From Fervidobacterium thailandense (GTDB taxonomy: Bacteria; Thermotogota; Thermotogae; Thermotogales; Fervidobacteriaceae): 60,643 nucleotides of DNA. The DNA lies in assembly GCF_001719065.1 (NCBI RefSeq), contig NZ_LWAF01000012.1, forward strand, positions 1-60,643, written 5' to 3'. The translations under genes and the position numbers were made by a program. The notes beneath the pieces are model-generated. The model did no database searches. It saw only the letters and a program-made list of their open reading frames with translations, and had not been told where the DNA came from. Within the stretch, counting starts at the first letter, position 1. Every line of letters starts with the position of its first letter. Below are positions 1 to 60,643 of the stretch, one piece after another.

Positions 1-126
1 GTATTTCTATATTTGAGATTCATCGTGCACTTTTGATTAGTCGTGTACAGTACTTTCTATTCTTTGAGAATCTTTGTGAGTTACTAATTAAAAATCGCGC
101 ATTCTGGGGTTTAAAAGGATATTTAG

Positions 127-744
127 TTAGATTTTACTAGCTTTCAAGTGTCTCTTCCTCAGCTCACTTATAATCTTATCCCATTCAATATCTTTTGCTG
201 ATAACAGTACCGTGAGGTGGTAGATCAAATCGGCTAATTCGTATATCAAATGTTCCCTATCATCTCTCATAGCTGCCAATACAACTTCTACACTCTCTTC
301 TCCGAATTTTTTTGCAATTTTCTCAATGCCGTCTTTGAACAATTTTGTTGTGTAAGAGCCTTCCGGTAATTTTTCTTTCCTGTCATCGACTAGTTGTTTT
401 AATTCGAGTAAGAACTGTAAGTTACTCTGATCATTCTTTGCGTTGTTCGATTCGTATATTATGTTGAAAAAGCACGTTCTATTTCCTGTGTGGCATGCAA
501 CTTTCTCCTTTGGAAACTCAACTAAATAAAGTAACGTATCGTTATCGCAATCTTCTATTATCTTGACAACCGGCATTGTGTTTCCAGATTCTTCACCTTT
601 CTTCCAAATTTTATTTCTTGACCTTGAATAAAAGTGTGCATACCCGGTCTGCTTTGTTAGTTCTATAGCTTCTTGATTTGCATACGCAAGCATTAAAACT
701 TCTTTTGTACTTACCTCTTGCACAATTACAGGTTTTAGCTCCAT
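127..744 (-). CDS. hisIE: HisIE: phosphoribosyl-AMP cyclohydrolase / phosphoribosyl-ATP pyrophosphatase
   Basis: Bifunctional enzyme for steps 2 and 3 of histidine synthesis: it removes pyrophosphate from phosphoribosyl-ATP and opens the adenine ring of phosphoribosyl-AMP. The cyclohydrolase half is about residues 1-95, with SRSRNKIWKKGE and the metal-ligand segments EDCDND and ACHTGNRTC. The pyrophosphatase half is about 105-205, with GEESVEVVLA and ELADLIYHL. At 205 residues it matches the usual fused form. The ATG follows GAGGAGTGG at normal spacing, 15 bases after hisF. It is the last gene of the his operon. No terminator is evident in bases 1-126 beyond it. Confidence 0.96.
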   Translation of the reverse strand: MELKPVIVQEVSTKEVLMLAYANQEAIELTKQTGYAHFYSRSRNKIWKKGEESGNTMPVVKIIEDCDNDTLLYLVEFPKEKVACHTGNRTCFFNIIYESNNAKNDQSNLQFLLELKQLVDDRKEKLPEGSYTTKLFKDGIEKIAKKFGEESVEVVLAAMRDDREHLIYELADLIYHLTVLLSAKDIEWDKIISELRKRHLKASKI

Positions 745-759
745 ATTCCACCACTCCTC

Positions 760-1515
760 TCAGTTTAACCTAACTTGTATACCATTCTCCTTCAAAAATT
801 TCTTCAACTCCGGGATGTTTATCTGACCAAAGTGGAATATCGATGCTGCAAGAGCTGCATCTGCACCGGCTAAGAACGCCTCTAAGAAATGCTCCATCTT
901 ACCCGCCCCACCTGAAACAATTACTGGAAGATTCGTCAGTGACTTTGCAATTCGTACAGTTTCGATGTCGTATCCTTCTTGCATGCCGTCTTTATCTATG
1001 CTTGTGATAAGTAATTCACCTGCACCACGTTTTTGCATCTCAACTAAATGCGTTTCATATTTTATGCCTGTTCTCTTTCGCCCCGATACAGTGAAAACTT
1101 CGTAACCGATTTCTGTCTTTTTCACATCGATAGCCACAACAACGGCTTGCGAACCGAAACGGTCCGCAATTTGCGTTATTAACTGTGGATTTTCAACTGC
1201 TGCTGAGTTGATACTCACCTTATCGGCACCTTTATATATGAGTTCTGAAGCAAGTTCGAGTGAATTTATACCACCGCCAACGGTGAACGGGATGTTTATA
1301 TTCTCCGCTATCTTCTCAACTAACTCAACTAACGTCTTTCTCTTTTCATGTGTGGCTGTGATATCAAGGAAGACCAACTCATCAACTCCCAGTTCAACGT
1401 ATCTTTTCGCAAGTTCAACAGGGTCTCCACCGTAAATGAGATTTTCAAACCTTCTTCCTTTTACAACAACTTGGTCTTTCACATCAAGACACGCTATTAT
1501 TCTCTTAGCAAGCAT
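760..1515 (-). CDS. hisF: HisF: imidazole glycerol phosphate synthase, cyclase subunit
   Basis: Cyclase half of the HisH-HisF heterodimer. It uses ammonia from HisH to turn PRFAR into imidazole glycerol phosphate and AICAR. A full-length (251 aa) beta/alpha barrel. The two catalytic aspartates of the family are at their standard positions: D11 in ACLDVKD and D130 in VVVAIDV. Phosphate-binding glycines are seen in TVGGGINS and VSGGAGK. The start overlaps the end of hisA by 11 bases, which suggests coupled translation. Base composition is AT-rich compared with the trp and aro genes upstream. Confidence 0.97.
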
Positions 1516-2245
1516 ATCCGCACATCTCCTTTAAACTTACTTTACCTTCGTAATACGCCCTTCCAACTATCACACCTTTTACATTTGCTAATCGTTCAGA
1601 TAAATTCTTAACATTCTCAATATCCTGTATCGAACTAATCCCACCTGCCACGATTATCTCCAAGTCGAAATGCTTTGCCAATTGTTCTGTGAAAGTTAAA
1701 TCTCTCCCTGAAAGCGTTCCATCGGCATCGGTATCTGTGTGGATGATTTCCTTGATACCTATGTTTTTGAGAATATTGAAAAGACTTGCCAAATCGAATT
1801 TCTGACCTTCGTTCCAACCGTGAGTCCTGACGGTACCAGAAGAGTCGGTATCAAGAGAGAAAACAACCTCAACTCCATTTTCAATTACTTTTGCAACACT
1901 CTCTGGATTTTTCAAAACCATGCTCGTGATTATCTGCCTTTTAAAACCAAGTTCTAAAAGTTCCATCGAATATTCGTAAGACCTTATTCCACCACCGATT
2001 TGCACGTATTGTGAAACTCCGTTTCGTGAAATCTCTCTAAACACATTGTAATTTTCATGGGAGTTATCTATGGTCTTGGAAAGGTCTATTATGTGAATCA
2101 AAGGAATACCTGCATCTAAAAATTCTCTTATCTTTTTCAACACACTACCAATTCCTGCACCGTAAGTTATAACCTGCTCTTTTTTCCCATTCACCATCCG
2201 CACGATATTGCCGTTGTAAAGGTCAATCGCTGGGATAACTAACAT
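1505..2245 (-). CDS. hisA: HisA: ProFAR isomerase
   Basis: Isomerises ProFAR to PRFAR by an Amadori rearrangement, the step before HisHF. The 246-residue beta/alpha barrel has the N-terminal catalytic Asp in [10 protein letters not shown] (D8) and a second in FSLDTDSSG (about 132). Phosphate-binding glycines are in QIGGGIRS and VAGGISS. It overlaps hisH by 7 bases and hisF by 11, so these three genes form a tight translational unit. It is clearly HisA rather than the paralogous HisF, because it has IPAIDLYNG in place of HisF's ACLDVKD. Confidence 0.96.
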
Positions 2246-2880
2246 CTTACCACCTCATTTAATAATGCCAATCCGTCTTTGTGGCTCTTCTCAGGATGGA
2301 ATTGTATGCCAATCACATTTCTATACCTCACTATAGCCGGGATAATTTCACCATCGTATTCGGTTTTTGCAACGATTAACTCTTCATCGCAAAGCACTTT
2401 GTAACTGTGCACAAAGTAAAAATAACGATTATCGTACTTTGAAAGCTCACACTTTAAATTGTTCTTTTCAATCGATATATTGTTCCATCCAATGTGTGGT
2501 AATGTCTTTGATTTCAATTTAACAACTCTACCTTTCAATATTCCAAGTCCATCGATTTGGGTAAAAGTACTTCCTGACTTCACTTCTTCGCTCTTTTCAA
2601 AGAGTAATTGCATACCAAGGCATATCCCAATCAACTTTCCACCATTCGCTACGTGATTTTTTATATATTCATCCAATTTCGTTTCATGCAATTTCTCAAT
2701 CGCATCTTGAAAATGCCCAACACCGGGTAAAATCAACGTTTCGTACGTTGTATTTGGATATCCCTGTATTATCTCAACACCGTCAACGTTTGAACACGAA
2801 GATAGCGCTCTGTAAAGGTTCATAACGTTTCCAGGTACCGCTGCGATGAGTCCAATTTTAGTCCTGCTTAGATTACTCAC
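2239..2880 (-). CDS. hisH: HisH: imidazole glycerol phosphate synthase, glutaminase subunit
   Basis: Class I glutamine amidotransferase that delivers ammonia to HisF. With the start used here the catalytic triad is C87 (GICLGMQ), H195 and E197 (GIQFHPEKSH). The oxyanion region LPGVGHFQDA is present. I place the start at a GTG whose last two bases are part of the hisB stop (GTGA overlap), because a strong AAAGGGGTGAT ribosome-binding site sits just upstream. An open frame continues 28 codons further, but that part lies inside hisB and lacks HisH similarity. Length 213 aa, close to the family norm of about 200. Confidence 0.94.
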   Translation of the reverse strand: MSNLSRTKIGLIAAVPGNVMNLYRALSSCSNVDGVEIIQGYPNTTYETLILPGVGHFQDAIEKLHETKLDEYIKNHVANGGKLIGICLGMQLLFEKSEEVKSGSTFTQIDGLGILKGRVVKLKSKTLPHIGWNNISIEKNNLKCELSKYDNRYFYFVHSYKVLCDEELIVAKTEYDGEIIPAIVRYRNVIGIQFHPEKSHKDGLALLNEVVRC

Positions 2881-3476
2881 ATTATCACCCCTTTCGTACT
2901 GAACACCGTTCCAGACGGTCCTAACGCCATCTTCAGTGATAATGCAACTGATTTGAAAATACATTCAGCGATATGGTGGCTGTTTTTACCTTCGAGCTTT
3001 TTAATGTGAAGCGTTATCGCTGAGTTATTTACAAACGCTCTGAAAAATTCTTCGACAAGTTCCGTTGGAAAATTCCCTATGTGCGGAGCTGTGAAATTCA
3101 CATCGAAATTGAGATACTGCCGTCCTGATAAATCTACAGAACTTAAGATAAGTGTTTCATCCATCGGGATAATTGTATAACCGAAACGTGCGACTTTGTT
3201 GTAATCAAATAAATTTCTAAAAGCTATACCCAAAACTATCCCTGTATCTTCGACTCCGTGGTGTAAATCCACATGTGTGTCAGCTTGGAATTCACTTATC
3301 TCTATGAATAATCCGGAATACTTTGCAAATGTTTTGATAAGATGGTCAAAAAAACCTACCTTCGTACCTCCACTTAGGACTCCGATGTTATCAGCGCACA
3401 ATTTCAGTGTTATAGACGTTTCGTTTGTCTGTCTTCTAACTTCACAACAATTATCGGAGCGTTCTATTTCAAGCAT
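2877..3476 (-). CDS. hisB: HisB: imidazoleglycerol-phosphate dehydratase
   Basis: Monofunctional, Mn-dependent IGP dehydratase giving imidazole acetol phosphate. At 199 aa it has the two typical metal-binding His-rich segments, DTHVDLHHGVED and NSHHIAECIFK, plus GFFDHLIKTFAK near the N-terminus. There is no histidinol-phosphatase domain such as the one fused in E. coli, and no other histidinol-phosphatase was seen in the window, so that step must be encoded elsewhere. Its stop overlaps the hisH start. The gap to hisC is 12 bases. Confidence 0.95.
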   Translation of the reverse strand: MLEIERSDNCCEVRRQTNETSITLKLCADNIGVLSGGTKVGFFDHLIKTFAKYSGLFIEISEFQADTHVDLHHGVEDTGIVLGIAFRNLFDYNKVARFGYTIIPMDETLILSSVDLSGRQYLNFDVNFTAPHIGNFPTELVEEFFRAFVNNSAITLHIKKLEGKNSHHIAECIFKSVALSLKMALGPSGTVFSTKGVIM

Positions 3477-3488
3477 TCTTTCACCGCC

Positions 3489-4514
3489 TTATACTTCGCT
3501 TTTACCTATCAAGGTACTTATCACCAAATCGTTCTCTTCAGATTTACCAACAGATATCCTAATTCCTTGTTCAAATTTTCTAACTGTGATGTTTTGTCTT
3601 TCCAGTTTCTCAACGATACACCTTGCTTCATCATCCTGTGCTAATATGAAAATAAAATTCGCCTTTGAATCTGTGAGTTTGAAACCATTTTTCGACAAAA
3701 TTTCTTTCATCCGCTCACGCTCTTGAACAATCCTTAAAGTTCTTTTTTTGAAATAAGCCAGATTCTCAAGCGCTGCTAGTGCGAGTTGTTGAGAGATGTA
3801 AGAGACGTTGTAAGGTAACCTCAGTGAGTTATAATACTCAATCAACTCTTCATTTGCCATTATGTACCCAATACGTTGAGCGGCAAGGGAAAATGCTTTT
3901 GAAAACGTGCGAATAACTATCAAATTATCGAATTTATCGAGCAATTCAACGTACGAAACATTTGAAAATTCATAATATGCTTCATCAAGCACAATGAGTG
4001 CACCCGTTGAAAGTAACATTTCTACATCCGATTTCTCAAAGAGTTGTCCAGTTGGATTATTGGGATTTGGTAAAAACAACACACTATTTTCATCCAAAAC
4101 CTTCGTCAATTTGTCTAAATTTAACTTTTCGTACATCTCGCCTATCAAAGGCACGTAATTGAGCTTCACACCGGTGGCTGAAGCAAAGATAGAATAACAA
4201 CTGTACGTCGGAGGACATACATAAAATTTCATATCTGGGAACATCAGAAAGATATCGTATATTATCTCATCTGCCCCATTACCAATGCTAATTCTTTTCT
4301 TAGGTTGACCAGTGTAACATGCTAGTGCTTCCAACAACTCATCGCTTGGTGAATCGTAATAAATCTTGAGCTTTACAGTATCGAGGTTTTTGAAAACCTT
4401 TTCGAGGATTTCGTCGGGAAAATCGTACGGATTTTCGTTGAGTGCGAGGTATATCTCACTTCGCTTTTCAGGTTCGTATTTCGGTAACTGACGAAACGTC
4501 ATTTTCCTTTCCAT
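3489..4514 (-). CDS. hisC: HisC: histidinol-phosphate aminotransferase
   Basis: PLP aminotransferase, fold type I, converting imidazole acetol phosphate to histidinol phosphate. Visible motifs are LNENPYDFP near the N-terminus, FLPNPNNPTGQ, VLDEAYYEF and the Schiff-base lysine in RTFSKAFSLAAQRIG. Length 341 aa is typical. Two starts are possible: the ATG used here, with GAGGAG 8 bases upstream and a 16-base overlap with hisD, or an ATG four codons later that gives a 4-base ATGA overlap. In many bacteria HisC also aminates the Phe and Tyr keto acids. No dedicated aromatic aminotransferase lies in the aro operon, so it may do so here (inference). Confidence 0.95.
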   Translation of the reverse strand: MERKMTFRQLPKYEPEKRSEIYLALNENPYDFPDEILEKVFKNLDTVKLKIYYDSPSDELLEALACYTGQPKKRISIGNGADEIIYDIFLMFPDMKFYVCPPTYSCYSIFASATGVKLNYVPLIGEMYEKLNLDKLTKVLDENSVLFLPNPNNPTGQLFEKSDVEMLLSTGALIVLDEAYYEFSNVSYVELLDKFDNLIVIRTFSKAFSLAAQRIGYIMANEELIEYYNSLRLPYNVSYISQQLALAALENLAYFKKRTLRIVQERERMKEILSKNGFKLTDSKANFIFILAQDDEARCIVEKLERQNITVRKFEQGIRISVGKSEENDLVISTLIGKSEV

Positions 4515-5803
4515 ACTCCCAACTCCTCAAGTCGAATTTGTACCGCCATTGCGTGCGCTTCAAAACCTTCGAGTCTTGCAAGTTTTACGTATTGTTCACC
4601 AGAACGCATAAGTTCTTGACTGGTGACTTGAGTCACAAATACCTTCTTTACAAAATCACTTACACTCAGTCCAGATGAAAACCGTGCCGTTGAAAATGTT
4701 GGCAAGACGTGATTTGGACCTATACCATAATCTCCGATAGGTTCACTGGAAAAGTTTCCAAGAAATACCGAACCTGCGTTCTTTATCTGCTTTAGTAAAA
4801 CGTACGGTTCTTGTGTAACAATCTCAAGATGCTCTGGAGCAATTAAATTAGAAAACTTTGCTGCCTTTGAAAGGTCATCCACTAAAAGCACGTACCCGTT
4901 CTTTTCAAGAGAAGTCTTTGCCCTTGTTCTGTTTGGCTCAGCGAGCTTTTGAAGGTACCTTCCGATATTTTCCTGCACAGCCAGAGCTATTTGTTCAGAT
5001 GTTGTTATCAGTACACTCATCGCATCCTCATCGTGTTCAGCTTGAGACAACAAATCCCATGCTAAGAACCGTGGATTTGCACTCTCATCTGCGATGATTA
5101 GCACCTCACTTGGACCGGCTATGCTATCTATACCGCAGTCTTCGATGATGAGCTTCTTAGCAAGCGCAACGTACTTATTCCCAGGACCAACGATTTTATC
5201 AACCCTTTTTATCGTCTGTGTTCCGTACGCAAGAGAAGCAACCGCATGTGCTCCTCCCATCTTGTAAATCTCACTTATCCCAAGCCTTTTGGCAATGTAC
5301 AATATCATTTCAGAAACACTTCCATATTCGTTTGGTGGAGTGGCAATTACTATACGCTTAACACCTGCGATTTTTGCCGGTACTGCGCACATCAAAAGAG
5401 TTGAAAAATAAACACCCTTGCCCGATGGTACGTAAATCCCCACACTCTCAAGTGGCACGCTCATATAACCAAGCAAAGAACCATTGTCAGTTAACATCCA
5501 CTTATCCGCCTCTAACTGCAACCTGTGATAACTTTCCAACCTTGAAATGAACTCATCGACAAGTCTTTCAAACTCTTCACTCACTTGCGCTTGATTTATC
5601 TGCTCTTGCGAAACCTTCAAATCATCGATGGTGAGCTTACACTTTTCGTATTTATTCACATATTCGATTAACGCACTATCACCATTTTTCCTAATATTCT
5701 CAACGATGCTCTTAACTAACTCTTCCGTACCCGCAACATCACTCTTTCGATTTTCAATAAGCTTTGAAACTTCCTCAACCGAAGGATTTTTAATAATCCT
5801 CAT
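4499..5803 (-). CDS. hisD: HisD: histidinol dehydrogenase
   Basis: Zn-dependent enzyme that oxidises histidinol to histidine in two NAD-linked steps. 434 aa, full length. Characteristic segments are YVPSGKGVYFSTL, TPPNEYG, VGPGNKYVALAKK, GPSEVLIIAD and LSQAEHDEDA, and LIAPEHLEI supplies a catalytic/metal His. It lies second-third in the operon, immediately upstream of hisC. The 57-base gap to hisG contains a 9-bp tandem duplication (5820-5837). Confidence 0.97.
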   Translation of the reverse strand: MRIIKNPSVEEVSKLIENRKSDVAGTEELVKSIVENIRKNGDSALIEYVNKYEKCKLTIDDLKVSQEQINQAQVSEEFERLVDEFISRLESYHRLQLEADKWMLTDNGSLLGYMSVPLESVGIYVPSGKGVYFSTLLMCAVPAKIAGVKRIVIATPPNEYGSVSEMILYIAKRLGISEIYKMGGAHAVASLAYGTQTIKRVDKIVGPGNKYVALAKKLIIEDCGIDSIAGPSEVLIIADESANPRFLAWDLLSQAEHDEDAMSVLITTSEQIALAVQENIGRYLQKLAEPNRTRAKTSLEKNGYVLLVDDLSKAAKFSNLIAPEHLEIVTQEPYVLLKQIKNAGSVFLGNFSSEPIGDYGIGPNHVLPTFSTARFSSGLSVSDFVKKVFVTQVTSQELMRSGEQYVKLARLEGFEAHAMAVQIRLEELGVWKGK

Positions 5804-5819
5804 ACCATTGCCTCCTTTG

Positions 5820-5837
5820 AAACCATTTAAACCATTT
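5820..5837. repeat. 9-bp tandem duplication in hisG-hisD gap
   Basis: AAACCATTT occurs twice back to back on the plus strand between hisG and hisD, followed by a partial third copy. It lies about 16 bases before the hisD start on the minus strand and could alter spacing upstream of its ribosome-binding site. Similar 9-bp units occur at 45119 and 45837. Confidence 0.7.
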
Positions 5838-5860
5838 GAAACTAAAATTAGCTTAAAATA

Positions 5861-6475
5861 TTAGCTATCCAGAAGCTTCCAGAGCTTATCGAAGAAAAAT
5901 TGTAAATCCATTCTCTTAGTTCTGTATGAAACGTTGTTAACACACACCATAGCCGATATCTTGTACACCTCATCGATTATTGTTAAACCGTGTTCTTTCA
6001 ACGTTCTCCCCGTCTGGACTATATCCACAATCGCATCGGCAAGTCCAACAACAGGTGCAAGTTCCACAGAACCGTTGAGTTTTATAATATCCGCATCGAT
6101 TGACTTAGAAGAAAGGTACTTCTTGGTACTTATAGGAAACTTAGTAGCGATCTTCGTACGACGTCCGTTGAATTTAAAATCTGGAAAACTCGCAACAACC
6201 ATACTACAGATACCAAACGGCAATTTCATAGGTTGAATCAACGATAACCCAGATTCAACGATAGAATCTGTACCACAGATACCGATATCGGCTATCCCAC
6301 TGTACACATAAATAGGTACATCGAGCGGCTTTACCGAAAGAAGTTCGATATTATTTTCACTATCTCTAATCAATAACTTGCGATCGGACTTTTCCGGAAA
6401 CGTGTAACCACATTTTTCAAGATACGAAATACTCTCGCTCTCAAGCCTTCCTTTTGCCAAGGCAATTCTAAGCAC
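5861..6475 (-). CDS. hisG: HisG (short form): ATP phosphoribosyltransferase catalytic subunit
   Basis: First committed step of histidine synthesis: ATP plus PRPP gives phosphoribosyl-ATP. This is the short HisG (204 aa): it begins LRIALAKGRLE, has the GIADIGICGTDS segment, and carries the PRPP-binding loop at about 150 (DAIVDIVQTGRTL). It lacks the C-terminal histidine-binding domain of long HisG, so it should depend on the HisZ subunit encoded just upstream. Gap to hisZ is 33 bases. Confidence 0.96.
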   Translation of the reverse strand: MLRIALAKGRLESESISYLEKCGYTFPEKSDRKLLIRDSENNIELLSVKPLDVPIYVYSGIADIGICGTDSIVESGLSLIQPMKLPFGICSMVVASFPDFKFNGRRTKIATKFPISTKKYLSSKSIDADIIKLNGSVELAPVVGLADAIVDIVQTGRTLKEHGLTIIDEVYKISAMVCVNNVSYRTKRMDLQFFFDKLWKLLDS

Positions 6476-6508
6476 AACACTTACCTCCCTTCACTTTCCT
6501 ACCCTTTT

Positions 6509-7333
6509 TCAGCACTGATTCTCGAAAAGAAAGATAGTTCCACCAACTCCACGCAACGATTCGTTGACTTTGTACTCTCCACCTGCGGCAACAAGCTTTG
6601 AACTTTCCGTATCGTACAGTGCAAATGTCAAACCACAATACTCTTCGGTGGTACGCGCAAGTGAAAAATCAACCTCAACAGTAAGATTTTCAAAAGCACT
6701 GAACGTATCAACAACAACCTGCAGTTGCCTTCTGTACTCTTCAGCAATGGGAAAATCCTTCCAATCTTCGAGATTTCGTCTTAAAAAACTGTTCTTAACA
6801 ACCTCAACGAGCTTTGAAACATCAATATTCCTCACACTACCAAGAATCTCAAGCTCAGAAAAATCTTTTTTATCAAGCATATCGAAAATTTCCTTCTTAA
6901 ATTGCATTGGGATATGCTTAGTCAAATCTTCCAAAACCCTTGCATCACTAACTTCCAAAATAAGGCTTGAACCTGAGTATTCAACGTACGTACCAACAAT
7001 AACTTTCATACACTCTACAAGCTCATTCAAACCTCCTGGAATGATTTCAACACCAAGCTCATAACGTGATTTCAAATTTCCAAGGTTATCGAGAAAATAC
7101 ACATGTCCTTCGTACCAAAACCTGGAACCTTCTGGATTAGCTAGTACATAATCACAGATGAATTTAGTAAAATCATCCCTCAGCTTAAAAATCTCACCAG
7201 ACTTAACCATAAACGAAACACCTGATAAAACTTCACTCATATCTCTTACACGCTTAATATCACTTTCGATAAATTTTTTAAAATTCCCAGAAACACGGTT
7301 ATAAAACGCATTAAAAAGCGCATCAAAATCCAC
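6509..7333 (-). CDS. hisZ: HisZ: ATP phosphoribosyltransferase regulatory subunit
   Basis: Catalytically dead histidyl-tRNA-synthetase-like protein that forms a hetero-octamer with short HisG and gives feedback inhibition by histidine. Class II synthetase-like features are recognisable: RDDFTKFICDYV near motif 2, GSRFWYEGHVYF, and a C-terminal GLTFALYDTESSKLVAAGGEY resembling the HisRS histidine-binding segment. At 274 aa it is shorter than most HisZ, lacking an anticodon-binding domain. The assignment rests on these weak similarities plus its place before short hisG. It is the first structural gene after the his attenuator. Confidence 0.85.
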   Translation of the reverse strand: MDFDALFNAFYNRVSGNFKKFIESDIKRVRDMSEVLSGVSFMVKSGEIFKLRDDFTKFICDYVLANPEGSRFWYEGHVYFLDNLGNLKSRYELGVEIIPGGLNELVECMKVIVGTYVEYSGSSLILEVSDARVLEDLTKHIPMQFKKEIFDMLDKKDFSELEILGSVRNIDVSKLVEVVKNSFLRRNLEDWKDFPIAEEYRRQLQVVVDTFSAFENLTVEVDFSLARTTEEYCGLTFALYDTESSKLVAAGGEYKVNESLRGVGGTIFLFENQC

Positions 7334-7360
7334 ACTAACACCTCCAAATGGGTAAAATAT

Positions 7361-7394
7361 AAAATAAAAAGGGGCTCATCGTAAGATGAGCCCC
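7361..7394 (-). terminator. Intrinsic terminator of the his attenuator
   Basis: On the minus strand GGGGCTCATC, loop TTAC, GATGAGCCCC (perfect 10-bp stem) followed by TTTTTATTTT. It lies 27 bases before hisZ and between the his promoter and the operon, so it is a conditional terminator and not an end-of-gene one. Its 5' arm shares GGGGC with the antiterminator (7390-7394), so the two structures exclude each other. Confidence 0.93.
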
Positions 7395-7444
7395 TTGGGT
7401 TTACTCCACCATCAAAAAGACCCAGGTGGAGTAACACCCGGGGC
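7390..7444 (-). promoter_or_regulatory. Antiterminator and competing hairpin of the his attenuator
   Basis: RNA arm 7444-7425 (GCCCC, GGGU, bulged G, UUACUCCACC) pairs with arm 7410-7390 (GGUGGAGUAA, ACCC, bulged AA, GGGGC), giving 19 base pairs that sequester the 5' arm of the terminator. A second, upstream pairing competes: CACCAUCAAAA (7456-7446, containing two of the three His codons) with UUUUGAUGGUG (7417-7407). It shares four bases with the antiterminator 3' arm. This is the classic geometry: a ribosome stalled on the His codons masks the upstream arm and frees the antiterminator. Pairings are read directly from sequence; function is inferred. Confidence 0.88.
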
Positions 7445-7516
7445 ATTTTGATGGTGGTGAAGGTTGGAGTTTATGGTAAGAAACCGTCTTCGTAATGTGC
7501 TTTGCCGGAGGTTCAT
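7412..7516 (-). CDS. his operon leader peptide (HisL-like)
   Basis: A 34-codon ORF preceded by AGAGGTG five bases before its ATG. The peptide starts MNLRQ, carries LHHHQ at residues 19-23 (codons CAC CAC CAT at 7459-7451) and ends PPGSF. Three consecutive His codons just ahead of an antiterminator/terminator pair, at the head of a his operon, is what a histidine-sensing leader peptide looks like. Enterobacterial HisL has seven His codons, so this is a shorter sensor. The peptide itself probably has no function beyond ribosome stalling. The stop codon falls in the loop between the antiterminator arms. Confidence 0.88.
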   Translation of the reverse strand: MNLRQSTLRRRFLTINSNLHHHQNAPGVTPPGSF

Positions 7517-7550
7517 ATATACACCTCTAAGTACTCACAGTTTTTTGGAA

Positions 7551-7579
7551 ATTCTACCACATAAACTGGAATTTTGCAA
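7551..7579 (-). promoter_or_regulatory. Promoter of the his operon
   Basis: Minus-strand TTGCAA, 17-base spacer, TAGAAT. Transcription would begin near 7544, giving about 28 bases before the leader ATG. The 219 bases from here to the trpA end contain no obvious intrinsic terminator, so trp transcripts may also run into this attenuator. Confidence 0.8.
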
Positions 7580-7735
7580 TGCCTTACATTTCTTATACGA
7601 ACCAAACGTATCATGAAATCGTGGATCCTGAGTAAACGTAACGAACACGTAGTGAACGGACTGTTTCAGTGCTCATCCTTTTTGCTATTTTTCACACGTA
7701 GTTACAATATCCCTACGCTGTTAAGTGTTCTCTCT

Positions 7736-8551
7736 TCAATTCTGTTGTGATGACGAAATACTATTCACCTTTGTAGCTCCTACTAATTCTGTCCAAAGAG
7801 TCCTCACCGTGTGTCCAACTTTGAATTTGTCTGCTTCCCACGCTTCAATAAGTGCACTTCCAACTATGAAACCATCAACAAACTTTCTGAATTGCTCGAT
7901 CGTCTTACCGGTGCTCACCCCAAATCCAAGAAGTACAGGAAGACCCAGAATTTCTCTCACAACCGCTGCTCTTTCTTTGACGTCGGTTGGTAACTTCTTT
8001 CTCGAACCCGTGACACCTGTAACTGAGATCAAATACGAGAAACCACTATAGACAGTACCCATCATTTTTAAACGCTCTGATCCTGTGAGAGGAGAAATGA
8101 GAGGTATTAAATGAATCCCTTTGGTGTTGAATATTTTTGCCACTAGTTCTGCCTCCTCAAGAGGGAGATCAACAATAATCGCGCCCACAACTCCCAGCTT
8201 TGCCAAATTTTCTGCGAACAATTTAAGTCCGTACTGCAATACTGTATTAAAGTACCCCATAATCAGCAGTGGTGTGTCAAAAGAACGTCTAAAATCTGAA
8301 AGCATTTCAAAAACCATCTCTAATCTTGTCTCCAGCGCACGCATCATTGCTCGCTGTATGACAGGTCCGTCGGCTATCGGGTCCGAGAAAGGAAGCCCGA
8401 TTTCGATCATCGTTGCTCCTTCGGAAGCATAGAAACAAAGAAGCTCGTACGTTGCTCCAAGGTTCGGATCTCCAACTGTAAGGTATGGGATAATGGCTTT
8501 CCCATGCCGGCAAACGTCTCTGAGTTTTTCATCGAGTGCGTTTTCAAGCAT
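7736..8551 (-). CDS. trpA: TrpA: tryptophan synthase alpha subunit
   Basis: Cleaves indole-3-glycerol phosphate to indole, which is channelled to TrpB. The 271-residue barrel has the catalytic pair E50 ([13 protein letters not shown]) and D61 (PIADGPVIQ), and the phosphate-binding GFGVSTGK and GFIVGSAL segments. It overlaps trpB by 8 bases and is the last gene of the aromatic operon; the his leader follows about 220 bases later. Confidence 0.97.
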
Positions 8552-9809
8552 TTCTCATCCCTCCATGGTGTTTCTTGGATTCACCATCGTAAGAGATCAC
8601 TATACTGAGATCCTTGTCACCCCGGCCAGAGAGGTTTATAAGTACGCTCTTGCCTTTTAATTCAGCAGCGTTTTCTATAACGTACGCAAGAGCATGACTA
8701 CTTTCGAGAGCAGGCAAGATTCCCTCAAGTTTAGCGAGCATTCTGAACGCACTGACAGCAGAAGTATCGGTGACGTACGTGTAGCGAACACGCCCAGTGT
8801 CGTGTAGGAAAGCATGCTCGGGTCCAACGCTTGGATAGTCGAGTCCTGGCGCAACGGAGTAGGTGTCAAGTGTATTTCCGAATTCATCCTGTAATACGTA
8901 ACTCTTCGTACCCTGAAACACTCCGACTTTTCCGGTCTGGAATCTCGCCGCATGCTTTCCGGTTTCGATACCCAAACCGCCAGCTTCTACACCAACAAGC
9001 TCTACATCGTCTTCCAGAAAAGCAGAGAATATGCCTATTGCGTTGCTTCCGCCACCCACACAAGCAACGACAACGTCTGGCAGCCCTCCAAAAGCCTCGG
9101 TGAACTGTGCCTTGGCCTCGAAGCCTATTGTCGAAACGAACGTCCTCACGAGCTGAGGAAATGGGTACGGGCCGAAAACGGTGCCGAGTACGTAATGGGT
9201 TGTGCGCACGTTTGTGGTCCAATCACGCAGTGCTTCGTTAATGGCGTCCTTCAGCGTTCTTGTCCCACTTTTAACGGGAACAACCGTGGCACCGAGCATC
9301 TTCATCCGCTCTACGTTAACCCGCTGCCGCTCGACATCGTCAGCTCCCATGTAAATGGTGCACTCAAGGCCGAGGAGCGCACAGCATGTTGCCGTGGCAA
9401 CACCGTGCTGCCCAGCGCCGGTTTCGGCTATTATCCTCGTCTTGCCAAGTTTCTTCGCAAGGAGTGTTTGCCCTAAGGCATTCAGGATCTTGTGCGCTCC
9501 AGTGTGGTTAAGGTCTTCGCGTTTCAAGTAAACCTCCACACCGAGTTCCTTGGAGAGCCTTCGTGCGTGGAAAAGAGGAGTCGGTCGGCCAACGTAATCT
9601 CTGAGCAGTCTTCGGTATTCGTTCTGGAATTCTTCGTCTGGAACGATGTGCAAAAGTCCTTGTTCGAGTTCAATTAGGGCTGGCACGAGCGTTTCCGCTA
9701 CGTAGACGCCACCATACTCCCCATAGTAGCGTGACTGCGGCACTTCGAATGTTGCACCAACCCGTATTGTATTTCTGTCTTTTATGTTTTCGAGTTGTCT
9801 ATCAAACAT
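8544..9809 (-). CDS. trpB: TrpB: tryptophan synthase beta subunit
   Basis: PLP enzyme joining indole and serine to give tryptophan. The motif [13 protein letters not shown] contains the PLP lysine, [10 protein letters not shown] binds the cofactor phosphate, and the N-terminal [14 protein letters not shown] is typical of the TrpB1 class that pairs with TrpA. I use the ATG at 9809, with AGGAGG about 10 bases upstream; an in-frame TTG three codons earlier lies inside the ribosome-binding site. It overlaps trpF by 8 bases and trpA by 8. Length 421 aa, slightly longer than the common ~400. Confidence 0.96.
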
Positions 9810-10479
9810 CGTAACCAACCCTCCTGAAGAGTTCGATCATTTTTTTCGGATCCTTCTTCCCCGGCCGTTCTTCGACGCCACTTGAAACATCTATGGCATA
9901 TGGTCCGTAACGCAACGCCTCAGATACGTTCTCTGGCGTAATTCCGCCAGCAAGTATAAAAGGAATGGAAAGTTCTGAGAGCACCGACCAGTCGAACTTC
10001 GCTCCCGCTCCGCCGTACTTCTCGGTGAAACCTTCGATGAGTGGGAAGCACTTTAACGAAACGTGACCGACTTCATTAAGTGACCGAACGAGCCAACGAA
10101 CGTCTTCATCGGCTTTGATCCTGAACGGTCGTATAATGTGCCGACTGTTCACAAATTGGGAGAGTTCCTCGTACCTGTCCGCATTGTCGTAATAAACCTG
10201 GATGAAACTAAGGCTGAGAGCTCTCATGACATTAAGAACAGCCTCTGGTCGCTCGTTCACAAAGACACCTACGGTTGACACGAACACCGGGAGTCTTTCT
10301 ATAATCCCTAAAGCCTTTTCGGGGCTGACGTACCGTGGGCTCTTTTCGTAAAAGATGAAGCCGAGCGCGTCGGCTCCAAGCCTAACGGCGAGAAGAGCGT
10401 CTTCTAAGTTCGTTATCCCGCATATTTTTACCCTTACGCGATTTTTATATCCAACAGCAAATCCATCTTCCCGATGCAT
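9802..10479 (-). CDS. trpF: TrpF: phosphoribosylanthranilate isomerase
   Basis: Amadori isomerase of tryptophan synthesis, a stand-alone beta/alpha barrel (not fused to TrpC). The motif [14 protein letters not shown] carries the catalytic Cys, [17 protein letters not shown] carries the catalytic Asp, and AGGITPENV binds phosphate. The ATG follows GAGGTGGGG. Its 225 residues include about 13 extra N-terminal ones before the usual first strand. No alternative ATG, GTG or TTG fits closer. Confidence 0.95.
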
Positions 10480-10505
10480 TTCCCCACCTCAAGCTTTCAG
10501 TCTTG

Positions 10506-11282
10506 TTACTTGCGAGCGCGTGCTAAGAATGCCACGAGCTCACGAAGCGTTTTGACCCTATCGCTCGACTTGAGAAGATACGTCCCGATGAGGAACCCGC
10601 TTGGTTTGTACGGGAGGTACGGTTCGAGGTCCTCAAGACGCTTCACACCGCTCTCAACGACGAGCGGAATGTCAGACGGTAGCTTTTTCACCACCTCGAG
10701 AGTATGAGTGTGAGAAACTTGGAGCGTTCTGAGATTCCTCGAGTTCACACCCAGAACGTACGGAACGCTGAGATCTTTCAACTTTTCGTAGGACTCAAGC
10801 TCATGGAGTTCGATGAGAAGATCCAGGCCGAGCTCGTACGCAAAGTACGCAAGTTTCTGAAGTTGTTCCTTTTCGAGCATCTCGGCAATCAGAAGCACGC
10901 AGTCTGCTCCGTAAAGAATGCTTTCGCACAGTTGTCGTGAAGAGACGATGAAGTCCTTTCTGAGTATTGGTAGCGAGGTGGCTGTTCGAGCCATTTTTAG
11001 GTCCTCAAGGCTTCCATCAAAGCGAGGGGTGTCAGTGAGTATCGAGACGGCGCTTGCACCGGCCCGTTCGTAATCGGCAAGGACCTGCCGAACATCGTCA
11101 GGTGTTCCTTTGGCCCCACATGTCACTTCTTGCAGGAGCGGGCCCTCCGACGGCGAACGTCTCTTGAACTCCGCGATCACGCCGCACGTCCCGCGCTGAC
11201 TGAACGATTTGTAGAAACGGCCCGGGCTCGCCCGCACATACAGTTGCTCTTTTTCAAGCCTGACACGCTCGAGAAAATCCAC
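10506..11282 (-). CDS. trpC: TrpC: indole-3-glycerol phosphate synthase
   Basis: Cyclises and decarboxylates CdRP to indole-3-glycerol phosphate. Diagnostic segments are VIAEFKRRSPSEGPL (catalytic Lys), LTDTPRFDGSLEDL, LRKDFIVS, ADCVLLIAE, LGVNSRNL and VVESGV. 258 aa, full length. It starts 6 bases after trpD and ends 26 bases before trpF. Confidence 0.96.
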   Translation of the reverse strand: MDFLERVRLEKEQLYVRASPGRFYKSFSQRGTCGVIAEFKRRSPSEGPLLQEVTCGAKGTPDDVRQVLADYERAGASAVSILTDTPRFDGSLEDLKMARTATSLPILRKDFIVSSRQLCESILYGADCVLLIAEMLEKEQLQKLAYFAYELGLDLLIELHELESYEKLKDLSVPYVLGVNSRNLRTLQVSHTHTLEVVKKLPSDIPLVVESGVKRLEDLEPYLPYKPSGFLIGTYLLKSSDRVKTLRELVAFLARARK

Positions 11283-11288
11283 GTCTAT

Positions 11289-12353
11289 TCACCTCGCCAA
11301 TGTTGTTTGGCTGAACGCTCGAATGGATTCGAGTAGCTCGGTCACTTTGCCATCGTTTATGAGTTTTTCGGCAAGTTCGATACCGTCAGCAGGTGTTTTG
11401 ACAACGGCTCGCGTGAAGAGCGCGTACCCAGCGTTGAGCAAAACCACATCCCTCTTAGGACCGTGCATTTTGCCCGAGAGTATTTCCCAAATCAGCTTAG
11501 CGTTATCCGATGCGCTTCCGCCGCGGAGGTCCTCAGGACTTGCTCGTTCAAATCCATGAATAGACGGATCTATCTCAAGTTCCTCCACGATACCGTTGTG
11601 CACGAGCAGCGCTTTTGAAGTTGTCGAAAGTGTCAGCTCATCCATTCCGTCGTTGCCCATGAAAACCAGCGCGCGTTTCACGTTCCGGCGAACGAGTATC
11701 GAGGCGTATGTATCGAGCATCTTGGCGTCTGAAACGCCGATGAAGAAATAGTCTGGTTTCAGTGGGTTCGCAAGAGGTCCTGCAAAGTTGAAAACTGTTC
11801 TGAACGGTAGCGACCTCCTGATGGGCACTACGTTCCTGAGTGCTGGATGGTAGGTTGGGGCAAAGAGGAAGCAAAAATTCGTCTTTTCGAGCATTTTTAA
11901 CGCATCTTCCGGTGACATTAAGATGTTCACGCCCAAGGCTTCGAGAACATCGGCACTACCGCACTTGCTCGAAGCGGCACGGTTCCCGTGTTTCGCAACT
12001 TTCACACCGGCGGCCGCAACGATGAGTGCAACGGCGGTTGAAATGTTGAACGTATCGTGTCCGTCACCGCCGGTTCCGACAACGTCCAGCAATTCGTAGT
12101 CCGGCCTTGGAACCTTAGTAGCACGTTTGAACATGACCTCGAGGAGCCCTTCGAGCTCGCTTGCGGCCACGCCTCTCATCGATAACGCACTCAGAACAGC
12201 GACGATCTTGTATTTCGCTTCGACCGAGCTATCGGCGGCCAGATCAAAGACGTTCTCAAAAAGAGAGATGCTCTCGTTCAGATCCAAGTAGCCTCCACCG
12301 TACACCTTCTTCAGTGCGAAATCGAGAAAGACATCGGTTGCCAGAGTGATCAC
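11289..12353 (-). CDS. trpD: TrpD: anthranilate phosphoribosyltransferase
   Basis: Transfers phosphoribosyl from PRPP to anthranilate. Recognisable motifs are DVVGTGGDGHDTFNIS (PRPP pyrophosphate loop), KHGNRAASSKCGSADVLEALG, and VPIRRSLPFRTVFNFAGPLANP. The start is a GTG overlapping the trpG TGA by four bases. It is a separate gene here, whereas in Thermotoga maritima TrpG and TrpD are fused (general knowledge). 354 aa. Confidence 0.96.
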   Translation of the reverse strand: MITLATDVFLDFALKKVYGGGYLDLNESISLFENVFDLAADSSVEAKYKIVAVLSALSMRGVAASELEGLLEVMFKRATKVPRPDYELLDVVGTGGDGHDTFNISTAVALIVAAAGVKVAKHGNRAASSKCGSADVLEALGVNILMSPEDALKMLEKTNFCFLFAPTYHPALRNVVPIRRSLPFRTVFNFAGPLANPLKPDYFFIGVSDAKMLDTYASILVRRNVKRALVFMGNDGMDELTLSTTSKALLVHNGIVEELEIDPSIHGFERASPEDLRGGSASDNAKLIWEILSGKMHGPKRDVVLLNAGYALFTRAVVKTPADGIELAEKLINDGKVTELLESIRAFSQTTLAR

Positions 12354-12958
12354 CCCCGCACACTAAAGCTTTTTGCGAATTCAACAAAGTTCCTGATCAT
12401 CTCGAAACCGTGATCCGTGAAGAGTGACTCGGGATGGAACTGGACTCCCTCGATTGGAAAACGTTTGTGACGAAGACCCATGACCTCTCCGTCTTCCGAT
12501 TGGGCTGTCAGGATTAGTTCAGAACCAGCAAGGGTGTCTCTGTCAACTATGAGCGAGTGGTACCGCATGACGTTTATCGGTGATGGTATACCCTGAAAGA
12601 TCCCTTTCCCGTCGTGGAAACATTTTCTGGTCTTCCCATGAACGACCTCTTTGGCGTTCTTAACCTCGCAACCGAAAGCGTAACCAATCACCTGGTGGCC
12701 CAGACAGATACCGAGTACTGGAATGTCAGCTCCAAGCGTTCGGACAAGTTCGACCACATCGGGAATATCCTTCGGATGCCCGGGTCCAGGTGAGATAATT
12801 ATTCCCTCGAGCTCTCCGCTCTTCTTCTTTTCGGAAAGTTCATCTAAGCGGAACTCATCGTTTCGGTAAACGCTCACACGCTCTTCGCCAACGAGAGTCA
12901 TAACGTACTGCACGAGATTGTAAGTGAAAGAGTCGTAATTGTCGATCACGACGAACAT
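12350..12958 (-). CDS. trpG: TrpG: anthranilate synthase glutaminase subunit
   Basis: Class I glutamine amidotransferase supplying ammonia to TrpE. Motifs in order: VIDNYDSFTYNLVQY, SPGPGHPKD (oxyanion loop), GICLGHQVIGYAFG with the catalytic Cys, and GVQFHPESLFT with His and Glu. I start at the ATG at 12958 after AGGTGAATT; the open frame runs 73 codons further upstream, but that part lies in trpE and is not TrpG-like. 202 aa. It could also serve p-aminobenzoate synthesis, as amphibolic TrpG proteins do, but no pabB is present. Confidence 0.95.
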   Translation of the reverse strand: MFVVIDNYDSFTYNLVQYVMTLVGEERVSVYRNDEFRLDELSEKKKSGELEGIIISPGPGHPKDIPDVVELVRTLGADIPVLGICLGHQVIGYAFGCEVKNAKEVVHGKTRKCFHDGKGIFQGIPSPINVMRYHSLIVDRDTLAGSELILTAQSEDGEVMGLRHKRFPIEGVQFHPESLFTDHGFEMIRNFVEFAKSFSVRG

Positions 12959-12990
12959 CGATAATTCACCTCGGCTTCCGTAAACCGTCG

Positions 12991-14490
12991 TTAGGCGATC
13001 CCATCGATTTCGGCGCCAGCGACACGTAGGAGTGCCATCGCTTTGTTTATGGTCTCTTGGTACTCGTTTTCCGGTACAGAATCGTAGACGATCCCAGCAC
13101 CAGCTTGGGTGAAGAGTTTTCCGTTTTTGAGAAGGCCGCTTCGGATCGTGATCGCAAAATCCGCGTCGCCGGCCCACGAGATGTAACCGACGCTGCCCGC
13201 GTAAAACTCTCTTGCCACGTTTTCGGTTTCCTCGATGATTTCCATCGCTCTAACCTTCGGAGCACCAATCACGGTGCCTGCTGGAAATGTTGCAGCTAAA
13301 GCATCAAGCGCGTTCAATCCGCTCCTAAGTTCGCCAGTGACCTCCGAGACGATGTGCATGACGTGCGAGTAGCGCTCGATGTACATGAGTCTTGGCACAC
13401 GAACAGTTCCAGCCCGCGCAACCCTTCCGATGTCGTTGCGCGCAAGGTCAACGAGCATCGAGTGTTCGGCAAGTTCTTTCTCATCAGCGAGAAGCTCCCT
13501 CTCGATGGCTTCGTCCTCTTCGACCGTTGTTCCACGCTTTCGCGTGCCAGCAATCGGATGGACGACGACCTTCCCTCCGGTCACTTTTATGAGTGTCTCC
13601 GGCGAACTTCCGAAGAGGGAGAACTCTCCTGTCTGTACGAGGAACATATAGGGCGACGGATTGGTGTATCTGAGCCTCCTGTAAAGTTCTACGGCACCAA
13701 CGTTCGTCTCGAGCGCAAAGCGCTGGGAGTAAACGACCTGGAACGCGTCACCAGCGTGGATGTAGCGTTTGATCTTTTCAACTCTCTCGCAAAACTCCGA
13801 TTTTGACAAGTACGTTGTCATTTTCGTTTTACCGGTCTCTCTGGCCACCAACTCGTTCTGGCTAAGTGGGTATTTCTCCAAAAGCGAGAGTTCGCGCCTG
13901 GCAACATCCAGCGAGAAACTGCGCGCCGGCTGAACCAGGACGTTCCACATGAGTCTCCTGTAGTTGTCGAAGATCACAAGGACGCTTGGAAATATGAGCG
14001 TGACCTCCGGAAAGCTAAGCTCGCGCGTCTTCGCAAAGCTAACTTTCTCGAAATACTGGACAGACTCGTATCCGAGCAGCACGAGCGCCATGGGAACCAT
14101 CGCCGGCACGAATTTTTCCTCCTCGCCAAGCTCGGTGTCGACTTCGAACGTTACGGAATCACTAACTAGGGTTGCGATCTTTCGTAGAGCTTCGAGGACG
14201 GCTCTCGGAGAATCAAGTTCAAGCACGCTACTCACGAGCCCTTTTAGTTCCAAGCGGCGGTTGGATACGGTTACCGTGAGAAAAGGCTCAGCACCAATGA
14301 ATGAATAACGCCCGACTTTTTCGTGTTGTTCGGCGCTTTCGAGGAGAAATGACGGGCCGTCACCGTACGCGTAGCGTACCTTCAGGTACATCGACATCGG
14401 CGTTTCGAGGTCCGCCAACCTTCGTAATGCAAATCCGCTAAGCTTTTCAGATCTTAGACGATCCAGCACCCGATCAAGCATGCGCTCCAC
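12991..14490 (-). CDS. trpE: TrpE: anthranilate synthase component I
   Basis: Chorismate-using large subunit of anthranilate synthase, 499 aa. The LLES motif at residues 49-52, whose Ser contacts feedback tryptophan in the family, is intact, so allosteric inhibition by Trp is expected. Catalytic-domain motifs include FQVVYSQRF, NPSPYMFL, HPIAGTRKRG, DLARNDIGRV and TFPAGTVIGAPKVRAMEII. It is the first trp gene, 36 bases after tyrA and with no terminator between, so it appears to depend on the aro promoter. Confidence 0.97.
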   Translation of the reverse strand: MERMLDRVLDRLRSEKLSGFALRRLADLETPMSMYLKVRYAYGDGPSFLLESAEQHEKVGRYSFIGAEPFLTVTVSNRRLELKGLVSSVLELDSPRAVLEALRKIATLVSDSVTFEVDTELGEEEKFVPAMVPMALVLLGYESVQYFEKVSFAKTRELSFPEVTLIFPSVLVIFDNYRRLMWNVLVQPARSFSLDVARRELSLLEKYPLSQNELVARETGKTKMTTYLSKSEFCERVEKIKRYIHAGDAFQVVYSQRFALETNVGAVELYRRLRYTNPSPYMFLVQTGEFSLFGSSPETLIKVTGGKVVVHPIAGTRKRGTTVEEDEAIERELLADEKELAEHSMLVDLARNDIGRVARAGTVRVPRLMYIERYSHVMHIVSEVTGELRSGLNALDALAATFPAGTVIGAPKVRAMEIIEETENVAREFYAGSVGYISWAGDADFAITIRSGLLKNGKLFTQAGAGIVYDSVPENEYQETINKAMALLRVAGAEIDGIA

Positions 14491-14526
14491 CTCGGTATTC
14501 TCCAGGCTTGAGCTTGTGTCTTCAAA

Positions 14527-15303
14527 CTATCCCTGAATCTGTCCGTGGCCGATGCGGACACGGAGCTTCTTGAGGAATTTGCTCAACTCCTCGTGGTCCC
14601 GGTCTCGCACAATGTGTTTGAGGTACTCCAAGTTCGCCGCGATCTTGTCTATCTCGCGAACTGAAAAGTCATTAAACAAGATCTCGGAGATCAGCTTATC
14701 GTCCTCGTTCAAAAGTCCGGTGACGATGTCGAGGTGTTTCTTGAAGGTCGTTCCTGGCACAACAGTGTTGTCGACTCGGCTTGCGAAGACGAACGAGGCG
14801 ATGAACGGAACACTGAGTGAGTAAGCCATCATTTCGTCGTGCTCTTCGAATGTCAAATAGAAAAACCGCATCGAGTAGTTAGCGAAGAACTCTTCGAAGA
14901 GTGCCATGGTCTCCTCGTCGGAGCCTTTGATAAAGATCACGTTCTCTCCATGTATTCGCTCCATACTTGCGAACGTCGGTCCGAACATCGGGTGGAGCGA
15001 GACGAACCTCCTACCCGAGTTCGTATAGTAGTTGGCCACGCGGGTCTTTATCGATGCTATATCGCACACCACCGTGTGCTCGCCGAGTACAGGTTCGACA
15101 CTCAGGAACGCCTCAACTGCGTTGTCAAGCGATGCACAGTTGAGTACGATGTCGGGTGGCTCGGTGACAACTTCGTTCAGCGATACGTCCATCTTCTTGT
15201 CGTAGCCGATGACTATCCAACCCTCACCCAGGAACCTCGCTAAACGATTGGCAAACCAACTACCCATCTTTCCCAGGCCAAGTACAAGGAGCTTTTTCGG
15301 CAA
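14527..15303 (-). CDS. tyrA: TyrA: prephenate dehydrogenase
   Basis: NAD(P)-dependent oxidative decarboxylation of prephenate to 4-hydroxyphenylpyruvate. The Rossmann start LVLGLGKMGSWFANRL is followed by CDIASIKT, SLHPMFGPT (His-containing substrate loop) and the helical dimer domain. At 258 aa it has neither a fused chorismate mutase nor a C-terminal ACT domain, so no obvious Tyr feedback site. It lies between pheA and trpE. An arogenate preference cannot be excluded from sequence alone. Confidence 0.92.
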   Translation of the reverse strand: MPKKLLVLGLGKMGSWFANRLARFLGEGWIVIGYDKKMDVSLNEVVTEPPDIVLNCASLDNAVEAFLSVEPVLGEHTVVCDIASIKTRVANYYTNSGRRFVSLHPMFGPTFASMERIHGENVIFIKGSDEETMALFEEFFANYSMRFFYLTFEEHDEMMAYSLSVPFIASFVFASRVDNTVVPGTTFKKHLDIVTGLLNEDDKLISEILFNDFSVREIDKIAANLEYLKHIVRDRDHEELSKFLKKLRVRIGHGQIQG

Positions 15304-15358
15304 ATTGATCCCCCCACTACTCTATCTCACCGAATCCATGAGCGTCTATACTCTCGGC

Positions 15359-16486
15359 TCATCTTTCGACGACCAGTGAGTCGTACAGGCCGAGCATTCT
15401 TAATTCCATAGTTTTCGCTTTGAGACCGGCAACGAACACGTCGAATGAGTCAAGCACGCGTTCTGTTTCGAAATCTACGAAGAACCTGTAAACGTGTGGC
15501 TCACTGCGCGACGGAAGCGAGACGATCCTCGTGAGGTTCACCTCTCTCGATTTGAAGTACTCCAGCACACCCAAAAGTGCGCCCGGTCTGTCCTCGAGAA
15601 GGAATGTCACGGCGCATTTGGAGCCAGTCGCTCTCGTCTCCTTCGAGAGGATCCAAAAGGACGTGCGGTTGTGCGGGTAATCCTGGATCGATTCTTTTAA
15701 GACCTCGAGACCGTAAATCTTGGCTGCGAGTTCACTACCGATTGCCGCAGCATTCGACATCCGTTCGCTGGCCAGTTTTCTTGCGGCGCCGGCGGTGTCG
15801 TAGTACTCGACAGACTCGAGCGAAAGTCTCTTAAGGAAGTTCCTACACTGTGCGAGTGCCTGCGGGTGAGAGTACACGAACCTGATATTTCTCGGATCAG
15901 TCTCCGGTAACGTGAGGAGGCAATGTCTTATCGGAAGGACGATCTCGCAAACGACGTAAAGGTCGCTCTCGAGAAGGGCGTATGTAGCCGAAGGTATTGG
16001 ACCCTCGAGTGAGTTCTGTACCGGAAGGATCCCATAATCGATCAACCCGCGCTCGACGTTGTCGATGATGTCCTCAAAGGTTCTGAATGGTAGCGTGACG
16101 GCACGTTCGCGCAGTACCTCAGCGATGAACTTCAGCGCCGCTATCTCGCTGTACGCTCCGTGCTCGCCTTGGAATCCGATCAGTTTCGCACTACCAGATT
16201 GTAGCTCTCTACTCCGCTGGAGCACACTGGCGTACATCCTCTCGGCAAACTTGGAGCCGACTAGGAGCTCATTCGATACCGACCGTACGTGCGAGAGGAC
16301 CTCATCCTCCCGAACCGGATCGACAATCGATCCTTTGAGGCGACCGATACGGAGTGCGATTTCAAACCGCTCGTTGAGCAGGAGGAGAATCTTAGTGTCG
16401 AGTGTGTCTATGATCTCCCTAAGCCTCGCAAGTTCTGTAGTTCTTTCGTCCATCCCGTTCTCAAGCGCCACGAGTATCCCCCCCAT
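15359..16486 (-). CDS. pheA: PheA: chorismate mutase / prephenate dehydratase with ACT domain
   Basis: Bifunctional P-protein. An AroQ chorismate mutase covers about residues 15-100 (ELARLREIIDTLDTKILLLLN). Prephenate dehydratase covers about 100-285 (FQGEHGAYSE, YSHPQALAQC, DTAGAA, AAIGSELAA, NRTSFWIL with the catalytic Thr). An ACT domain follows (PGALLGVLEYF and PSRSEPHVY), predicting Phe feedback. This is the only chorismate mutase in the cluster, so it must also feed TyrA. The start is uncertain: the ATG used has a poor ribosome-binding site, while a GTG at 16471 with GGGGGGAT upstream is better. All choices overlap aroC. Confidence 0.93.
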   Translation of the reverse strand: MGGILVALENGMDERTTELARLREIIDTLDTKILLLLNERFEIALRIGRLKGSIVDPVREDEVLSHVRSVSNELLVGSKFAERMYASVLQRSRELQSGSAKLIGFQGEHGAYSEIAALKFIAEVLRERAVTLPFRTFEDIIDNVERGLIDYGILPVQNSLEGPIPSATYALLESDLYVVCEIVLPIRHCLLTLPETDPRNIRFVYSHPQALAQCRNFLKRLSLESVEYYDTAGAARKLASERMSNAAAIGSELAAKIYGLEVLKESIQDYPHNRTSFWILSKETRATGSKCAVTFLLEDRPGALLGVLEYFKSREVNLTRIVSLPSRSEPHVYRFFVDFETERVLDSFDVFVAGLKAKTMELRMLGLYDSLVVER

Positions 16487-17498
16487 TTTGAAATATCACT
16501 TGCCACCGCTCGTAACCATATCTGATGAGAAGAAGATCAGCAAGCGTGATCGCAACCATCGCCTCGACGATCGGTGGAAACCTGAGTGCGATACACACAT
16601 CGTGCCGCCCACGCACACGTAGCTCGGTTCGTTCCCCCGTTCGGAGGTCGACCGTACGCTGGGGCAGCGAGATACTCGCCGTCGGACGAACCGCAAGTCT
16701 CAGAACTATCTCGTTCCCGTTCGTGATGCCACCGTTCAGTCCGCCTGAGTTATTTGTTGCCGTTCGACCATTCGTGTCTATGATCTCGTCGTTAAATTCC
16801 GAGCCTCTCATTCTCGCACAAGCGAAACCAGCGCCAAACTCTATACCCTTGACACCTGGAATCGAGAAAAGTGCGTGCGCCAGTAAGCTTTCCACGGAGT
16901 CAAAAAACGGTTCCCCAAGCCCCACCGGCACCGAACGCACAGAGCACCTGACAACGGCACCGACCGAGTCACCGGCTCTTTCGAGCTCTTCAAGGAGCTT
17001 CGCGTAACCCGTGCGCGTTCCGCCGATTTCTTCGATATAGGCGTGGACCTTTATTGGGCGTATCACTTTTTTTGCAACCACACCAGCTGCCACGAGCCCG
17101 GCCGTGAGTCGCCCCGAAAAATGCCCTCCTCCGCGGTAGTCGTTGAAGCCCCAGTACTTCTGGCGAGCTGTCATGTCGGCATGCCCCGGCCTTGGCAGAT
17201 ACCTTATCTCCTCATAGTCAGATGGCCTCACGTCTTCGTTAGGAAATGTTATTGTAACTGGAGCACCGGTGGTCCGCCCATCGAAAACGCCGGACTGTAT
17301 GCACGGTTCGTCTCGATCGACACGCTTTGTTGTTCCAAGCTTACCGGCACGGCGGCGCAACATGTCTGTTCTGAAATCGTTAACCCCAAGAGGGATCCCG
17401 GCGGGAACGCCGTCAATGACCACACCAACTACCGGACCGTGCGATTCGCCGAAGATGCTCACTCGAAAGACACGACCGAACGAGTTCAATGGACTCAC
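16461..17498 (-). CDS. aroC: AroC: chorismate synthase
   Basis: Last shikimate step, EPSP to chorismate, needing reduced FMN. Family signatures are FGESHGPVVGVVIDGVPAGI at the N-terminus, RPGHADMTARQKYWG, DYRGGGHFSGRLTAG and NNSGGLNGGITNG. 345 aa. The ATG overlaps the aroA stop (ATGA). Sampled lines in this part exceed 55% GC, among the most GC-rich in the window. Confidence 0.97.
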   Translation of the reverse strand: MSPLNSFGRVFRVSIFGESHGPVVGVVIDGVPAGIPLGVNDFRTDMLRRRAGKLGTTKRVDRDEPCIQSGVFDGRTTGAPVTITFPNEDVRPSDYEEIRYLPRPGHADMTARQKYWGFNDYRGGGHFSGRLTAGLVAAGVVAKKVIRPIKVHAYIEEIGGTRTGYAKLLEELERAGDSVGAVVRCSVRSVPVGLGEPFFDSVESLLAHALFSIPGVKGIEFGAGFACARMRGSEFNDEIIDTNGRTATNNSGGLNGGITNGNEIVLRLAVRPTASISLPQRTVDLRTGERTELRVRGRHDVCIALRFPPIVEAMVAITLADLLLIRYGYERWQVIFQNGGDTRGA

Positions 17499-18898
17499 CC
17501 CGCAACACCATTAAGCTCTTTGAGTACCATCTCGACAACTTTGTAGAAACTTGGGAAAGATTTTGCCACGCACGAGGCATTCGTTATGGAAATGCCCCCA
17601 CGTCTTCTCAAACCGATCAACGTGGCAGCCATCGCAATCCTATGGTCGTTGTGTGAGTCGACCTCAATTTGATCTTCTTGCGGCAATACATTCGGTCCAA
17701 GCCCGTCGATAATGAAGCTGTCGTCGCTGATCTCGTATCTGACGCCAACGGCGTCAAGCAGTCTACCGAGCGCCTGGAGGCGGTTGCTCTCTTTAAACCT
17801 AAGCCTCTTGACACCGTACATGTGCGTCCGACCACGGCAAAAAACGGCGAGAGGGACGAGTGGTGGGACAAGGTCTGGACAATCGGTGAAGTCAAACTCG
17901 AAACCGTTCATACTCTCGACGCGATCGATCGAAAACGCCCCATTTTCGAATTTCACGCGAACACCGGCGCGTTCGAGTACATTAAGCACGGCCCTATCGG
18001 CTTGTAGACTCGAAGGCGACAGATTCAAAATGCGCACATCGACACCATCGAGTTTGAGTAACGCGGCAAGCACCAGAAGAAACGCGCCAGCAGACCAATC
18101 GCCTTCCACTTCGTATGACCCTCCGACGTAATGCTGGCGGCCCGAGACATGGAATTCGGTGAAGTCCTCCGAAGTGCGGACCCTTATGCCAAAACGCTCC
18201 ATCGTTTCAAGCGTCATCGCTATGTATGGCTTGCTCGTAGGGTTCTCAACAATCACCGTCGAATCGCCATCGGTGAGTGGAAGTGCCATCAAAAGTCCGG
18301 AAAGAAGCTGGCTTGTCAGAGAGGCGTCGATCCGGCCATGCGCTGCTCTTAAACGACCGGACACGTTGACTGGTAGATAACCGGCGTTCGTCTCTACAAG
18401 GAGTCCGAAGGCCTTGAGTCCGGCAACAATATCGAACGGTCGTTTGAGCAGCGACCCCCGACCCGTAACTGTTGTAACGGCGGTGTCATCACCGAACAGA
18501 CCAAGTATTGGAAGCACCATCCTCGCGCATAAACCGGACTCGCCACATTCCAGTTTGCTTGGACGGGCTGTCCTCAGAGAAGCGCCGGAATCGGGTGAAC
18601 TGAACATCACATCTCGACTGTCAAGAACGCCATCTCCCGAGTGACTCTCGGTTATTTTGACTCCAAACGCCTTTGCCACCTCGAGTGATGCCGAAGCATC
18701 TTCACAACTCGATACGTTCCGAAGCCGTACCTCACCGGACCCCTCGCAACAGGCAACGGAAAGTAAAGAAGCAAAAATGGCCCTAATCGATTGACTCTTC
18801 GATGGCGGTGCAGTAAAGGTCACGGTGCGTCCAACAGGTGCGTCAATCTTGATAGGAACAACGATCGCGCGATCGCTCGTCTGGTCAACCAATAACAT
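17495..18898 (-). CDS. aroA: AroA: 3-phosphoshikimate 1-carboxyvinyltransferase (EPSP synthase)
   Basis: Transfers enolpyruvyl from PEP to shikimate 3-phosphate. Visible motifs are APPSKSQSIRAIFAS (PEP/S3P lysine), LECGESGLCARM, SQLLSGLLMALPL, GDWSAGAFLL, the catalytic Asp segment FTDCPDLVPPL, FKESNRLQAL and DSHNDHRIAMA. I start at the ATG at 18898 (GAGGAG about 10 bases upstream), which overlaps aroE/K by 14 bases; a TTG three codons earlier lies too close to the ribosome-binding site. At 467 aa it is somewhat longer than the usual ~430. Confidence 0.95.
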   Translation of the reverse strand: MLLVDQTSDRAIVVPIKIDAPVGRTVTFTAPPSKSQSIRAIFASLLSVACCEGSGEVRLRNVSSCEDASASLEVAKAFGVKITESHSGDGVLDSRDVMFSSPDSGASLRTARPSKLECGESGLCARMVLPILGLFGDDTAVTTVTGRGSLLKRPFDIVAGLKAFGLLVETNAGYLPVNVSGRLRAAHGRIDASLTSQLLSGLLMALPLTDGDSTVIVENPTSKPYIAMTLETMERFGIRVRTSEDFTEFHVSGRQHYVGGSYEVEGDWSAGAFLLVLAALLKLDGVDVRILNLSPSSLQADRAVLNVLERAGVRVKFENGAFSIDRVESMNGFEFDFTDCPDLVPPLVPLAVFCRGRTHMYGVKRLRFKESNRLQALGRLLDAVGVRYEISDDSFIIDGLGPNVLPQEDQIEVDSHNDHRIAMAATLIGLRRRGGISITNASCVAKSFPSFYKVVEMVLKELNGVAG

Positions 18899-20270
18899 AG
18901 GTCTCAAGCTCCTCGCTCAAGATTTGAACGATCTCTTCTGGCGTTCTTCCTTCGGTTGGTACCACAAGGTCCGCCACGGAGAAGTAGAGATCGAGCCGTT
19001 CGTTCAACATCACTTTCAACTTGCACACGGTTTCTTCAACACCGTCAGCTTTTAGAAGTGGCCGGTCCGTCGTACCGGCCAAACGAGATGCACATTCGTC
19101 AGGACCGGCCCACAGCCAGATTACATGACCTTCGGTGAGCTGCTGACGATTTTCGGCTTTCAGAACTATGCCACCTCCCGTCGATACAATTTGCGCACCG
19201 TCCTTGCGTAACACGTCCGACAGAACGACGGTCTCGAGTTCACGAAAACGCGTCTCCGTCAGTTTTTCAAAGATCTCCGACACACTCATGCCAGTTCTCT
19301 CTTCGATCAACACATCAGTGTCAACGTGTTCGGCGTCGGTGACCGCCGCAAGGAGCCGCCCTACCGTCGTCTTTCCGGTTCCGGAGAGTCCGATGAGAAA
19401 AACGACAGGCTTCTTAGAGCGTGAATTTTTCAATACGTGCTCCCATGAATTGTCGAAAATCTCATCCCAAATGTTTGGATCGATGTCCTTCTCGGTAAAA
19501 ATTCTGAACGCCTCGAGCCCCTGTGCAAGGAGCCACGTCTCACCGGGTACGTACACGCCGCCAGTCACTTCCACTCGCTCTCGGTAGTTCGCGTCGATGA
19601 AAACCGCGTTCTTACCCAGTTCAAGTTTCCTGAGTTCCTCAGGGCGCACCGAAAGACAGTTGAGAATGAGTTCAAACGTTTCGAGTCTGGTTGGAAATTC
19701 TTCAAGCTTGGCCGTGCTCACCGTGACGTGGTCACCGGCAAACTTCTTAGCGAGAAGCGAAGCTTTGCCCACCGTTCGGTTGAAGACCGTCACATCGAAC
19801 TTGGTTCCTGTATCTTGACCATAAAGAGTCATTGCTGCGAGTACCGCGCGTGCAGCGCCACCTGCACCGAGTAGTGCAGTTTTCACACATTCGCTGGAAC
19901 CAGTCCCGATGTAGCGTCGCAAAAATTTTTCGATAGCAAGCACATCGGTGTTCGTACAGAACGGATTTGCACACCCCATCTCGGTTGAGCGTCTGAAGGC
20001 AACTGTATTCACAGCACCACTCAGAAGAGCAGTTTCACTCACGCCCCAACCGCGGGCTTTACAAACGCGAAACGCGTCTTCTTTAAAAGGTGCTGTGATG
20101 TTAATTCCGTCAATTCTTAAGTGCTCTGACAGCTCCAAAGCCTCTTCAAAACTCGAGACCCTGAGACGTGTGTAGCTACAGCTCACGCCAAGTCTTGAAC
20201 CGAACTTCGCGAAAATTAATGGACTCTTGCTGTGATATATTGGAGAACCTACGACCGCAAACTTCAGCAT
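18885..20270 (-). CDS. aroEK: AroE-AroK fusion: shikimate dehydrogenase / shikimate kinase
   Basis: Two consecutive shikimate enzymes in one 461-residue chain. AroE is about residues 1-270: SKSP substrate motif (14-17), catalytic K63 (NITAPFKED), D109 (TNTDVLA) and NADP loop LLGAGGAARAV (134-143). AroK is about 288-461: P-loop GLSGTGKTT (294-302), HVDTDVLIEERTG, FRELE, STGGGIV and TTDRPLL (lid). The linker is only about 20 residues. The frame is unbroken, so this is a genuine fusion. No separate aroE or aroK occurs in the window. Gap from aroD is 76 bases. Confidence 0.95.
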   Translation of the reverse strand: MLKFAVVGSPIYHSKSPLIFAKFGSRLGVSCSYTRLRVSSFEEALELSEHLRIDGINITAPFKEDAFRVCKARGWGVSETALLSGAVNTVAFRRSTEMGCANPFCTNTDVLAIEKFLRRYIGTGSSECVKTALLGAGGAARAVLAAMTLYGQDTGTKFDVTVFNRTVGKASLLAKKFAGDHVTVSTAKLEEFPTRLETFELILNCLSVRPEELRKLELGKNAVFIDANYRERVEVTGGVYVPGETWLLAQGLEAFRIFTEKDIDPNIWDEIFDNSWEHVLKNSRSKKPVVFLIGLSGTGKTTVGRLLAAVTDAEHVDTDVLIEERTGMSVSEIFEKLTETRFRELETVVLSDVLRKDGAQIVSTGGGIVLKAENRQQLTEGHVIWLWAGPDECASRLAGTTDRPLLKADGVEETVCKLKVMLNERLDLYFSVADLVVPTEGRTPEEIVQILSEELETYVIG

Positions 20271-20346
20271 ATGGCACTACCCCTTCGCACCTTACAGGAA
20301 ACTCAAAAAGTACTCGCAGTCATGCTAATCTCGTTACTTCGCCATC

Positions 20347-21072
20347 TCACAAACGCCTTAAGTCTTTCTCTAACTGGTCAGCCGTCGTTGAAAGGATCAT
20401 CTGACGGAGCTCATCGTAGCTTGGTTGGTCCGGTGCTGTACTTTCGAACGCAGCGGCAAAAGTAAAAGGACTACCGAGCAGTGGAGCGAGACATCGTACC
20501 TTGACCCCCAACTTACCCATTCCAGCCACAATCACCCGTGGGCTGCAAAGCGAAAGCAAGGTTTCGGCATCCTCATCCGAACACACGAGAGTTGCTACCT
20601 TCAGTAAGTCCGGAGAGAGTGACGCTTCAGCTCGCTCAATCCAGCTTTTAAGAACATCGAGCTTGTCTGTAGATTCGAAGTTGTGGTAAGAATAAATGAA
20701 AGATGTGCCAACGGTTCGGCTGAGTTCCCTAAGTTCACGTGCCAGCTCGAAAGGTAGCTCCGAGTCGACGTCGATGAAATCAGCACCAGATAACGCTGCT
20801 ATTCTGAGAAGCTGAAAACGTTCTGCGTCCGAAAATCTTCCAGCTCGGCAAGTCACGATGCATCGTCCCCTCCTGGAGCTTTTCAGAAAGGCACTCAACC
20901 TCCGGGCGACACCATCGAGTTCTGGTACTTCGAACGACATGAGATCGATACGGAGCTCGTAGAGCCGGTAGCGCCGATCAACCTCTTCGAAGACATAATC
21001 CGATCTATGTCCGACGCTTGCGCAAATGAAATCGCCGTACGGCTCACCTATCGGTGGCACCGCTGTTTGCAT
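20347..21072 (-). CDS. aroD: AroD: type I 3-dehydroquinate dehydratase
   Basis: Schiff-base-forming dehydratase of the shikimate pathway. Features: YRLYELRIDLMSFE near strand 2, IVTCRAGRFSD (TCR segment), FIDVDSELP, FIYSYHNFEST (catalytic His) and LLKVATLVCSDED (Schiff-base Lys). Near the C-terminus AGMGKLGVK and LGSPFTFAAAF are typical. I choose the ATG at 21072, 8 bases after the aroB stop; the frame is open 18 codons further but would overlap aroB. 241 aa. Confidence 0.93.
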   Translation of the reverse strand: MQTAVPPIGEPYGDFICASVGHRSDYVFEEVDRRYRLYELRIDLMSFEVPELDGVARRLSAFLKSSRRGRCIVTCRAGRFSDAERFQLLRIAALSGADFIDVDSELPFELARELRELSRTVGTSFIYSYHNFESTDKLDVLKSWIERAEASLSPDLLKVATLVCSDEDAETLLSLCSPRVIVAGMGKLGVKVRCLAPLLGSPFTFAAAFESTAPDQPSYDELRQMILSTTADQLEKDLRRL

Positions 21073-21080
21073 CACGTTTC

Positions 21081-22169
21081 TCACCACGCTTTTGGTAGTT
21101 GATGCGGAATTTCCGTCAAGATGCACCGTAAGATTTCGAGGAACGTTTCCCTCTTTACGCTCCGAACCTCCGAAACCCCTGGACGCAGAATGTTTACCAA
21201 ATCGATGTAGTTACCCGAGTTCTTTTTGTCGTGCCTTGCGATGCCCAGAACCTCCTCGATGTCGGACTCTCCAAGCTCTACGTATGTTGGAAGTCCCAAA
21301 GTGGCGAGTATTCGTTGGATCTCCGACGTTACGTCGAACTTCGTTCCAAAGAGAACCTCGTTCACACGGCTTTCGACGACCATTCCAACGCTCACCGCAA
21401 AGCCGTGGCGCAGGTTGAACTTAAGCTCGAGCGCGTGACCGACGGTGTGCCCAAAGTTGAGCAGCCGCCTGAGGCCACGATCGCCCAGGTCTTCTGAAAC
21501 AACCCGCACCTTCACGTTTATCGACCGGGTGATAATCTCTCTTAAAGCTGAATGCTTGATCTCTTCGCCTGGTCTGTACAATTCCTGGAGTACTTCCAGA
21601 AGGCGCTCGTCGCCGATGAGTCCGGTCTTAACGACTTCGGCGAGTCCGTTCTTGAACTCTTCGGCTGGCAGGGTGGAAAGGAATTCCGGACACAACAACA
21701 CGAATTCAGGGAGCGTGATTGTACCGATGGTGTTCTTGAATGCTCCGAGGTCAACTCCGTTTTTCCCACCGATCGCCGCATCAACCATCGCCAGAAGCGT
21801 CGTTGGCACGAAACCGAACCTGAGACCGCGCATGAACGTTGAACCAATGAACCCGGCGATGTCGCACACGGCACCACCGCCAACCCCAAGCAAGAACCAA
21901 GTTCTGTCAACGTCGGCGTTTAAAAGGGTCCAGTAAACCCTCTCGAGCTTCGAAAATTGCTTAGCATTTTCCCCCGGTTCCAGTGTTACGACGACTTTCG
22001 GCTCGAGAAGTGTCAAAAAATCCCTTTGGAGGCGGCCAACGTTCTCGTCGGTCAGGACGCAGAGTCTATCGGAGTAAACCGACCAGATAGAGCGTAAAGA
22101 ATCGGCAAGTTCAGACTTCGTTTCAAAGAAACAAATCGACGAGCCGAAGAGTTGTGCGAGTTCAACCAC
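21081..22169 (-). CDS. aroB: AroB: 3-dehydroquinate synthase
   Basis: NAD- and metal-dependent conversion of DAHP to 3-dehydroquinate. Motifs: [79 protein letters not shown]-like [24 protein letters not shown] (metal His) and RHDKKNSG. 362 aa, complete. The GTG start overlaps aroF by 8 bases, with GGGAGG about 11 bases upstream. The alternative 2-deoxy-scyllo-inosose synthase family is unlikely given the context. Confidence 0.96.
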
Positions 22170-23058
22170 AGCAGCCGATACCTCCAGGGATGAAGCGCTG
22201 TCCTTCGCTTATGTTTCCGGCTTTGTTCATCGTGACGTTTGTGGCACTAAAGCCTTCTAGAGTTGCTCTAAGCGCCCTGACCCTTCTGACAAGTTCCCTG
22301 AAAGCTTCAGGTGTGAGCGCCTGTTCCTTATCGGACAACGCTTCTTCCGGACGAATGTGGACTTCGACGATGATTCCGTCCGCCCCTACTGCCGCTGCTG
22401 CCTGAGCCAACGGGATCACGAGCGATGCCTTGCCCGCTGCGTGCGAAGGATCGACGATCACCGGCAGGTGCGTAAGCTCCTTAAGCGACGGCACCGCACT
22501 GATGTCGAGCGTGTTCCTCGTGTAGGTTTCAAAAGTTCGGATGCCCCGCTCACAAAGAACCACATTTGGATTGCCTTCGGCGAGAATGTACTCGGCGCTG
22601 TTCAACAAATCACTAAGTGTCGAATGCATTCCGCGCTTCAAAAGTACTGGTTTGTTCGCCTTACCAACTTCCTTGAGGAGCGAAAAGTTTTGCATGTTCC
22701 GAGCACCGATTTGCAGCATATCCACGTATTCTGCAACCCAATGCACGTCTCTTGGGTCGAGTACCTCTGTCACAATGGGTAAGCCTGTGAGCTCAGAGGC
22801 CTTCTTCAAGATCTTGAGGCCCTTCAGCCCAAGTCCCTGGAACGAGTACGGCGACGTGCGCGGCTTGAAAACACCACCTCTCAACATGTGAGCGCCGGCT
22901 TCTTTTACAGCAAATGCTGTTTCGATCATCTGCGCCTCGCTCTCGACCGCGCACGGCCCGGCGATGATCACGAACCCCTCGCCGAATCTCACACAGGAGA
23001 CATCAACAACCGTTCGCGCTCTGGCCACACTCTTACTGGCAAACTTCAAACCTGACAT
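22162..23058 (-). CDS. aroF: AroF: DAHP synthase, type I-beta, without N-terminal regulatory domain
   Basis: First shikimate step, PEP plus erythrose 4-phosphate to DAHP. Barrel motifs: [67 protein letters not shown] and IIVEVH. The T. maritima homologue has about 95 residues before IIAGPC, including a ferredoxin-like domain for Tyr/Phe inhibition (family knowledge). Here there are only about 30, so that domain is missing. There is also a C-terminal tail of roughly 35 residues ending GGIGCCG. I start at the ATG at 23058 with GGGGGTGAT upstream; a GTG three codons earlier is less well placed. 298 aa. Confidence 0.95.
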
Positions 23059-23082
23059 CGGAATCACCCCCGGGAGAATTGT

Positions 23083-23088
23083 TTACAT
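23083..23088 (-). other. Minimal start-stop ORF (ATG-TAA) before aroF
   Basis: On the minus strand GGAGGAGGT is followed two bases later by ATG TAA, 25 bases upstream of the aroF start. The ribosome-binding site is stronger than that of aroF itself, and the ATG is immediately followed by a stop. It may be chance, or it may load or stall ribosomes between the terminator and aroF. Confidence 0.45.
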
Positions 23089-23131
23089 GGACCTCCTCCA
23101 AAGCCGTTGCCGAATTTACAGACTCTTAAAT

Positions 23132-23173
23132 AAAAAAACCGTGGGTGCACTTTTGCTCTTGTGCACCCACGGT
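23132..23173 (-). terminator. Intrinsic terminator of the aromatic attenuator
   Basis: Minus-strand ACCGTGGGTGCAC, 10-base loop, GTGCACCCACGGT (perfect 13-bp stem) then TTTTTTTATTT. It sits between the aro promoter and aroF, so it is conditional. Its 5' arm (23172-23161) is the strand captured by the antiterminator. Confidence 0.93.
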
Positions 23174-23236
23174 CTTCTGTAGCCCTTCCCCTGGTGGTCT
23201 TGCTCAACGCAAAACCGCAGGAGGCCGTGGATGCAC
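23161..23236 (-). promoter_or_regulatory. Antiterminator of the aromatic attenuator
   Basis: RNA segment GUGCAUCCACGG (23236-23225), immediately after the aromatic codons, can pair along all 12 bases (one G-U) with CCGUGGGUGCAC (23172-23161), the 5' arm of the terminator. A competing upstream structure sequesters it. The outer stem is CUGGUGGU (23258-23251, spanning the Trp codons) with ACCACCAG (23198-23191), and the inner stem is GCAGGAG (23242-23236) with CUCCUGC (23223-23217). A ribosome held on the Phe/Trp codons would break the competing stem and favour antitermination. Pairing is seen directly; behaviour is inferred. Confidence 0.88.
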
Positions 23237-23323
23237 TCCTGCATAATAAAACCACCAGAAGTTATTTATTTTGGAAGAAAACGCGCTGATACTATCTAGT
23301 TTGACAGTACTTAGTTGGTCCAA
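23204..23323 (-). CDS. Aromatic amino acid leader peptide (FWWFYY)
   Basis: A 39-codon ORF whose residues 22-27 are Phe-Trp-Trp-Phe-Tyr-Tyr (codons TTC TGG TGG TTT TAT TAT, 23260-23243), followed by AGVHPRPPAVLR and TGA. All six aromatic codons lie consecutively, just before the antiterminator, ahead of an operon that makes exactly Phe, Tyr and Trp. The only standard start in this frame downstream of the in-frame TAA is TTG at 23323, with AGGGGGG six bases upstream, so the start is less certain than the frame. No other function is expected. Confidence 0.85.
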   Translation of the reverse strand: MDQLSTVKLDSISAFSSKINNFWWFYYAGVHPRPPAVLR

Positions 23324-23411
23324 TTCCTTCCCCCCTGTATAAGTTGGTGCTTAAGCATGAATATTTTTACCCATCAGATCGGAATGTTAAGCTACATGTT
23401 TGTTTTTTAAT

Positions 23412-23440
23412 ATTCTACACAAGATATACAAACATGTCAA
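23412..23440 (-). promoter_or_regulatory. Promoter of the aro-phe-tyr-trp operon
   Basis: Minus-strand TTGACA, exactly 17 bases, TAGAAT. A transcript would start near 23405, giving roughly 80 bases before the leader TTG and about 345 before aroF. It is the only strong sigma-A promoter I found for the 15-gene operon. Confidence 0.85.
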
Positions 23441-23869
23441 CACTGGTTTTGAGAAACTCCACGAATAGGTATGGACATACTTACCAGGTAGAAAAACAAA
23501 ACAATACAGATGGAGCTCTAAAAAGAATAGAGGCTGCCTCCATCCTGTTTGATATAATTAAAACAAGTAACATCCCTTTTTATCATATTACCAATTTCTT
23601 CCAAGAGTATGTTCGATAAGCTGTTCCATCAAATTATGAAAAACGAGCGAATTATTGGATGTTTACTCGAAAAAGTACACCCCATGTAAAAAGGCCGACT
23701 GCTTAGAGAAAAGATAGAAAGACAATTTTTTCATCTTACTGATATGTTTCGGGCCTAAGCCCTTTGTCACCGGTAACGCTTTAACCTATTTTCTTAGCGT
23801 GGAACAGCTTCATGAGGAGCTTCTAATGGAATATCATCTGATGTAGCTCGTTTTCCGGAGTACCATTTT
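23441..23869. other. Intergenic stretch with no intact gene, possibly a degenerate remnant
   Basis: AT-rich, about 430 bases between the aro promoter and the glycosyltransferase remnant. No complete gene, tRNA or strong terminator was recognised. On the plus strand several short open pieces in different frames look protein-like (for example LLREKIERQ near 23700 and LSVEQLHEELL near 23800) but are broken by stops and frame changes, as expected of a decayed gene. I cannot assign a family. It coincides with the compositional boundary of the aro block. Confidence 0.4.
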
Positions 23870-24822
23870 TCACTCACTTTGGACGGGGGTGATGCTGTGC
23901 CAATTAGCAGCCAGAAAATTGCAAATAGCCCTTACATTTTCTCTCGCACTTTCAACTTCCAAAACTTCTGCTCTTTTTTCAAACGGTTCGAGCGTAAAAT
24001 ACTCGATGTACGGCTTTTTCTTGAACAAGTGCTGGGTCTTTTGTTGAGCGTACACCACAACCATTTTTGTTTTTGCGCACGTTAGAATATCCGCAAGGCC
24101 ACTTCTAACAACTATGATTCGTCCGAAGAGTTCCGCTACGCGGATGAGGTCGGTTAAGGGAAGCGTCACGGTTTCGAGTCTAAGATCCGCTTTTAAATCT
24201 TGCAGGTAGTCCGGAGTATCGTTCAAGTAAACTTTGAAGCCCATTTTGGTGAGTGATTTTACTAAATCTCGCATGAATTCCTTCAAATCCTGTGTCATGA
24301 GCATAGCTCGTGAGGAGGGGCAAATGAAGACGGAGTTGTTCGGGTCTTCGACGTTTTCGGCAAAGCGGAGAAATTCAACTGTGGGATCGGGAAGCCTGTC
24401 GGGAAGTCTGAAGTATTTTTCCGATGTCTTTGGCTCCAAACCAAGTTGGCACATGTACACGTCCCAGAAGTTGTAGTTGTCAAATGTCGTAACCTTTTCC
24501 AGTAGGCCTGGGAGGGCGATGTTTATTCCGGGAACTTCAAGTTTTCGTGGGGTTTTGAGGGCTCCTAGTGGATTTTCGTTACTAAATCGAGGATATGCCT
24601 GTTCCCGATAAGATATTCGTCGATCCCGTCGAACATTTCAGCGATCTTCTTGAGTTTGCCAACGCTGACTATTCCAAATTTCTGAATACCGTGTTCCTTT
24701 TTGAGTCTTCGCGCAAGTCCTGCGAGTGCGTACATATCTCCGATGTGTGAACCGGAGACAAAATAAGTGGTTCCGGGATCAAGATGCATCTTCCTGCTTA
24801 GAAGAAACCTAAACAGCGACAC
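23870..24822 (-). pseudogene. Frameshifted glycosyltransferase family 9-like gene
   Basis: The N-terminal part (from a GTG at 24822 after GAAGGGAG) reads FVSGSHIGDMYALAGLARRL and ends at a TAG at 24565. The C-terminal part is open in another frame and continues through NPLGALKTPRKLEVPGINIA, then PSSRAMLM, and LPLTDLIRVAELFGRIIVVRSGLADIL down to 23870. Adding one base to the run of four A/T at 24573-24576 joins both into about 317 residues. GDxYxLxGL near the start and RSGLADIL near the end resemble heptosyltransferase-like GT9 enzymes, but the match is loose. It may be a true pseudogene or a sequencing error in the homopolymer. Confidence 0.6.
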
Positions 24823-24841
24823 TGTGGTTCTCCCTTCGTGC

Positions 24842-25165
24842 TTATTCTTTCTTTCTTAGTTTCACGGCAGTTCCGTACGCTAATATTTCCGCTGCTCCCT
24901 GCATGACCGATGAAGAGCCGAATCTTAAGCCGATGACGGCGTCCGCTCCGAGTTTTTCCGCTTCGGTTATCATGCGCTGAACGGCGATTTTTCTGCTCTC
25001 ATTGAGTAGTTCTGTGTAGCCTTTGATTTCCCCTCCAGCAAGTGTTTTGAAAGCAGCTGCGATGTCTTTTCCCAGATGCTTTGAGTTGACAATACTTCCC
25101 GTTACGATGCCAAGAACTTCGGTAACTTCGTATCCGGGCACATAATCGGTGGTCGTTACGATCAT
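24842..25165 (-). CDS. YbjQ/UPF0145 family protein
   Basis: Small 107-residue protein of the YbjQ (DUF74) family, whose role is unknown although a metal-binding, pentameric fold is known. The N-terminal TTTDYVPGYEVTEVLGIVTG and the C-terminal LGADAVIGLRFGSS segments are diagnostic. I start at the ATG at 25165, which has AAAGGAGGG just upstream; a longer frame overlaps the permease gene. It follows the ABC permease closely and precedes the glycosyltransferase remnant by 19 bases. Confidence 0.88.
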   Translation of the reverse strand: MIVTTTDYVPGYEVTEVLGIVTGSIVNSKHLGKDIAAAFKTLAGGEIKGYTELLNESRKIAVQRMITEAEKLGADAVIGLRFGSSSVMQGAAEILAYGTAVKLRKKE

Positions 25166-25190
25166 GTTCTCCCTCCTTTTAGGCGTGAGT

Positions 25191-25952
25191 TCAGAATTCA
25201 CGCTTTTCAAAAATTTTCATTGCACTCAAGAGAATTATAACAGACAAGATAGCTATCCAAATAGTGTAGGTAGCGTTCGCTTTTCCGGTCCTGAACACAT
25301 CCGTTCCAAGTGCGTAATTGAATGTGTTTAGGAACTTTAACGGCTTTAATAGACCAAGTACAGTTGTGACGGCGAGTAATCCGAGTGAAGCGAGTAAAGG
25401 TTTTACTTGATCGTCGGTGATAACCGAAAAGAAAACGCTTATCGAATACCAGAGTATCGATGCAAAAAGAGTGTGGATGAGGAAGTGGGGGATTACCTGA
25501 TGGTTGTACTCTTTTTCCGTAACGATCGAGTAGATACTTGGAAGTAAGGTTGAAATCGTGATTATGACCAATAGTGCGATAAATCCAGCGATGATTTTAT
25601 TTGTGAAGATCCAGCGTCTTGATCTTCTTACGAGAATGAACTGTATGGTACCTTTTTCAATTTCCCTGGCAAAGAGTGGGAAGCCTAAGATTATGCCGAT
25701 TATCGGAACAAGCTGGCCGAAGTTTTTGCCGAACCACTGGGAGTTGATGTAAAAGTTCCACTCCTTTAATCTTTCGATGAAACCTCGAGGGATTAGTTTT
25801 TCCATAATTTTGCTCGTGCCGGGGGTTCCTTCGTAGCCTTCGAGGAGCGAGACAGAAAATTTTTGAAAAGGGGCTACGATAAAGAAAAGGGCGATGCAGA
25901 CGATCAAAGTGCCGAACAACCTGACCTTAAGATCGTACAGCTCCTTCCTCAC
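25191..25952 (-). CDS. ABC-2 type transporter permease
   Basis: Integral membrane protein, 253 aa, with about six hydrophobic segments: residues 13-31 (GTLIVCIALFFIVAPF), then around 88-104, 128-148, 166-184, 194-212 and 228-245. A short basic stretch REIEKGTIQFILVRRSRR follows the second segment, as in ABC-2 exporters. I start at a GTG at 25952, preceded by AAGGAG and located 3 bases after the ATPase stop. It pairs with the adjacent ATPase; cargo is unknown, though YtrA-controlled systems often answer cell-envelope stress. Confidence 0.85.
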   Translation of the reverse strand: MRKELYDLKVRLFGTLIVCIALFFIVAPFQKFSVSLLEGYEGTPGTSKIMEKLIPRGFIERLKEWNFYINSQWFGKNFGQLVPIIGIILGFPLFAREIEKGTIQFILVRRSRRWIFTNKIIAGFIALLVIITISTLLPSIYSIVTEKEYNHQVIPHFLIHTLFASILWYSISVFFSVITDDQVKPLLASLGLLAVTTVLGLLKPLKFLNTFNYALGTDVFRTGKANATYTIWIAILSVIILLSAMKIFEKREF

Positions 25953-25957
25953 TTGAA

Positions 25958-26797
25958 TCACTCCTTGTTGTGGTTCTTTACTTGGTTCATGATGACGGCC
26001 TCGAAGACCATTTCCAACGAGGCGGGTTTGCACTCGAATCCCAATCGTTCCGCATCGGTGCGGTAGGTTATGTAGACATTTTCTGAGGTTGTTGACCTGT
26101 ACTTCACGAGGAATGGTAAGTTTGGAGGTTCGGTGTTCTCCAGAACAATACTACAGAATTTTTCTTTCATATTGTCGAGTAGATCCATTTCGACGATCTT
26201 TCCGTTACACATGATTGCCACTTTATCGGAGATCTTCTCAACTTCGCTCAGTATGTGGCTTGTGTAAAGAACGGATGCACCTTCTTTGTCCACGGGGATT
26301 GTTCTAATTCGCTCGAGGACCTTGTTGCGTACTATCGGGTCAAGGCCTAAGGTTGGTTCGTCGAATATGTACAAATCGGCTCTTTGCGATAGCGTTACAG
26401 CAAGGTAGAGTAGTGTCTGTTCACCGTTTGAGAGATTTGCGATCTTTTCTCGGAGTGGTATGTCGAACTCTTCGGTCAGTTTCCAGCAAAGTTCCGAATC
26501 GAAATTTTCGGTCAATTCTTCGGCTACTGCTATCATTCTTTCCACGGAGTAGTTTTCGTAAAGCTCTTTTCCTTCCGGTACGTAGGCGATACCGAATTGT
26601 CCGAAAAATTCTATCGAACCTGAGGTTGGTTTTCGAAGTCCTAAGATGCATTTTATCGTTGTGGTTTTTCCGGCTCCATTCGGACCGAGTAAGGAGAATA
26701 TCTCTCCTTTTTCGATTTCGAAGGAAATTCCGTCAACGGCCTTAATCTTGTTCTTCTCCCCATAGTACTTTTTTAAGTCTTCAACCTTGAGCACCAT
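25958..26797 (-). CDS. ABC transporter ATP-binding protein
   Basis: Cytoplasmic ATPase driving the adjacent permease. Walker A is GPNGAGKTTTIKCILG (about residues 39-54) and Walker B is LYIFDEPTLGLDP. The signature reads LSNGEQTLL where LSGGQ is usual, which is a mild deviation. After the core (about 200 residues) comes an 80-residue C-terminal extension typical of the NatA/CcmA class. It overlaps the upstream regulator gene by 17 bases and ends 6 bases before the permease start. 279 aa. Confidence 0.92.
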   Translation of the reverse strand: MVLKVEDLKKYYGEKNKIKAVDGISFEIEKGEIFSLLGPNGAGKTTTIKCILGLRKPTSGSIEFFGQFGIAYVPEGKELYENYSVERMIAVAEELTENFDSELCWKLTEEFDIPLREKIANLSNGEQTLLYLAVTLSQRADLYIFDEPTLGLDPIVRNKVLERIRTIPVDKEGASVLYTSHILSEVEKISDKVAIMCNGKIVEMDLLDNMKEKFCSIVLENTEPPNLPFLVKYRSTTSENVYITYRTDAERLGFECKPASLEMVFEAVIMNQVKNHNKE

Positions 26798-27152
26798 CTT
26801 TGAACACCTCTTGAATGTAGTTTTGAATTTCTTGAAAAGAAAGCCCGACCTTCAAGCATTTTTCAACGGTTTTTCGAAGCTCGTCCAAGGCTTGGTTTTT
26901 CAAGTCCTCGACGTTAACTCCGACGACAACGTAGCCCTCACCACGTTCAGCTCGTATAACTCCCTCGGCTTCCAGTTCTTTGTACGCCCTGGCAACGGTA
27001 TTCAGGTTGACCCCTATGTCCTGTGCCAAAGAGCGGATCGACGGTACGAACTCACCAGGCCTTAATTTGCCAGCAATAATCAATGATTTTATGTTATCCT
27101 TTATCTGCTGATATATCGGAACGTGAGAATGAAAGTCTATGTAAAACCACAA
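26781..27152 (-). CDS. YtrA-type GntR family transcriptional regulator
   Basis: Short GntR regulator, 123 aa. The winged helix-turn-helix covers about residues 8-75 (PIYQQIKDNIKSLI, LRPGEFVPSIRSLAQDIGVN and NTVARAYKELEAEGVI). The C-terminal tail is too small for a ligand domain, as in the YtrA subfamily. I start at a TTG at 27152 (giving MWFYIDFHS, with GAGGTGAT five bases upstream); a GTG three codons earlier sits inside that site. It is the first gene of an operon with the ABC exporter and likely represses it by binding the palindrome at 27190-27211. Confidence 0.9.
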   Translation of the reverse strand: MWFYIDFHSHVPIYQQIKDNIKSLIIAGKLRPGEFVPSIRSLAQDIGVNLNTVARAYKELEAEGVIRAERGEGYVVVGVNVEDLKNQALDELRKTVEKCLKVGLSFQEIQNYIQEVFKDGAQG

Positions 27153-27189
27153 GTTTATCACCTCAAACGTAACTTAGCTTGACTGTCCT

Positions 27190-27211
27190 CTGTAATATTA
27201 TACTATTACAG
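27190..27211. promoter_or_regulatory. Palindromic operator, probably for the YtrA-type regulator
   Basis: CTGTAATA, six bases, TATTACAG: a perfect 8-bp inverted repeat. It covers the -10 element of the promoter at 27197-27225, so binding would block RNA polymerase. Position and symmetry fit GntR-family autoregulation. Confidence 0.8.
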
Positions 27212-27225
27212 CAATACAAAGTCAA
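27197..27225 (-). promoter_or_regulatory. Promoter of the ytrA-ABC exporter operon
   Basis: Minus-strand TTGACT, 17 bases, TATAAT. One of the best sigma-A matches in the window. The -10 is inside the palindromic operator. Confidence 0.88.
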
Positions 27226-27243
27226 CGGGGCAGTTTTGCCCCG
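27226..27243 (-). terminator. GC-rich hairpin after the FtsX-type permease gene
   Basis: CGGGGCA, AAAC, TGCCCCG on the minus strand, 35 bases beyond the permease stop. The following bases (TTGACTTTG) are only weakly U-rich and form the next promoter's -35, so terminator efficiency is uncertain. Confidence 0.55.
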
Positions 27244-27278
27244 TGGAATTTTGAGCTACCAAGATTTTGGGAGACTCG

Positions 27279-29888
27279 CTAATCGTAAACGCGCAAGGCT
27301 TCGGATGGTGGGATCCGTTTTGACAAGCTTGCCGGTATAGAGACGAAGACGAGTGTTATTCCAAACACGCTCAAAATGGTACCGAAGACTTTCCAAATCG
27401 GCACGAGTATCTTGAAATCACTGAGTATTGGTGAAATAAAGTCGCGCAAGTCTTGGATGACGAACACTGTTGTGAGTACCGCTACGGCTACAGCAATCGC
27501 AACGATTGAGAAAGATTCGTAAATGAATATCTTGAAAATAACGTCACCCTTACTACCGATCGCCCTGAGCATACCAATTTCCCTACGTCTGACGTAGACA
27601 TTTCGGAAGGTCATGATGGCAAGGCCAGCAAACCCGCTGACAAACCCGATGTAGAACAGTTGTAAGGCCATGTTGACGAGGTTGTTTATAGCCGAGTAGA
27701 GTTTCTCTATCTCACCGGTGATGTAAAACGCTCCGTCAAATTTTCTGGTTACGAACTCCTGAAGTTCGAGGGCATCTTGAGGATTTTTTATGACCCCCGC
27801 ATACCCTCTGACAGCACCGAAAATCTTCCTATCCCACACGAGGATACCTTCCATGGGAAGTAATGCCTGTTCTTGTGAGTAGCGACCGAATAACGTAAAT
27901 TCTTCGCTGATCTTGGGTGAGATACCTGGTAAGACTCCTTTGATCGTCATCCTTATCTTGTCACCTACTTGTTGGTCTATTGGTATCTTGTCGGAGATGA
28001 ATGTGGAGAGTGGTGGAATGCCATCTTTTTTTCGTTTTTCAAGATCCTTCATGAGCTTTTCGGATGGAAGAACAAGTCTATCGAAGATTTCGTTGGTTGA
28101 TACGATGAAGGTGTATTTATCCTTTATGCCCTCGAACGATACCTGGACGAGCTGTATCGGGATGAGTTTTTCGAATTTGGATGTGAATTTCTTGTCTTCG
28201 AGGTATTTGTAAGAGCCGAACAAGGTCTTAATGGGGTTTTCAACGATAATGAAGTTGTAACCGAACGCGCCTTCCTGCTTTTTTGAGTTTATGTATTCCG
28301 CGATGCTGTGGGGGATGATTGCGCTTATCAAAATGAGAACGAGTGTGACGGAGTATATAACGAAAATCGTGAAATTTCTCGTTTTGTACTTATCAAGGTA
28401 GGCCAAGGCTATTGTGGATGGGACGCTTTTTACACGCTCGAAAAGGTTTCTCAAAAACGGAACAGCGGAGAAGACAACGTAGATCGCTCCAACGAGGAAG
28501 TATCCTGCCCGGATGAGAAATTGGAGGCCTGCGCCCTCTCCGATCATACTGAAGGTTGCAACAAAAATTGAGAGACCGTAAGTAAGTTGAATTATGGGTG
28601 AGGGGAATAGTAAAGGAATCGTTGCAAGGAAGACTACCAGGGCGTGCTCCAAGGAAACAAGCAGGGAAGCTAAGACAAGCACAAACGCGATGGCCATTTT
28701 TAACTTTCTCTGAGATTTTTTGCCTTCCGCTCGCCCAGTGTAAAGTGTGACCGGCGATGTTTTCGAAAACTCGAGACTTCTGGAAATGAGTATCGTAACG
28801 GGTACGAAGAGCGATATGACGATAGCGAGAACGATACTCTGAAAGGTCACGTGGAACGGGATTGTATCCTGTACGAACGCAAACAGATCATCCGTTCTAC
28901 GGAAAGAGTTTATCTTGTCAAGTAACAGTTTTCCAAATCCCACACCAACTATTGCTCCGACCGTTGCCGACGAGAATAAGTACAGCAGTCCCTCTATGAA
29001 AAGTATGAGAAACATCTTGTGCCTTGGAAAACCTAATGCTCTAAGTGCGCCAAGTGTCTGCTTTCGCTCTTCCGTTAGAATACCAAAGAAGGAAGCGATG
29101 AATAAGAAGCTTGAGAGTACTGCAAAACCGGAGAATCCGATGAACAGGTAACCGATCAGACGGTTGAGTGGAGATGTTCTGAGTCTGTACTTTGGTGTGG
29201 ATATCCTTATCGTTCCCTCGGATTTCAGGCTTTCAGCGAGCTTCGGGTGAGCATCTACAGGGAGTGTTGTAGAGACGAAGTACGCGTTCGGATCTTTAAG
29301 AGGGTAGATTCCGTATTTTTCGAATAGATCTTCCGGGAGAAATATCGTACCGTTTGCGGATGTGGTCTCTCCCCTGAAGTTGAGTTCCTTTTCCCCGAAT
29401 CCGTTAATTGTGACTTTGTAGCTTCCTTTGGCCGTGATGATCTCTATTTGATCTCCAACCTTCAAATCGAACGCCTGCGCGGTGTCGTAGCTTACAATTA
29501 CACCGTTTCCCTCGAAATTTGCGAATCTCTTAAACTCTTTTGTGAGTGCTATTGCGAAGAGATCGGTGTACTTTTTTCCAATCTTCACCGTCACCTGAGC
29601 CAGCTTGACAGGTGTAAAGTCACGAATTTCGGGAAATTCATGCAGGAAACTTTCTATCTTTTCGGGGTTGAGAGCCTTGGGAAAGAATATCGTATCGGCC
29701 TTGTCTTTGACGATGAGGTCTATCTTACCGAGGTTGCGTTCGATCTTGGTTTGAAGGTACCGCTGAACAGAATCGTTAAGAGAAAGGCCACCAACGAGAA
29801 GCATGGTGGCCACCATCGTTCCCATAATCGCAAGCAAAACGATCTTCCAGTGTTTGGTGAAGTTTCTGAATGCGATTTTAAGTACCAT
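27279..29888 (-). CDS. FtsX/MacB-type ABC permease
   Basis: Large membrane protein, 869 aa. An N-terminal membrane anchor (IVLLAIMGTMVATMLLVGGL) precedes an extracytoplasmic domain of roughly 200 residues. A first FtsX core follows at about 245-365, containing LTEERKQTLGALRALGF. Two to three middle membrane spans, a second extracytoplasmic domain, and a final FtsX core with YVRRREIGMLRAIGS complete it. This duplicated layout is that of LolC/MacB-like permeases for lipoproteins or peptides. No matching ATPase gene is adjacent. I start at the ATG at 29888, with TTGGAGG upstream, rather than 12 codons earlier inside rpoD. Confidence 0.85.
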   Translation of the reverse strand: MVLKIAFRNFTKHWKIVLLAIMGTMVATMLLVGGLSLNDSVQRYLQTKIERNLGKIDLIVKDKADTIFFPKALNPEKIESFLHEFPEIRDFTPVKLAQVTVKIGKKYTDLFAIALTKEFKRFANFEGNGVIVSYDTAQAFDLKVGDQIEIITAKGSYKVTINGFGEKELNFRGETTSANGTIFLPEDLFEKYGIYPLKDPNAYFVSTTLPVDAHPKLAESLKSEGTIRISTPKYRLRTSPLNRLIGYLFIGFSGFAVLSSFLFIASFFGILTEERKQTLGALRALGFPRHKMFLILFIEGLLYLFSSATVGAIVGVGFGKLLLDKINSFRRTDDLFAFVQDTIPFHVTFQSIVLAIVISLFVPVTILISRSLEFSKTSPVTLYTGRAEGKKSQRKLKMAIAFVLVLASLLVSLEHALVVFLATIPLLFPSPIIQLTYGLSIFVATFSMIGEGAGLQFLIRAGYFLVGAIYVVFSAVPFLRNLFERVKSVPSTIALAYLDKYKTRNFTIFVIYSVTLVLILISAIIPHSIAEYINSKKQEGAFGYNFIIVENPIKTLFGSYKYLEDKKFTSKFEKLIPIQLVQVSFEGIKDKYTFIVSTNEIFDRLVLPSEKLMKDLEKRKKDGIPPLSTFISDKIPIDQQVGDKIRMTIKGVLPGISPKISEEFTLFGRYSQEQALLPMEGILVWDRKIFGAVRGYAGVIKNPQDALELQEFVTRKFDGAFYITGEIEKLYSAINNLVNMALQLFYIGFVSGFAGLAIMTFRNVYVRRREIGMLRAIGSKGDVIFKIFIYESFSIVAIAVAVAVLTTVFVIQDLRDFISPILSDFKILVPIWKVFGTILSVFGITLVFVSIPASLSKRIPPSEALRVYD

Positions 29889-29920
29889 TTTTCGGCCTCC
29901 AAGTGTGTTGAATTTGGTCA

Positions 29921-31039
29921 TCAATCTTCTTCGGTAAGTTTCTGGAGGAGCCTTAAGTACCTACTTCTTGATGGATGTCTCAGCTTTCTGAGAGCTTTGA
30001 CTTCGATTTGCCTGATTCTTTCCCTCGTTACACCGAAGTACTGACCAACTTCTTCAAGAGTTTTAGGTTTTCCGTCCAAAATTCCATATCTCATCTTCAG
30101 CACCATTTTTTCCCTGTCGTTGAGTGTCTCCAGTAATTTGTCTATCTCCTCTTTCATGAGCATCCTGATGGCCTCTTTCTTCGGTGAACCTATGCTTTCA
30201 TCAGCAACGAAATCACCCATCGAAGAGTCTTCCTCTTCACCAACTGGCGTTTCGAGTGACAACGTTTCAGGCGCGGCTTGGAGAATCTCCTCGATCTTTT
30301 CCACCGGCTTTCCGACTTGCTCCGCGATGTATTCAAGTGGTGGTTCTTCACCGTGTTCAAGCATGTACTCTCGTTTGATTTTCTGGATCTTGTTTATCGT
30401 TTCGACCATGTGTACCGGTACCCTTATTGTACGCGCTTGGTCCGCTATGGCCCTCGTTATGGCTTGCCTGATCCACCAGGTTGCGTAAGTGGAGAACTTG
30501 TACCCTTTCGTCCAGTCGAATTTTTCAACGGCTTTGATCAATCCCAAACTACCTTCCTGAATAAGGTCGAGGAACGACAAACCTTTACCGAGGTACCTCT
30601 TGGCCATGCTGACGACAAGCCTGAGGTTCGATATGATGAGCTCCTCTTTTGCTTTTTTATCACCTTTCTGCGCCAGCTGGGCAAGGCGTTTCTCCTCCGA
30701 CGGGGTGAGAAGTCTGATCTTACCGATATCACGTAGGTACATCTTTATAAGGTCTTTTGGTTCGGTGCTATCGAACACCTCTGGACCTTCCGAAAGGTAA
30801 GCTCTGACATCCTCTTCGATGTTCGTAATATCGGTATTATCCCTTATCTCGATCCTGTTCTTCTCAAGGGTTTCGTAAACCAGATCGAGGAAATTGCTGT
30901 CCATCGTTTCCTCTTCACCCGGTGGGAAGGTCCTATCGATGTCGTCGTAAGTGATGTAGCCTTTCTTTTTTCCGAGCTCAACGAGTTTTTCAAGTCTTTT
31001 CTGGAGTTCCGGGTTATCTTTCAAGGCAGCCTTCGACAT
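29921..31039 (-). CDS. rpoD: RNA polymerase principal sigma factor (SigA/RpoD)
   Basis: Housekeeping sigma-70 factor. A short region 1.1 is followed by region 1.2 ([16 protein letters not shown]), region 2 ([19 protein letters not shown] and [15 protein letters not shown], contacting the -10), region 3, and region 4 ([20 protein letters not shown], contacting the -35). It has no large non-conserved insert between 1.2 and 2. I start at the ATG at 31039 with GAGGAGGTGG about 10 bases upstream; a GTG four codons earlier overlaps that site. It follows dnaG, the common macromolecular-synthesis pairing. 372 aa. Confidence 0.96.
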
Positions 31040-31077
31040 GAGAATATCCACCTCCTCACGATAGATTCATTCACAAT

Positions 31078-32778
31078 TTATTTTTGGCCTTTTTTCAATT
31101 TTTCCCGCTGTTTGACGAGTTCGATGCGAGCTTTGAGGAGAACTTTCTTCTCGTCGGGTGAGCTCACTTTTGAGATCATGTTGTCGATTTCTTTGATTCT
31201 CTTTTCGATTTTGCGCACTTCGATCTCCTTTTTTATGCCCTCGATAACGCTATCGTCTATTTCAAAGTTAATTTTTTCAAGGGAACTCCTCACAAAATTT
31301 CCCATATCTTTAGACAACTGATCCAGCGAAACGTTCAAATCTTTTGCGATGAGAAAAAACTCCCGGGCCTTTCCCTCGAGGATTTCAGGTGAAAATTCGA
31401 GCTTGGAGAATTCTTCCGGATAATTGAAGTACATGAACACAAGATAGTCCTCGAGTGTTGGTAATGACGGGATAGCCTGTGCCTGAGTGACGGAGATACC
31501 GGTGATTCCCACGTACGGACGAATTGTTTGCGACACGTCTGGAATTTTTGAAAGTATGCTTTCGATCTTACTCACCGGTAAACCTACCAGTTCAGCTACT
31601 CTGCTCATCAAACCAGTTACGAGTTTTGGGTTTGTCTGAAGGATCGTCATCCATTTTCGTACACTTTGAAGGTACGTGTTGACAGCATTTGGATTTGAAA
31701 AATCATAGCCCTGCGCGAGCGTTTCGGCGACGAACAGATCCGGGGATTTTGAATTCTCAAGGCTTTCTATCAATCCCTTTTCACCGAGTTTCCGATACAC
31801 CTCATCCGCGTCTTTACCACCTCTGAACTGCGCGATCATGACGTTGAAACCGAGTGGCAGGAGCAACTCAAGGCTCCTAAGTGCGGCTTTTACTCCGGCG
31901 CTGTCGCTGTCGAAGGCTATAACTATGTTGTTTGTGAACTTCCTTATTTTCGATGCGTGTGCTTTTGTCAATGCCGTTCCAAGAGTTGCAACCGTACTCT
32001 TTATACCTGCTCTGTGGAAGGCTATAGCGTCAAAGTAGCCTTCGCAAATGACTGCGTAATCTAACTGCTTCATGTATTCTTTCGCCACGTGCATCATGAA
32101 AAGGGTGGTTGATTTTTTGAAAACGATGGTATCCTGTGAATTTATGTATTTCGGTACACCATCACCAACAAGACGTCCGCCGAAAGCTATTATGCGCCCG
32201 TAATCGTCACTTATAGGTATCGTTATCCTTCCAGCGAATGGGTCGGTGTAGACGAACCCGAACTGTTCGAGTTTTTCCCTGTCCAAGTTCAGTGCTTGCG
32301 CGATAGTTTGAGGAAACTTTGAACCAGGTGGTGAATAGCCGAACTCGTAAAGTGAAATCTCCCGTTTGTCGAAACCTCGGTCTTCCAGGTATTGGATAAT
32401 ATTTGCGGAGTTGTTCAGTGCTGAGCGGTATTTGTTGTGGAGCTGTCTGTAGAATTCAAAATAAAGGCTTCTGAGTTGATCCTCTTCCCGAAGCTCTATC
32501 TCCTCACCGACACGTTCGGCAAGTTTTCTTAAAGCCTCAACGTAAGAGATGTTCTCGATCTCTTGGACGAATTTAATAACGTCTCCTGAGGCACCACAGC
32601 CAAAACAGTGATATATATTCTTTGTGGGGCTCACGTAGAACGATGGAGTAGTTTCCGTGTGAAATGGGCACAGTCCCCTGTAGTTGGCTCCAACCTTTTG
32701 GAGGCTGACGTATTCTGATATGACCTCCACAATATCGAGTTTTGACTTAATACGCTCGACTGTTTCCCTGGGAATCAT
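31078..32778 (-). CDS. dnaG: DnaG: DNA primase
   Basis: Makes RNA primers for replication. An N-terminal zinc-binding domain (CPFHTETTPSF and YHCFGCGASGD, CHC2 type) is followed by the primase core (FAGRITIPISDDYGRIIAFGGR) and a TOPRIM domain (AVICEGYFDAIA and AFDSDSAGVKAALRS). The C-terminal third, less conserved and rich in charged helices, is expected to bind the replicative helicase. 566 aa, normal for the family. The stop is 38 bases before the rpoD start. Confidence 0.96.
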   Translation of the reverse strand: MIPRETVERIKSKLDIVEVISEYVSLQKVGANYRGLCPFHTETTPSFYVSPTKNIYHCFGCGASGDVIKFVQEIENISYVEALRKLAERVGEEIELREEDQLRSLYFEFYRQLHNKYRSALNNSANIIQYLEDRGFDKREISLYEFGYSPPGSKFPQTIAQALNLDREKLEQFGFVYTDPFAGRITIPISDDYGRIIAFGGRLVGDGVPKYINSQDTIVFKKSTTLFMMHVAKEYMKQLDYAVICEGYFDAIAFHRAGIKSTVATLGTALTKAHASKIRKFTNNIVIAFDSDSAGVKAALRSLELLLPLGFNVMIAQFRGGKDADEVYRKLGEKGLIESLENSKSPDLFVAETLAQGYDFSNPNAVNTYLQSVRKWMTILQTNPKLVTGLMSRVAELVGLPVSKIESILSKIPDVSQTIRPYVGITGISVTQAQAIPSLPTLEDYLVFMYFNYPEEFSKLEFSPEILEGKAREFFLIAKDLNVSLDQLSKDMGNFVRSSLEKINFEIDDSVIEGIKKEIEVRKIEKRIKEIDNMISKVSSPDEKKVLLKARIELVKQREKLKKGQK

Positions 32779-32827
32779 ACGACGACCTCCCAGGTACCGG
32801 AAAAGTTTTTGAAAGGCTTAAACGATG

Positions 32828-32867
32828 AATAAACAAAGGCGCAGATGGTGGATACCACCTGCACCTT
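32828..32867 (-). terminator. Terminator after rpsI
   Basis: Minus-strand AAGGTGCAGGTGG, short loop, CCACCATCTGCGCCTT (imperfect, about 13 paired bases) followed by TGTTTATT. It lies 68 bases past the rpsI stop and before dnaG. Confidence 0.8.
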
Positions 32868-32934
32868 CATTTTTAATTGAGCGATTGATTCGAGACATCT
32901 CTGCCACAGAATTCTGGAAGCAACCATCGAAAGA

Positions 32935-33333
32935 TTAACGCTTGGAGAACTGAGGAGCCCTTCTCGCTTTCTTGAGCCCGTACTTCTTTCTTTCGACCAT
33001 CCTCGGGTCCCTGGTAAGGTAACCCTTTTCCCTGAGTATTGGCCTGAGATCCGGGTTGTACGCAACGAGTGCGCGTGCAATACCGAGTCTAACGGCTCCG
33101 GCTTGTCCACTCTTACCTCCACCCTCAACCCTTATGAAAAGGTCAAAAGAACCCTCGAGTCCTACCGTTCTGAGAGGTTCGATCGCGTGGAGTGTCCAGA
33201 TTTTATTCTCAAAGTAGTCATTCAAATCGTTGTATTCTTGGTCATTTATCGTTATCTTGCCGGTTCCGGGTTTCAGGTACACTCTTGCAACGGAGGTCTT
33301 CCTTCTACCAGTTCCCATGTAAATTTCCGCCAT
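32935..33333 (-). CDS. rpsI: Ribosomal protein S9
   Basis: Small-subunit protein S9, 132 aa. Typical segments: [16 protein letters not shown] at the N-terminus, [23 protein letters not shown] in the middle, and the basic tail ending PQFSKR that reaches the P site. It is the last gene of the ribosomal protein operon, 32 bases after rplM. Confidence 0.98.
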
Positions 33334-33365
33334 CTGCCTTCCCTCCTCTATTCCTCTTCAGCACA

Positions 33366-33809
33366 TTAGAGAAGCTCTACTTTTTCTGGCTTCTGTGCTT
33401 GGTGTGGGTGTTCTGATCCAGCGTAGACTTTCAGTCTCTTAAACTGGTGTCTTCCGATGATCGTCTTTGGGAGCATCCTCTTAACCGCAAGTTCGATCAG
33501 TCTCTCGGGATGGGTTTCGAGTATTTGCTTTGCGGTCTTGGATTTCAGACCACCAGGGTATCCAGAGTGGTGGTAGTAAACCTTCTGGGTCAGTTTCTTT
33601 CCTGTGAGTTTGACCTTCTCGGCGTTGATGACGACAACGAAGTTACCAGAATCGATGTGTGGTGTCCAGGTTGGTTCATTCTTTCCTTGCAAAAGTAACG
33701 CTATCCTCGTTGCTAACCTGCCAAGGGGTTTGTCCGTAGCGTCCACAAGGTACCATTTTCTCTCAACGTTGGTTGGCATTGTGGTTTTCTGAACGGGGAA
33801 TGGTCTTGC
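33366..33809 (-). CDS. rplM: Ribosomal protein L13
   Basis: Large-subunit protein L13, 147 aa. Segments [50 protein letters not shown] and AVKRMLPK are diagnostic. I start at the ATG at 33809 with GGGAGG upstream; the longer frame would run into ribU. The short N-terminal extension [16 protein letters not shown] precedes the usual first strand. Confidence 0.97.
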
Positions 33810-33843
33810 CATACACTTTCCTCCCTTCGTGTCTATTTCATTT

Positions 33844-34371
33844 TTACTCAAATATCTTTTCTATTCTTCCCCTCACAAGAGCGTTCACGATCGAATCGAT
33901 GGAGAATTTGATCGCGTTAAACGCGGCAATCCACGGTAAGAATTTCACCACTTCTGCAAAAGGTATCTTCCAGTAAAACGGCACGACGATCATGTTTAAA
34001 ACGAGCATCACACCAGTTGTTACGAGGACACCGACTACGTAGCCAAGAATCTCCGTTGCTCGGTTTTTCCTAATCCTGTAGACCAAAATCGTCGGCACTA
34101 TGAAGAAAAATCCAGCTGCGAAGTTCATCAAAATACCTACTATGTCACCGGACTTGAGTATATAAAATAGCAGATCTTTTATGATTAGTACGAGTATTGC
34201 ATCGGGAATACCGAATATGAATCCCGCAAGGAGCGCTAAGATATCACTTGGATCGTATTTCAAAAAATTTACCGCCGGGAAGATCGGAAATTCCAAGAAC
34301 ATTAGCCCAGTTGCGAGTGCCGACATTATTCCGATCGTTGCAATTCGCGTGGCGGTAGTCTGCTTTTTCAT
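33844..34371 (-). CDS. ribU: RibU: riboflavin ECF transporter substrate-binding subunit
   Basis: S-component of an energy-coupling factor transporter, 175 aa, with about six membrane spans. The signature segment [21 protein letters not shown] is that of RibU; an N-terminal [14 protein letters not shown] helix binds the shared T-component. It needs the ECF ATPases and T-subunit encoded elsewhere. It sits between rpmA and rplM; I recall the same placement in T. maritima. No FMN riboswitch-like sequence precedes it, so it is presumably expressed with the ribosomal genes. Riboflavin specificity is inferred from family and context. Confidence 0.85.
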
Positions 34372-34391
34372 GGCAATTTCACCTCAAATGC

Positions 34392-34658
34392 TCACTCTTC
34401 GATCACGGTGACGTACTTTCTGTTGTTCCTCTCGAAGAACTTTACGATTCCGTCTTTCAGTGCGAAGAGTGTGAAATCCCTACCCATTCCGACGTTTTTA
34501 CCGGGCCAGATGCGCGTTCCGCGCTGCCTAACGATTATGTTACCAGCTACAACTCTTTCTCCGTCGTATTTTTTGACACCTAAGTACTTCGGATTGCTAT
34601 CCCTACCGTTTCTTCCAGCACCGCTCGATTTCGCGAAGAGTTGTATATTAATGCACAT
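34392..34658 (-). CDS. rpmA: Ribosomal protein L27 with cleavable N-terminal extension
   Basis: Large-subunit protein L27, 88 aa: [32 protein letters not shown] and [12 protein letters not shown]. The first nine residues MCINIQLFA resemble the LQFFA pre-sequence that Prp protease removes from L27 in Firmicutes, leaving a mature start at KSSG. The prp gene is immediately upstream and overlaps by 11 bases, which supports processing here too. Confidence 0.96.
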
Positions 34659-34968
34659 CGTCGTTCACCTCCATGTTTACTCTTATGTACTTTGGATACT
34701 GCTCTGAAAGGTCGAGGAGCGTTTCGACAAGTTCGGCAACGAACCTCTGCGATACTTCCGATTGTGCGATTCTTTCAACTCTCAACTTACCCGTGTTGAT
34801 TATCTCAACGTGTGCACCTTCTTTTTGCAAAGCCCTTGCCGTGTGTTGGGAAACCGTACTTACCGCCGCGCAAACGATGTCCTTTCCCTTCTCGTCGTAG
34901 TTGGCGTGCCCGAAGATTTCGAATTCTGTGAAGTATTCTCCACGTTTTCTGAAAACGCACTTAATCAT
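34648..34968 (-). CDS. prp: Prp: ribosomal-processing cysteine protease
   Basis: 106-residue YsxB/Prp-family protease that trims the L27 N-terminus. The catalytic pair is visible as H21 ([10 protein letters not shown]) and C33 (DIVCAAVS), matching the spacing of staphylococcal Prp. It is encoded between rplU and rpmA, its substrate gene, as in Firmicutes. Function is inferred from family and from the LQLFA-like extension of L27. Confidence 0.92.
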
Positions 34969-34971
34969 ACC

Positions 34972-35292
34972 TTATCCGATGTTTATTTCTTCGATCTTCA
35001 CCGTAGTGTACCACTGTCGATGGCCTTTAATGGTTTTGTGCCCTTTTCTGGGGATGAACTGACCGACCAGAACTTTCCTTGCCCTCGCGTGTTCGACAAC
35101 CGTTCCGGTGACCTTCACATTCGTTAGGTACGGTTTACCTACGAGGACCTTCCCGTCGTCGGTCTTCACAAAGAGTACCTTGTCAAACGTTACCTTGTCT
35201 CCAGCTGCAAAACCGTTCAGTTTCTCGGTGTGCAACAACTCTCCAACCTGCACCTTGTACTGTCTTCCACCTGTTTCCACGATAGCGTACAC
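34972..35292 (-). CDS. rplU: Ribosomal protein L21
   Basis: Large-subunit protein L21, 106 aa: [31 protein letters not shown] and KRKGHKT-like [17 protein letters not shown] start at a GTG at 35292 located 7 bases after AGGAGGT; the frame's earlier GTG lies within that site. First gene of the rplU-prp-rpmA-ribU-rplM-rpsI operon. Its leader contains a long hairpin (35319-35389). Confidence 0.97.
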
Positions 35293-35318
35293 ACAGTCCA
35301 CCTCCTCATGCTTGTACA

Positions 35319-35389
35319 GGCACTAAAACACGTAAATTGGAGATGTGTGCGGGGCCATCTCCAATTCTTTGAGACGTGTTTTATGTGCC
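35319..35389 (-). promoter_or_regulatory. Long leader hairpin upstream of rplU
   Basis: RNA arms GGCAC, AAACACGU, AUUGGAGAUG pair with CAUCUCCAAU, ACGUGUUU, GUGCC around a 10-base loop, giving about 23 paired bases interrupted by two internal loops. It ends 26 bases before the rplU start. A leader RNA for L21 is known in Bacilli; whether this is homologous or an independent autoregulatory structure is unknown. It lacks a U-tract and so is not a terminator. Confidence 0.75.
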
Positions 35390-35411
35390 TCTTTTTGATT
35401 TACGCATGGAT

Positions 35412-35439
35412 ATTTTACCATCAAAGTTCGGTTTGTAAA
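35412..35439 (-). promoter_or_regulatory. Promoter of the rplU operon
   Basis: Minus-strand TTTACA, 16 bases, TAAAAT. Transcription would begin near 35405, just before the long leader hairpin. Confidence 0.65.
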
Positions 35440-35525
35440 ATACTTTTTTGTTAATGTAAATTTACGAACTCCGAAAAGTGTTGGCGTTCGATTTTGACCA
35501 GTTTTGGAGAGTTTTCAAATCTGAT

Positions 35526-35554
35526 TTGATTTTTTGAGAAAAATATGCTACAAT
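35526..35554 (+). promoter_or_regulatory. Promoter of the spoVS-like gene
   Basis: TTGATT, 17 bases, TACAAT on the plus strand, about 74 bases before the start codon. Confidence 0.75.
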
Positions 35555-35627
35555 ATATTTGATTTTTAGCAGGCCTCAGCAGAAGAAATCTACCCACACT
35601 TTAGATAAAACAAGGAGGATAGGTATT

Positions 35628-35897
35628 ATGGAAATTCTGAAAGTCAGCACGAAGTCGAGTCCGAACAAAGTTGCGGGTGCTATCGTTGGTTCTCTCAAGA
35701 AGAACGGTAAGGTCGAGGTCCAGGCGATCGGTGCGGGTGCGGTCAACCAAGCTTCGAAAGCGTTGGCTATAGCCCGGAGGTTCTTGGAACAAGAGAAACT
35801 TGACCTCTACGCCGTTCCAGCGTTCATCGAAATAAAAATTGGGGAAGAAATGAGGACGGGGATTTCATTCAAGATTTATTTGAAGGAAAACAAGTGA
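35628..35897 (+). CDS. SpoVS-like protein
   Basis: 89-residue Alba-like protein of the SpoVS family. Segments: LKVSTKSSPNKVAGAIVGSL, VQAIGAGAVNQASKALAIAR and FIEIKIGEEMRTGISF. In Bacillus SpoVS affects sporulation and division, but related proteins occur in non-sporulating thermophiles such as this one, with unknown role; nucleic-acid binding is plausible. The ATG follows AAGGAGG. The open frame extends 23 codons upstream but without a ribosome-binding site. Confidence 0.92.
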   Translation: MEILKVSTKSSPNKVAGAIVGSLKKNGKVEVQAIGAGAVNQASKALAIARRFLEQEKLDLYAVPAFIEIKIGEEMRTGISFKIYLKENK

Positions 35898-35935
35898 TGA
35901 GCTTGATAAACTTTTGAGTATGTGAGAAGTGGCGG

Positions 35936-36178
35936 ATGGAGGACCTGAGGTACATTGCGGAAGTTTGCCTTAACGACGAAAGGATTTACGAGATAGTGAG
36001 TAATATAGCATGTATGAGTGAAGAGCAGCTTAGGGAGTTTAAAAACAAAGTCATCGCTTACTTCATGAACAAAAGTTCCCAAGATGATATGGAAGCTTAC
36101 AAATTCTACAAAATTGTTCTTGAGAACGACAACGCGAAAAAGATATTGGAAATCTACGAGCAACTTAAGGGTGGTTAG
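35936..36178 (+). CDS. Small hypothetical protein, Glu/Lys-rich, helical
   Basis: 80 residues starting MEDLRYIAEVCLNDERIYE; no family recognised. It is charged and probably all-helical, with no signal peptide or membrane segment. It contains two Cys (C11, C26). It follows spoVS by 38 bases on the same strand and is followed by a terminator, so it is probably co-transcribed. Upstream GTGGCGG is a weak ribosome-binding site, so the start is uncertain. Codon use resembles its neighbours. Confidence 0.65.
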   Translation: MEDLRYIAEVCLNDERIYEIVSNIACMSEEQLREFKNKVIAYFMNKSSQDDMEAYKFYKIVLENDNAKKILEIYEQLKGG

Positions 36179-36221
36179 CTTTGTTGGATGTAAATTCGGC
36201 TAGGCGGAAATGCCGCTCCAC

Positions 36222-36244
36222 ACCCGGTGCTTGAAGCACCGGGT
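36222..36244 (+). terminator. Terminator after the small gene
   Basis: ACCCGGTGC, TTGAA, GCACCGGGT hairpin, then TTGTGCG. The stem is strong but the U-tract is short. A weaker GGCG/CGCC-type hairpin precedes it near 36204. Confidence 0.7.
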
Positions 36245-36323
36245 TTGTGCGTTTAATTTGATTGCGCTAGAGCAAATTAAAGACGGATCAGATGCGTGAG
36301 TTTTTTAAAGGAGGTTGACAAAA

Positions 36324-37229
36324 TTGAAAGTTGGAGGCCAAGCTGTTATAGAAGGTGTGCTCATGATGGGCAAGAAAGTTGTTGTTGCAGTTAGAAGGCC
36401 TGATGGTGGTATCGAAACGCGGGAACTCGGTACGGTGCAAGTTCGAAAATTGGCTAGGGTACCGTTCGTTAGGGGTGTTTTCAGCCTTTTTTACTCTCTC
36501 TCCTTTGGAATTAAAGCCCTTGACCTGAGTGCTAAGCTTTCGTCCGAGGAGGAGATGAAAAAAGGAGAGACGTTTTTATCTCTCCTTATTTCGATAGCGC
36601 TTGGCATAGGACTTTTCATTGTTTTACCAGCCTATTTGACGCGATGGTTGGGATTTCGAAGCAACGAGTTTGTCTTTTCGCTCGTTGATGGTTTCATACG
36701 ACTCGCTATTTTTTTGCTTTACGTTTGGATTATTTCTCTCTTCAAGGACGTGAAACGCGTCTTTCAGTACCACGGTGCCGAGCATAAGGTTGTTCACACG
36801 TTCGAGCATGGCGAGGAATTGAGCGTTGAGAATGCGAGAAAGTACTCAACGATCCACCCACGTTGTGGAACGAACTTTGTGATGATATTCCTTATCGTCG
36901 CGATACTGGTGCACAGCCTGTTTGGTATCTTTGGACCTTTAAACATGTTCCAACGCGTCTTTCTAAGGATATTGGTTTTACCCGTGGTTGCGGGGTTGTC
37001 CTACGAATTACTCAAGTTTTTCGACAAGTATCCGAAGATGCTGTTTTTGGCGGCTCCGGGGCTACTTTTGCAACGACTCACGACGGCTGAACCGGATGAT
37101 TCACAGCTTGAAGTTGCCATCGTAGCCCTCAGACACGCCCTGGAGTTGGGAGAACAAATGTCAAGTTCGCAAATCCAGGAAAACAGTTCCGAAGTTAGTG
37201 CGGAGGCGTCCGTTGAGTTTTTGGGTTAG
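36324..37229 (+). CDS. YqhQ/DUF1385 family membrane protein
   Basis: About 301 residues. The N-terminal VGGQAVIEGVLMMG and the central YHGAEHKVVHTFEHGEELSVENARKYSTIHPRCGTNF segments, rich in possible metal ligands (written here as separate motifs: YHGAEHK, TFEHGEEL, HPRCGTNF), define the family. Four or five hydrophobic spans surround them. The biochemical role is unknown; the family is often called a predicted metal-dependent enzyme. I start at TTG 36324, nine bases after AAAGGAGG; a TTG at 36315 abuts that site. Confidence 0.85.
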   Translation: MKVGGQAVIEGVLMMGKKVVVAVRRPDGGIETRELGTVQVRKLARVPFVRGVFSLFYSLSFGIKALDLSAKLSSEEEMKKGETFLSLLISIALGIGLFIVLPAYLTRWLGFRSNEFVFSLVDGFIRLAIFLLYVWIISLFKDVKRVFQYHGAEHKVVHTFEHGEELSVENARKYSTIHPRCGTNFVMIFLIVAILVHSLFGIFGPLNMFQRVFLRILVLPVVAGLSYELLKFFDKYPKMLFLAAPGLLLQRLTTAEPDDSQLEVAIVALRHALELGEQMSSSQIQENSSEVSAEASVEFLG

Positions 37230-37236
37230 AATGTCA

Positions 37237-38166
37237 CTACTTAACAAGGAATGATGCGAAAACCATAGCAATCGCTAGATTGTAGGCACTGAAGACGCCG
37301 ACAATCTTTTCCTCGGTCCATCCGAGGAGTTCAAAGTGGTGGTGAATCGGTGCCATTCTGAATATTCGTTTGCCTCTGAGCTTGAAAGAGCTAACTTGGA
37401 GGATAACGCTGAGCGTCTCTATCAAGAAGATTGACGTAAAGAAAATTAACGCAAGCTCTTGGGACTTCATGAGCGCGTAAGTTGAGATGTAGGCACCGAG
37501 TGCAAGCGAGCCGGTATCTCCCATGAATATCTTCGCAGGTCTTGTGTTAAAGACCAGGAATGCAAGTATTGGCATAAGCAAGGCACCAACTACTCTGAAA
37601 TCTTCGACGGAACGGTTTATAAGAAGAAACGGTGTGATGCTTGTTACGAACACCCAGCCTGCAAGTCCATCGAGTCCATCCGTGAGGTTCGTCGCGTTGG
37701 AGTATCCGGATACTAACAGCATTGTGAAGACGTAGAAGACCCACTCAGGAACGTCTATACCGAATATCATGCTTTGCCTGAACTGTAACACTCTGTACGC
37801 GATCCAGATTGAAAAAAGAAACTGGAGTGCCAATTTCTGCCACGCTCTAAGTCCTAAAGCGCGTTTCTTTTTGATACTGACCCAGTCGTCCAGGAATCCG
37901 ATGAAACCGTAGAAAACAAGTGTCAGTATGAGTTCGATAGGGATTTTCAGGGCAAGACCACCGAGTATTGCGACCGATATGAAGACAAGCCCACCAGCCG
38001 TAGGAGTACCAGCCTTATAGTTATGAAGGTCCGGCCCCTCCTCGCGAATGTACTGCCCCAGTTTCAGTTTTCTCATGTACTCTATGTACTTGGGGTATAT
38101 TACCAGCGCTGAGAGAAACTCGACTGCCAGGATGATTGCTGCAATCGGATCCGCACTAAGCGTCAT
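37237..38166 (-). CDS. mraY: MraY: phospho-MurNAc-pentapeptide translocase
   Basis: Transfers phospho-MurNAc-pentapeptide to undecaprenyl phosphate, making lipid I at the inner membrane. About ten membrane helices in 309 residues. Conserved cytoplasmic motifs are KAGTPTAGGL, FLDDW, NATNLTDGLDGLAG, FMGDTGSLALG and MAPIHHHFELLG. It overlaps murF by 11 bases and is last in a murE-murF-mraY operon. Confidence 0.97.
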   Translation of the reverse strand: MTLSADPIAAIILAVEFLSALVIYPKYIEYMRKLKLGQYIREEGPDLHNYKAGTPTAGGLVFISVAILGGLALKIPIELILTLVFYGFIGFLDDWVSIKKKRALGLRAWQKLALQFLFSIWIAYRVLQFRQSMIFGIDVPEWVFYVFTMLLVSGYSNATNLTDGLDGLAGWVFVTSITPFLLINRSVEDFRVVGALLMPILAFLVFNTRPAKIFMGDTGSLALGAYISTYALMKSQELALIFFTSIFLIETLSVILQVSSFKLRGKRIFRMAPIHHHFELLGWTEEKIVGVFSAYNLAIAMVFASFLVK

Positions 38167-39433
38167 TCGCGCTCACCTCTTCGAGCAATTTATCTACGAT
38201 TTTCTCGAGCTGAACCGCACGTGAGGCCTTGAAGTAAATTGTGCCGCAGAAGTTTTCTTTGATAACGTGCTTTCTTAAAAACTCCAGTATCTCCTCGTGC
38301 GAAGGACTCCTGTAAATAATGTTCCTGGAGTCTATATCTTTCGATTCCTCCTCCGCATCGCACACGATTACTCCGTCGACTTCTTCCAAAAGTCTCGACA
38401 GCTTCTCATGGTACGCTTTAGAATACTCTCCGAGTTCTTTCATGGCACCTACGACCGCATAAATCGGATGTGGAAAGTTTTCTAAGAGCTCTTCGATTCC
38501 CATTTTAAACGATTCGTAGCTTGCGTTGTACGAATCGTCGATCAAGTAACCCCCAAGCAACTTGTGAACGTTGAATCGACCTTTTAGTGGCTTGAAAGAG
38601 AATAAATTGGTCGGGTTAAAGAAGATGTCGAGCATATCCACGACACCAAACGCAACAAGTACGGAGAGCGTTGATGCCTTTGTCCAGTAGCCTGGGAGTT
38701 TATAATAATAGTCTTCCCCATCCATCCTGAAGGTTAACAACGTACTGCCGTCTTTAAATTTCCTGTCGACGAGTACGTAGTCCCCACCCTTCGTTCCGAA
38801 GTACTTACATTTTCGACACCGCATTCTCTCGTCATCGAAGTTAACCAACGCTTCTTTCGATCCTTCGACAATTTGCCATTTACCGCGGAATATCTGCTCA
38901 GGACTTCCAGCCACACCAACGTGCGCACTACCAACGTTCAGGAGCACGCCTATGTCGGGTGGGAAGAGATCACAAAGGTACTTGATATCACCAACTACCC
39001 GCTGTGCCATTTCGAGTACAAGGATTTCCTCTCCACGGTAAGTATTGATGATAGAGAGGGGAAGACCAATTTCGGAATTCAAGTTACCTTCGTTTTTGAA
39101 CGTAGGTCGCTCTGCGCTGAGGACGGACCAGACGATTTCCTTGGTCGTGGTCTTTCCATTCGAGCCAGTAATTCCGATGATTTTTGGTTGAAACTTGGAA
39201 ACGATTTCCTTAGCAAGCATTCCAAGGAACTGAACGGTGTTGGGAACGACGACTTGATTTTCGACGCCGCAATCCCTTTCAACCAAGACCGCAAACGCGC
39301 CTTTAGCAAGTGCGTCACAGACAAAATCGTGGCCATCGACTCTCTGACCTTTGATGGCAACGAAAACATCTCCAGGTTGCACTTGCCTTGAGTCCACGAC
39401 GAATCTATGGCCAAAAAGCTCCTCCAACTTCAA
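38156..39433 (-). CDS. murF: MurF: UDP-MurNAc-tripeptide D-Ala-D-Ala ligase
   Basis: ATP-dependent ligase adding D-Ala-D-Ala to the peptidoglycan precursor. Motifs: DSRQVQPGDVFVAIKG (N-terminal UDP-binding domain), ITGSNGKTTTKEIV (P-loop), EMAQR, NVGSAHVGVAGS and IDDSYNASYESFK. I start at a TTG at 39433 with GAGGGTGAT upstream; a GTG three codons earlier overlaps that site. It follows murE by 40 bases. 425 aa. Confidence 0.95.
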   Translation of the reverse strand: MKLEELFGHRFVVDSRQVQPGDVFVAIKGQRVDGHDFVCDALAKGAFAVLVERDCGVENQVVVPNTVQFLGMLAKEIVSKFQPKIIGITGSNGKTTTKEIVWSVLSAERPTFKNEGNLNSEIGLPLSIINTYRGEEILVLEMAQRVVGDIKYLCDLFPPDIGVLLNVGSAHVGVAGSPEQIFRGKWQIVEGSKEALVNFDDERMRCRKCKYFGTKGGDYVLVDRKFKDGSTLLTFRMDGEDYYYKLPGYWTKASTLSVLVAFGVVDMLDIFFNPTNLFSFKPLKGRFNVHKLLGGYLIDDSYNASYESFKMGIEELLENFPHPIYAVVGAMKELGEYSKAYHEKLSRLLEEVDGVIVCDAEEESKDIDSRNIIYRSPSHEEILEFLRKHVIKENFCGTIYFKASRAVQLEKIVDKLLEEVSANDA

Positions 39434-39473
39434 ACAAATCACCCTCTATGTTGGTTCCAAAGTTCTCCAAGCC

Positions 39474-40970
39474 TTACACGTTTTTGTAGCTGTGGTTTTT
39501 GTTAATCTTGCTGAGAATAATATCGAGTGCGACATCACGGTCTTTGAACGGAATTTTCAGAGTGTCGCTGAATATTTGATAAGGTTCGTGTCCTCGCCCC
39601 GTTATGAGTACAATATCCCCCTTAGTTGCAAGTGTGATAGCCGTTTCAATGGCCTCCCTACGGTCGAGTACCGTGAGTGAAAGAGAGCCAGGCTGAACGC
39701 CCATCTCAACCTCGCGGATGATTTCCTCTGGATCCTCACCCCTGGGATCATCCGTTGTGAGTATCGCTATATCCGCAAGCTTGGTTACGACTTCAGCCAT
39801 CATTGGACGTTTTCCACGATCAGCCTGTCCACCGGCACCGTAAACGACGATCAATCTACCTTTCGCAAGTTTTCTGGCACTAGTTATCACTTTCTCAAGA
39901 GCATCCGGTGAGTGTGCAAAGTCGATGATTACCTCGATTCCGAGTTTCCTTGCCTCAGGTATAGGTTCGAAGCGTCCGTCGACACCCCTGAAACTTGCAA
40001 TGTAGTTAATAACCTCATCAATTTCGTAACCGATTTCAACGAGACCCGCCAGCACAAGTGTTACGTTAAAAGCGTTATACTCACCTATTAGTTGTGTGTA
40101 AACTTCCTTCTTTCCGTACGGTGTCCTTAATTCAAAAATGGTACCGTTGAAGGAGGTACTCACGTTCTCTATTCGATAGTTCGCTTTCTCACTGACACCG
40201 AAGGTTACGAGCCTGGGCAGCCGTTTACCATTCAAGTACCCAATATAATCCTCATTTATTACGGCTACTCCGTCATCCTTCAAAAGGTCGAAGAGATGCA
40301 TTTTCGCTTTCACGTAATGTTCAAAGGTAGGGTGGTAATCAAGGTGATCTCGCGTGATATTTGTTAATCCCGCTATGTCGAACCTTATAGTTTCCACCCT
40401 TGCCTGATCGAGAGAGTGCGAGGAAACCTCCATCGAATAGAAACTTCCACCGTTTTTGTAGGTCTTGTACAGGTTTTCCATGAGCGTTAGTGCATCCGGT
40501 GTTGTGTTGTGTGAGTAAAACTTGTCTCCCAAAATGTCGTTTATAACCGTTCCAGTCAGGCTGCCGTTCAGTCCAAATTGCAACATCACGTGGTGGAATA
40601 AGTGTGCGCAAGTTGTCTTACCGTTTGTGCCGGTTACACCGAACGTGATGAGATGTTTGTAGGGTTGCTCGTAAAAAGTGTCGGCTAAGTAGGCCTCGGC
40701 CAGACGGCTGTCGTAAACCTGGACGTACGGGAGATGGTTGTTGATGGGTCGCTCAGTTACAAACAATACAACTTGACCAGTAGCGTAGAGCGAATCGACA
40801 ATCGTATGAGAATCAAACTTTGTACCAGCGCGGCAAATGAAGAGGGTGTTCTCTTTGAGGTTCTTCGAGTGGTTGGAGATGTGGAAAATCTCTCGTTCCT
40901 TCAGTTCAGGAGTGATGTTGGAACTGACTATGAATTTTTCAATGCTCTCCAAGAGTTTTTGAAGTTTCAA
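39474..40970 (-). CDS. murE: MurE: UDP-MurNAc-dipeptide ligase, predicted lysine-adding
   Basis: Adds the third amino acid to the peptidoglycan stem. Motifs: GVTGTNGKTTCAHLFHH (P-loop), TPDALTLMENL, MEVSSHSLDQARV (carbamylated-Lys region nearby), NITRDHLDYH and TTDDPRGEDPEEII. In mDAP-adding MurE the last motif reads DNPR; the DDPR seen here is, as I recall, that of the T. maritima enzyme, which adds L- and D-lysine, so lysine is predicted. I start at a TTG at 40970 with GGGAGTGAT upstream. 498 aa. First gene of the mur operon. Confidence 0.94.
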   Translation of the reverse strand: MKLQKLLESIEKFIVSSNITPELKEREIFHISNHSKNLKENTLFICRAGTKFDSHTIVDSLYATGQVVLFVTERPINNHLPYVQVYDSRLAEAYLADTFYEQPYKHLITFGVTGTNGKTTCAHLFHHVMLQFGLNGSLTGTVINDILGDKFYSHNTTPDALTLMENLYKTYKNGGSFYSMEVSSHSLDQARVETIRFDIAGLTNITRDHLDYHPTFEHYVKAKMHLFDLLKDDGVAVINEDYIGYLNGKRLPRLVTFGVSEKANYRIENVSTSFNGTIFELRTPYGKKEVYTQLIGEYNAFNVTLVLAGLVEIGYEIDEVINYIASFRGVDGRFEPIPEARKLGIEVIIDFAHSPDALEKVITSARKLAKGRLIVVYGAGGQADRGKRPMMAEVVTKLADIAILTTDDPRGEDPEEIIREVEMGVQPGSLSLTVLDRREAIETAITLATKGDIVLITGRGHEPYQIFSDTLKIPFKDRDVALDIILSKINKNHSYKNV

Positions 40971-41020
40971 AATAATCACTCCCTTTTCGTGGCTGGAGGA
41001 GATTCAAAAGACCTACAAAA

Positions 41021-41048
41021 ATTATAACATTGTAAGACAAATATTCAA
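41021..41048 (-). promoter_or_regulatory. Promoter of murE-murF-mraY
   Basis: Minus-strand TTGAAT, 16 bases, TATAAT, about 50 bases before the murE start. It lies just beyond the terminator of the upstream envelope gene. Confidence 0.78.
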
Positions 41049-41090
41049 GCTAAGTTTCGAAATATGCAAAACGCAACAGGGGTTTATGGG

Positions 41091-41121
41091 AAAAGAAATA
41101 AGGTAGGACTTGCGTCCTACC
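41091..41121 (-). terminator. Terminator after the beta-barrel protein gene
   Basis: GGTAGGAC, four-base loop, GTCCTACC (perfect 8-bp stem) followed on the minus strand by TTATTTCTTTT. A T-run also follows it on the plus strand, so it could act both ways, though no plus-strand gene leads into it. Confidence 0.85.
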
Positions 41122-41169
41122 TTTTTGCTCGTTGAGTATTTTGGAGGATGCAGTGGTGAAAACCATGAA

Positions 41170-42306
41170 TCAGAAATTCACCATTCCACCGACAAAGGCT
41201 GTTTGTTGAAATTCCGAGCCGTTCCAGGTGTACTTTATACCAGCGAAGAGGTTATCAAGGAGCGGATAAGCCATCGTTATCCTCGCGGATGTGTTTTCGT
41301 CGAGGAGCTGTCCGTTTCCGAAAGGTGTGTTGTCGAACATGTAGGCGTAGAGGATCAAGCCATTGGTGCCACCCACCTGGGGAATTCTCAAGTATCCTTC
41401 ACCAATCAGTGTGGGGTTACTTTGAAAATCCCCGGAAAGGGATACGACCAACCTGCCGTAAGACTGAACGTTTAAGGACGCTCTTACGATGTAACCCGCA
41501 CGTTGCGAATAATTTGAAGGATCGTATGTGTATCTGAGGTTGCCGTATTCCCTGTTGAGTAACCACACCACAAATCCATCGCTTGCGTAATACGGACCGG
41601 CAACGAGTTGGAAGATTCCAAAATCACCGAACAGACCGGCGAAGCCACCGTAGGACATCTGGCCACTCTTCCAAAATTGCGTTGCTGCTTCGACTCCGAC
41701 GGAAAAACCGAGGATATTTTTAGTTAGCGCCGTTCCTAGGGCGTGCTGCAACTGGGCACGTTCATCTGTTTCCATGACACCGTACACGGATAGGTCCAGA
41801 CCAAGTAACGGGATGAGTATCAGTGCCGAGTAGACTGAATCTGAAGGCTGGATGTTGAGTGTTGTCAGCTGTTTTATCTCGTAAGGTACGTGAGCGGAAA
41901 TTTTGAAGTTATCGAGCCTCGCACCGAGATCAAGGGTCCTTGTCCTTGGCAAGTAATAACCGTTCATAACCAGCCCCATTCCGTAGGTGAGCTGCTGCAT
42001 CTGACCGTAACGAAACCAGACGGTTCCAAGGTCCAAGCCTAGAGCCGTGATGTTTAGCCCATCAATGATGTTTGTGCTGGGAGTTGTGGAGGGAGTTCCG
42101 AAGTAGAACGTACCTGTTGAGATATCGGATGTGTAAGTGGTTAGCGTTAAACCAATAAGCACGGGACCTATGTTGAACTCGGGACCGAACTCGTAAACGA
42201 TGTAGTTAGTCTCCCCAACTTTAACGGTTGAAACGTCGAGATAAAAGCTTGCAAAAACAAGTGTGAGTGAAAGTAAAACAAGTGTTGCAAGGGTGACGAG
42301 CTTCAA
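41170..42306 (-). CDS. Signal-peptide beta-barrel outer envelope (toga) protein
   Basis: About 378 residues. A cleavable signal peptide (LVTLATLVLLSLTLVFA, cut near FAS) is followed by many short alternating strands rich in Tyr, Gly and Thr, with no membrane helix. The last residue is Phe (GGMVNF), the usual outer-membrane barrel ending. This suggests a porin or other barrel of the Thermotogota toga. No defined family was recognised. I start at a TTG at 42306, six bases after GGGAGGTG; a GTG three codons earlier overlaps that site. It is monocistronic, with terminators on both sides. Confidence 0.8.
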   Translation of the reverse strand: MKLVTLATLVLLSLTLVFASFYLDVSTVKVGETNYIVYEFGPEFNIGPVLIGLTLTTYTSDISTGTFYFGTPSTTPSTNIIDGLNITALGLDLGTVWFRYGQMQQLTYGMGLVMNGYYLPRTRTLDLGARLDNFKISAHVPYEIKQLTTLNIQPSDSVYSALILIPLLGLDLSVYGVMETDERAQLQHALGTALTKNILGFSVGVEAATQFWKSGQMSYGGFAGLFGDFGIFQLVAGPYYASDGFVVWLLNREYGNLRYTYDPSNYSQRAGYIVRASLNVQSYGRLVVSLSGDFQSNPTLIGEGYLRIPQVGGTNGLILYAYMFDNTPFGNGQLLDENTSARITMAYPLLDNLFAGIKYTWNGSEFQQTAFVGGMVNF

Positions 42307-42403
42307 AGTGGACACCTCCCAGGTTCAGTTTGGATTGTAGGGCCTTCAATTAATTAGACTTTCGAAAATCCAAACTCGTTGAACGGAAGTTACGAAAAAC
42401 CAT

Positions 42404-42429
42404 AAAAAAGCTGGGGAGAATCCCCCAGC
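42404..42429 (-). terminator. Terminator of the kor operon
   Basis: Minus-strand GCTGGGGGA/TTCTCCCCAGC hairpin followed by TTTTTTATGG, 34 bases past the korC stop. Confidence 0.9.
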
Positions 42430-42462
42430 ATAATGCAGGCTGTATCTGATCCGCCTTAAGAG

Positions 42463-42999
42463 TTATTTAACTGCTTCCATTCCCTTTCTTATGGCTTCTT
42501 TGTTTATTTCGATCAGCGAAGCCTTTCCACCAGCGAGTTTTTTCTCCAGAGCCGAAAAGATACTGTTGATTGAGACGACCTTGGTTCTCTCCACTACAGC
42601 GCCGAGCATGACCATATTGGCGACCTTCAGGTTTCCTAAGGCATCTGCTATCTCGTTGCACGGCACTTTGACGATGTTTATGTCGGTCCTCGTTGGTTCC
42701 CTGTCAACAACCGACTGGTTGATGAACAGGTATCCACCAGGTGTGACCGCTTTTTCGAACTTCAACAGCGAGGGGATGTTCATTGCAACGATGACTTCGG
42801 CTTGACTTGTGACAGGGGATGCGACTTCTTCATCGCTCACAACGACCGTACAGTTCGCCGTTCCACCACGCATCTCTGGTCCGTAAGATGGCATCCAGGT
42901 TACGTGTTTCCCCTCGAGCATCCCGGCCAAGGAAAGTATTTGTCCCATGAGCATAACACCTTGTCCACCAAATCCAGCGAAGATGAATCTCGTTGTCAT
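42463..42999 (-). CDS. korC: 2-oxoacid:ferredoxin oxidoreductase, gamma subunit
   Basis: Gamma subunit of a four-subunit 2-oxoacid:ferredoxin oxidoreductase, 178 aa. N-terminal [20 protein letters not shown] and [16 protein letters not shown] are typical. It overlaps korB by 4 bases (ATGA). The subunits are separate genes in the order delta-alpha-beta-gamma. Context with acyl kinase genes suggests branched-chain 2-oxo acids as substrate, but 2-oxoglutarate or others cannot be excluded from sequence. Confidence 0.9.
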
Positions 43000-43751
43000 T
43001 GCTCATCACCAACCTTGTCGACAAAAACTCCGAGTGGGTATTCTGGTACCATGTGTTCCTCAAGCCACTTCAAAGCGGAAACTGGATCGATACCCCAGTT
43101 TGTCGGACAGGTGGAGAGTACTTCCACCATTCCAAAACCAAGTCCTTTTATTTGCGCCAAGAACGCTTTTTTGATTGCCTTTTTTGTCTTCTGAACATCT
43201 TGTGGTGTGTTCACTTTCGTCCTGGCAAGGAATGCTACTCCGCGAGCTTCTTTGATTATTTCCGCAACGTGCAACGGATAACCGTCGTTATCCGCTTTAC
43301 GGCCGTATGGTGTGGTGGTTGTCTTCATTCCCAGGAGCGTTGTTGGTGCCATTTGGCCACCCGTCATTCCGTAGATAGCGTTGTTCACGAAGATCGTGGT
43401 GATCTTCTCTCCCCTGTTTGCCGCGTGAACAATCTCCGCCGTACCTATTGCTGCAAGGTCACCGTCGCCTTGGTAGGTAAAGACGTACAGGTCCGGTCTT
43501 GCACGTTTCATTCCAGTAGCGACCGCTGGTGCCCTTCCGTGTGCTGCAACCGTGGCGTCGGTGTTGAAGAATTGGTAGGCGAAGACCGAGCAACCGATAG
43601 GTGCAACCGCTATAGTTTTTTCGCGAATTCCAAGCTCGTCTATAACCTCGGCAATCAATCTATGTATGATTCCATGGGTACATCCTGGACAGTACGTAAA
43701 TTCACGTTGTGTTAAGCTTTCTGGGCGCTTTAGAATTACTTGGAAAGCCAT
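42996..43751 (-). CDS. korB: 2-oxoacid:ferredoxin oxidoreductase, beta (TPP) subunit
   Basis: Thiamine diphosphate-binding subunit, 251 aa. The Mg-TPP motif begins GDGDLAAIG and ends [22 protein letters not shown] near the N-terminus carries conserved cysteines of this short beta class. It decarboxylates the 2-oxo acid and passes electrons to ferredoxin via the other subunits. It begins 25 bases after korA. Confidence 0.92.
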
Positions 43752-43776
43752 TTATTGTACCTCCCTTCGATTTTCC

Positions 43777-44838
43777 TCAAACATTGAGGAACTTCTTCAA
43801 AGCTTCAAGGATTTCATCCGGCGTTGGGACGACGCCTCCCATTCTGCCGTAGAACTCTATTCTTGCATGATCTTTTACGGCAAGTTTTACGTCTTCGAGC
43901 ATCTGTCCCATGTTCATTTCAACGTCCAAAATTAACTTTTTGCCTTTCGATATTTCCTCAAGTCTTTCGTACGGGAACGGCCAGAGTGTTATTGGCCTGA
44001 AAAGTCCGGCTTTGATGCCTTCTTTTCTCGCTTGCTCGACAACGCTCTTTGCAATCCTACCAACAGTTCCGAAGGCCGTGATTACAATTTCCGCATCCTC
44101 AAGTTTATACTCTTCCCAGCGTTTTTCATTTGCCTCGATTTTTCTAAGTTTCTCGACGATCTCAAGGTTCATTTTCTCCAGTACGTACGGGTCTATATCG
44201 AATGATACGATGATGTGTTTTTCCCTGCCATTTGCGCCGGTGAGTGCCCAGTCGTCGTGTTTTGGGAGAGTATTCAAATCCCTGAACTCGGGGAACGTAA
44301 CAGGTTCCATCATTTGACCAATAACACCATCAGCGATGATAACTACGGGGGTTCTGTATTTATCGGCCAGGTCGAACGCTAAAACGGTCAGATCGACGGC
44401 TTCTTGAACTGTCGATGGCGCTAGCACTATCAGCTTGTAATCCCCGTGTCCGCCACCTTTCGTTGCCTGCCAGTAGTCACCTTGCGAAGGTTGGATGTCT
44501 CCAAGTCCTGGACCTCCCCTGACAACGTTCACCAACACGGCGGGCAATTGTGCACATGCCATGTAGGAGATTCCTTCTTGCATCAGGCTGAAGCCTGGGG
44601 AGGATGTAGATGTCATCACACGTGTACCAGTACATGCCGCTCCGTAAACCATGTTTATCGTTGCAACTTCGCTCTCAGTTTGGAGGAATGTTCCTCCCAC
44701 CTCGGGCATTCTTTTGGACATGTACTCCGGCAATTCGTTTTGCGGTGTGATGGGGTATCCGAAAAACAATCGACAACCAGCTCTAATAGCGGCTTCACCT
44801 ATTGCCTCCGTTCCCTTTACCAGAACTCTTTCAGCCAT
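43777..44838 (-). CDS. korA: 2-oxoacid:ferredoxin oxidoreductase, alpha subunit
   Basis: Alpha subunit, 353 aa, with the pyrimidine-binding domain: GYPITPQNELPEYM, ETESEVATINMVYGAA, TSTSSPGFSLMQEGISYM and VVRGGPGLGDIQPSQGDYWQ. I start at the ATG at 44838 after GAGGAGG; the frame extends 11 codons upstream. It resembles the archaeal and Thermotogota KorA/VorA group. It lies 34 bases after the ferredoxin-like subunit. Confidence 0.92.
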   Translation of the reverse strand: MAERVLVKGTEAIGEAAIRAGCRLFFGYPITPQNELPEYMSKRMPEVGGTFLQTESEVATINMVYGAACTGTRVMTSTSSPGFSLMQEGISYMACAQLPAVLVNVVRGGPGLGDIQPSQGDYWQATKGGGHGDYKLIVLAPSTVQEAVDLTVLAFDLADKYRTPVVIIADGVIGQMMEPVTFPEFRDLNTLPKHDDWALTGANGREKHIIVSFDIDPYVLEKMNLEIVEKLRKIEANEKRWEEYKLEDAEIVITAFGTVGRIAKSVVEQARKEGIKAGLFRPITLWPFPYERLEEISKGKKLILDVEMNMGQMLEDVKLAVKDHARIEFYGRMGGVVPTPDEILEALKKFLNV

Positions 44839-44872
44839 ATCAAGACCTCCTCGATGCGTTATTGTTTTCAAT

Positions 44873-45103
44873 TTACGCGCTCTCGACTTCTCGGTAGACG
44901 GTTATGCACACATCCGGACACATGTTATAGCAAAATCCACAAGCGATACACTTCTCAACGTACTTTGGTTCGGCGGGATGGTAACCTTTCGAGTTAAACC
45001 CTTCGCTGAAAGTGATAACTTTCATCGGACAAACACTGATGCACAGACCACAGCCTTTACACCTTTCCTGGTCGATCTCTATCTTTCCCTTAACCCTTGG
45101 CAT
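44873..45103 (-). CDS. korD: 2-oxoacid:ferredoxin oxidoreductase, delta (2[4Fe-4S]) subunit
   Basis: 76-residue ferredoxin-like subunit with two complete cluster motifs, CKGCGLCISVCP and CIACGFCYNMCP. It transfers electrons from the TPP subunit to external ferredoxin. It precedes korA in the operon. A three-copy 9-bp repeat lies just upstream of its start. Confidence 0.93.
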   Translation of the reverse strand: MPRVKGKIEIDQERCKGCGLCISVCPMKVITFSEGFNSKGYHPAEPKYVEKCIACGFCYNMCPDVCITVYREVESA

Positions 45104-45118
45104 CTTGGCACCTCCAAT

Positions 45119-45145
45119 CGGTATAATTGGTATAATCGGTATAGG
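45119..45145. repeat. Three-copy 9-bp tandem repeat
   Basis: Units CGGTATAAT, TGGTATAAT and CGGTATAGG in a row on the plus strand, in the 55-base gap before korD. Probably a slippage expansion. The TATAAT-like units on the plus strand are unlikely to be functional promoters, since no plus-strand gene follows. Confidence 0.7.
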
Positions 45146-45158
45146 ATAATCGATGAGT

Positions 45159-45806
45159 TTAGAATTTTTCCATCTCGATGAATCTACGAATTCTGAAAAC
45201 CGGAAATTTGAAATTATCGGCGTTTACGAAATCCGGAACAACTGTGAACTTCACGGGCACCTCGATGATTTCCGACACCTTCGACAGGATCTCCTCGCCT
45301 CTGTGGATCAGTTCGGGGGTTGTTTCATAGGAAAGGTTTGCGTTGTTTATTAGATAATCCACTTTGATACGTGCAACGCTTCTGAGAATTTCGTAGGCCT
45401 TTATTATCCCGTCCACCGTTGAGGAGAACGGTCTTGCGATGTTGACCACCATGCATATCTCGGCATCACCAAGGTACGGTTTTAGATACCCAAGCACCAC
45501 CACACCGTTCTCTTCCCCACCGACATCGATCACCGTTTTGTACTCTTCGTTAACCAAGTATCCAATTGCGGCACCAGTTATGATAGGCAAATCCGCGTTT
45601 CGTAGAGCTCCTTTCGGGTAAACCGTCACTAATCCGAGCTCCTCAAGTTTTTCGGCAACATCCCGTGTCCTGAAGTAGGGGGAGATGATATCCCCATCGA
45701 TAATGGCCACTTTCTCGTGTTCCTCTCTGAGTTTTAAAGCCCAGTTTATCGCAACTTCCGTCTTTCCACTTCCAAAAAGACCTATAAAAGCGTAGTTTTT
45801 GGGCAT
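45159..45806 (-). CDS. P-loop ATPase of the MinD/CobQ type, in the kor-buk operon
   Basis: 215 residues. The Walker A-like GLFGSGKTEVAINWAL occurs at residues 9-24, followed by VAIIDGDIISPYFRTRD, VIDVGGEENGVVVLGYL (Walker B region) and LINNANLSYET. The overall arrangement is that of SIMIBI-class ATPases, but its specific family is unknown to me. It is embedded between the acyl kinase and ferredoxin-subunit genes, so it may help assemble or regulate the oxidoreductase (inference). There is no membrane segment. Confidence 0.7.
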   Translation of the reverse strand: MPKNYAFIGLFGSGKTEVAINWALKLREEHEKVAIIDGDIISPYFRTRDVAEKLEELGLVTVYPKGALRNADLPIITGAAIGYLVNEEYKTVIDVGGEENGVVVLGYLKPYLGDAEICMVVNIARPFSSTVDGIIKAYEILRSVARIKVDYLINNANLSYETTPELIHRGEEILSKVSEIIEVPVKFTVVPDFVNADNFKFPVFRIRRFIEMEKF

Positions 45807-45836
45807 TACTTCACCTTCTTGGTTTCCGTTCCACCG

Positions 45837-46944
<1,108 letters not shown>

Positions 46945-46951
46945 TCAATTT

Positions 46952-47851
46952 TTAGCACTTGTTTTCTACCATCAGACACGTTAAGGCAATTGAGAGTAGC
47001 TTTGTTTCGTCGCTGTCGGCTCTCGAAGTTAACGCGACCGGGCACTTGGCACCGACGATAACCGATGCTACCTTCGCACCAGCCAGGAAGACCATCGCTT
47101 TGTAAAAGATATTCCCGGCTTCTATGTCCGGCATTATCAGAATATCGGCATCACCAGCTACTGGACTGACGATTCCCTTGTGCTCAGCTGCTTCTTTCGA
47201 AACGGCATTATCCAGTGCGAACGGTCCATCGACTATACAACCTTTAATCTGACCTCGATCGGCCATCTTTGAGAGAATTGCGGCGTGCAACGTATCCTCC
47301 ATCTTCGGGTTGACGATCTCGATGGCACCCAAGATTGCAACTTTGGGTTTTTCAATTTCGAGAGCTTTTTTTGCGACCAAAACGGCGTTCTCGATGAGGT
47401 GGACTTTTTGCTCGAGGTCTGGATCGATCGTCATTCCCGCATCGGTAACAACAAGGAGTTTATGGTAAAGCGGGGTTTCGAAGATACTCACAAGCGACAT
47501 CGTTCTTCCGGTCTTTAAACCGTATTCGTCCTTTAAAACTGCTTTCATCAAGTCTCCGGTTTTGATGTTTCCCTTCATCACGAAGTGGGCCTTTCCCTCG
47601 ACAACGGCCTTCACCGCATCGTCGGCTGGGTTTGCGGATTCGGTGATTTGGAACTTTGAGATGTCTATGTTCAACGTTTCGGCAAGTTTCTTTATTTTCT
47701 CCACGTTCCCAAACAGTATTGCATCCACAATACCCTCTTTCGAGGCCATATCCAACGCTTTAAGTACAGCATCGTCATCGGCAGCCGCAACAGAAACGAT
47801 CCTTTTGCCAACCGATTTAGCTTTGTCGAGCAACTCAACAAGATTTTTCAT
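46952..47851 (-). CDS. ptb: Phosphate butyryltransferase
   Basis: Exchanges CoA for phosphate on butyryl-, isobutyryl- or related acyl-CoA, 299 aa. Motifs: FVMKGNIKTGDLMKAVL, VTDAGMTIDPDLEQKVHLI, ILGAIEIVNPKM and GCIVDGPFALDNAVS. It links the ferredoxin oxidoreductase product with the kinases. Its ATG overlaps the buk2 stop (ATGA), and its stop is close before buk1. Confidence 0.93.
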   Translation of the reverse strand: MKNLVELLDKAKSVGKRIVSVAAADDDAVLKALDMASKEGIVDAILFGNVEKIKKLAETLNIDISKFQITESANPADDAVKAVVEGKAHFVMKGNIKTGDLMKAVLKDEYGLKTGRTMSLVSIFETPLYHKLLVVTDAGMTIDPDLEQKVHLIENAVLVAKKALEIEKPKVAILGAIEIVNPKMEDTLHAAILSKMADRGQIKGCIVDGPFALDNAVSKEAAEHKGIVSPVAGDADILIMPDIEAGNIFYKAMVFLAGAKVASVIVGAKCPVALTSRADSDETKLLSIALTCLMVENKC

Positions 47852-48921
47852 GGTTGCTCCCTCCAGACTTTCGGTTTCTCCTCACCGGTGAGAACTCTCA
47901 AAGCTCCGTACGCGAGCGCTTCCATTTCCATCTCTCCAGGCACCACGAAAATCGGTGCGAATTTGTAAACGTAAGACTTTATCATATTTACGAACCTTTC
48001 GCTATGGGCCATTCCACCGGTGAGAACGATGGCGTCCACCTTTCCTTTCAAGGCAACACACATCGCACCGATCTCCTGGGCAATCTGATAGGCCATCGCT
48101 TCAATAACTTCCAAGGCTTTTGGATCGTTCTCGGCCATCTTAAACGCTTCGCGTAAATCGTTCGTTCCGAGGTAAGCTACAAGACCACCTTTGCCAACAA
48201 ACATCTTCTTCAACTCATCTTTCGTGTACTTGCCAGAGTAAGCAAGTTTCACAACATCACCCACGGGGAGTTCGCCGGTACGTTCAACACTGAACGGTCC
48301 TTCGTCGTTTGCGTTGTTTACATCTATCATCCTGCCCTTTTCAAAAGGAGCAACCGAAATACCACTTCCAAGGTGCGCGATAACCATATTTGTCTCATCA
48401 AAGCGCTTACCTAACTCCTCGGCTATCCTCATTCCGACGATTCGCATGTTCAAAATGTGCGAAAGGCTCCGTCTTTCTATATCGCGTATACCACTTAGCC
48501 GTGCTTCCGGAATCATTTCGTCAACGCTCACAGGATCCGTTATGAAAACAGGAATGGGCTTAGAAGCCTTTTTTGAAAGCTCGTACGCGATAATCGCCGC
48601 GAGATTTGACGCGTGTTGGACCTTGGTCTTATTCATCAAGTAGTCAACCATGTATTCATCGACAATGTACGTACCACTCTCGACGGGCGGTAGAATCCCA
48701 CCACGTGCTGCAATCGCATCGAGCTCTTCCAAGGAAATGTTGTTCTTTGTCAAGAATTCCAACACGGCTCGCTCACGCATTTCACGTTGTTCCATAATTG
48801 TTTTGTACCTTTCAAGCTCCTCAACGCTGTGGGTAAGATTCTCCTGAATTTTTTTCATCTTATCCTCGAACAACGCAACTTTCGTACTTGTGGCCCCCGG
48901 ATTAATAACCAGTACCTTCAT
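47848..48921 (-). CDS. buk2: Butyrate kinase (copy 2)
   Basis: Second acyl kinase, 357 aa, clearly homologous to the copy downstream but diverged: VLVINPGATSTKVALFEDK, HLGSGISVAPFEKGR, NDEGPFSVERTGELP and LTGGMAHSERF. The divergence suggests different acyl preferences rather than a recent duplication. It overlaps the aminotransferase stop and the ptb start by 4 bases each. Confidence 0.93.
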   Translation of the reverse strand: MKVLVINPGATSTKVALFEDKMKKIQENLTHSVEELERYKTIMEQREMRERAVLEFLTKNNISLEELDAIAARGGILPPVESGTYIVDEYMVDYLMNKTKVQHASNLAAIIAYELSKKASKPIPVFITDPVSVDEMIPEARLSGIRDIERRSLSHILNMRIVGMRIAEELGKRFDETNMVIAHLGSGISVAPFEKGRMIDVNNANDEGPFSVERTGELPVGDVVKLAYSGKYTKDELKKMFVGKGGLVAYLGTNDLREAFKMAENDPKALEVIEAMAYQIAQEIGAMCVALKGKVDAIVLTGGMAHSERFVNMIKSYVYKFAPIFVVPGEMEMEALAYGALRVLTGEEKPKVWREQP

Positions 48922-50156
48922 CCTATCAACCCTTTCCTCTTACCGTATTCAACAACGACAGCCTTGAGTCTTTTGACGCCTTCGATTATTTTTTCTTCCG
49001 GTGGTAAACAGAACGAGAGCCTCATTGATGTTGAGACACTATCGTCAATTGTGAACGCTTGTCCTGGGATGTAGTAAATCATCTTCTCTTTGGCAATCTC
49101 GAACATGTCCATCGTGTCAAAACCATCTGGAAGTGTCAACCACGTGAAAAGACCACCTTGCGGGTTCACCCAGTGAACACCCTTGATATCTGCAAATTCT
49201 TCCTCGAGAGCTTTCATCATAACGTCCTTTTTCCTTTTGTAAAGTTCGATTCCGGGTTTGAGTTGTTCAAAGAGATCGTAGCGCTCAAGGTACCTTGCCG
49301 CGATCCTCTGGTTCAAACTCGGACTACAAAGGTCAGCAGCTTGTTTTGCTAAGGTTGCTTTTCTGACTATATCGGCACGTCCTATAATCATTCCTATCCT
49401 CAGTCCGGGGGTAAGGATCTTGCTGAACGTGTTGAGCAAAACTACCCTGTCTGGACCTGCGAGTTTGTAAAGTGCTGGCAGATGCTCTCCTTCGAACCTG
49501 AGCATACCGTAAGGATCATCCTCGATAACGAGTAAATCGTATTTTTCAGCGAGTTCTACGAGTCTTTTCCGTTTCTCGAGGCTCATCGTGACACCAGCCG
49601 GGTTGTGGAAATTCGGAACTGTGTATATGAACTTCACGTTTTTGATTTTTCCTTCGCTGTCGAGTTCCTTGAGTTTCCTTTCCAAGTAGTCGACGTCCAT
49701 TCCGTCGTCCTGGAGGGGGATCGTGATGAACTGCGGGAACATCATTCGGAAGGCACTCGCAGCACCGAGGTACACGGGGAATTCGACGATACAAATGCTG
49801 TCCTTATCGAGGAAGACACGCGCGAGTAAATCGAGAGCCTGTTGGGAACCTGTTGTAAAGAGTATATTCGGTCTGTCGATTCCCGTGATTCCGTACATTC
49901 TCTCGAGTAGCTTCGCGATCTGCTTAACCAGTTCATCATCACCTTCGGTAGTGTTGTACTGAAGGGTGTACGCATATTCTTTCTCTATTACCTCTTTCGC
50001 AATTTCGGCAAGTTCGTGCCTGGGGAATGTGTTTGGATCCGGAACACCTCCACCGAACGAAATTGAACCGGGTATTGATGCGTATTTTAGCAATTCGCGG
50101 ATGAGTGAGGACCTCAGATTTTTACCAGTCTCCGAAAGCTTTAACTCGATATCCAT
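48918..50156 (-). CDS. PLP aminotransferase (aminoadipate/branched-chain type)
   Basis: Fold type I aminotransferase of the class I/II group, 412 aa: SISFGGGVPDPNTFP, TTGSQQALDLLARVF, YTVPNFHNPAGVTMS, VIEDDPYGMLRFEG and the PLP lysine in NTFSKILTPGLRIG. Such enzymes act on 2-aminoadipate, branched-chain or aromatic amino acids. As first gene of an operon ending in a 2-oxoacid oxidoreductase, it probably supplies the 2-oxo acid. No DNA-binding domain precedes it, so it is not a MocR regulator. Confidence 0.9.
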   Translation of the reverse strand: MDIELKLSETGKNLRSSLIRELLKYASIPGSISFGGGVPDPNTFPRHELAEIAKEVIEKEYAYTLQYNTTEGDDELVKQIAKLLERMYGITGIDRPNILFTTGSQQALDLLARVFLDKDSICIVEFPVYLGAASAFRMMFPQFITIPLQDDGMDVDYLERKLKELDSEGKIKNVKFIYTVPNFHNPAGVTMSLEKRKRLVELAEKYDLLVIEDDPYGMLRFEGEHLPALYKLAGPDRVVLLNTFSKILTPGLRIGMIIGRADIVRKATLAKQAADLCSPSLNQRIAARYLERYDLFEQLKPGIELYKRKKDVMMKALEEEFADIKGVHWVNPQGGLFTWLTLPDGFDTMDMFEIAKEKMIYYIPGQAFTIDDSVSTSMRLSFCLPPEEKIIEGVKRLKAVVVEYGKRKGLIG

Positions 50157-50206
50157 GCACTACCACGCTCCCTTTTCAAAGTTGGGATTTTTCAACTTCC
50201 ACACTT

Positions 50207-50234
50207 ATAATAGCAAAAACGTGCCAAAGTTCAA
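50207..50234 (-). promoter_or_regulatory. Promoter of the aminotransferase-buk-ptb-kor operon
   Basis: Minus-strand TTGAAC, 16 bases, TATTAT, about 50 bases before the aminotransferase ATG. No other strong promoter was seen within the nine-gene run. Confidence 0.7.
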
Positions 50235-50341
50235 AACAGGACATCGCAAGTTTTAAATCGTTTTGCTAAGCATAGAGAAGAAAATCATAGTTTTTGCAAC
50301 TTGCAAATCTTTGCATGCAAAAAATTTCATCAGCGAGGATA

Positions 50342-50370
50342 TTGGCATTGACTTACGCGGGTTGTAAAAT
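50342..50370 (+). promoter_or_regulatory. Promoter of the serine-pathway pair
   Basis: TTGGCA, 17 bases, TAAAAT on the plus strand, about 80 bases before the start codon. A TTGCATGCAA palindrome at 50311-50320 lies just upstream and is a possible regulator site. Confidence 0.68.
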
Positions 50371-50447
50371 GAGTCTTGGAGTGGTCGAAAATGACTTTTG
50401 AAAATTCGATAGCATTTCTCTAAACCTTTTGAGGAGGAGGGAGCCGG

Positions 50448-51590
50448 ATGGTTAGAAGGTACTTGTTGTTATCACCAGGTCCAACACCCGTGCCACATGA
50501 GATACTTTTGGAGGGTGCAAAAGAAACAATTCACCATAGGACTCCGGAATTCGTGAAGATACTCGAGGAAACGCTTGAACTTTGCAAATACGTTTTCCAA
50601 ACAAAATACCCTGTCTATGTTTTGACCGCGTCAGGAACGGGTGCCTTGGAAACGGCAGTAGTTAACCTCGTTAGCCCCGGTGAAAAGGCTATCATCGTGA
50701 ACGCGGGTAAGTTTGGTGAACGATGGGTTAAGATCGCGCAGGCATACAATGTGAACGTCGTTGAAATCAAGCTCGATTGGGGTAAAGCGGTCACACCCGA
50801 GATGATCGAAAAGGCAATGAAAGAGCATCCGGATGCGAAAGTTGTCTTCACAACGTACAGTGAAACTTCAACGGGTACGGTTATCGACCTTGAAAACATC
50901 GCGAAACTGACGAAGGACACGGATGTAATTCTCGTTACGGACGCGGTCAGTGGCTTACTTGCCGAGCCGTTGAAAATGGATGAATGGGGTGTTGATGTTG
51001 TCGTCTCCGGTTCGCAGAAAGGTTGGATGCTACCTCCCGGCCTTGCGTTCATAGCGATCAACGACAAAGCGTACGCGAAGGTTGAGAAGTGCACAAATAG
51101 CAGGTACTACTTCGACCTAAGGCAGTACAAGAAGAGCTCTCCGGATAATCCATGGACAACGGCTGTTAACTTAATCTACATGCTAAACAAAGCGGTGAAG
51201 ATGATAAAAGAAGAAGGAATCGAGAACGTTTGGGAAAGACACAGACTCTACGGTGAAGCTACCAGAGCTGCGGTCAGGGAACTCGGTTTGACCTTCTTCT
51301 CCGAAAGGCCTGGTAACGTCCTGACAGCCGTCAACTCACCGGAGGGAATCCCGGCAAGCAAACTGACAAAGCTCATGAGGGACAAATACGGAGTCACGAT
51401 AGCGGCAGGTCAGGAACCAATGAAAGATGAAATTTTCAGAATCTCGCACCTTGGATACTTAACACCGTTTGATATCATCACCGGTATAACAGCCCTCGAA
51501 TTTGCACTCGCCGAGCTTGGTTACAAGGTACAGATCGGAAAAGGCGTACTTGCAGCTGAAGAAGTTCTCTTCAAAGGGTTGGTGAAATAA
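50448..51590 (+). CDS. Class V aminotransferase, serine-pyruvate / phosphoserine type
   Basis: PLP enzyme of the alanine-glyoxylate/serine-pyruvate family, 380 aa: [52 protein letters not shown] and the PLP lysine in [13 protein letters not shown]. It is directly followed by serA with a one-base overlap (TAATG), so it probably takes the SerC role, transaminating 3-phosphohydroxypyruvate. The family more often uses serine or alanine, so the exact reaction is inferred. The start follows GAGGAGGGAG. Confidence 0.9.
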
Positions 51591-52507
51591 TGCTAAGGAT
51601 ACATGTGAATGATCCTCTTGATAAACAGGCTACCGAAAAGCTAAAATCCATACCGAATGTTGAGGTCACATCTCAACATTACGAGAAAGAAGAGCTTTTG
51701 AAAATCATTCCGGAAGTTGATGTACTCATCGTAAGAAGTGCCACAAAGGTTACTGCAGACATTATCGAAGCAGGTACGAGACTAAAAATAATCGGTCGTG
51801 CCGGTACCGGGCTTGACAACATCGACGTTAAAGCCGCGGAAGCGAAGGGTATCAAAGTTCTCAACACACCTGGTGCGAACAGTATTTCCGTTGCCGAACT
51901 CACGATCGGACTGATGATCGCGTGCTCAAGGCATATTGCCCGTGGGACGATCGATCTCAAGAACGGCAAGTGGACAAAGAAGGAACTCGAGGGTCACGAA
52001 CTTTATGGAAGAACGGTCGGTATAATCGGTTTTGGAAACATCGGTCGTGAGGTTGCCAAGAGACTTTTGGCTTTCGACATGAGGGTGCTTGCGTACGATC
52101 CTTTCGTGAAGGAGACGGATATGCCTGTCCAGCTCGTTGACCTCGAGACGATCTACAGAGAGAGCGATTACATAACCATTCACGTGCCACTCACACCGGA
52201 GACGAAGAACATGATAAACAAGGAAACGTTTGCGAAGATGAAGGATGGGGTCATCATAATTAACGCGGCTCGCGGTGGGATAATCAACGAAGAGGATCTC
52301 TACGAGGCACTCGTGAGTGGCAAGGTGTACGCAGCAGGTCTTGATGTGTTCGAAGTCGAGCCACCGACGGACGAGCTGAGGCAGAAACTTCTGGCTTTAC
52401 CGAACGTCGTTGCAACTCCACATGTTGGTGCGTCCACGTTTGAAGCACAGGAAAGAGTTGGAATGCTACTTGTCGAAAGATTGATAAAAGAGATAGAGGC
52501 ATTGTAA
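51590..52507 (+). CDS. serA: D-3-phosphoglycerate dehydrogenase, short form
   Basis: NAD-dependent first step of serine synthesis, 305 aa. Motifs: GRAGTGLDNIDV, VGIIGFGNIGREVAKRL (NAD), INAARGGIINEEDLYEAL with the catalytic Arg region, DVFEVEPP and TPHVGASTFEAQ with the catalytic His. The C-terminal regulatory ASB/ACT domains of long SerA are absent, so serine feedback at this enzyme is not expected. Terminator at 52529. Confidence 0.93.
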   Translation: MLRIHVNDPLDKQATEKLKSIPNVEVTSQHYEKEELLKIIPEVDVLIVRSATKVTADIIEAGTRLKIIGRAGTGLDNIDVKAAEAKGIKVLNTPGANSISVAELTIGLMIACSRHIARGTIDLKNGKWTKKELEGHELYGRTVGIIGFGNIGREVAKRLLAFDMRVLAYDPFVKETDMPVQLVDLETIYRESDYITIHVPLTPETKNMINKETFAKMKDGVIIINAARGGIINEEDLYEALVSGKVYAAGLDVFEVEPPTDELRQKLLALPNVVATPHVGASTFEAQERVGMLLVERLIKEIEAL

Positions 52508-52528
52508 TAAATGGAAATAAGCAACCAA

Positions 52529-52560
52529 AACGGGAAGGCTCAATGCCTTCCCGTTTTTTT
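52529..52560. terminator. Bidirectional terminator between serA and the HD-GYP gene
   Basis: AACGGGAAGGC, five bases, GCCTTCCCGTT then TTTTTT on plus; on minus the stem is followed by TTTTGGTTGC. It serves two convergent genes and touches the stop codon of the minus-strand one. Confidence 0.9.
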
Positions 52561-54262
52561 AGTCCTTGAGAGCTTCGTAGACGTTTCTTATGTCTTTTAT
52601 CCTCTTAACGAAAGCTTCGACAACCTTTGGATCAAAATGACTTCCACTTTCTTGTTGGATGATTTTGACTGCTTCATCGAACGGTATCGCTTCCTTATAC
52701 GGTCGTTTCGTTGTTAACGCGTCGAAGACATCCGCAAGTGCCACTATCCTACCTTCGATGCTGATTTCCTCACCTTTCTTTCCCACAGGATATCCCCTTC
52801 CATCCCAGCGTTCATGGTGGTCGGCGATGATGTTCTTCATCGTCTCCAGACTCTTTGGCTCCATGATGTTTCGAGCGTTTTGTTGGAACTCCTCGATGAT
52901 TTTCACACCTTTTTCAACGTGAGTCTTCATGATTTCCCACTCTTCCGGATCAAGTTTTCCGGGCTTCAGGAGAATAGAGTCGGGAATACCGACCTTTCCG
53001 ATATCGTGGAGTGGGGAGAATTCGTAGATTTCACGGATAAGTTTCGGACTGAGTGCAAGCTCTTCGGCAATTATCTTTGCGTAAAGGGATACCCTTCTGA
53101 TATGGTTTCCCGTTTCGTTATCTTTGAATTCCACAAGATTCACAAGGCTGTTTCCGAAGTGTGAGAGCAGACGTTGAATGGTGAGTGAATAGAAAAGTCT
53201 GTACGAGAGGATATTCAAAATCGACGCAAATAATTTCGCATCCTGCTCGGTGTAATTGTTTTCTCTTTCCGAAGAAAGGAAGAAAAATCCAAACGGACGA
53301 CTGTTGATCGTGGCAACCACAGTAAGACTTGAACGAAAACCTTCGTCGAGGATTAGTTTAGTACTTGGCGATTTTGTCTTTTCGTACCTCTCAGAAAGGT
53401 TGTTGATGATTCTGGTCGTTTGGTTGTTCTTAATCATATCTCCAAGTGAGGTCTCATATAACTTTTGCACGAAACCTGCTTTTAGGCGTGGTTCGACTCC
53501 AGGCTTGGAAATGTACGCAACCTCAGCGATAACCTCCTCGTTTTCCCAATCTATAAGAGCTACCGAGAATCGCTGGGAATTGAACAGACTACAGAGATAC
53601 GGACCGACTGTGAAAATGAAGTCTTCGATGGAAGTGTTTATAGGGGCGTGCTTGAAGGCGTTATATATCGACTGAACGAGGTTAATGCTCTCGATTGAAC
53701 GATTCAAGGAAAAATCTTCGAGGAACTCTGGTTTTCCCACAGGTATCGGTGAGATGTAGATGTTGTCGGAAATCTCTTTAACTTTATCCAATATCTTCAC
53801 AATGTACCTCTTCACACGGTTAGTTGTTATTGCAAGGAGCAGTAGAATGAGGGTAGAGACTATTATAAGTGAAACGTATGCAGTCCTCACAGCCACGTTG
53901 TGCAATCGGAGCTTTTCTAATTCGTACTTTCTCAAAAAATTCGCGAAGTTTCTAACCTCTACGGTGACTTCCTCTCTTGGAATGCTTGATTCCTCAAGAG
54001 CTTTGAGTAATCCATGATAGCGCGTGGTATCGTAACCGAACCTTTCCATCATCGGGAGGAGTTTATCAAAGCTTTGACGCCCTGCAACTACTTCGTTGAT
54101 AACTGAAAAACAAGCCCGCAAATCCTTGTATACGTTTTCGAAGGTTTCAATTTTTCTCACTATGAATCCCAAAATCGAAAAGATGTACAAAACAAGGATT
54201 ATCGCAATAATAGTGCTTGTTTTCAAGCATTTTCGGATACTACGCATTTTTTTCACATACAT
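52559..54262 (-). CDS. Membrane HD-GYP domain protein (predicted c-di-GMP phosphodiesterase)
   Basis: About 567 residues. Two membrane helices (about 15-35 and 128-148) bracket a roughly 90-residue extracytoplasmic sensor. Then come a GAF-like domain at about 205-365 and an HD-GYP domain at about 380-560, with HDIGKVGIPD, HVEKGVKII and HHERWDGRGYP all intact. The intact HD pair and GYP motif predict hydrolysis of cyclic di-GMP or a related nucleotide. The ATG at 54262 is preferred over a frame-equivalent GTG three codons earlier. It lies downstream of an ABC ATPase gene. Confidence 0.9.
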   Translation of the reverse strand: MYVKKMRSIRKCLKTSTIIAIILVLYIFSILGFIVRKIETFENVYKDLRACFSVINEVVAGRQSFDKLLPMMERFGYDTTRYHGLLKALEESSIPREEVTVEVRNFANFLRKYELEKLRLHNVAVRTAYVSLIIVSTLILLLLAITTNRVKRYIVKILDKVKEISDNIYISPIPVGKPEFLEDFSLNRSIESINLVQSIYNAFKHAPINTSIEDFIFTVGPYLCSLFNSQRFSVALIDWENEEVIAEVAYISKPGVEPRLKAGFVQKLYETSLGDMIKNNQTTRIINNLSERYEKTKSPSTKLILDEGFRSSLTVVATINSRPFGFFFLSSERENNYTEQDAKLFASILNILSYRLFYSLTIQRLLSHFGNSLVNLVEFKDNETGNHIRRVSLYAKIIAEELALSPKLIREIYEFSPLHDIGKVGIPDSILLKPGKLDPEEWEIMKTHVEKGVKIIEEFQQNARNIMEPKSLETMKNIIADHHERWDGRGYPVGKKGEEISIEGRIVALADVFDALTTKRPYKEAIPFDEAVKIIQQESGSHFDPKVVEAFVKRIKDIRNVYEALKD

Positions 54263-54292
54263 CACCGTCACTTCCGGGAGAAATGAAAATAC

Positions 54293-55042
54293 TTACAAGT
54301 TCTCCACTATCTCTCTTATATCCTCCTCGGCCGTTAGTTGTAAGAAGATATCTTCGAGGGAACCTTTATAGGTGTTCTTCAATTCGGAAACCGTAGCCTC
54401 GGCTATTATTCTTCCCCTGTTGATTATGGCAACTCTTTCGCACATTTTCTCGGCAATCTCCAAGATGTGCGTTGTCATAAAAACCGTTGTGCCTTCGTTT
54501 GAGTACTTTCTCAAGAGTTCCTTGAGTACACGCGCACTTTTCGCGTCGAGTCCAACGGTGGGTTCGTCCAAAAAGAGCACTTTTGGTTTCCGCATCAGTA
54601 CCGATACGAGCATCAACTTTTGCTTCATACCGTGCGACATCTCGGAGACGAGTTTATCCAGGTAATCTATTTGAAATGCGTTGCAGAGCTCCTCGACTCG
54701 CTGACGAATGTCGGAGAAATTGATCCTGAAAATGGCTGAAACAAATTCGAGGAATTCGTATCCCCTAAGGTGTTCGTAAATCTTAGGTTCATCCGGTACA
54801 ACTCCTATCATCCGTTTAATCTCTATTTCATACTTGTCCATATCCAATCCGAGGATTTGTACTTTTCCGCTCGTCGGTTTCAGCGTACCGGTCAGCATTT
54901 TTATCGTTGTCGTTTTTCCCGCACCGTTTGGGCCGAGAAAGCCGAAGATTTCCCCTTCTCTCACATTGAGACTGATGTTATCTACAGCAACGAAATCGCC
55001 GAATTTCTTCGTTAATCCTTGGGCAACGATTGCCGATTTCAT
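54293..55042 (-). CDS. ABC transporter ATP-binding protein (CcmA/NatA type) without adjacent permease
   Basis: 249 residues: Walker A GPNGAGKTTTIKMLTG, signature MSHGMKQKLMLV (usual LSGGQ replaced by MSHGM), Walker B VLFLDEPTVGLDAKS and switch His in TTHILEIAEKM. I start at the ATG at 55042 after GGAGGGAAT. No membrane subunit gene follows; the next gene is the HD-GYP protein. The permease must be elsewhere or lost. Confidence 0.9.
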   Translation of the reverse strand: MKSAIVAQGLTKKFGDFVAVDNISLNVREGEIFGFLGPNGAGKTTTIKMLTGTLKPTSGKVQILGLDMDKYEIEIKRMIGVVPDEPKIYEHLRGYEFLEFVSAIFRINFSDIRQRVEELCNAFQIDYLDKLVSEMSHGMKQKLMLVSVLMRKPKVLFLDEPTVGLDAKSARVLKELLRKYSNEGTTVFMTTHILEIAEKMCERVAIINRGRIIAEATVSELKNTYKGSLEDIFLQLTAEEDIREIVENL

Positions 55043-55092
55043 CGTTGATTCCCTCCGTATTGAGTATTTCAATTTATTATACCATACCTTCG

Positions 55093-55122
55093 TTGTACCT
55101 GGTTAAGCAAGTGTGGTATGAT
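55093..55122 (+). promoter_or_regulatory. Possible promoter of moxR
   Basis: TTGTAC, 18 bases, TATGAT on the plus strand, 41 bases before the TTG start. It is a moderate match. A minus-strand TATAAT near 55080 may serve the divergent ABC gene. Confidence 0.5.
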
Positions 55123-55163
55123 TAAATCAAGATACGGAGAATGATAATTCTGGGGGTGGTTTT

Positions 55164-56090
55164 TTGTTACACTACAGGATCATGGAGAACGTTAAGCGGG
55201 TTATAAAAGGAAAAGATGAACAAATTAAACTCGTTCTATCGGTTCTCTACGCCGGTGGGCACGTGCTCCTTGAAGACGTTCCAGGTGTAGGAAAGACGAT
55301 TCTGGCACGTGCATTGGCTATCTCGACGGGTCTTGATTTCAAGCGCGTACAGTTTACTCCCGATTTGCTACCGTCCGACCTTACTGGATTGTACATTTTC
55401 GATAGAAAGGACGAAACATTTAAGTTCCGCCCGGGTCCGATATTCACGGATATTTTACTTGCCGATGAGATAAACCGTGCAACTCCAAGGACACAATCGG
55501 CCCTTCTTGAAGCTATGGCTGAAGGTCAGGTGACTGTGGACGGTGTCACACACAAGCTATCGGAAAACTTCTTCGTTATCGCGACGCAAAATCCGATAGA
55601 GTACGAGGGCACATTTCCACTTCCGGAAGCACAGTTGGATCGTTTCACGGCCAAGATATCTTTGGGTTATCCTGACAAGGATAGTGAACTGGAAATTCTG
55701 ACGACGCAAAAGATTAAGCATCCCATAGAGGATCTCCGACCGGTTGGAACGGTTGAGGAACTGAATCATGAAAAGAGAAAGGTTCGCCAGGTGAAGGTTA
55801 GCGATGATGTGAAACGTTACATCGTGGATATCGTCAACGCGACGAGAAGTCACGAATCGCTCGCTTTCGGTTCAAGCCCGCGTGGTGCCATCGCGTTAAT
55901 GCACATGAGTATGGCCTGGGCGTACATAGACGGACGTGATTACGTTCTTCCGGACGACGTCAAAGCTGTTGCACCGTACGTTTTAATCCACCGTGTAGTA
56001 CAAACCACCGAATCGAAAATACTGAGAGAGAGCAAAGAGGATATAATTAAGGATATTTTGGACAAGGTTCCAGTTGTGGTCTCACGATGA
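55164..56090 (+). CDS. MoxR-family AAA+ ATPase
   Basis: 308-residue AAA+ chaperone-like ATPase. Walker A is EDVPGVGKTILARALA and Walker B is LLADEINRATPRTQSALLEAM; sensor 1 is VIATQNPIEYEGTFPLPEAQLDRF (shown in parts: IATQNPIE, LPEAQLDRF), and sensor 2 is SPRGAIALMH. MoxR proteins usually act on client proteins together with DUF58 proteins; a DUF58 gene lies 2.7 kb away on the other strand. Start is a TTG after GGGGGTGG. The gene is followed by a strong terminator. Confidence 0.93.
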   Translation: MLHYRIMENVKRVIKGKDEQIKLVLSVLYAGGHVLLEDVPGVGKTILARALAISTGLDFKRVQFTPDLLPSDLTGLYIFDRKDETFKFRPGPIFTDILLADEINRATPRTQSALLEAMAEGQVTVDGVTHKLSENFFVIATQNPIEYEGTFPLPEAQLDRFTAKISLGYPDKDSELEILTTQKIKHPIEDLRPVGTVEELNHEKRKVRQVKVSDDVKRYIVDIVNATRSHESLAFGSSPRGAIALMHMSMAWAYIDGRDYVLPDDVKAVAPYVLIHRVVQTTESKILRESKEDIIKDILDKVPVVVSR

Positions 56091-56148
56091 CATCGAAGCC
56101 TTCTCTACGCTGAGATTTGACGACAACGTTCCGAATCACTATTTTCAG

Positions 56149-56195
56149 AGCGGTAGGGTTCGAAGGTCGCGAACCCTACCGCTTTTAATTTTTCC
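56149..56195 (+). terminator. Terminator after moxR
   Basis: AGCGGTAGGGTTCG, 7-base loop, CGAACCCTACCGCT (perfect 14-bp stem) followed by TTTAATTTTT. Confidence 0.9.
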
Positions 56196-56198
56196 CAC

Positions 56199-56228
56199 TT
56201 GACAAACGAGGGTGGATTGGTGTAATAT
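56199..56228 (+). promoter_or_regulatory. Promoter of the sod-dps pair
   Basis: TTGACA, then TGTAAT after 16 bases or TAATAT after 18. About 50 bases before the sod start, immediately ahead of the inverted repeat at 56237. Confidence 0.75.
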
Positions 56229-56236
56229 ATAAGTGA

Positions 56237-56263
56237 ATTAGGTTAGACTATGTCTATACTAAT
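56237..56263. promoter_or_regulatory. Inverted repeat operator before sod
   Basis: ATTAGGTTAGAC, TAT, GTCTATACTAAT: 12-base arms matching at 10 of 12 positions around a 3-base centre. It lies between the -10 and the ribosome-binding site, where a bound repressor would block transcription. The sequence is not a standard PerR or Fur box. Confidence 0.65.
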
Positions 56264-56278
56264 ACGGAGGTGATTTAT

Positions 56279-56908
56279 ATGTTCAAACTGCCCGAGATGG
56301 GTTACGGATATGAAACTCTCGAACCGTACATCGACGCTCGAACTATGGACGTGCACTACAACGGTCACCATGCAGCGTACGTGAAGAATTTGAACGCAGC
56401 CATCGAGAAATATCCTGAATTTGCTGAAAAACCCCTCGTATGGCTACTTCAAAACCTCGACAAGCTCCCGGAGGATATTCGAACAACCGTGCGCAACAAC
56501 GGTGGAGGGCACTACAACCACACGTTCTGGTGGCCACAGCTTAAGAAAAACGATGGCGCACTCCCGGATGGATTGCTAAAGGAGTACATCGAACGCGATT
56601 TTCACGATTTTGAAAATTTTAAGCAGGTCTTCAAGCAAGTTGCACTCTCGAGGTTTGGTAGCGGTTGGGCATGGGCTATTTACGAGCAAGGTAAGATAAT
56701 TGTCTACTCAACACCGAATCAGGACAATCCGATAATGGAAGGTCACCTGCCTTTTCTCGGTCTCGATGTGTGGGAACATGCTTATTATTTGAAGTATCAG
56801 AACAGGAGAGATTTGTACATCGATAACTTCTGGAACGTGGTCAATTGGGACGTTGTTGAAAGCAGGTTTTTGAGAGTTTTGGAGGGTAAGCAACCTTTGG
56901 AGATTTAA
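56279..56908 (+). CDS. sodA: Superoxide dismutase (Fe/Mn family)
   Basis: 209 residues. Metal ligands and active-site residues are visible in VHYNGHHAAYVKNLN, GGGHYNHTFWWPQL, GLDVWEHAYYLKYQNRR (Asp and His ligands) and the final FWNVVNW. Whether iron or manganese is used cannot be decided from sequence. The ATG at 56279 follows GGAGGTGAT; a GTG three codons earlier is inside that site. It probably forms an oxidative-stress pair with the dps gene 25 bases downstream, which is notable in an anaerobic lineage. Confidence 0.95.
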   Translation: MFKLPEMGYGYETLEPYIDARTMDVHYNGHHAAYVKNLNAAIEKYPEFAEKPLVWLLQNLDKLPEDIRTTVRNNGGGHYNHTFWWPQLKKNDGALPDGLLKEYIERDFHDFENFKQVFKQVALSRFGSGWAWAIYEQGKIIVYSTPNQDNPIMEGHLPFLGLDVWEHAYYLKYQNRRDLYIDNFWNVVNWDVVESRFLRVLEGKQPLEI

Positions 56909-56933
56909 AACTTTGAAAAGGAGGAAGATGACT

Positions 56934-57365
56934 ATGAGTTTGCATACGATAAAATCATTCCTGGCAGACTTACTCGTTGTTAACGTTAAGTGGCACAACG
57001 TTCACTGGAACGTGGTAGGAAGTAACTTTTTGGCGGTACACAAATTCACAGAAGAGTTGTACGAGTTTGCCTTCGAGAAATTTGATGAGGTAGCCGAACT
57101 TCTGAAGATGAACGGAGAATTCCCTGTTTCGTCCGTGAAAGAGATTCTATCACTTTCCGAGATAAAGGAACTTGATGCCAAGGAGTTAAACTGCTCCGAA
57201 GCCCTGAAGATAGTCCACGAAGATTTGGTGTTATTAAAGGAGAAAGCACTTAAGATAAGAGAAGAAGCTGAAAGTTCGAAAAAGTACGATGTCGTAATGA
57301 AATTCGATGAGCTCATCTCCGAACTATCCAAGTACGTTTGGTTTATTGAATCGATGCTGAAGTAG
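56934..57365 (+). CDS. dps: Dps-like ferritin family protein
   Basis: 143-residue four-helix Dps-like protein. Ferroxidase-type residues appear in KWHNVHWNVVG and FAFEKFDEVAELL. It is somewhat shorter than common Dps (about 150-180 aa), mainly at the N-terminus, so DNA binding by an N-terminal tail is unlikely. I choose the ATG at 56934, nine bases after AAGGAGG; an ATG two codons earlier is closer to that site. Predicted to sequester iron and consume peroxide alongside SodA. Confidence 0.87.
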   Translation: MSLHTIKSFLADLLVVNVKWHNVHWNVVGSNFLAVHKFTEELYEFAFEKFDEVAELLKMNGEFPVSSVKEILSLSEIKELDAKELNCSEALKIVHEDLVLLKEKALKIREEAESSKKYDVVMKFDELISELSKYVWFIESMLK

Positions 57366-57381
57366 TTAAGCGAAGACCAAG

Positions 57382-57411
57382 AAACCTCGGGGATCTTCCC
57401 CGAGGTTTTTT
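57382..57411. terminator. Bidirectional terminator between dps and the DUF4129-like gene
   Basis: AAACCTCGGGGA, TCT, TCCCCGAGGTTT with TTTTTT on plus and a T-rich run on minus. It serves both converging genes. Confidence 0.92.
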
Positions 57412-58810
57412 AGTTCACACTGTGGGAACTTTCCGTCACCAAACTTTGAAAAGTAGCTTTTAGCGATGCAATCTTATCTTGGCTGAATCCATCCGAACAT
57501 AGTGCGTACTTTATCTTGACAAAGTACTTGGTCAGCTCCTCGAGTATTGGAAAATCAGGGAATTTTTTCAGTAGTTCGAAAGGTGTTAGATGATCGTATT
57601 CTCCGAAATAGTTCTTTCTGATGTACAGATAACTGTGAACGATGAAGACTTCCCCGGAAAGCTTCAGGATTTCGCCCCACGATAAATTTGTTGTGTAATT
57701 TGGCCCTGTCGAACTTCCAATATTTCTCTTTCCTTCCCCTTGCGCCGTGATCGGTTTGTAGTCAAACAAGATTAGGTTCAGCACCATCACAATTGCAACG
57801 ATCCCAATCAAAAATCCAGCGATAAGAAGGATGCGCGTTATACGCTCTCCGACGTTCGACTGCAATTCATTCGTTGCGGATTGCTTTTCTACACTCGCTA
57901 AGTTACCGTCTTTTAAACTTTCGAAGGGTGTTCGATCAACGGATGCGCTCGTTTCTCTTCTTGGCAAATCTGTACTGTTCCTTGCAGGTAATGAATTTTT
58001 CGCGATCATCGGCAGTACAATGCCTATCATTAGCATGAGTATCAGCGTGTTAAGGATAGAACTTAGAAAAAAGTCCAGGAGAATTCCGGGACCTTGCGCC
58101 AAAGCTTTGACGAATAAAGTTGCCACGAAGAGCACAGCAACGGTTATAAATATCACCACGTTCATTCGGTAAAGAAGTTTCATGAAGTCAATTTCCGCTT
58201 TTGAATTTCCACTTTCGTCTTTGTTCAAGGTAGCGCTGCTTGATTTTTCTTCAGGACGCGGAAGGATCGGTGTTTTGCTTGTTTGCCCTTCGATGGACTC
58301 CTCTTCAACTGCGTCCATCGTTTCGACTGTTTGATTCGTTGTCTGCCATTTTGAGATAGCCGAAAGGATAATGGACGAGCGCGGAACGGGTAGGAAGATA
58401 ACAACCGCTAAAACAAGAAAGACAAGAAGTGTTTTCCTGTCAACACCAACGGTATCGAAAAAGTTCAACACAAGGAAGGCTAATACCATTGCTGGGGCGA
58501 TTTCGTTCGAAAATAAGGCCATAGTTGTGAGAAATACCACCGTTGACAAAATGCGGTTCGGGTTTTTGGTGCGAAGAAGCAAAATCGTGGGAATAGCGGG
58601 TAAGAAATGAAAACCGAGCTTTGAGTAGATGAACCCTACAAAGATGAAAGGGATCAGGATTAAAAACGATAACACCTCGTAGTTTAAAACCGAAGCAAGA
58701 GTCACGGAGGCGAGCAAAAACAACCCCCGCTTATCCATTAGTGTACTCAACGGTAAAATTCCTAAGAAAACGATCACCACGTTTAGGAGTCTTTTTAAGG
58801 TTCGGTGCAT
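57410..58810 (-). CDS. Multi-span membrane protein with DUF4129-like C-terminus
   Basis: 466 residues with about seven to eight hydrophobic segments in the N-terminal half (for example LLNVVIVFLGILPL and SFLILIPFIFVGFIY), two hydrophilic stretches, two later spans, and a C-terminal cytoplasmic part YDHLTPFELLKKFPDFP. The latter resembles DUF4129 of transglutaminase-type (TgpA) systems, but no transglutaminase Cys-His-Asp domain is seen. It follows DUF58 by 14 bases, the common MoxR-DUF58 neighbourhood. I start at the ATG at 58810; the longer frame overlaps DUF58. Confidence 0.65.
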   Translation of the reverse strand: MHRTLKRLLNVVIVFLGILPLSTLMDKRGLFLLASVTLASVLNYEVLSFLILIPFIFVGFIYSKLGFHFLPAIPTILLLRTKNPNRILSTVVFLTTMALFSNEIAPAMVLAFLVLNFFDTVGVDRKTLLVFLVLAVVIFLPVPRSSIILSAISKWQTTNQTVETMDAVEEESIEGQTSKTPILPRPEEKSSSATLNKDESGNSKAEIDFMKLLYRMNVVIFITVAVLFVATLFVKALAQGPGILLDFFLSSILNTLILMLMIGIVLPMIAKNSLPARNSTDLPRRETSASVDRTPFESLKDGNLASVEKQSATNELQSNVGERITRILLIAGFLIGIVAIVMVLNLILFDYKPITAQGEGKRNIGSSTGPNYTTNLSWGEILKLSGEVFIVHSYLYIRKNYFGEYDHLTPFELLKKFPDFPILEELTKYFVKIKYALCSDGFSQDKIASLKATFQSLVTESSHSVN

Positions 58811-58824
58811 TCCTGTTCCCCCAG

Positions 58825-60114
58825 TTACGTTTCCGATAAACTTAAAAGTCCCTCGTTTAAACTGATGTTCTCCAACCAAACTTCCACCAAGATATTTTCG
58901 TTTCTCAACATCTTTGCATCCTGGTACAATTCACGCACTTCCGGGGGAACTTCGTAGTACGTTTTGAACTTCTTCGTCCCAGATGTACGGTAACCGTACG
59001 GCATGAGTAGGACTACAACGCGCCCACATGCTTTTCTCAACCTGATGATTTCCGCAATTTCACGTTTGCTGAGGAACATACTTATGATAATCACCGTATC
59101 AACTGGTTGGACACCGTCGATCAACTCTCTTATCAGTTCCGAAGTATCCCTCGCATTCTCAAGTGTCCCACTTGCGTCTGCAAGGTAGTCAAAGTAAATT
59201 GCGGGATCTTTGCTATCAAGTCTCTCAAAACCTCCAGCGTGGGAGATGTAGAGTTGCACATGTTCATGGCGGCTCGTAAAATGATGTATCAGTCCGGTGG
59301 TTGCACGAATTGCGTCTTCCTCATATTTCTTTCGAATGTACATCCAAGCTTGCCTTGAGTATATACCACCCGGAAGGTTGAGGTCCACCAGCAGATGTAT
59401 CTTTCCCGTACCTGCGTATTCAAACTCCTTCACCATGAGTTTACCGTATCGGGCACTCTGTTTCCAGTGAATTCTGTTGAGCGGTTCGTTGTTGTATTCC
59501 CGCACGTCCTTGATGTACGTGACGTCCTCGGCAAATTTGTGCTTGCTCTTCAGCACAGGTAAGGCTTCCAAGATCCGTTCCAGTGCTACTTTTGCCTCCT
59601 CCATGTTCGGCAAGACCTTTATGTCCGAATCTATTTCCTCAACCCTGTTCAAAATCACAATATTTCCAGGTAGCGGTACTTTGAGAACATAGTGCCCGAG
59701 CTTCTTAGAACCTCGCGTTCCAAGGGAGGATGTCAACACAACTTCCACCGGAACACCGGCTTTCAGCGTAACTTCTATATCTTCCTTTCTCAATATAGAA
59801 GGGGGCGAGAAGATCAAACACAAATCCTTTGGAGACTCAAACACGAACGTTATCCGAAAATCTTCGTTCTCAAACACTCGGGCGGAGGCTTTCACCTGCA
59901 CGTTCACGTTTTTCAACGTCCTAAGCTTTGTAACGTAGTCGATGATTAGGTAAACTAAAACAGCTTCGGCAAGCCACAAGTACTTGCTTTGAACCAAGAT
60001 ATTCAAGAATGTTGTGAAAACGAATACGGTGAAAAAGAAGTTCTTCCCCCTGACCCAAATGATCTTTTCCGGAACGCTGTCCACTACTCTCTCGTTTAAA
60101 GATGCCCTTCCCAC
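58825..60114 (-). CDS. DUF58 family protein
   Basis: 429 residues. Two N-terminal membrane helices (about 25-65), then a beta-rich domain and the DUF58 core VREYNNEPLNRIHWKQSARYGKLMVKEFE (shown in parts: REYNNEPLNRIHWKQSAR), then a von Willebrand A-like fold with HLLVDLNLPGG. These proteins work with MoxR ATPases, present at 55164, though the role is poorly known. First gene of a two-gene operon. Confidence 0.88.
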   Translation of the reverse strand: MGRASLNERVVDSVPEKIIWVRGKNFFFTVFVFTTFLNILVQSKYLWLAEAVLVYLIIDYVTKLRTLKNVNVQVKASARVFENEDFRITFVFESPKDLCLIFSPPSILRKEDIEVTLKAGVPVEVVLTSSLGTRGSKKLGHYVLKVPLPGNIVILNRVEEIDSDIKVLPNMEEAKVALERILEALPVLKSKHKFAEDVTYIKDVREYNNEPLNRIHWKQSARYGKLMVKEFEYAGTGKIHLLVDLNLPGGIYSRQAWMYIRKKYEEDAIRATTGLIHHFTSRHEHVQLYISHAGGFERLDSKDPAIYFDYLADASGTLENARDTSELIRELIDGVQPVDTVIIISMFLSKREIAEIIRLRKACGRVVVLLMPYGYRTSGTKKFKTYYEVPPEVRELYQDAKMLRNENILVEVWLENISLNEGLLSLSET

Positions 60115-60169
60115 CTGGATTTTCCCTCCAAGACGTGAACAACCGTACTTTACTTTCCGTCTACCTTAC

Positions 60170-60179
60170 CATCATTATA
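60170..60179 (-). promoter_or_regulatory. Extended -10 promoter element for the DUF58 operon
   Basis: TGGTATAAT on the minus strand (TGnTATAAT), 60 bases before the DUF58 start, with no good -35 at the right distance. A plus-strand TATAAT at 60211 faces the transposase remnant and has no gene to serve. Confidence 0.55.
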
Positions 60180-60319
60180 CCAGAATTGTTCTAAACCTCC
60201 TAAGTTGGGGTATAATATTATTTGTTCGTGAGGAATATTCGTGGTTACCAGTAAATGAATTTCTGCCAAAATTCTTGATTCTTCGATTCTTATTCTTACA
60301 CCCTGTCCAAAGTAACAAA

Positions 60320-60643
60320 CTAATTAAGAAGAATTTCAAGTGTCCTTGGTTCTTGCTTTATTCGATTTACCAGGTACACTAACATCCTCCCTATTAGCAT
60401 CCACTCTATCCATACTTTCACGTCTTCCAACTTTTTCCGCTCAAAATTTATCTTCATCTTCAGCTGCTGAATAAATTTCTCTATTTTCCACCTGTGCATG
60501 TATATACTTCCTATCAACGGCCTTTTAGTAAATTCTTTTCCCGCTTTCCCCCTGGGCCTTATGTACCCTTCTGTTTTCCTTACGAACTCAGCTTCGGCAT
60601 ATCCTCTGTCCGCTATTACCTTCCCGTTTATCCCTTCGATTAG
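60320..60643 (-). mobile_element. IS4-family transposase, C-terminal part, cut by window edge
   Basis: 107 codons open from the window edge to a stop at 60320. IADRGYAEAEF holds the second catalytic-type Asp region, and YMHRWKIEKFIQQLK fits the Y-(2)-R-(3)-E-(6)-K signature of IS4-type DDE transposases, including the catalytic Glu. The N-terminal half lies beyond the window, so intactness cannot be judged. No terminal inverted repeat could be defined in 60180-60320. Confidence 0.85.

Follow-up and report, generated by a model that had tools for sequence, protein, structure and literature searches.

The question raised by this locus is how an operon for the whole of aromatic amino acid synthesis could be adjusted to the supply of three different end products. 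The window analysed here, a stretch of 60,643 nucleotides of Fervidobacterium thailandense, carries such an operon on its minus strand, and a preliminary description of the DNA had proposed that it stands under attenuation through a leader peptide with the residues Phe-Trp-Trp-Phe-Tyr-Tyr. This reading is supported by relatives, other phyla and a ribosome-masking model, in a form broader than first proposed. The locus very probably encodes a ribosome-mediated attenuator of the trp/his/ilv type, which would sense the charging of tRNA-Phe, tRNA-Trp and tRNA-Tyr jointly and control the whole aromatic operon. In the comparisons below, G000 is the genome under study, which belongs to the same order as Thermotoga maritima, and its nearest AroF relatives are G075 from the same family and G041 and G039 from another family.

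The presence of a 15-gene aro-phe-tyr-trp operon downstream of the leader, as claimed earlier, was confirmed by NCBIfam assignments (Table 1). The genes follow in the order aroF-aroB-aroD-aroEK-aroA-aroC-pheA-tyrA-trpE-G-D-C-F-B-A, with gaps of at most about 76 nt, and serve all three end products. The AroF protein appears to lack the regulatory domain that the Thermotoga maritima enzyme has at its N-terminus, as it aligns only from near residue 69 of 1rzm onward; in that case more of the feedback may fall to the control of expression. A Trp-type leader before the internal trpE gene was detected neither in this operon nor in that of G075. The same window also contains a His leader (MNLRQSTLRRRFLTINSNLHHHQNAPGVTPPGSF-stop, with the run HHH; 7412-7516, minus strand), followed by a terminator at about 7366-7396 and preceding a hisZ-hisG-hisD operon; the leader and terminator are a putative second leader-peptide attenuator in the window.

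Table 1. Features of the leader region and of the operon behind it (positions in the window).
Feature	Position	Strand	Description
Promoter	23412-23440	minus	TTGACA-17-TAGAAT; consensus match 11/12; TTGACA-17-TAtAAT, equally spaced, in G075, G041, G039
Leader ORF	23204-23323	minus	TTG start at 23323; 39 codons, then TGA (23206-23204)
Control codons	23243-23260	minus	TTC TGG TGG TTT TAT TAT (Phe-Trp-Trp-Phe-Tyr-Tyr)
Arm A	23248-23258	minus	CTGGTGGT(TTT), spans the Trp-Trp-Phe codons; partner is arm C; in G075 a perfect stem of 11 bp
P1, left arm	23236-23242	minus	GCAGGAG; pairing kept across the 4 relatives, with a single compensatory pair
Antiterminator strand B	23225-23236	minus	GTGCATCCACGG; pairs with D
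P1, right arm	23217-23223	minus	CTCCTGC; partner of GCAGGAG
Arm C	23191-23201	minus	(AAG)ACCACCAG; partner is arm A or the last leader codons (GGTTTTGC)
Strand D	23161-23172	minus	CCGTGGGTGCAC; common to antiterminator and terminator
Terminator strand E	23139-23150	minus	GTGCACCCACGG; two compensatory pairs in D:E
Terminator U-tract	23132-23138	minus	from the sequence
aroF	22162-23067	minus	DAHP synthase type I-beta, apparently without N-terminal regulatory domain; NCBIfam, domain from alignment start against 1rzm
aroB	21081-22169	minus	NCBIfam
aroD	20347-21126	minus	NCBIfam
aroE-aroK fusion	18885-20270	minus	NCBIfam
aroA	17495-18907	minus	NCBIfam
aroC	16461-17498	minus	NCBIfam
pheA	15359-16486	minus	chorismate mutase-prephenate dehydratase; NCBIfam
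tyrA	14527-15303	minus	NCBIfam
trpE	12991-14490	minus	NCBIfam
trpG	12350-13177	minus	NCBIfam
trpD	11289-12353	minus	NCBIfam
trpC	10506-11282	minus	NCBIfam
trpF	9802-10479	minus	NCBIfam
trpB	8544-9818	minus	NCBIfam
trpA	7736-8551	minus	NCBIfam

The promoter and the short ORF with six consecutive aromatic codons named in the preliminary description were both found and match base for base. As in known leader-peptide attenuators, the first gene is preceded by a translatable short ORF with a start codon and a ribosome-binding site, here a G-rich Shine-Dalgarno sequence 6 nt 5' of the TTG. The ORF encodes LDQLSTVKLDSISAFSSKINNFWWFYYAGVHPRPPAVLR-stop, and its codon run corresponds to the end products of the operon and tracks operon content in the nearest relatives. 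When the upstream 400 nt were dinucleotide-shuffled 20,000 times, six consecutive aromatic codons in any of the three frames turned up by chance in 5 shuffles. The TTG start had been considered a weak point, which is eased by the relatives, since G075 has a TTG behind GGAGGG and G041 and G039 have an ATG with a good Shine-Dalgarno sequence; a second weak point, the position of the ribosome at the stop codon, persists and is taken up below. The TTGACA-17-TAnnAT promoter and the Shine-Dalgarno sequence are kept in all four genomes, with two TTG and two ATG starts.

An intrinsic terminator stands before the first structural gene, and an antiterminator shares a strand with it. The terminator is a perfect 13 bp stem (ACCGTGGGTGCAC/GTGCACCCACGGT) with a loop of 10 and T7, and it went unreported by the pattern scan for terminators because that scan admitted only loops of up to 8. 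Both this terminator with its U-tract and the 12-base antiterminator B:D were confirmed as first described, and the competing stem that includes the Trp codons, given earlier as 23258-23251 with 23198-23191, extends to 11 bp with one G-U pair (A:C). All the pairings named in the preliminary description are thus present, but two elements had been overlooked: the inner hairpin P1, whose loop contains strand B, and an extra hairpin (GGTTTTGC/GCAAGACC) formed by the last leader codons with positions 23191-23201.

Compensatory changes in both stems, proposed earlier as a check, were seen among the relatives, the antiterminator and the terminator covarying over four sequences. In the four species, 95.8% of the B:D cells are in standard pairs and two pairs are changed on both sides, while P1 and D:E have 100% of cells in standard pairs, against 25-49% with slid partners. 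Alignment columns 37/100/123 and 38/99/124 change jointly across B, D and E, from C-G-C in G000 to U-A-U in G041 and G039 at both positions; such joint change would be required if D is to pair with both B and E. Against shuffles, B:D reaches the floor of p = 0.003, and in the B:D control shuffles, a weak control with four sequences only, 236 of 500 reach the percentage paired and 180 of 500 the covariation score. An ordinary promoter-proximal terminator or a chance ORF, without regulation, is scarcely credible, as the run, the antiterminator and the terminator are conserved jointly, far above shuffles. Relatives that retain the terminator and have lost the aromatic codons or the reading frame were looked for, and all three nearest relatives keep the frame, the run, the antiterminator and the terminator. 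The strong competing structures and the conserved RNA core would also suit a direct RNA sensor acting without leader translation, such as a T-box or an aromatic riboswitch, with the ORF being incidental. However, when the window and seven relatives were scanned with Rfam, no amino acid leader, T-box or riboswitch match reached its gathering threshold, and the ORF, its start signals and the aromatic run are conserved while the N-terminus of the leader drifts, which makes such a sensor highly improbable.

In the proposed ribosome-mediated attenuator, RNA polymerase would initiate at the promoter and a ribosome would initiate on the leader ORF. A shortage of any one of the charged tRNAs (Phe, Trp, Tyr) would stall the ribosome on one of the six codons, where it would cover arm A and, if stalled further along the run, the left arm of P1 as well, leaving strand B free. 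The free strand B would pair with D, the terminator would be blocked and all 15 genes would be transcribed. With all three tRNAs charged, the ribosome would continue through the codons that overlap B (Ala-Gly-Val-His-Pro-Arg...); with B masked, or trapped in P1 and the A:C stem, D would pair with E and transcription would end before aroF.

This sequence of events was modelled by folding the RNA up to strand D with the ribosome footprint masked and reading, for each A-site codon, the probability that D is paired upstream. Strand D is paired upstream as long as the A-site is at the aromatic codons or 5' of them, and is mostly free directly after the run. In G000 this probability stays at 0.99 up to and including the fourth aromatic codon, decreases to 0.89 and then 0.64 at the two Tyr codons and reaches 0.41 at Ala. 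It drops from 0.93 at Y to 0.33 at A in G075 and from 0.83 at Y to 0.34 at T in G041, and in G039 it takes the values 0.84, 0.80, 0.60 and 0.39 at the last Tyr and the three codons that follow. The modelled antitermination drop lies at the last aromatic codon or within three codons of it. A stall at each of the six control codons masks arm A and hardly touches strand B, and it is in the folding model only that a stall frees the antiterminator strand while further translation hides it. No clear step appeared for the His leader of the window, which had served as a positive control; the model is therefore not a general detector.

The same results bear on an attenuator that senses only by its last codons (Phe4, Tyr5, Tyr6 and perhaps Trp3), in which the earlier Trp and Phe codons mainly build arm A and Tyr and Phe exert most of the control. 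Only from about Trp3 onward would a stalled ribosome reach the left arm of P1, which would stay exposed in stalls at the first two control codons; the Trp codons form arm A, which is perfectly paired with C in G075, and Tyr is the sole residue kept in all four relatives. However, the modelled antitermination in G000 is 0.99 at Phe1, Trp2, Trp3 and Phe4, above both Tyr codons, 17 of the 18 operons that contain trp genes retain W across phyla whose arm sequences are unrelated, and Trp-only operons carry Trp-only leaders. Sensing confined to the last codons is therefore considered rather unlikely, and joint sensing of the three tRNAs is preferred.

For the joint-sensing attenuator, the energetics of the two outcomes were also considered. 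At 65-75 C the two competing states lie 1.5-5 kcal/mol apart, as expected of a switch. The equilibrium model favours the antiterminator also without a ribosome and with the ribosome at the stop codon; the stop codon lies about 19 nt past strand B, so that a ribosome positioned there would leave B unmasked. The OFF state would then need kinetics, fast release or a trailing ribosome, and may depend on the following ribosome, on release timing or on folding order.

The relation between codon run and operon content is clearest among the nearest relatives. AroF matches at E <= 0.001 were obtained in 62 of 103 Thermotogota genomes, some of them weak, and the other species of the same genus gave no match. 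The AroF tree has the form (G000,(G075,(G041,G039))) with clade support of 100/99, and this clade groups with non-Thermotogota sequences, being split from most other Thermotogota AroF with 100/97; the switch and the operon were therefore probably moved by horizontal transfer. G075 has these 15 genes as well, in unchanged order, and its leader, NYWWFYYYAGVHLRPPAVLS-stop, carries the run YWWFYYY. In G041 and G039 the operon consists only of aroF-aroA-tyrA, and the aromatic codons of the runs in their leaders (LYYYYTGGRLWSPVVFDV-stop and NYCYYYAGEHLWSPAGFVV-stop) are Tyr only (YYYY and YCYYY, respectively), the Phe and Trp codons having been lost from the run. The residual TGG and TTT codons in these two genomes are positioned in or past strand B, and a ribosome stalled at that place would prevent the antiterminator from forming. 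This pattern suggests that the FWY run is ancestral and the Y-only run derived. Stand-alone trp operons in Thermotogota have Trp-only leaders (NWWWHLG-stop, TWWWHL-stop and SSWWCLKQ...RW-stop; L190-L196, L198, L200, L176, L179, L180). Judged from these clean contrasts, codon content follows operon content among the nearest relatives, and likewise when aro operons are set against trp operons. An aro and trp operon with a different AroF type (L115 in G053) was observed to carry a Trp-only leader, MKYNINKKLNNVISWWNSKTSDRWL-stop.

The recurrence of H-P-x-P residues after the run could be taken as a sign of nascent-peptide arrest of the TnaC type, in which the leader peptide itself, while in the exit tunnel, would bind or sense aromatic amino acids in free form. 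However, the order and number of the aromatic residues vary freely (FWWFYY, YWWFYYY, YWWFYFY, YYYY), and H-P-x-P is accounted for by strand B, which is necessarily a near copy of E. Arrest of this kind is very unlikely, and sensing through the codons of the run remains the preferred reading.

In a wider set of loci, ORFs with at least six aromatic residues in eight stand upstream of aroF at 48 of 80, compared with 4 of 80 when the reverse strand is read and 0.9% in shuffles; the 80 loci were picked partly for having leaders, so that 48/80 is not a natural frequency. The leaders at L115 and at L117/L118 (KYYWYF) were assigned by eye, replacing the automatic ORF choice. The lineages with aromatic aroF leaders include Thermotogota, Desulfobacterota-like genomes, Spirochaetes and Acidobacteria, and most of the leaders have a terminator. 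A deltaproteobacterium has the same 15 genes in the same order behind the leader YWWFYFYGYLHSGPP-stop, and in an Aminicenantes genome the leader SSYFYFWA-stop accompanies aro, phe, tyr and trp genes. The leaders YFGFWYFYSMPHPCPF-stop and NYYWYYFFYG occur in Desulfobacterota-like genomes, and SFFYFWAVPAA-stop precedes an aro and trp operon in Acidobacteria. In Spirochaetes an aro-phe-tyr operon without trp genes follows the leader-like sequence FYFYFYG, which has no Trp. The aroF gene of Thermotoga maritima (G090, L127; its AroF is identical to 1rzm) has the leader YYYFWFNRGTCP-stop with the run YYYFWF.

Strand B was complementary to D at p<0.05 in 35 of 58 aroF leaders with terminators (combined p about 1e-31), values obtained by shuffling the intervening region and taking the strongest terminator, with relatedness uncorrected. 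In the clearest cases strand B lies 3-13 nt past the aromatic run; G000 and its relatives, family f10 and many Desulfobacterota-like genomes show it clearly. A convincing strand B was sought among the same 58 leaders also in Spirochaetes and in Thermotoga proper, where it was absent or unclear; therefore, only the codon run and the terminator are claimed there. The run contains Trp in 17 of 18 complete operons with trp genes versus 20 of 29 without them (Fisher p=0.065, relatedness uncorrected). The link between Trp codons and trp genes across all loci is only suggestive, as operons of the common pathway may reasonably sense all three amino acids.

Several individual loci deserve separate mention. 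The aroF leader of Thermotoga maritima at L127, MRRGRIICLKSVEHNYYYFWFNRGTCP-stop, has a strong terminator, and its antiterminator strand is not obvious. The Syntrophaceae-like loci L143-L146 and L216-L230 seemingly have two tandem terminators after the aromatic leader, possibly a double attenuator. The L155 contig, assigned by binning to an uncultured archaeon, has an aro-phe-tyr operon of bacterial type together with the leader-like ORF WQNFFYYFSFSYRYQ, through either a binning error or a transfer.

The aromatic leaders before DAHP synthase operons in Thermotogota, Desulfobacterota-like genomes and Acidobacteria, with leader-like ORFs in Spirochaetes, probably represent a widespread and unnamed family, whose members would sense up to three tRNAs, move horizontally with the operon and rewrite the run (FWY, FY or Y only) as branches come and go. 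This family seems largely undescribed. The trp, his and pheA attenuators of E. coli are leader-peptide attenuators that each sense one amino acid, and multivalent attenuators are those of ilvGMEDA (Leu/Val/Ile) and thrABC (Thr/Ile). The leader described here shares with the former group its control codons and the same logic of a mutually exclusive antiterminator and terminator, but would respond to Phe, Trp and Tyr and govern the whole pathway from DAHP synthase. Like ilvGMEDA and thrABC, it would sense several end products of its own operon by one leader; those systems belong to branched-chain or threonine pathways in Proteobacteria, and they are likened to it by logic, not by sequence. As in leuL, the leader ORF continues through the antiterminator strand. 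Thermotogales are reportedly mentioned in the abstract of Vitreschak 2004, and single-amino-acid attenuators there may be known. An earlier Thermotogota example was not found in a literature search that did not reach Vitreschak 2004 and Lopatovskaya 2010.

Among the published elements, the uORFC-13-1 motif upstream of aroF combines a short ORF containing one or more Phe codons with a terminator and was proposed to act by attenuation, on the basis of 24 sequences from Acholeplasma and environmental samples (PMC8632094). By its description it concerns Phe only, with no Trp/Tyr run reported, which sets it apart from the present leader. The aroG-2 gene of Geobacter has, like aroF here, a conserved element before a DAHP synthase gene, the 5' RNA element Gmet_R0069/GSUR082, for which no leader peptide, codons or mechanism were proposed in the text of the paper (PMC2700814). 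This element may belong to the same family, as a leader, SSFFNFYFWCDFF, was found in Desulfuromonas. For E. coli aroF-tyrA, a hypothesis of Tyr-tRNA attenuation (Camakaris 1980) is cited in PMC8632094 and PMC2659441; it resembles the present case in aroF attenuation by an aromatic tRNA and differs in the single amino acid and the 5' UTR. A survey of 2013 lists only His, Leu, Thr, Trp, Ile/Val and Phe attenuators, mainly from gamma-proteobacteria (PMC3766115), and the searched passages of PMC545781, PMC2965389, PMC1262725 and PMC4833913 contain no aromatic multi-sensing leader before aroF.

Summarizing, the mechanism proposed here is classical ribosome-mediated attenuation and is not categorically new; what is new is the three-aromatic sensing that heads a whole pathway, the tracking of operon content by codon content, and the breadth. 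A single RNA switch would thereby govern aromatic amino acid synthesis at its entry and in each of its three branches, and the joint change of codon content and operon content among the relatives amounts to a natural experiment. Leader-peptide attenuation would be extended from mainly gamma-proteobacteria to deep-branching thermophiles and other phyla, with Thermotoga maritima and its YYYFWF aroF leader as a cultivated test case, and the question is posed of how three tRNA signals may be integrated by a single ribosome track.
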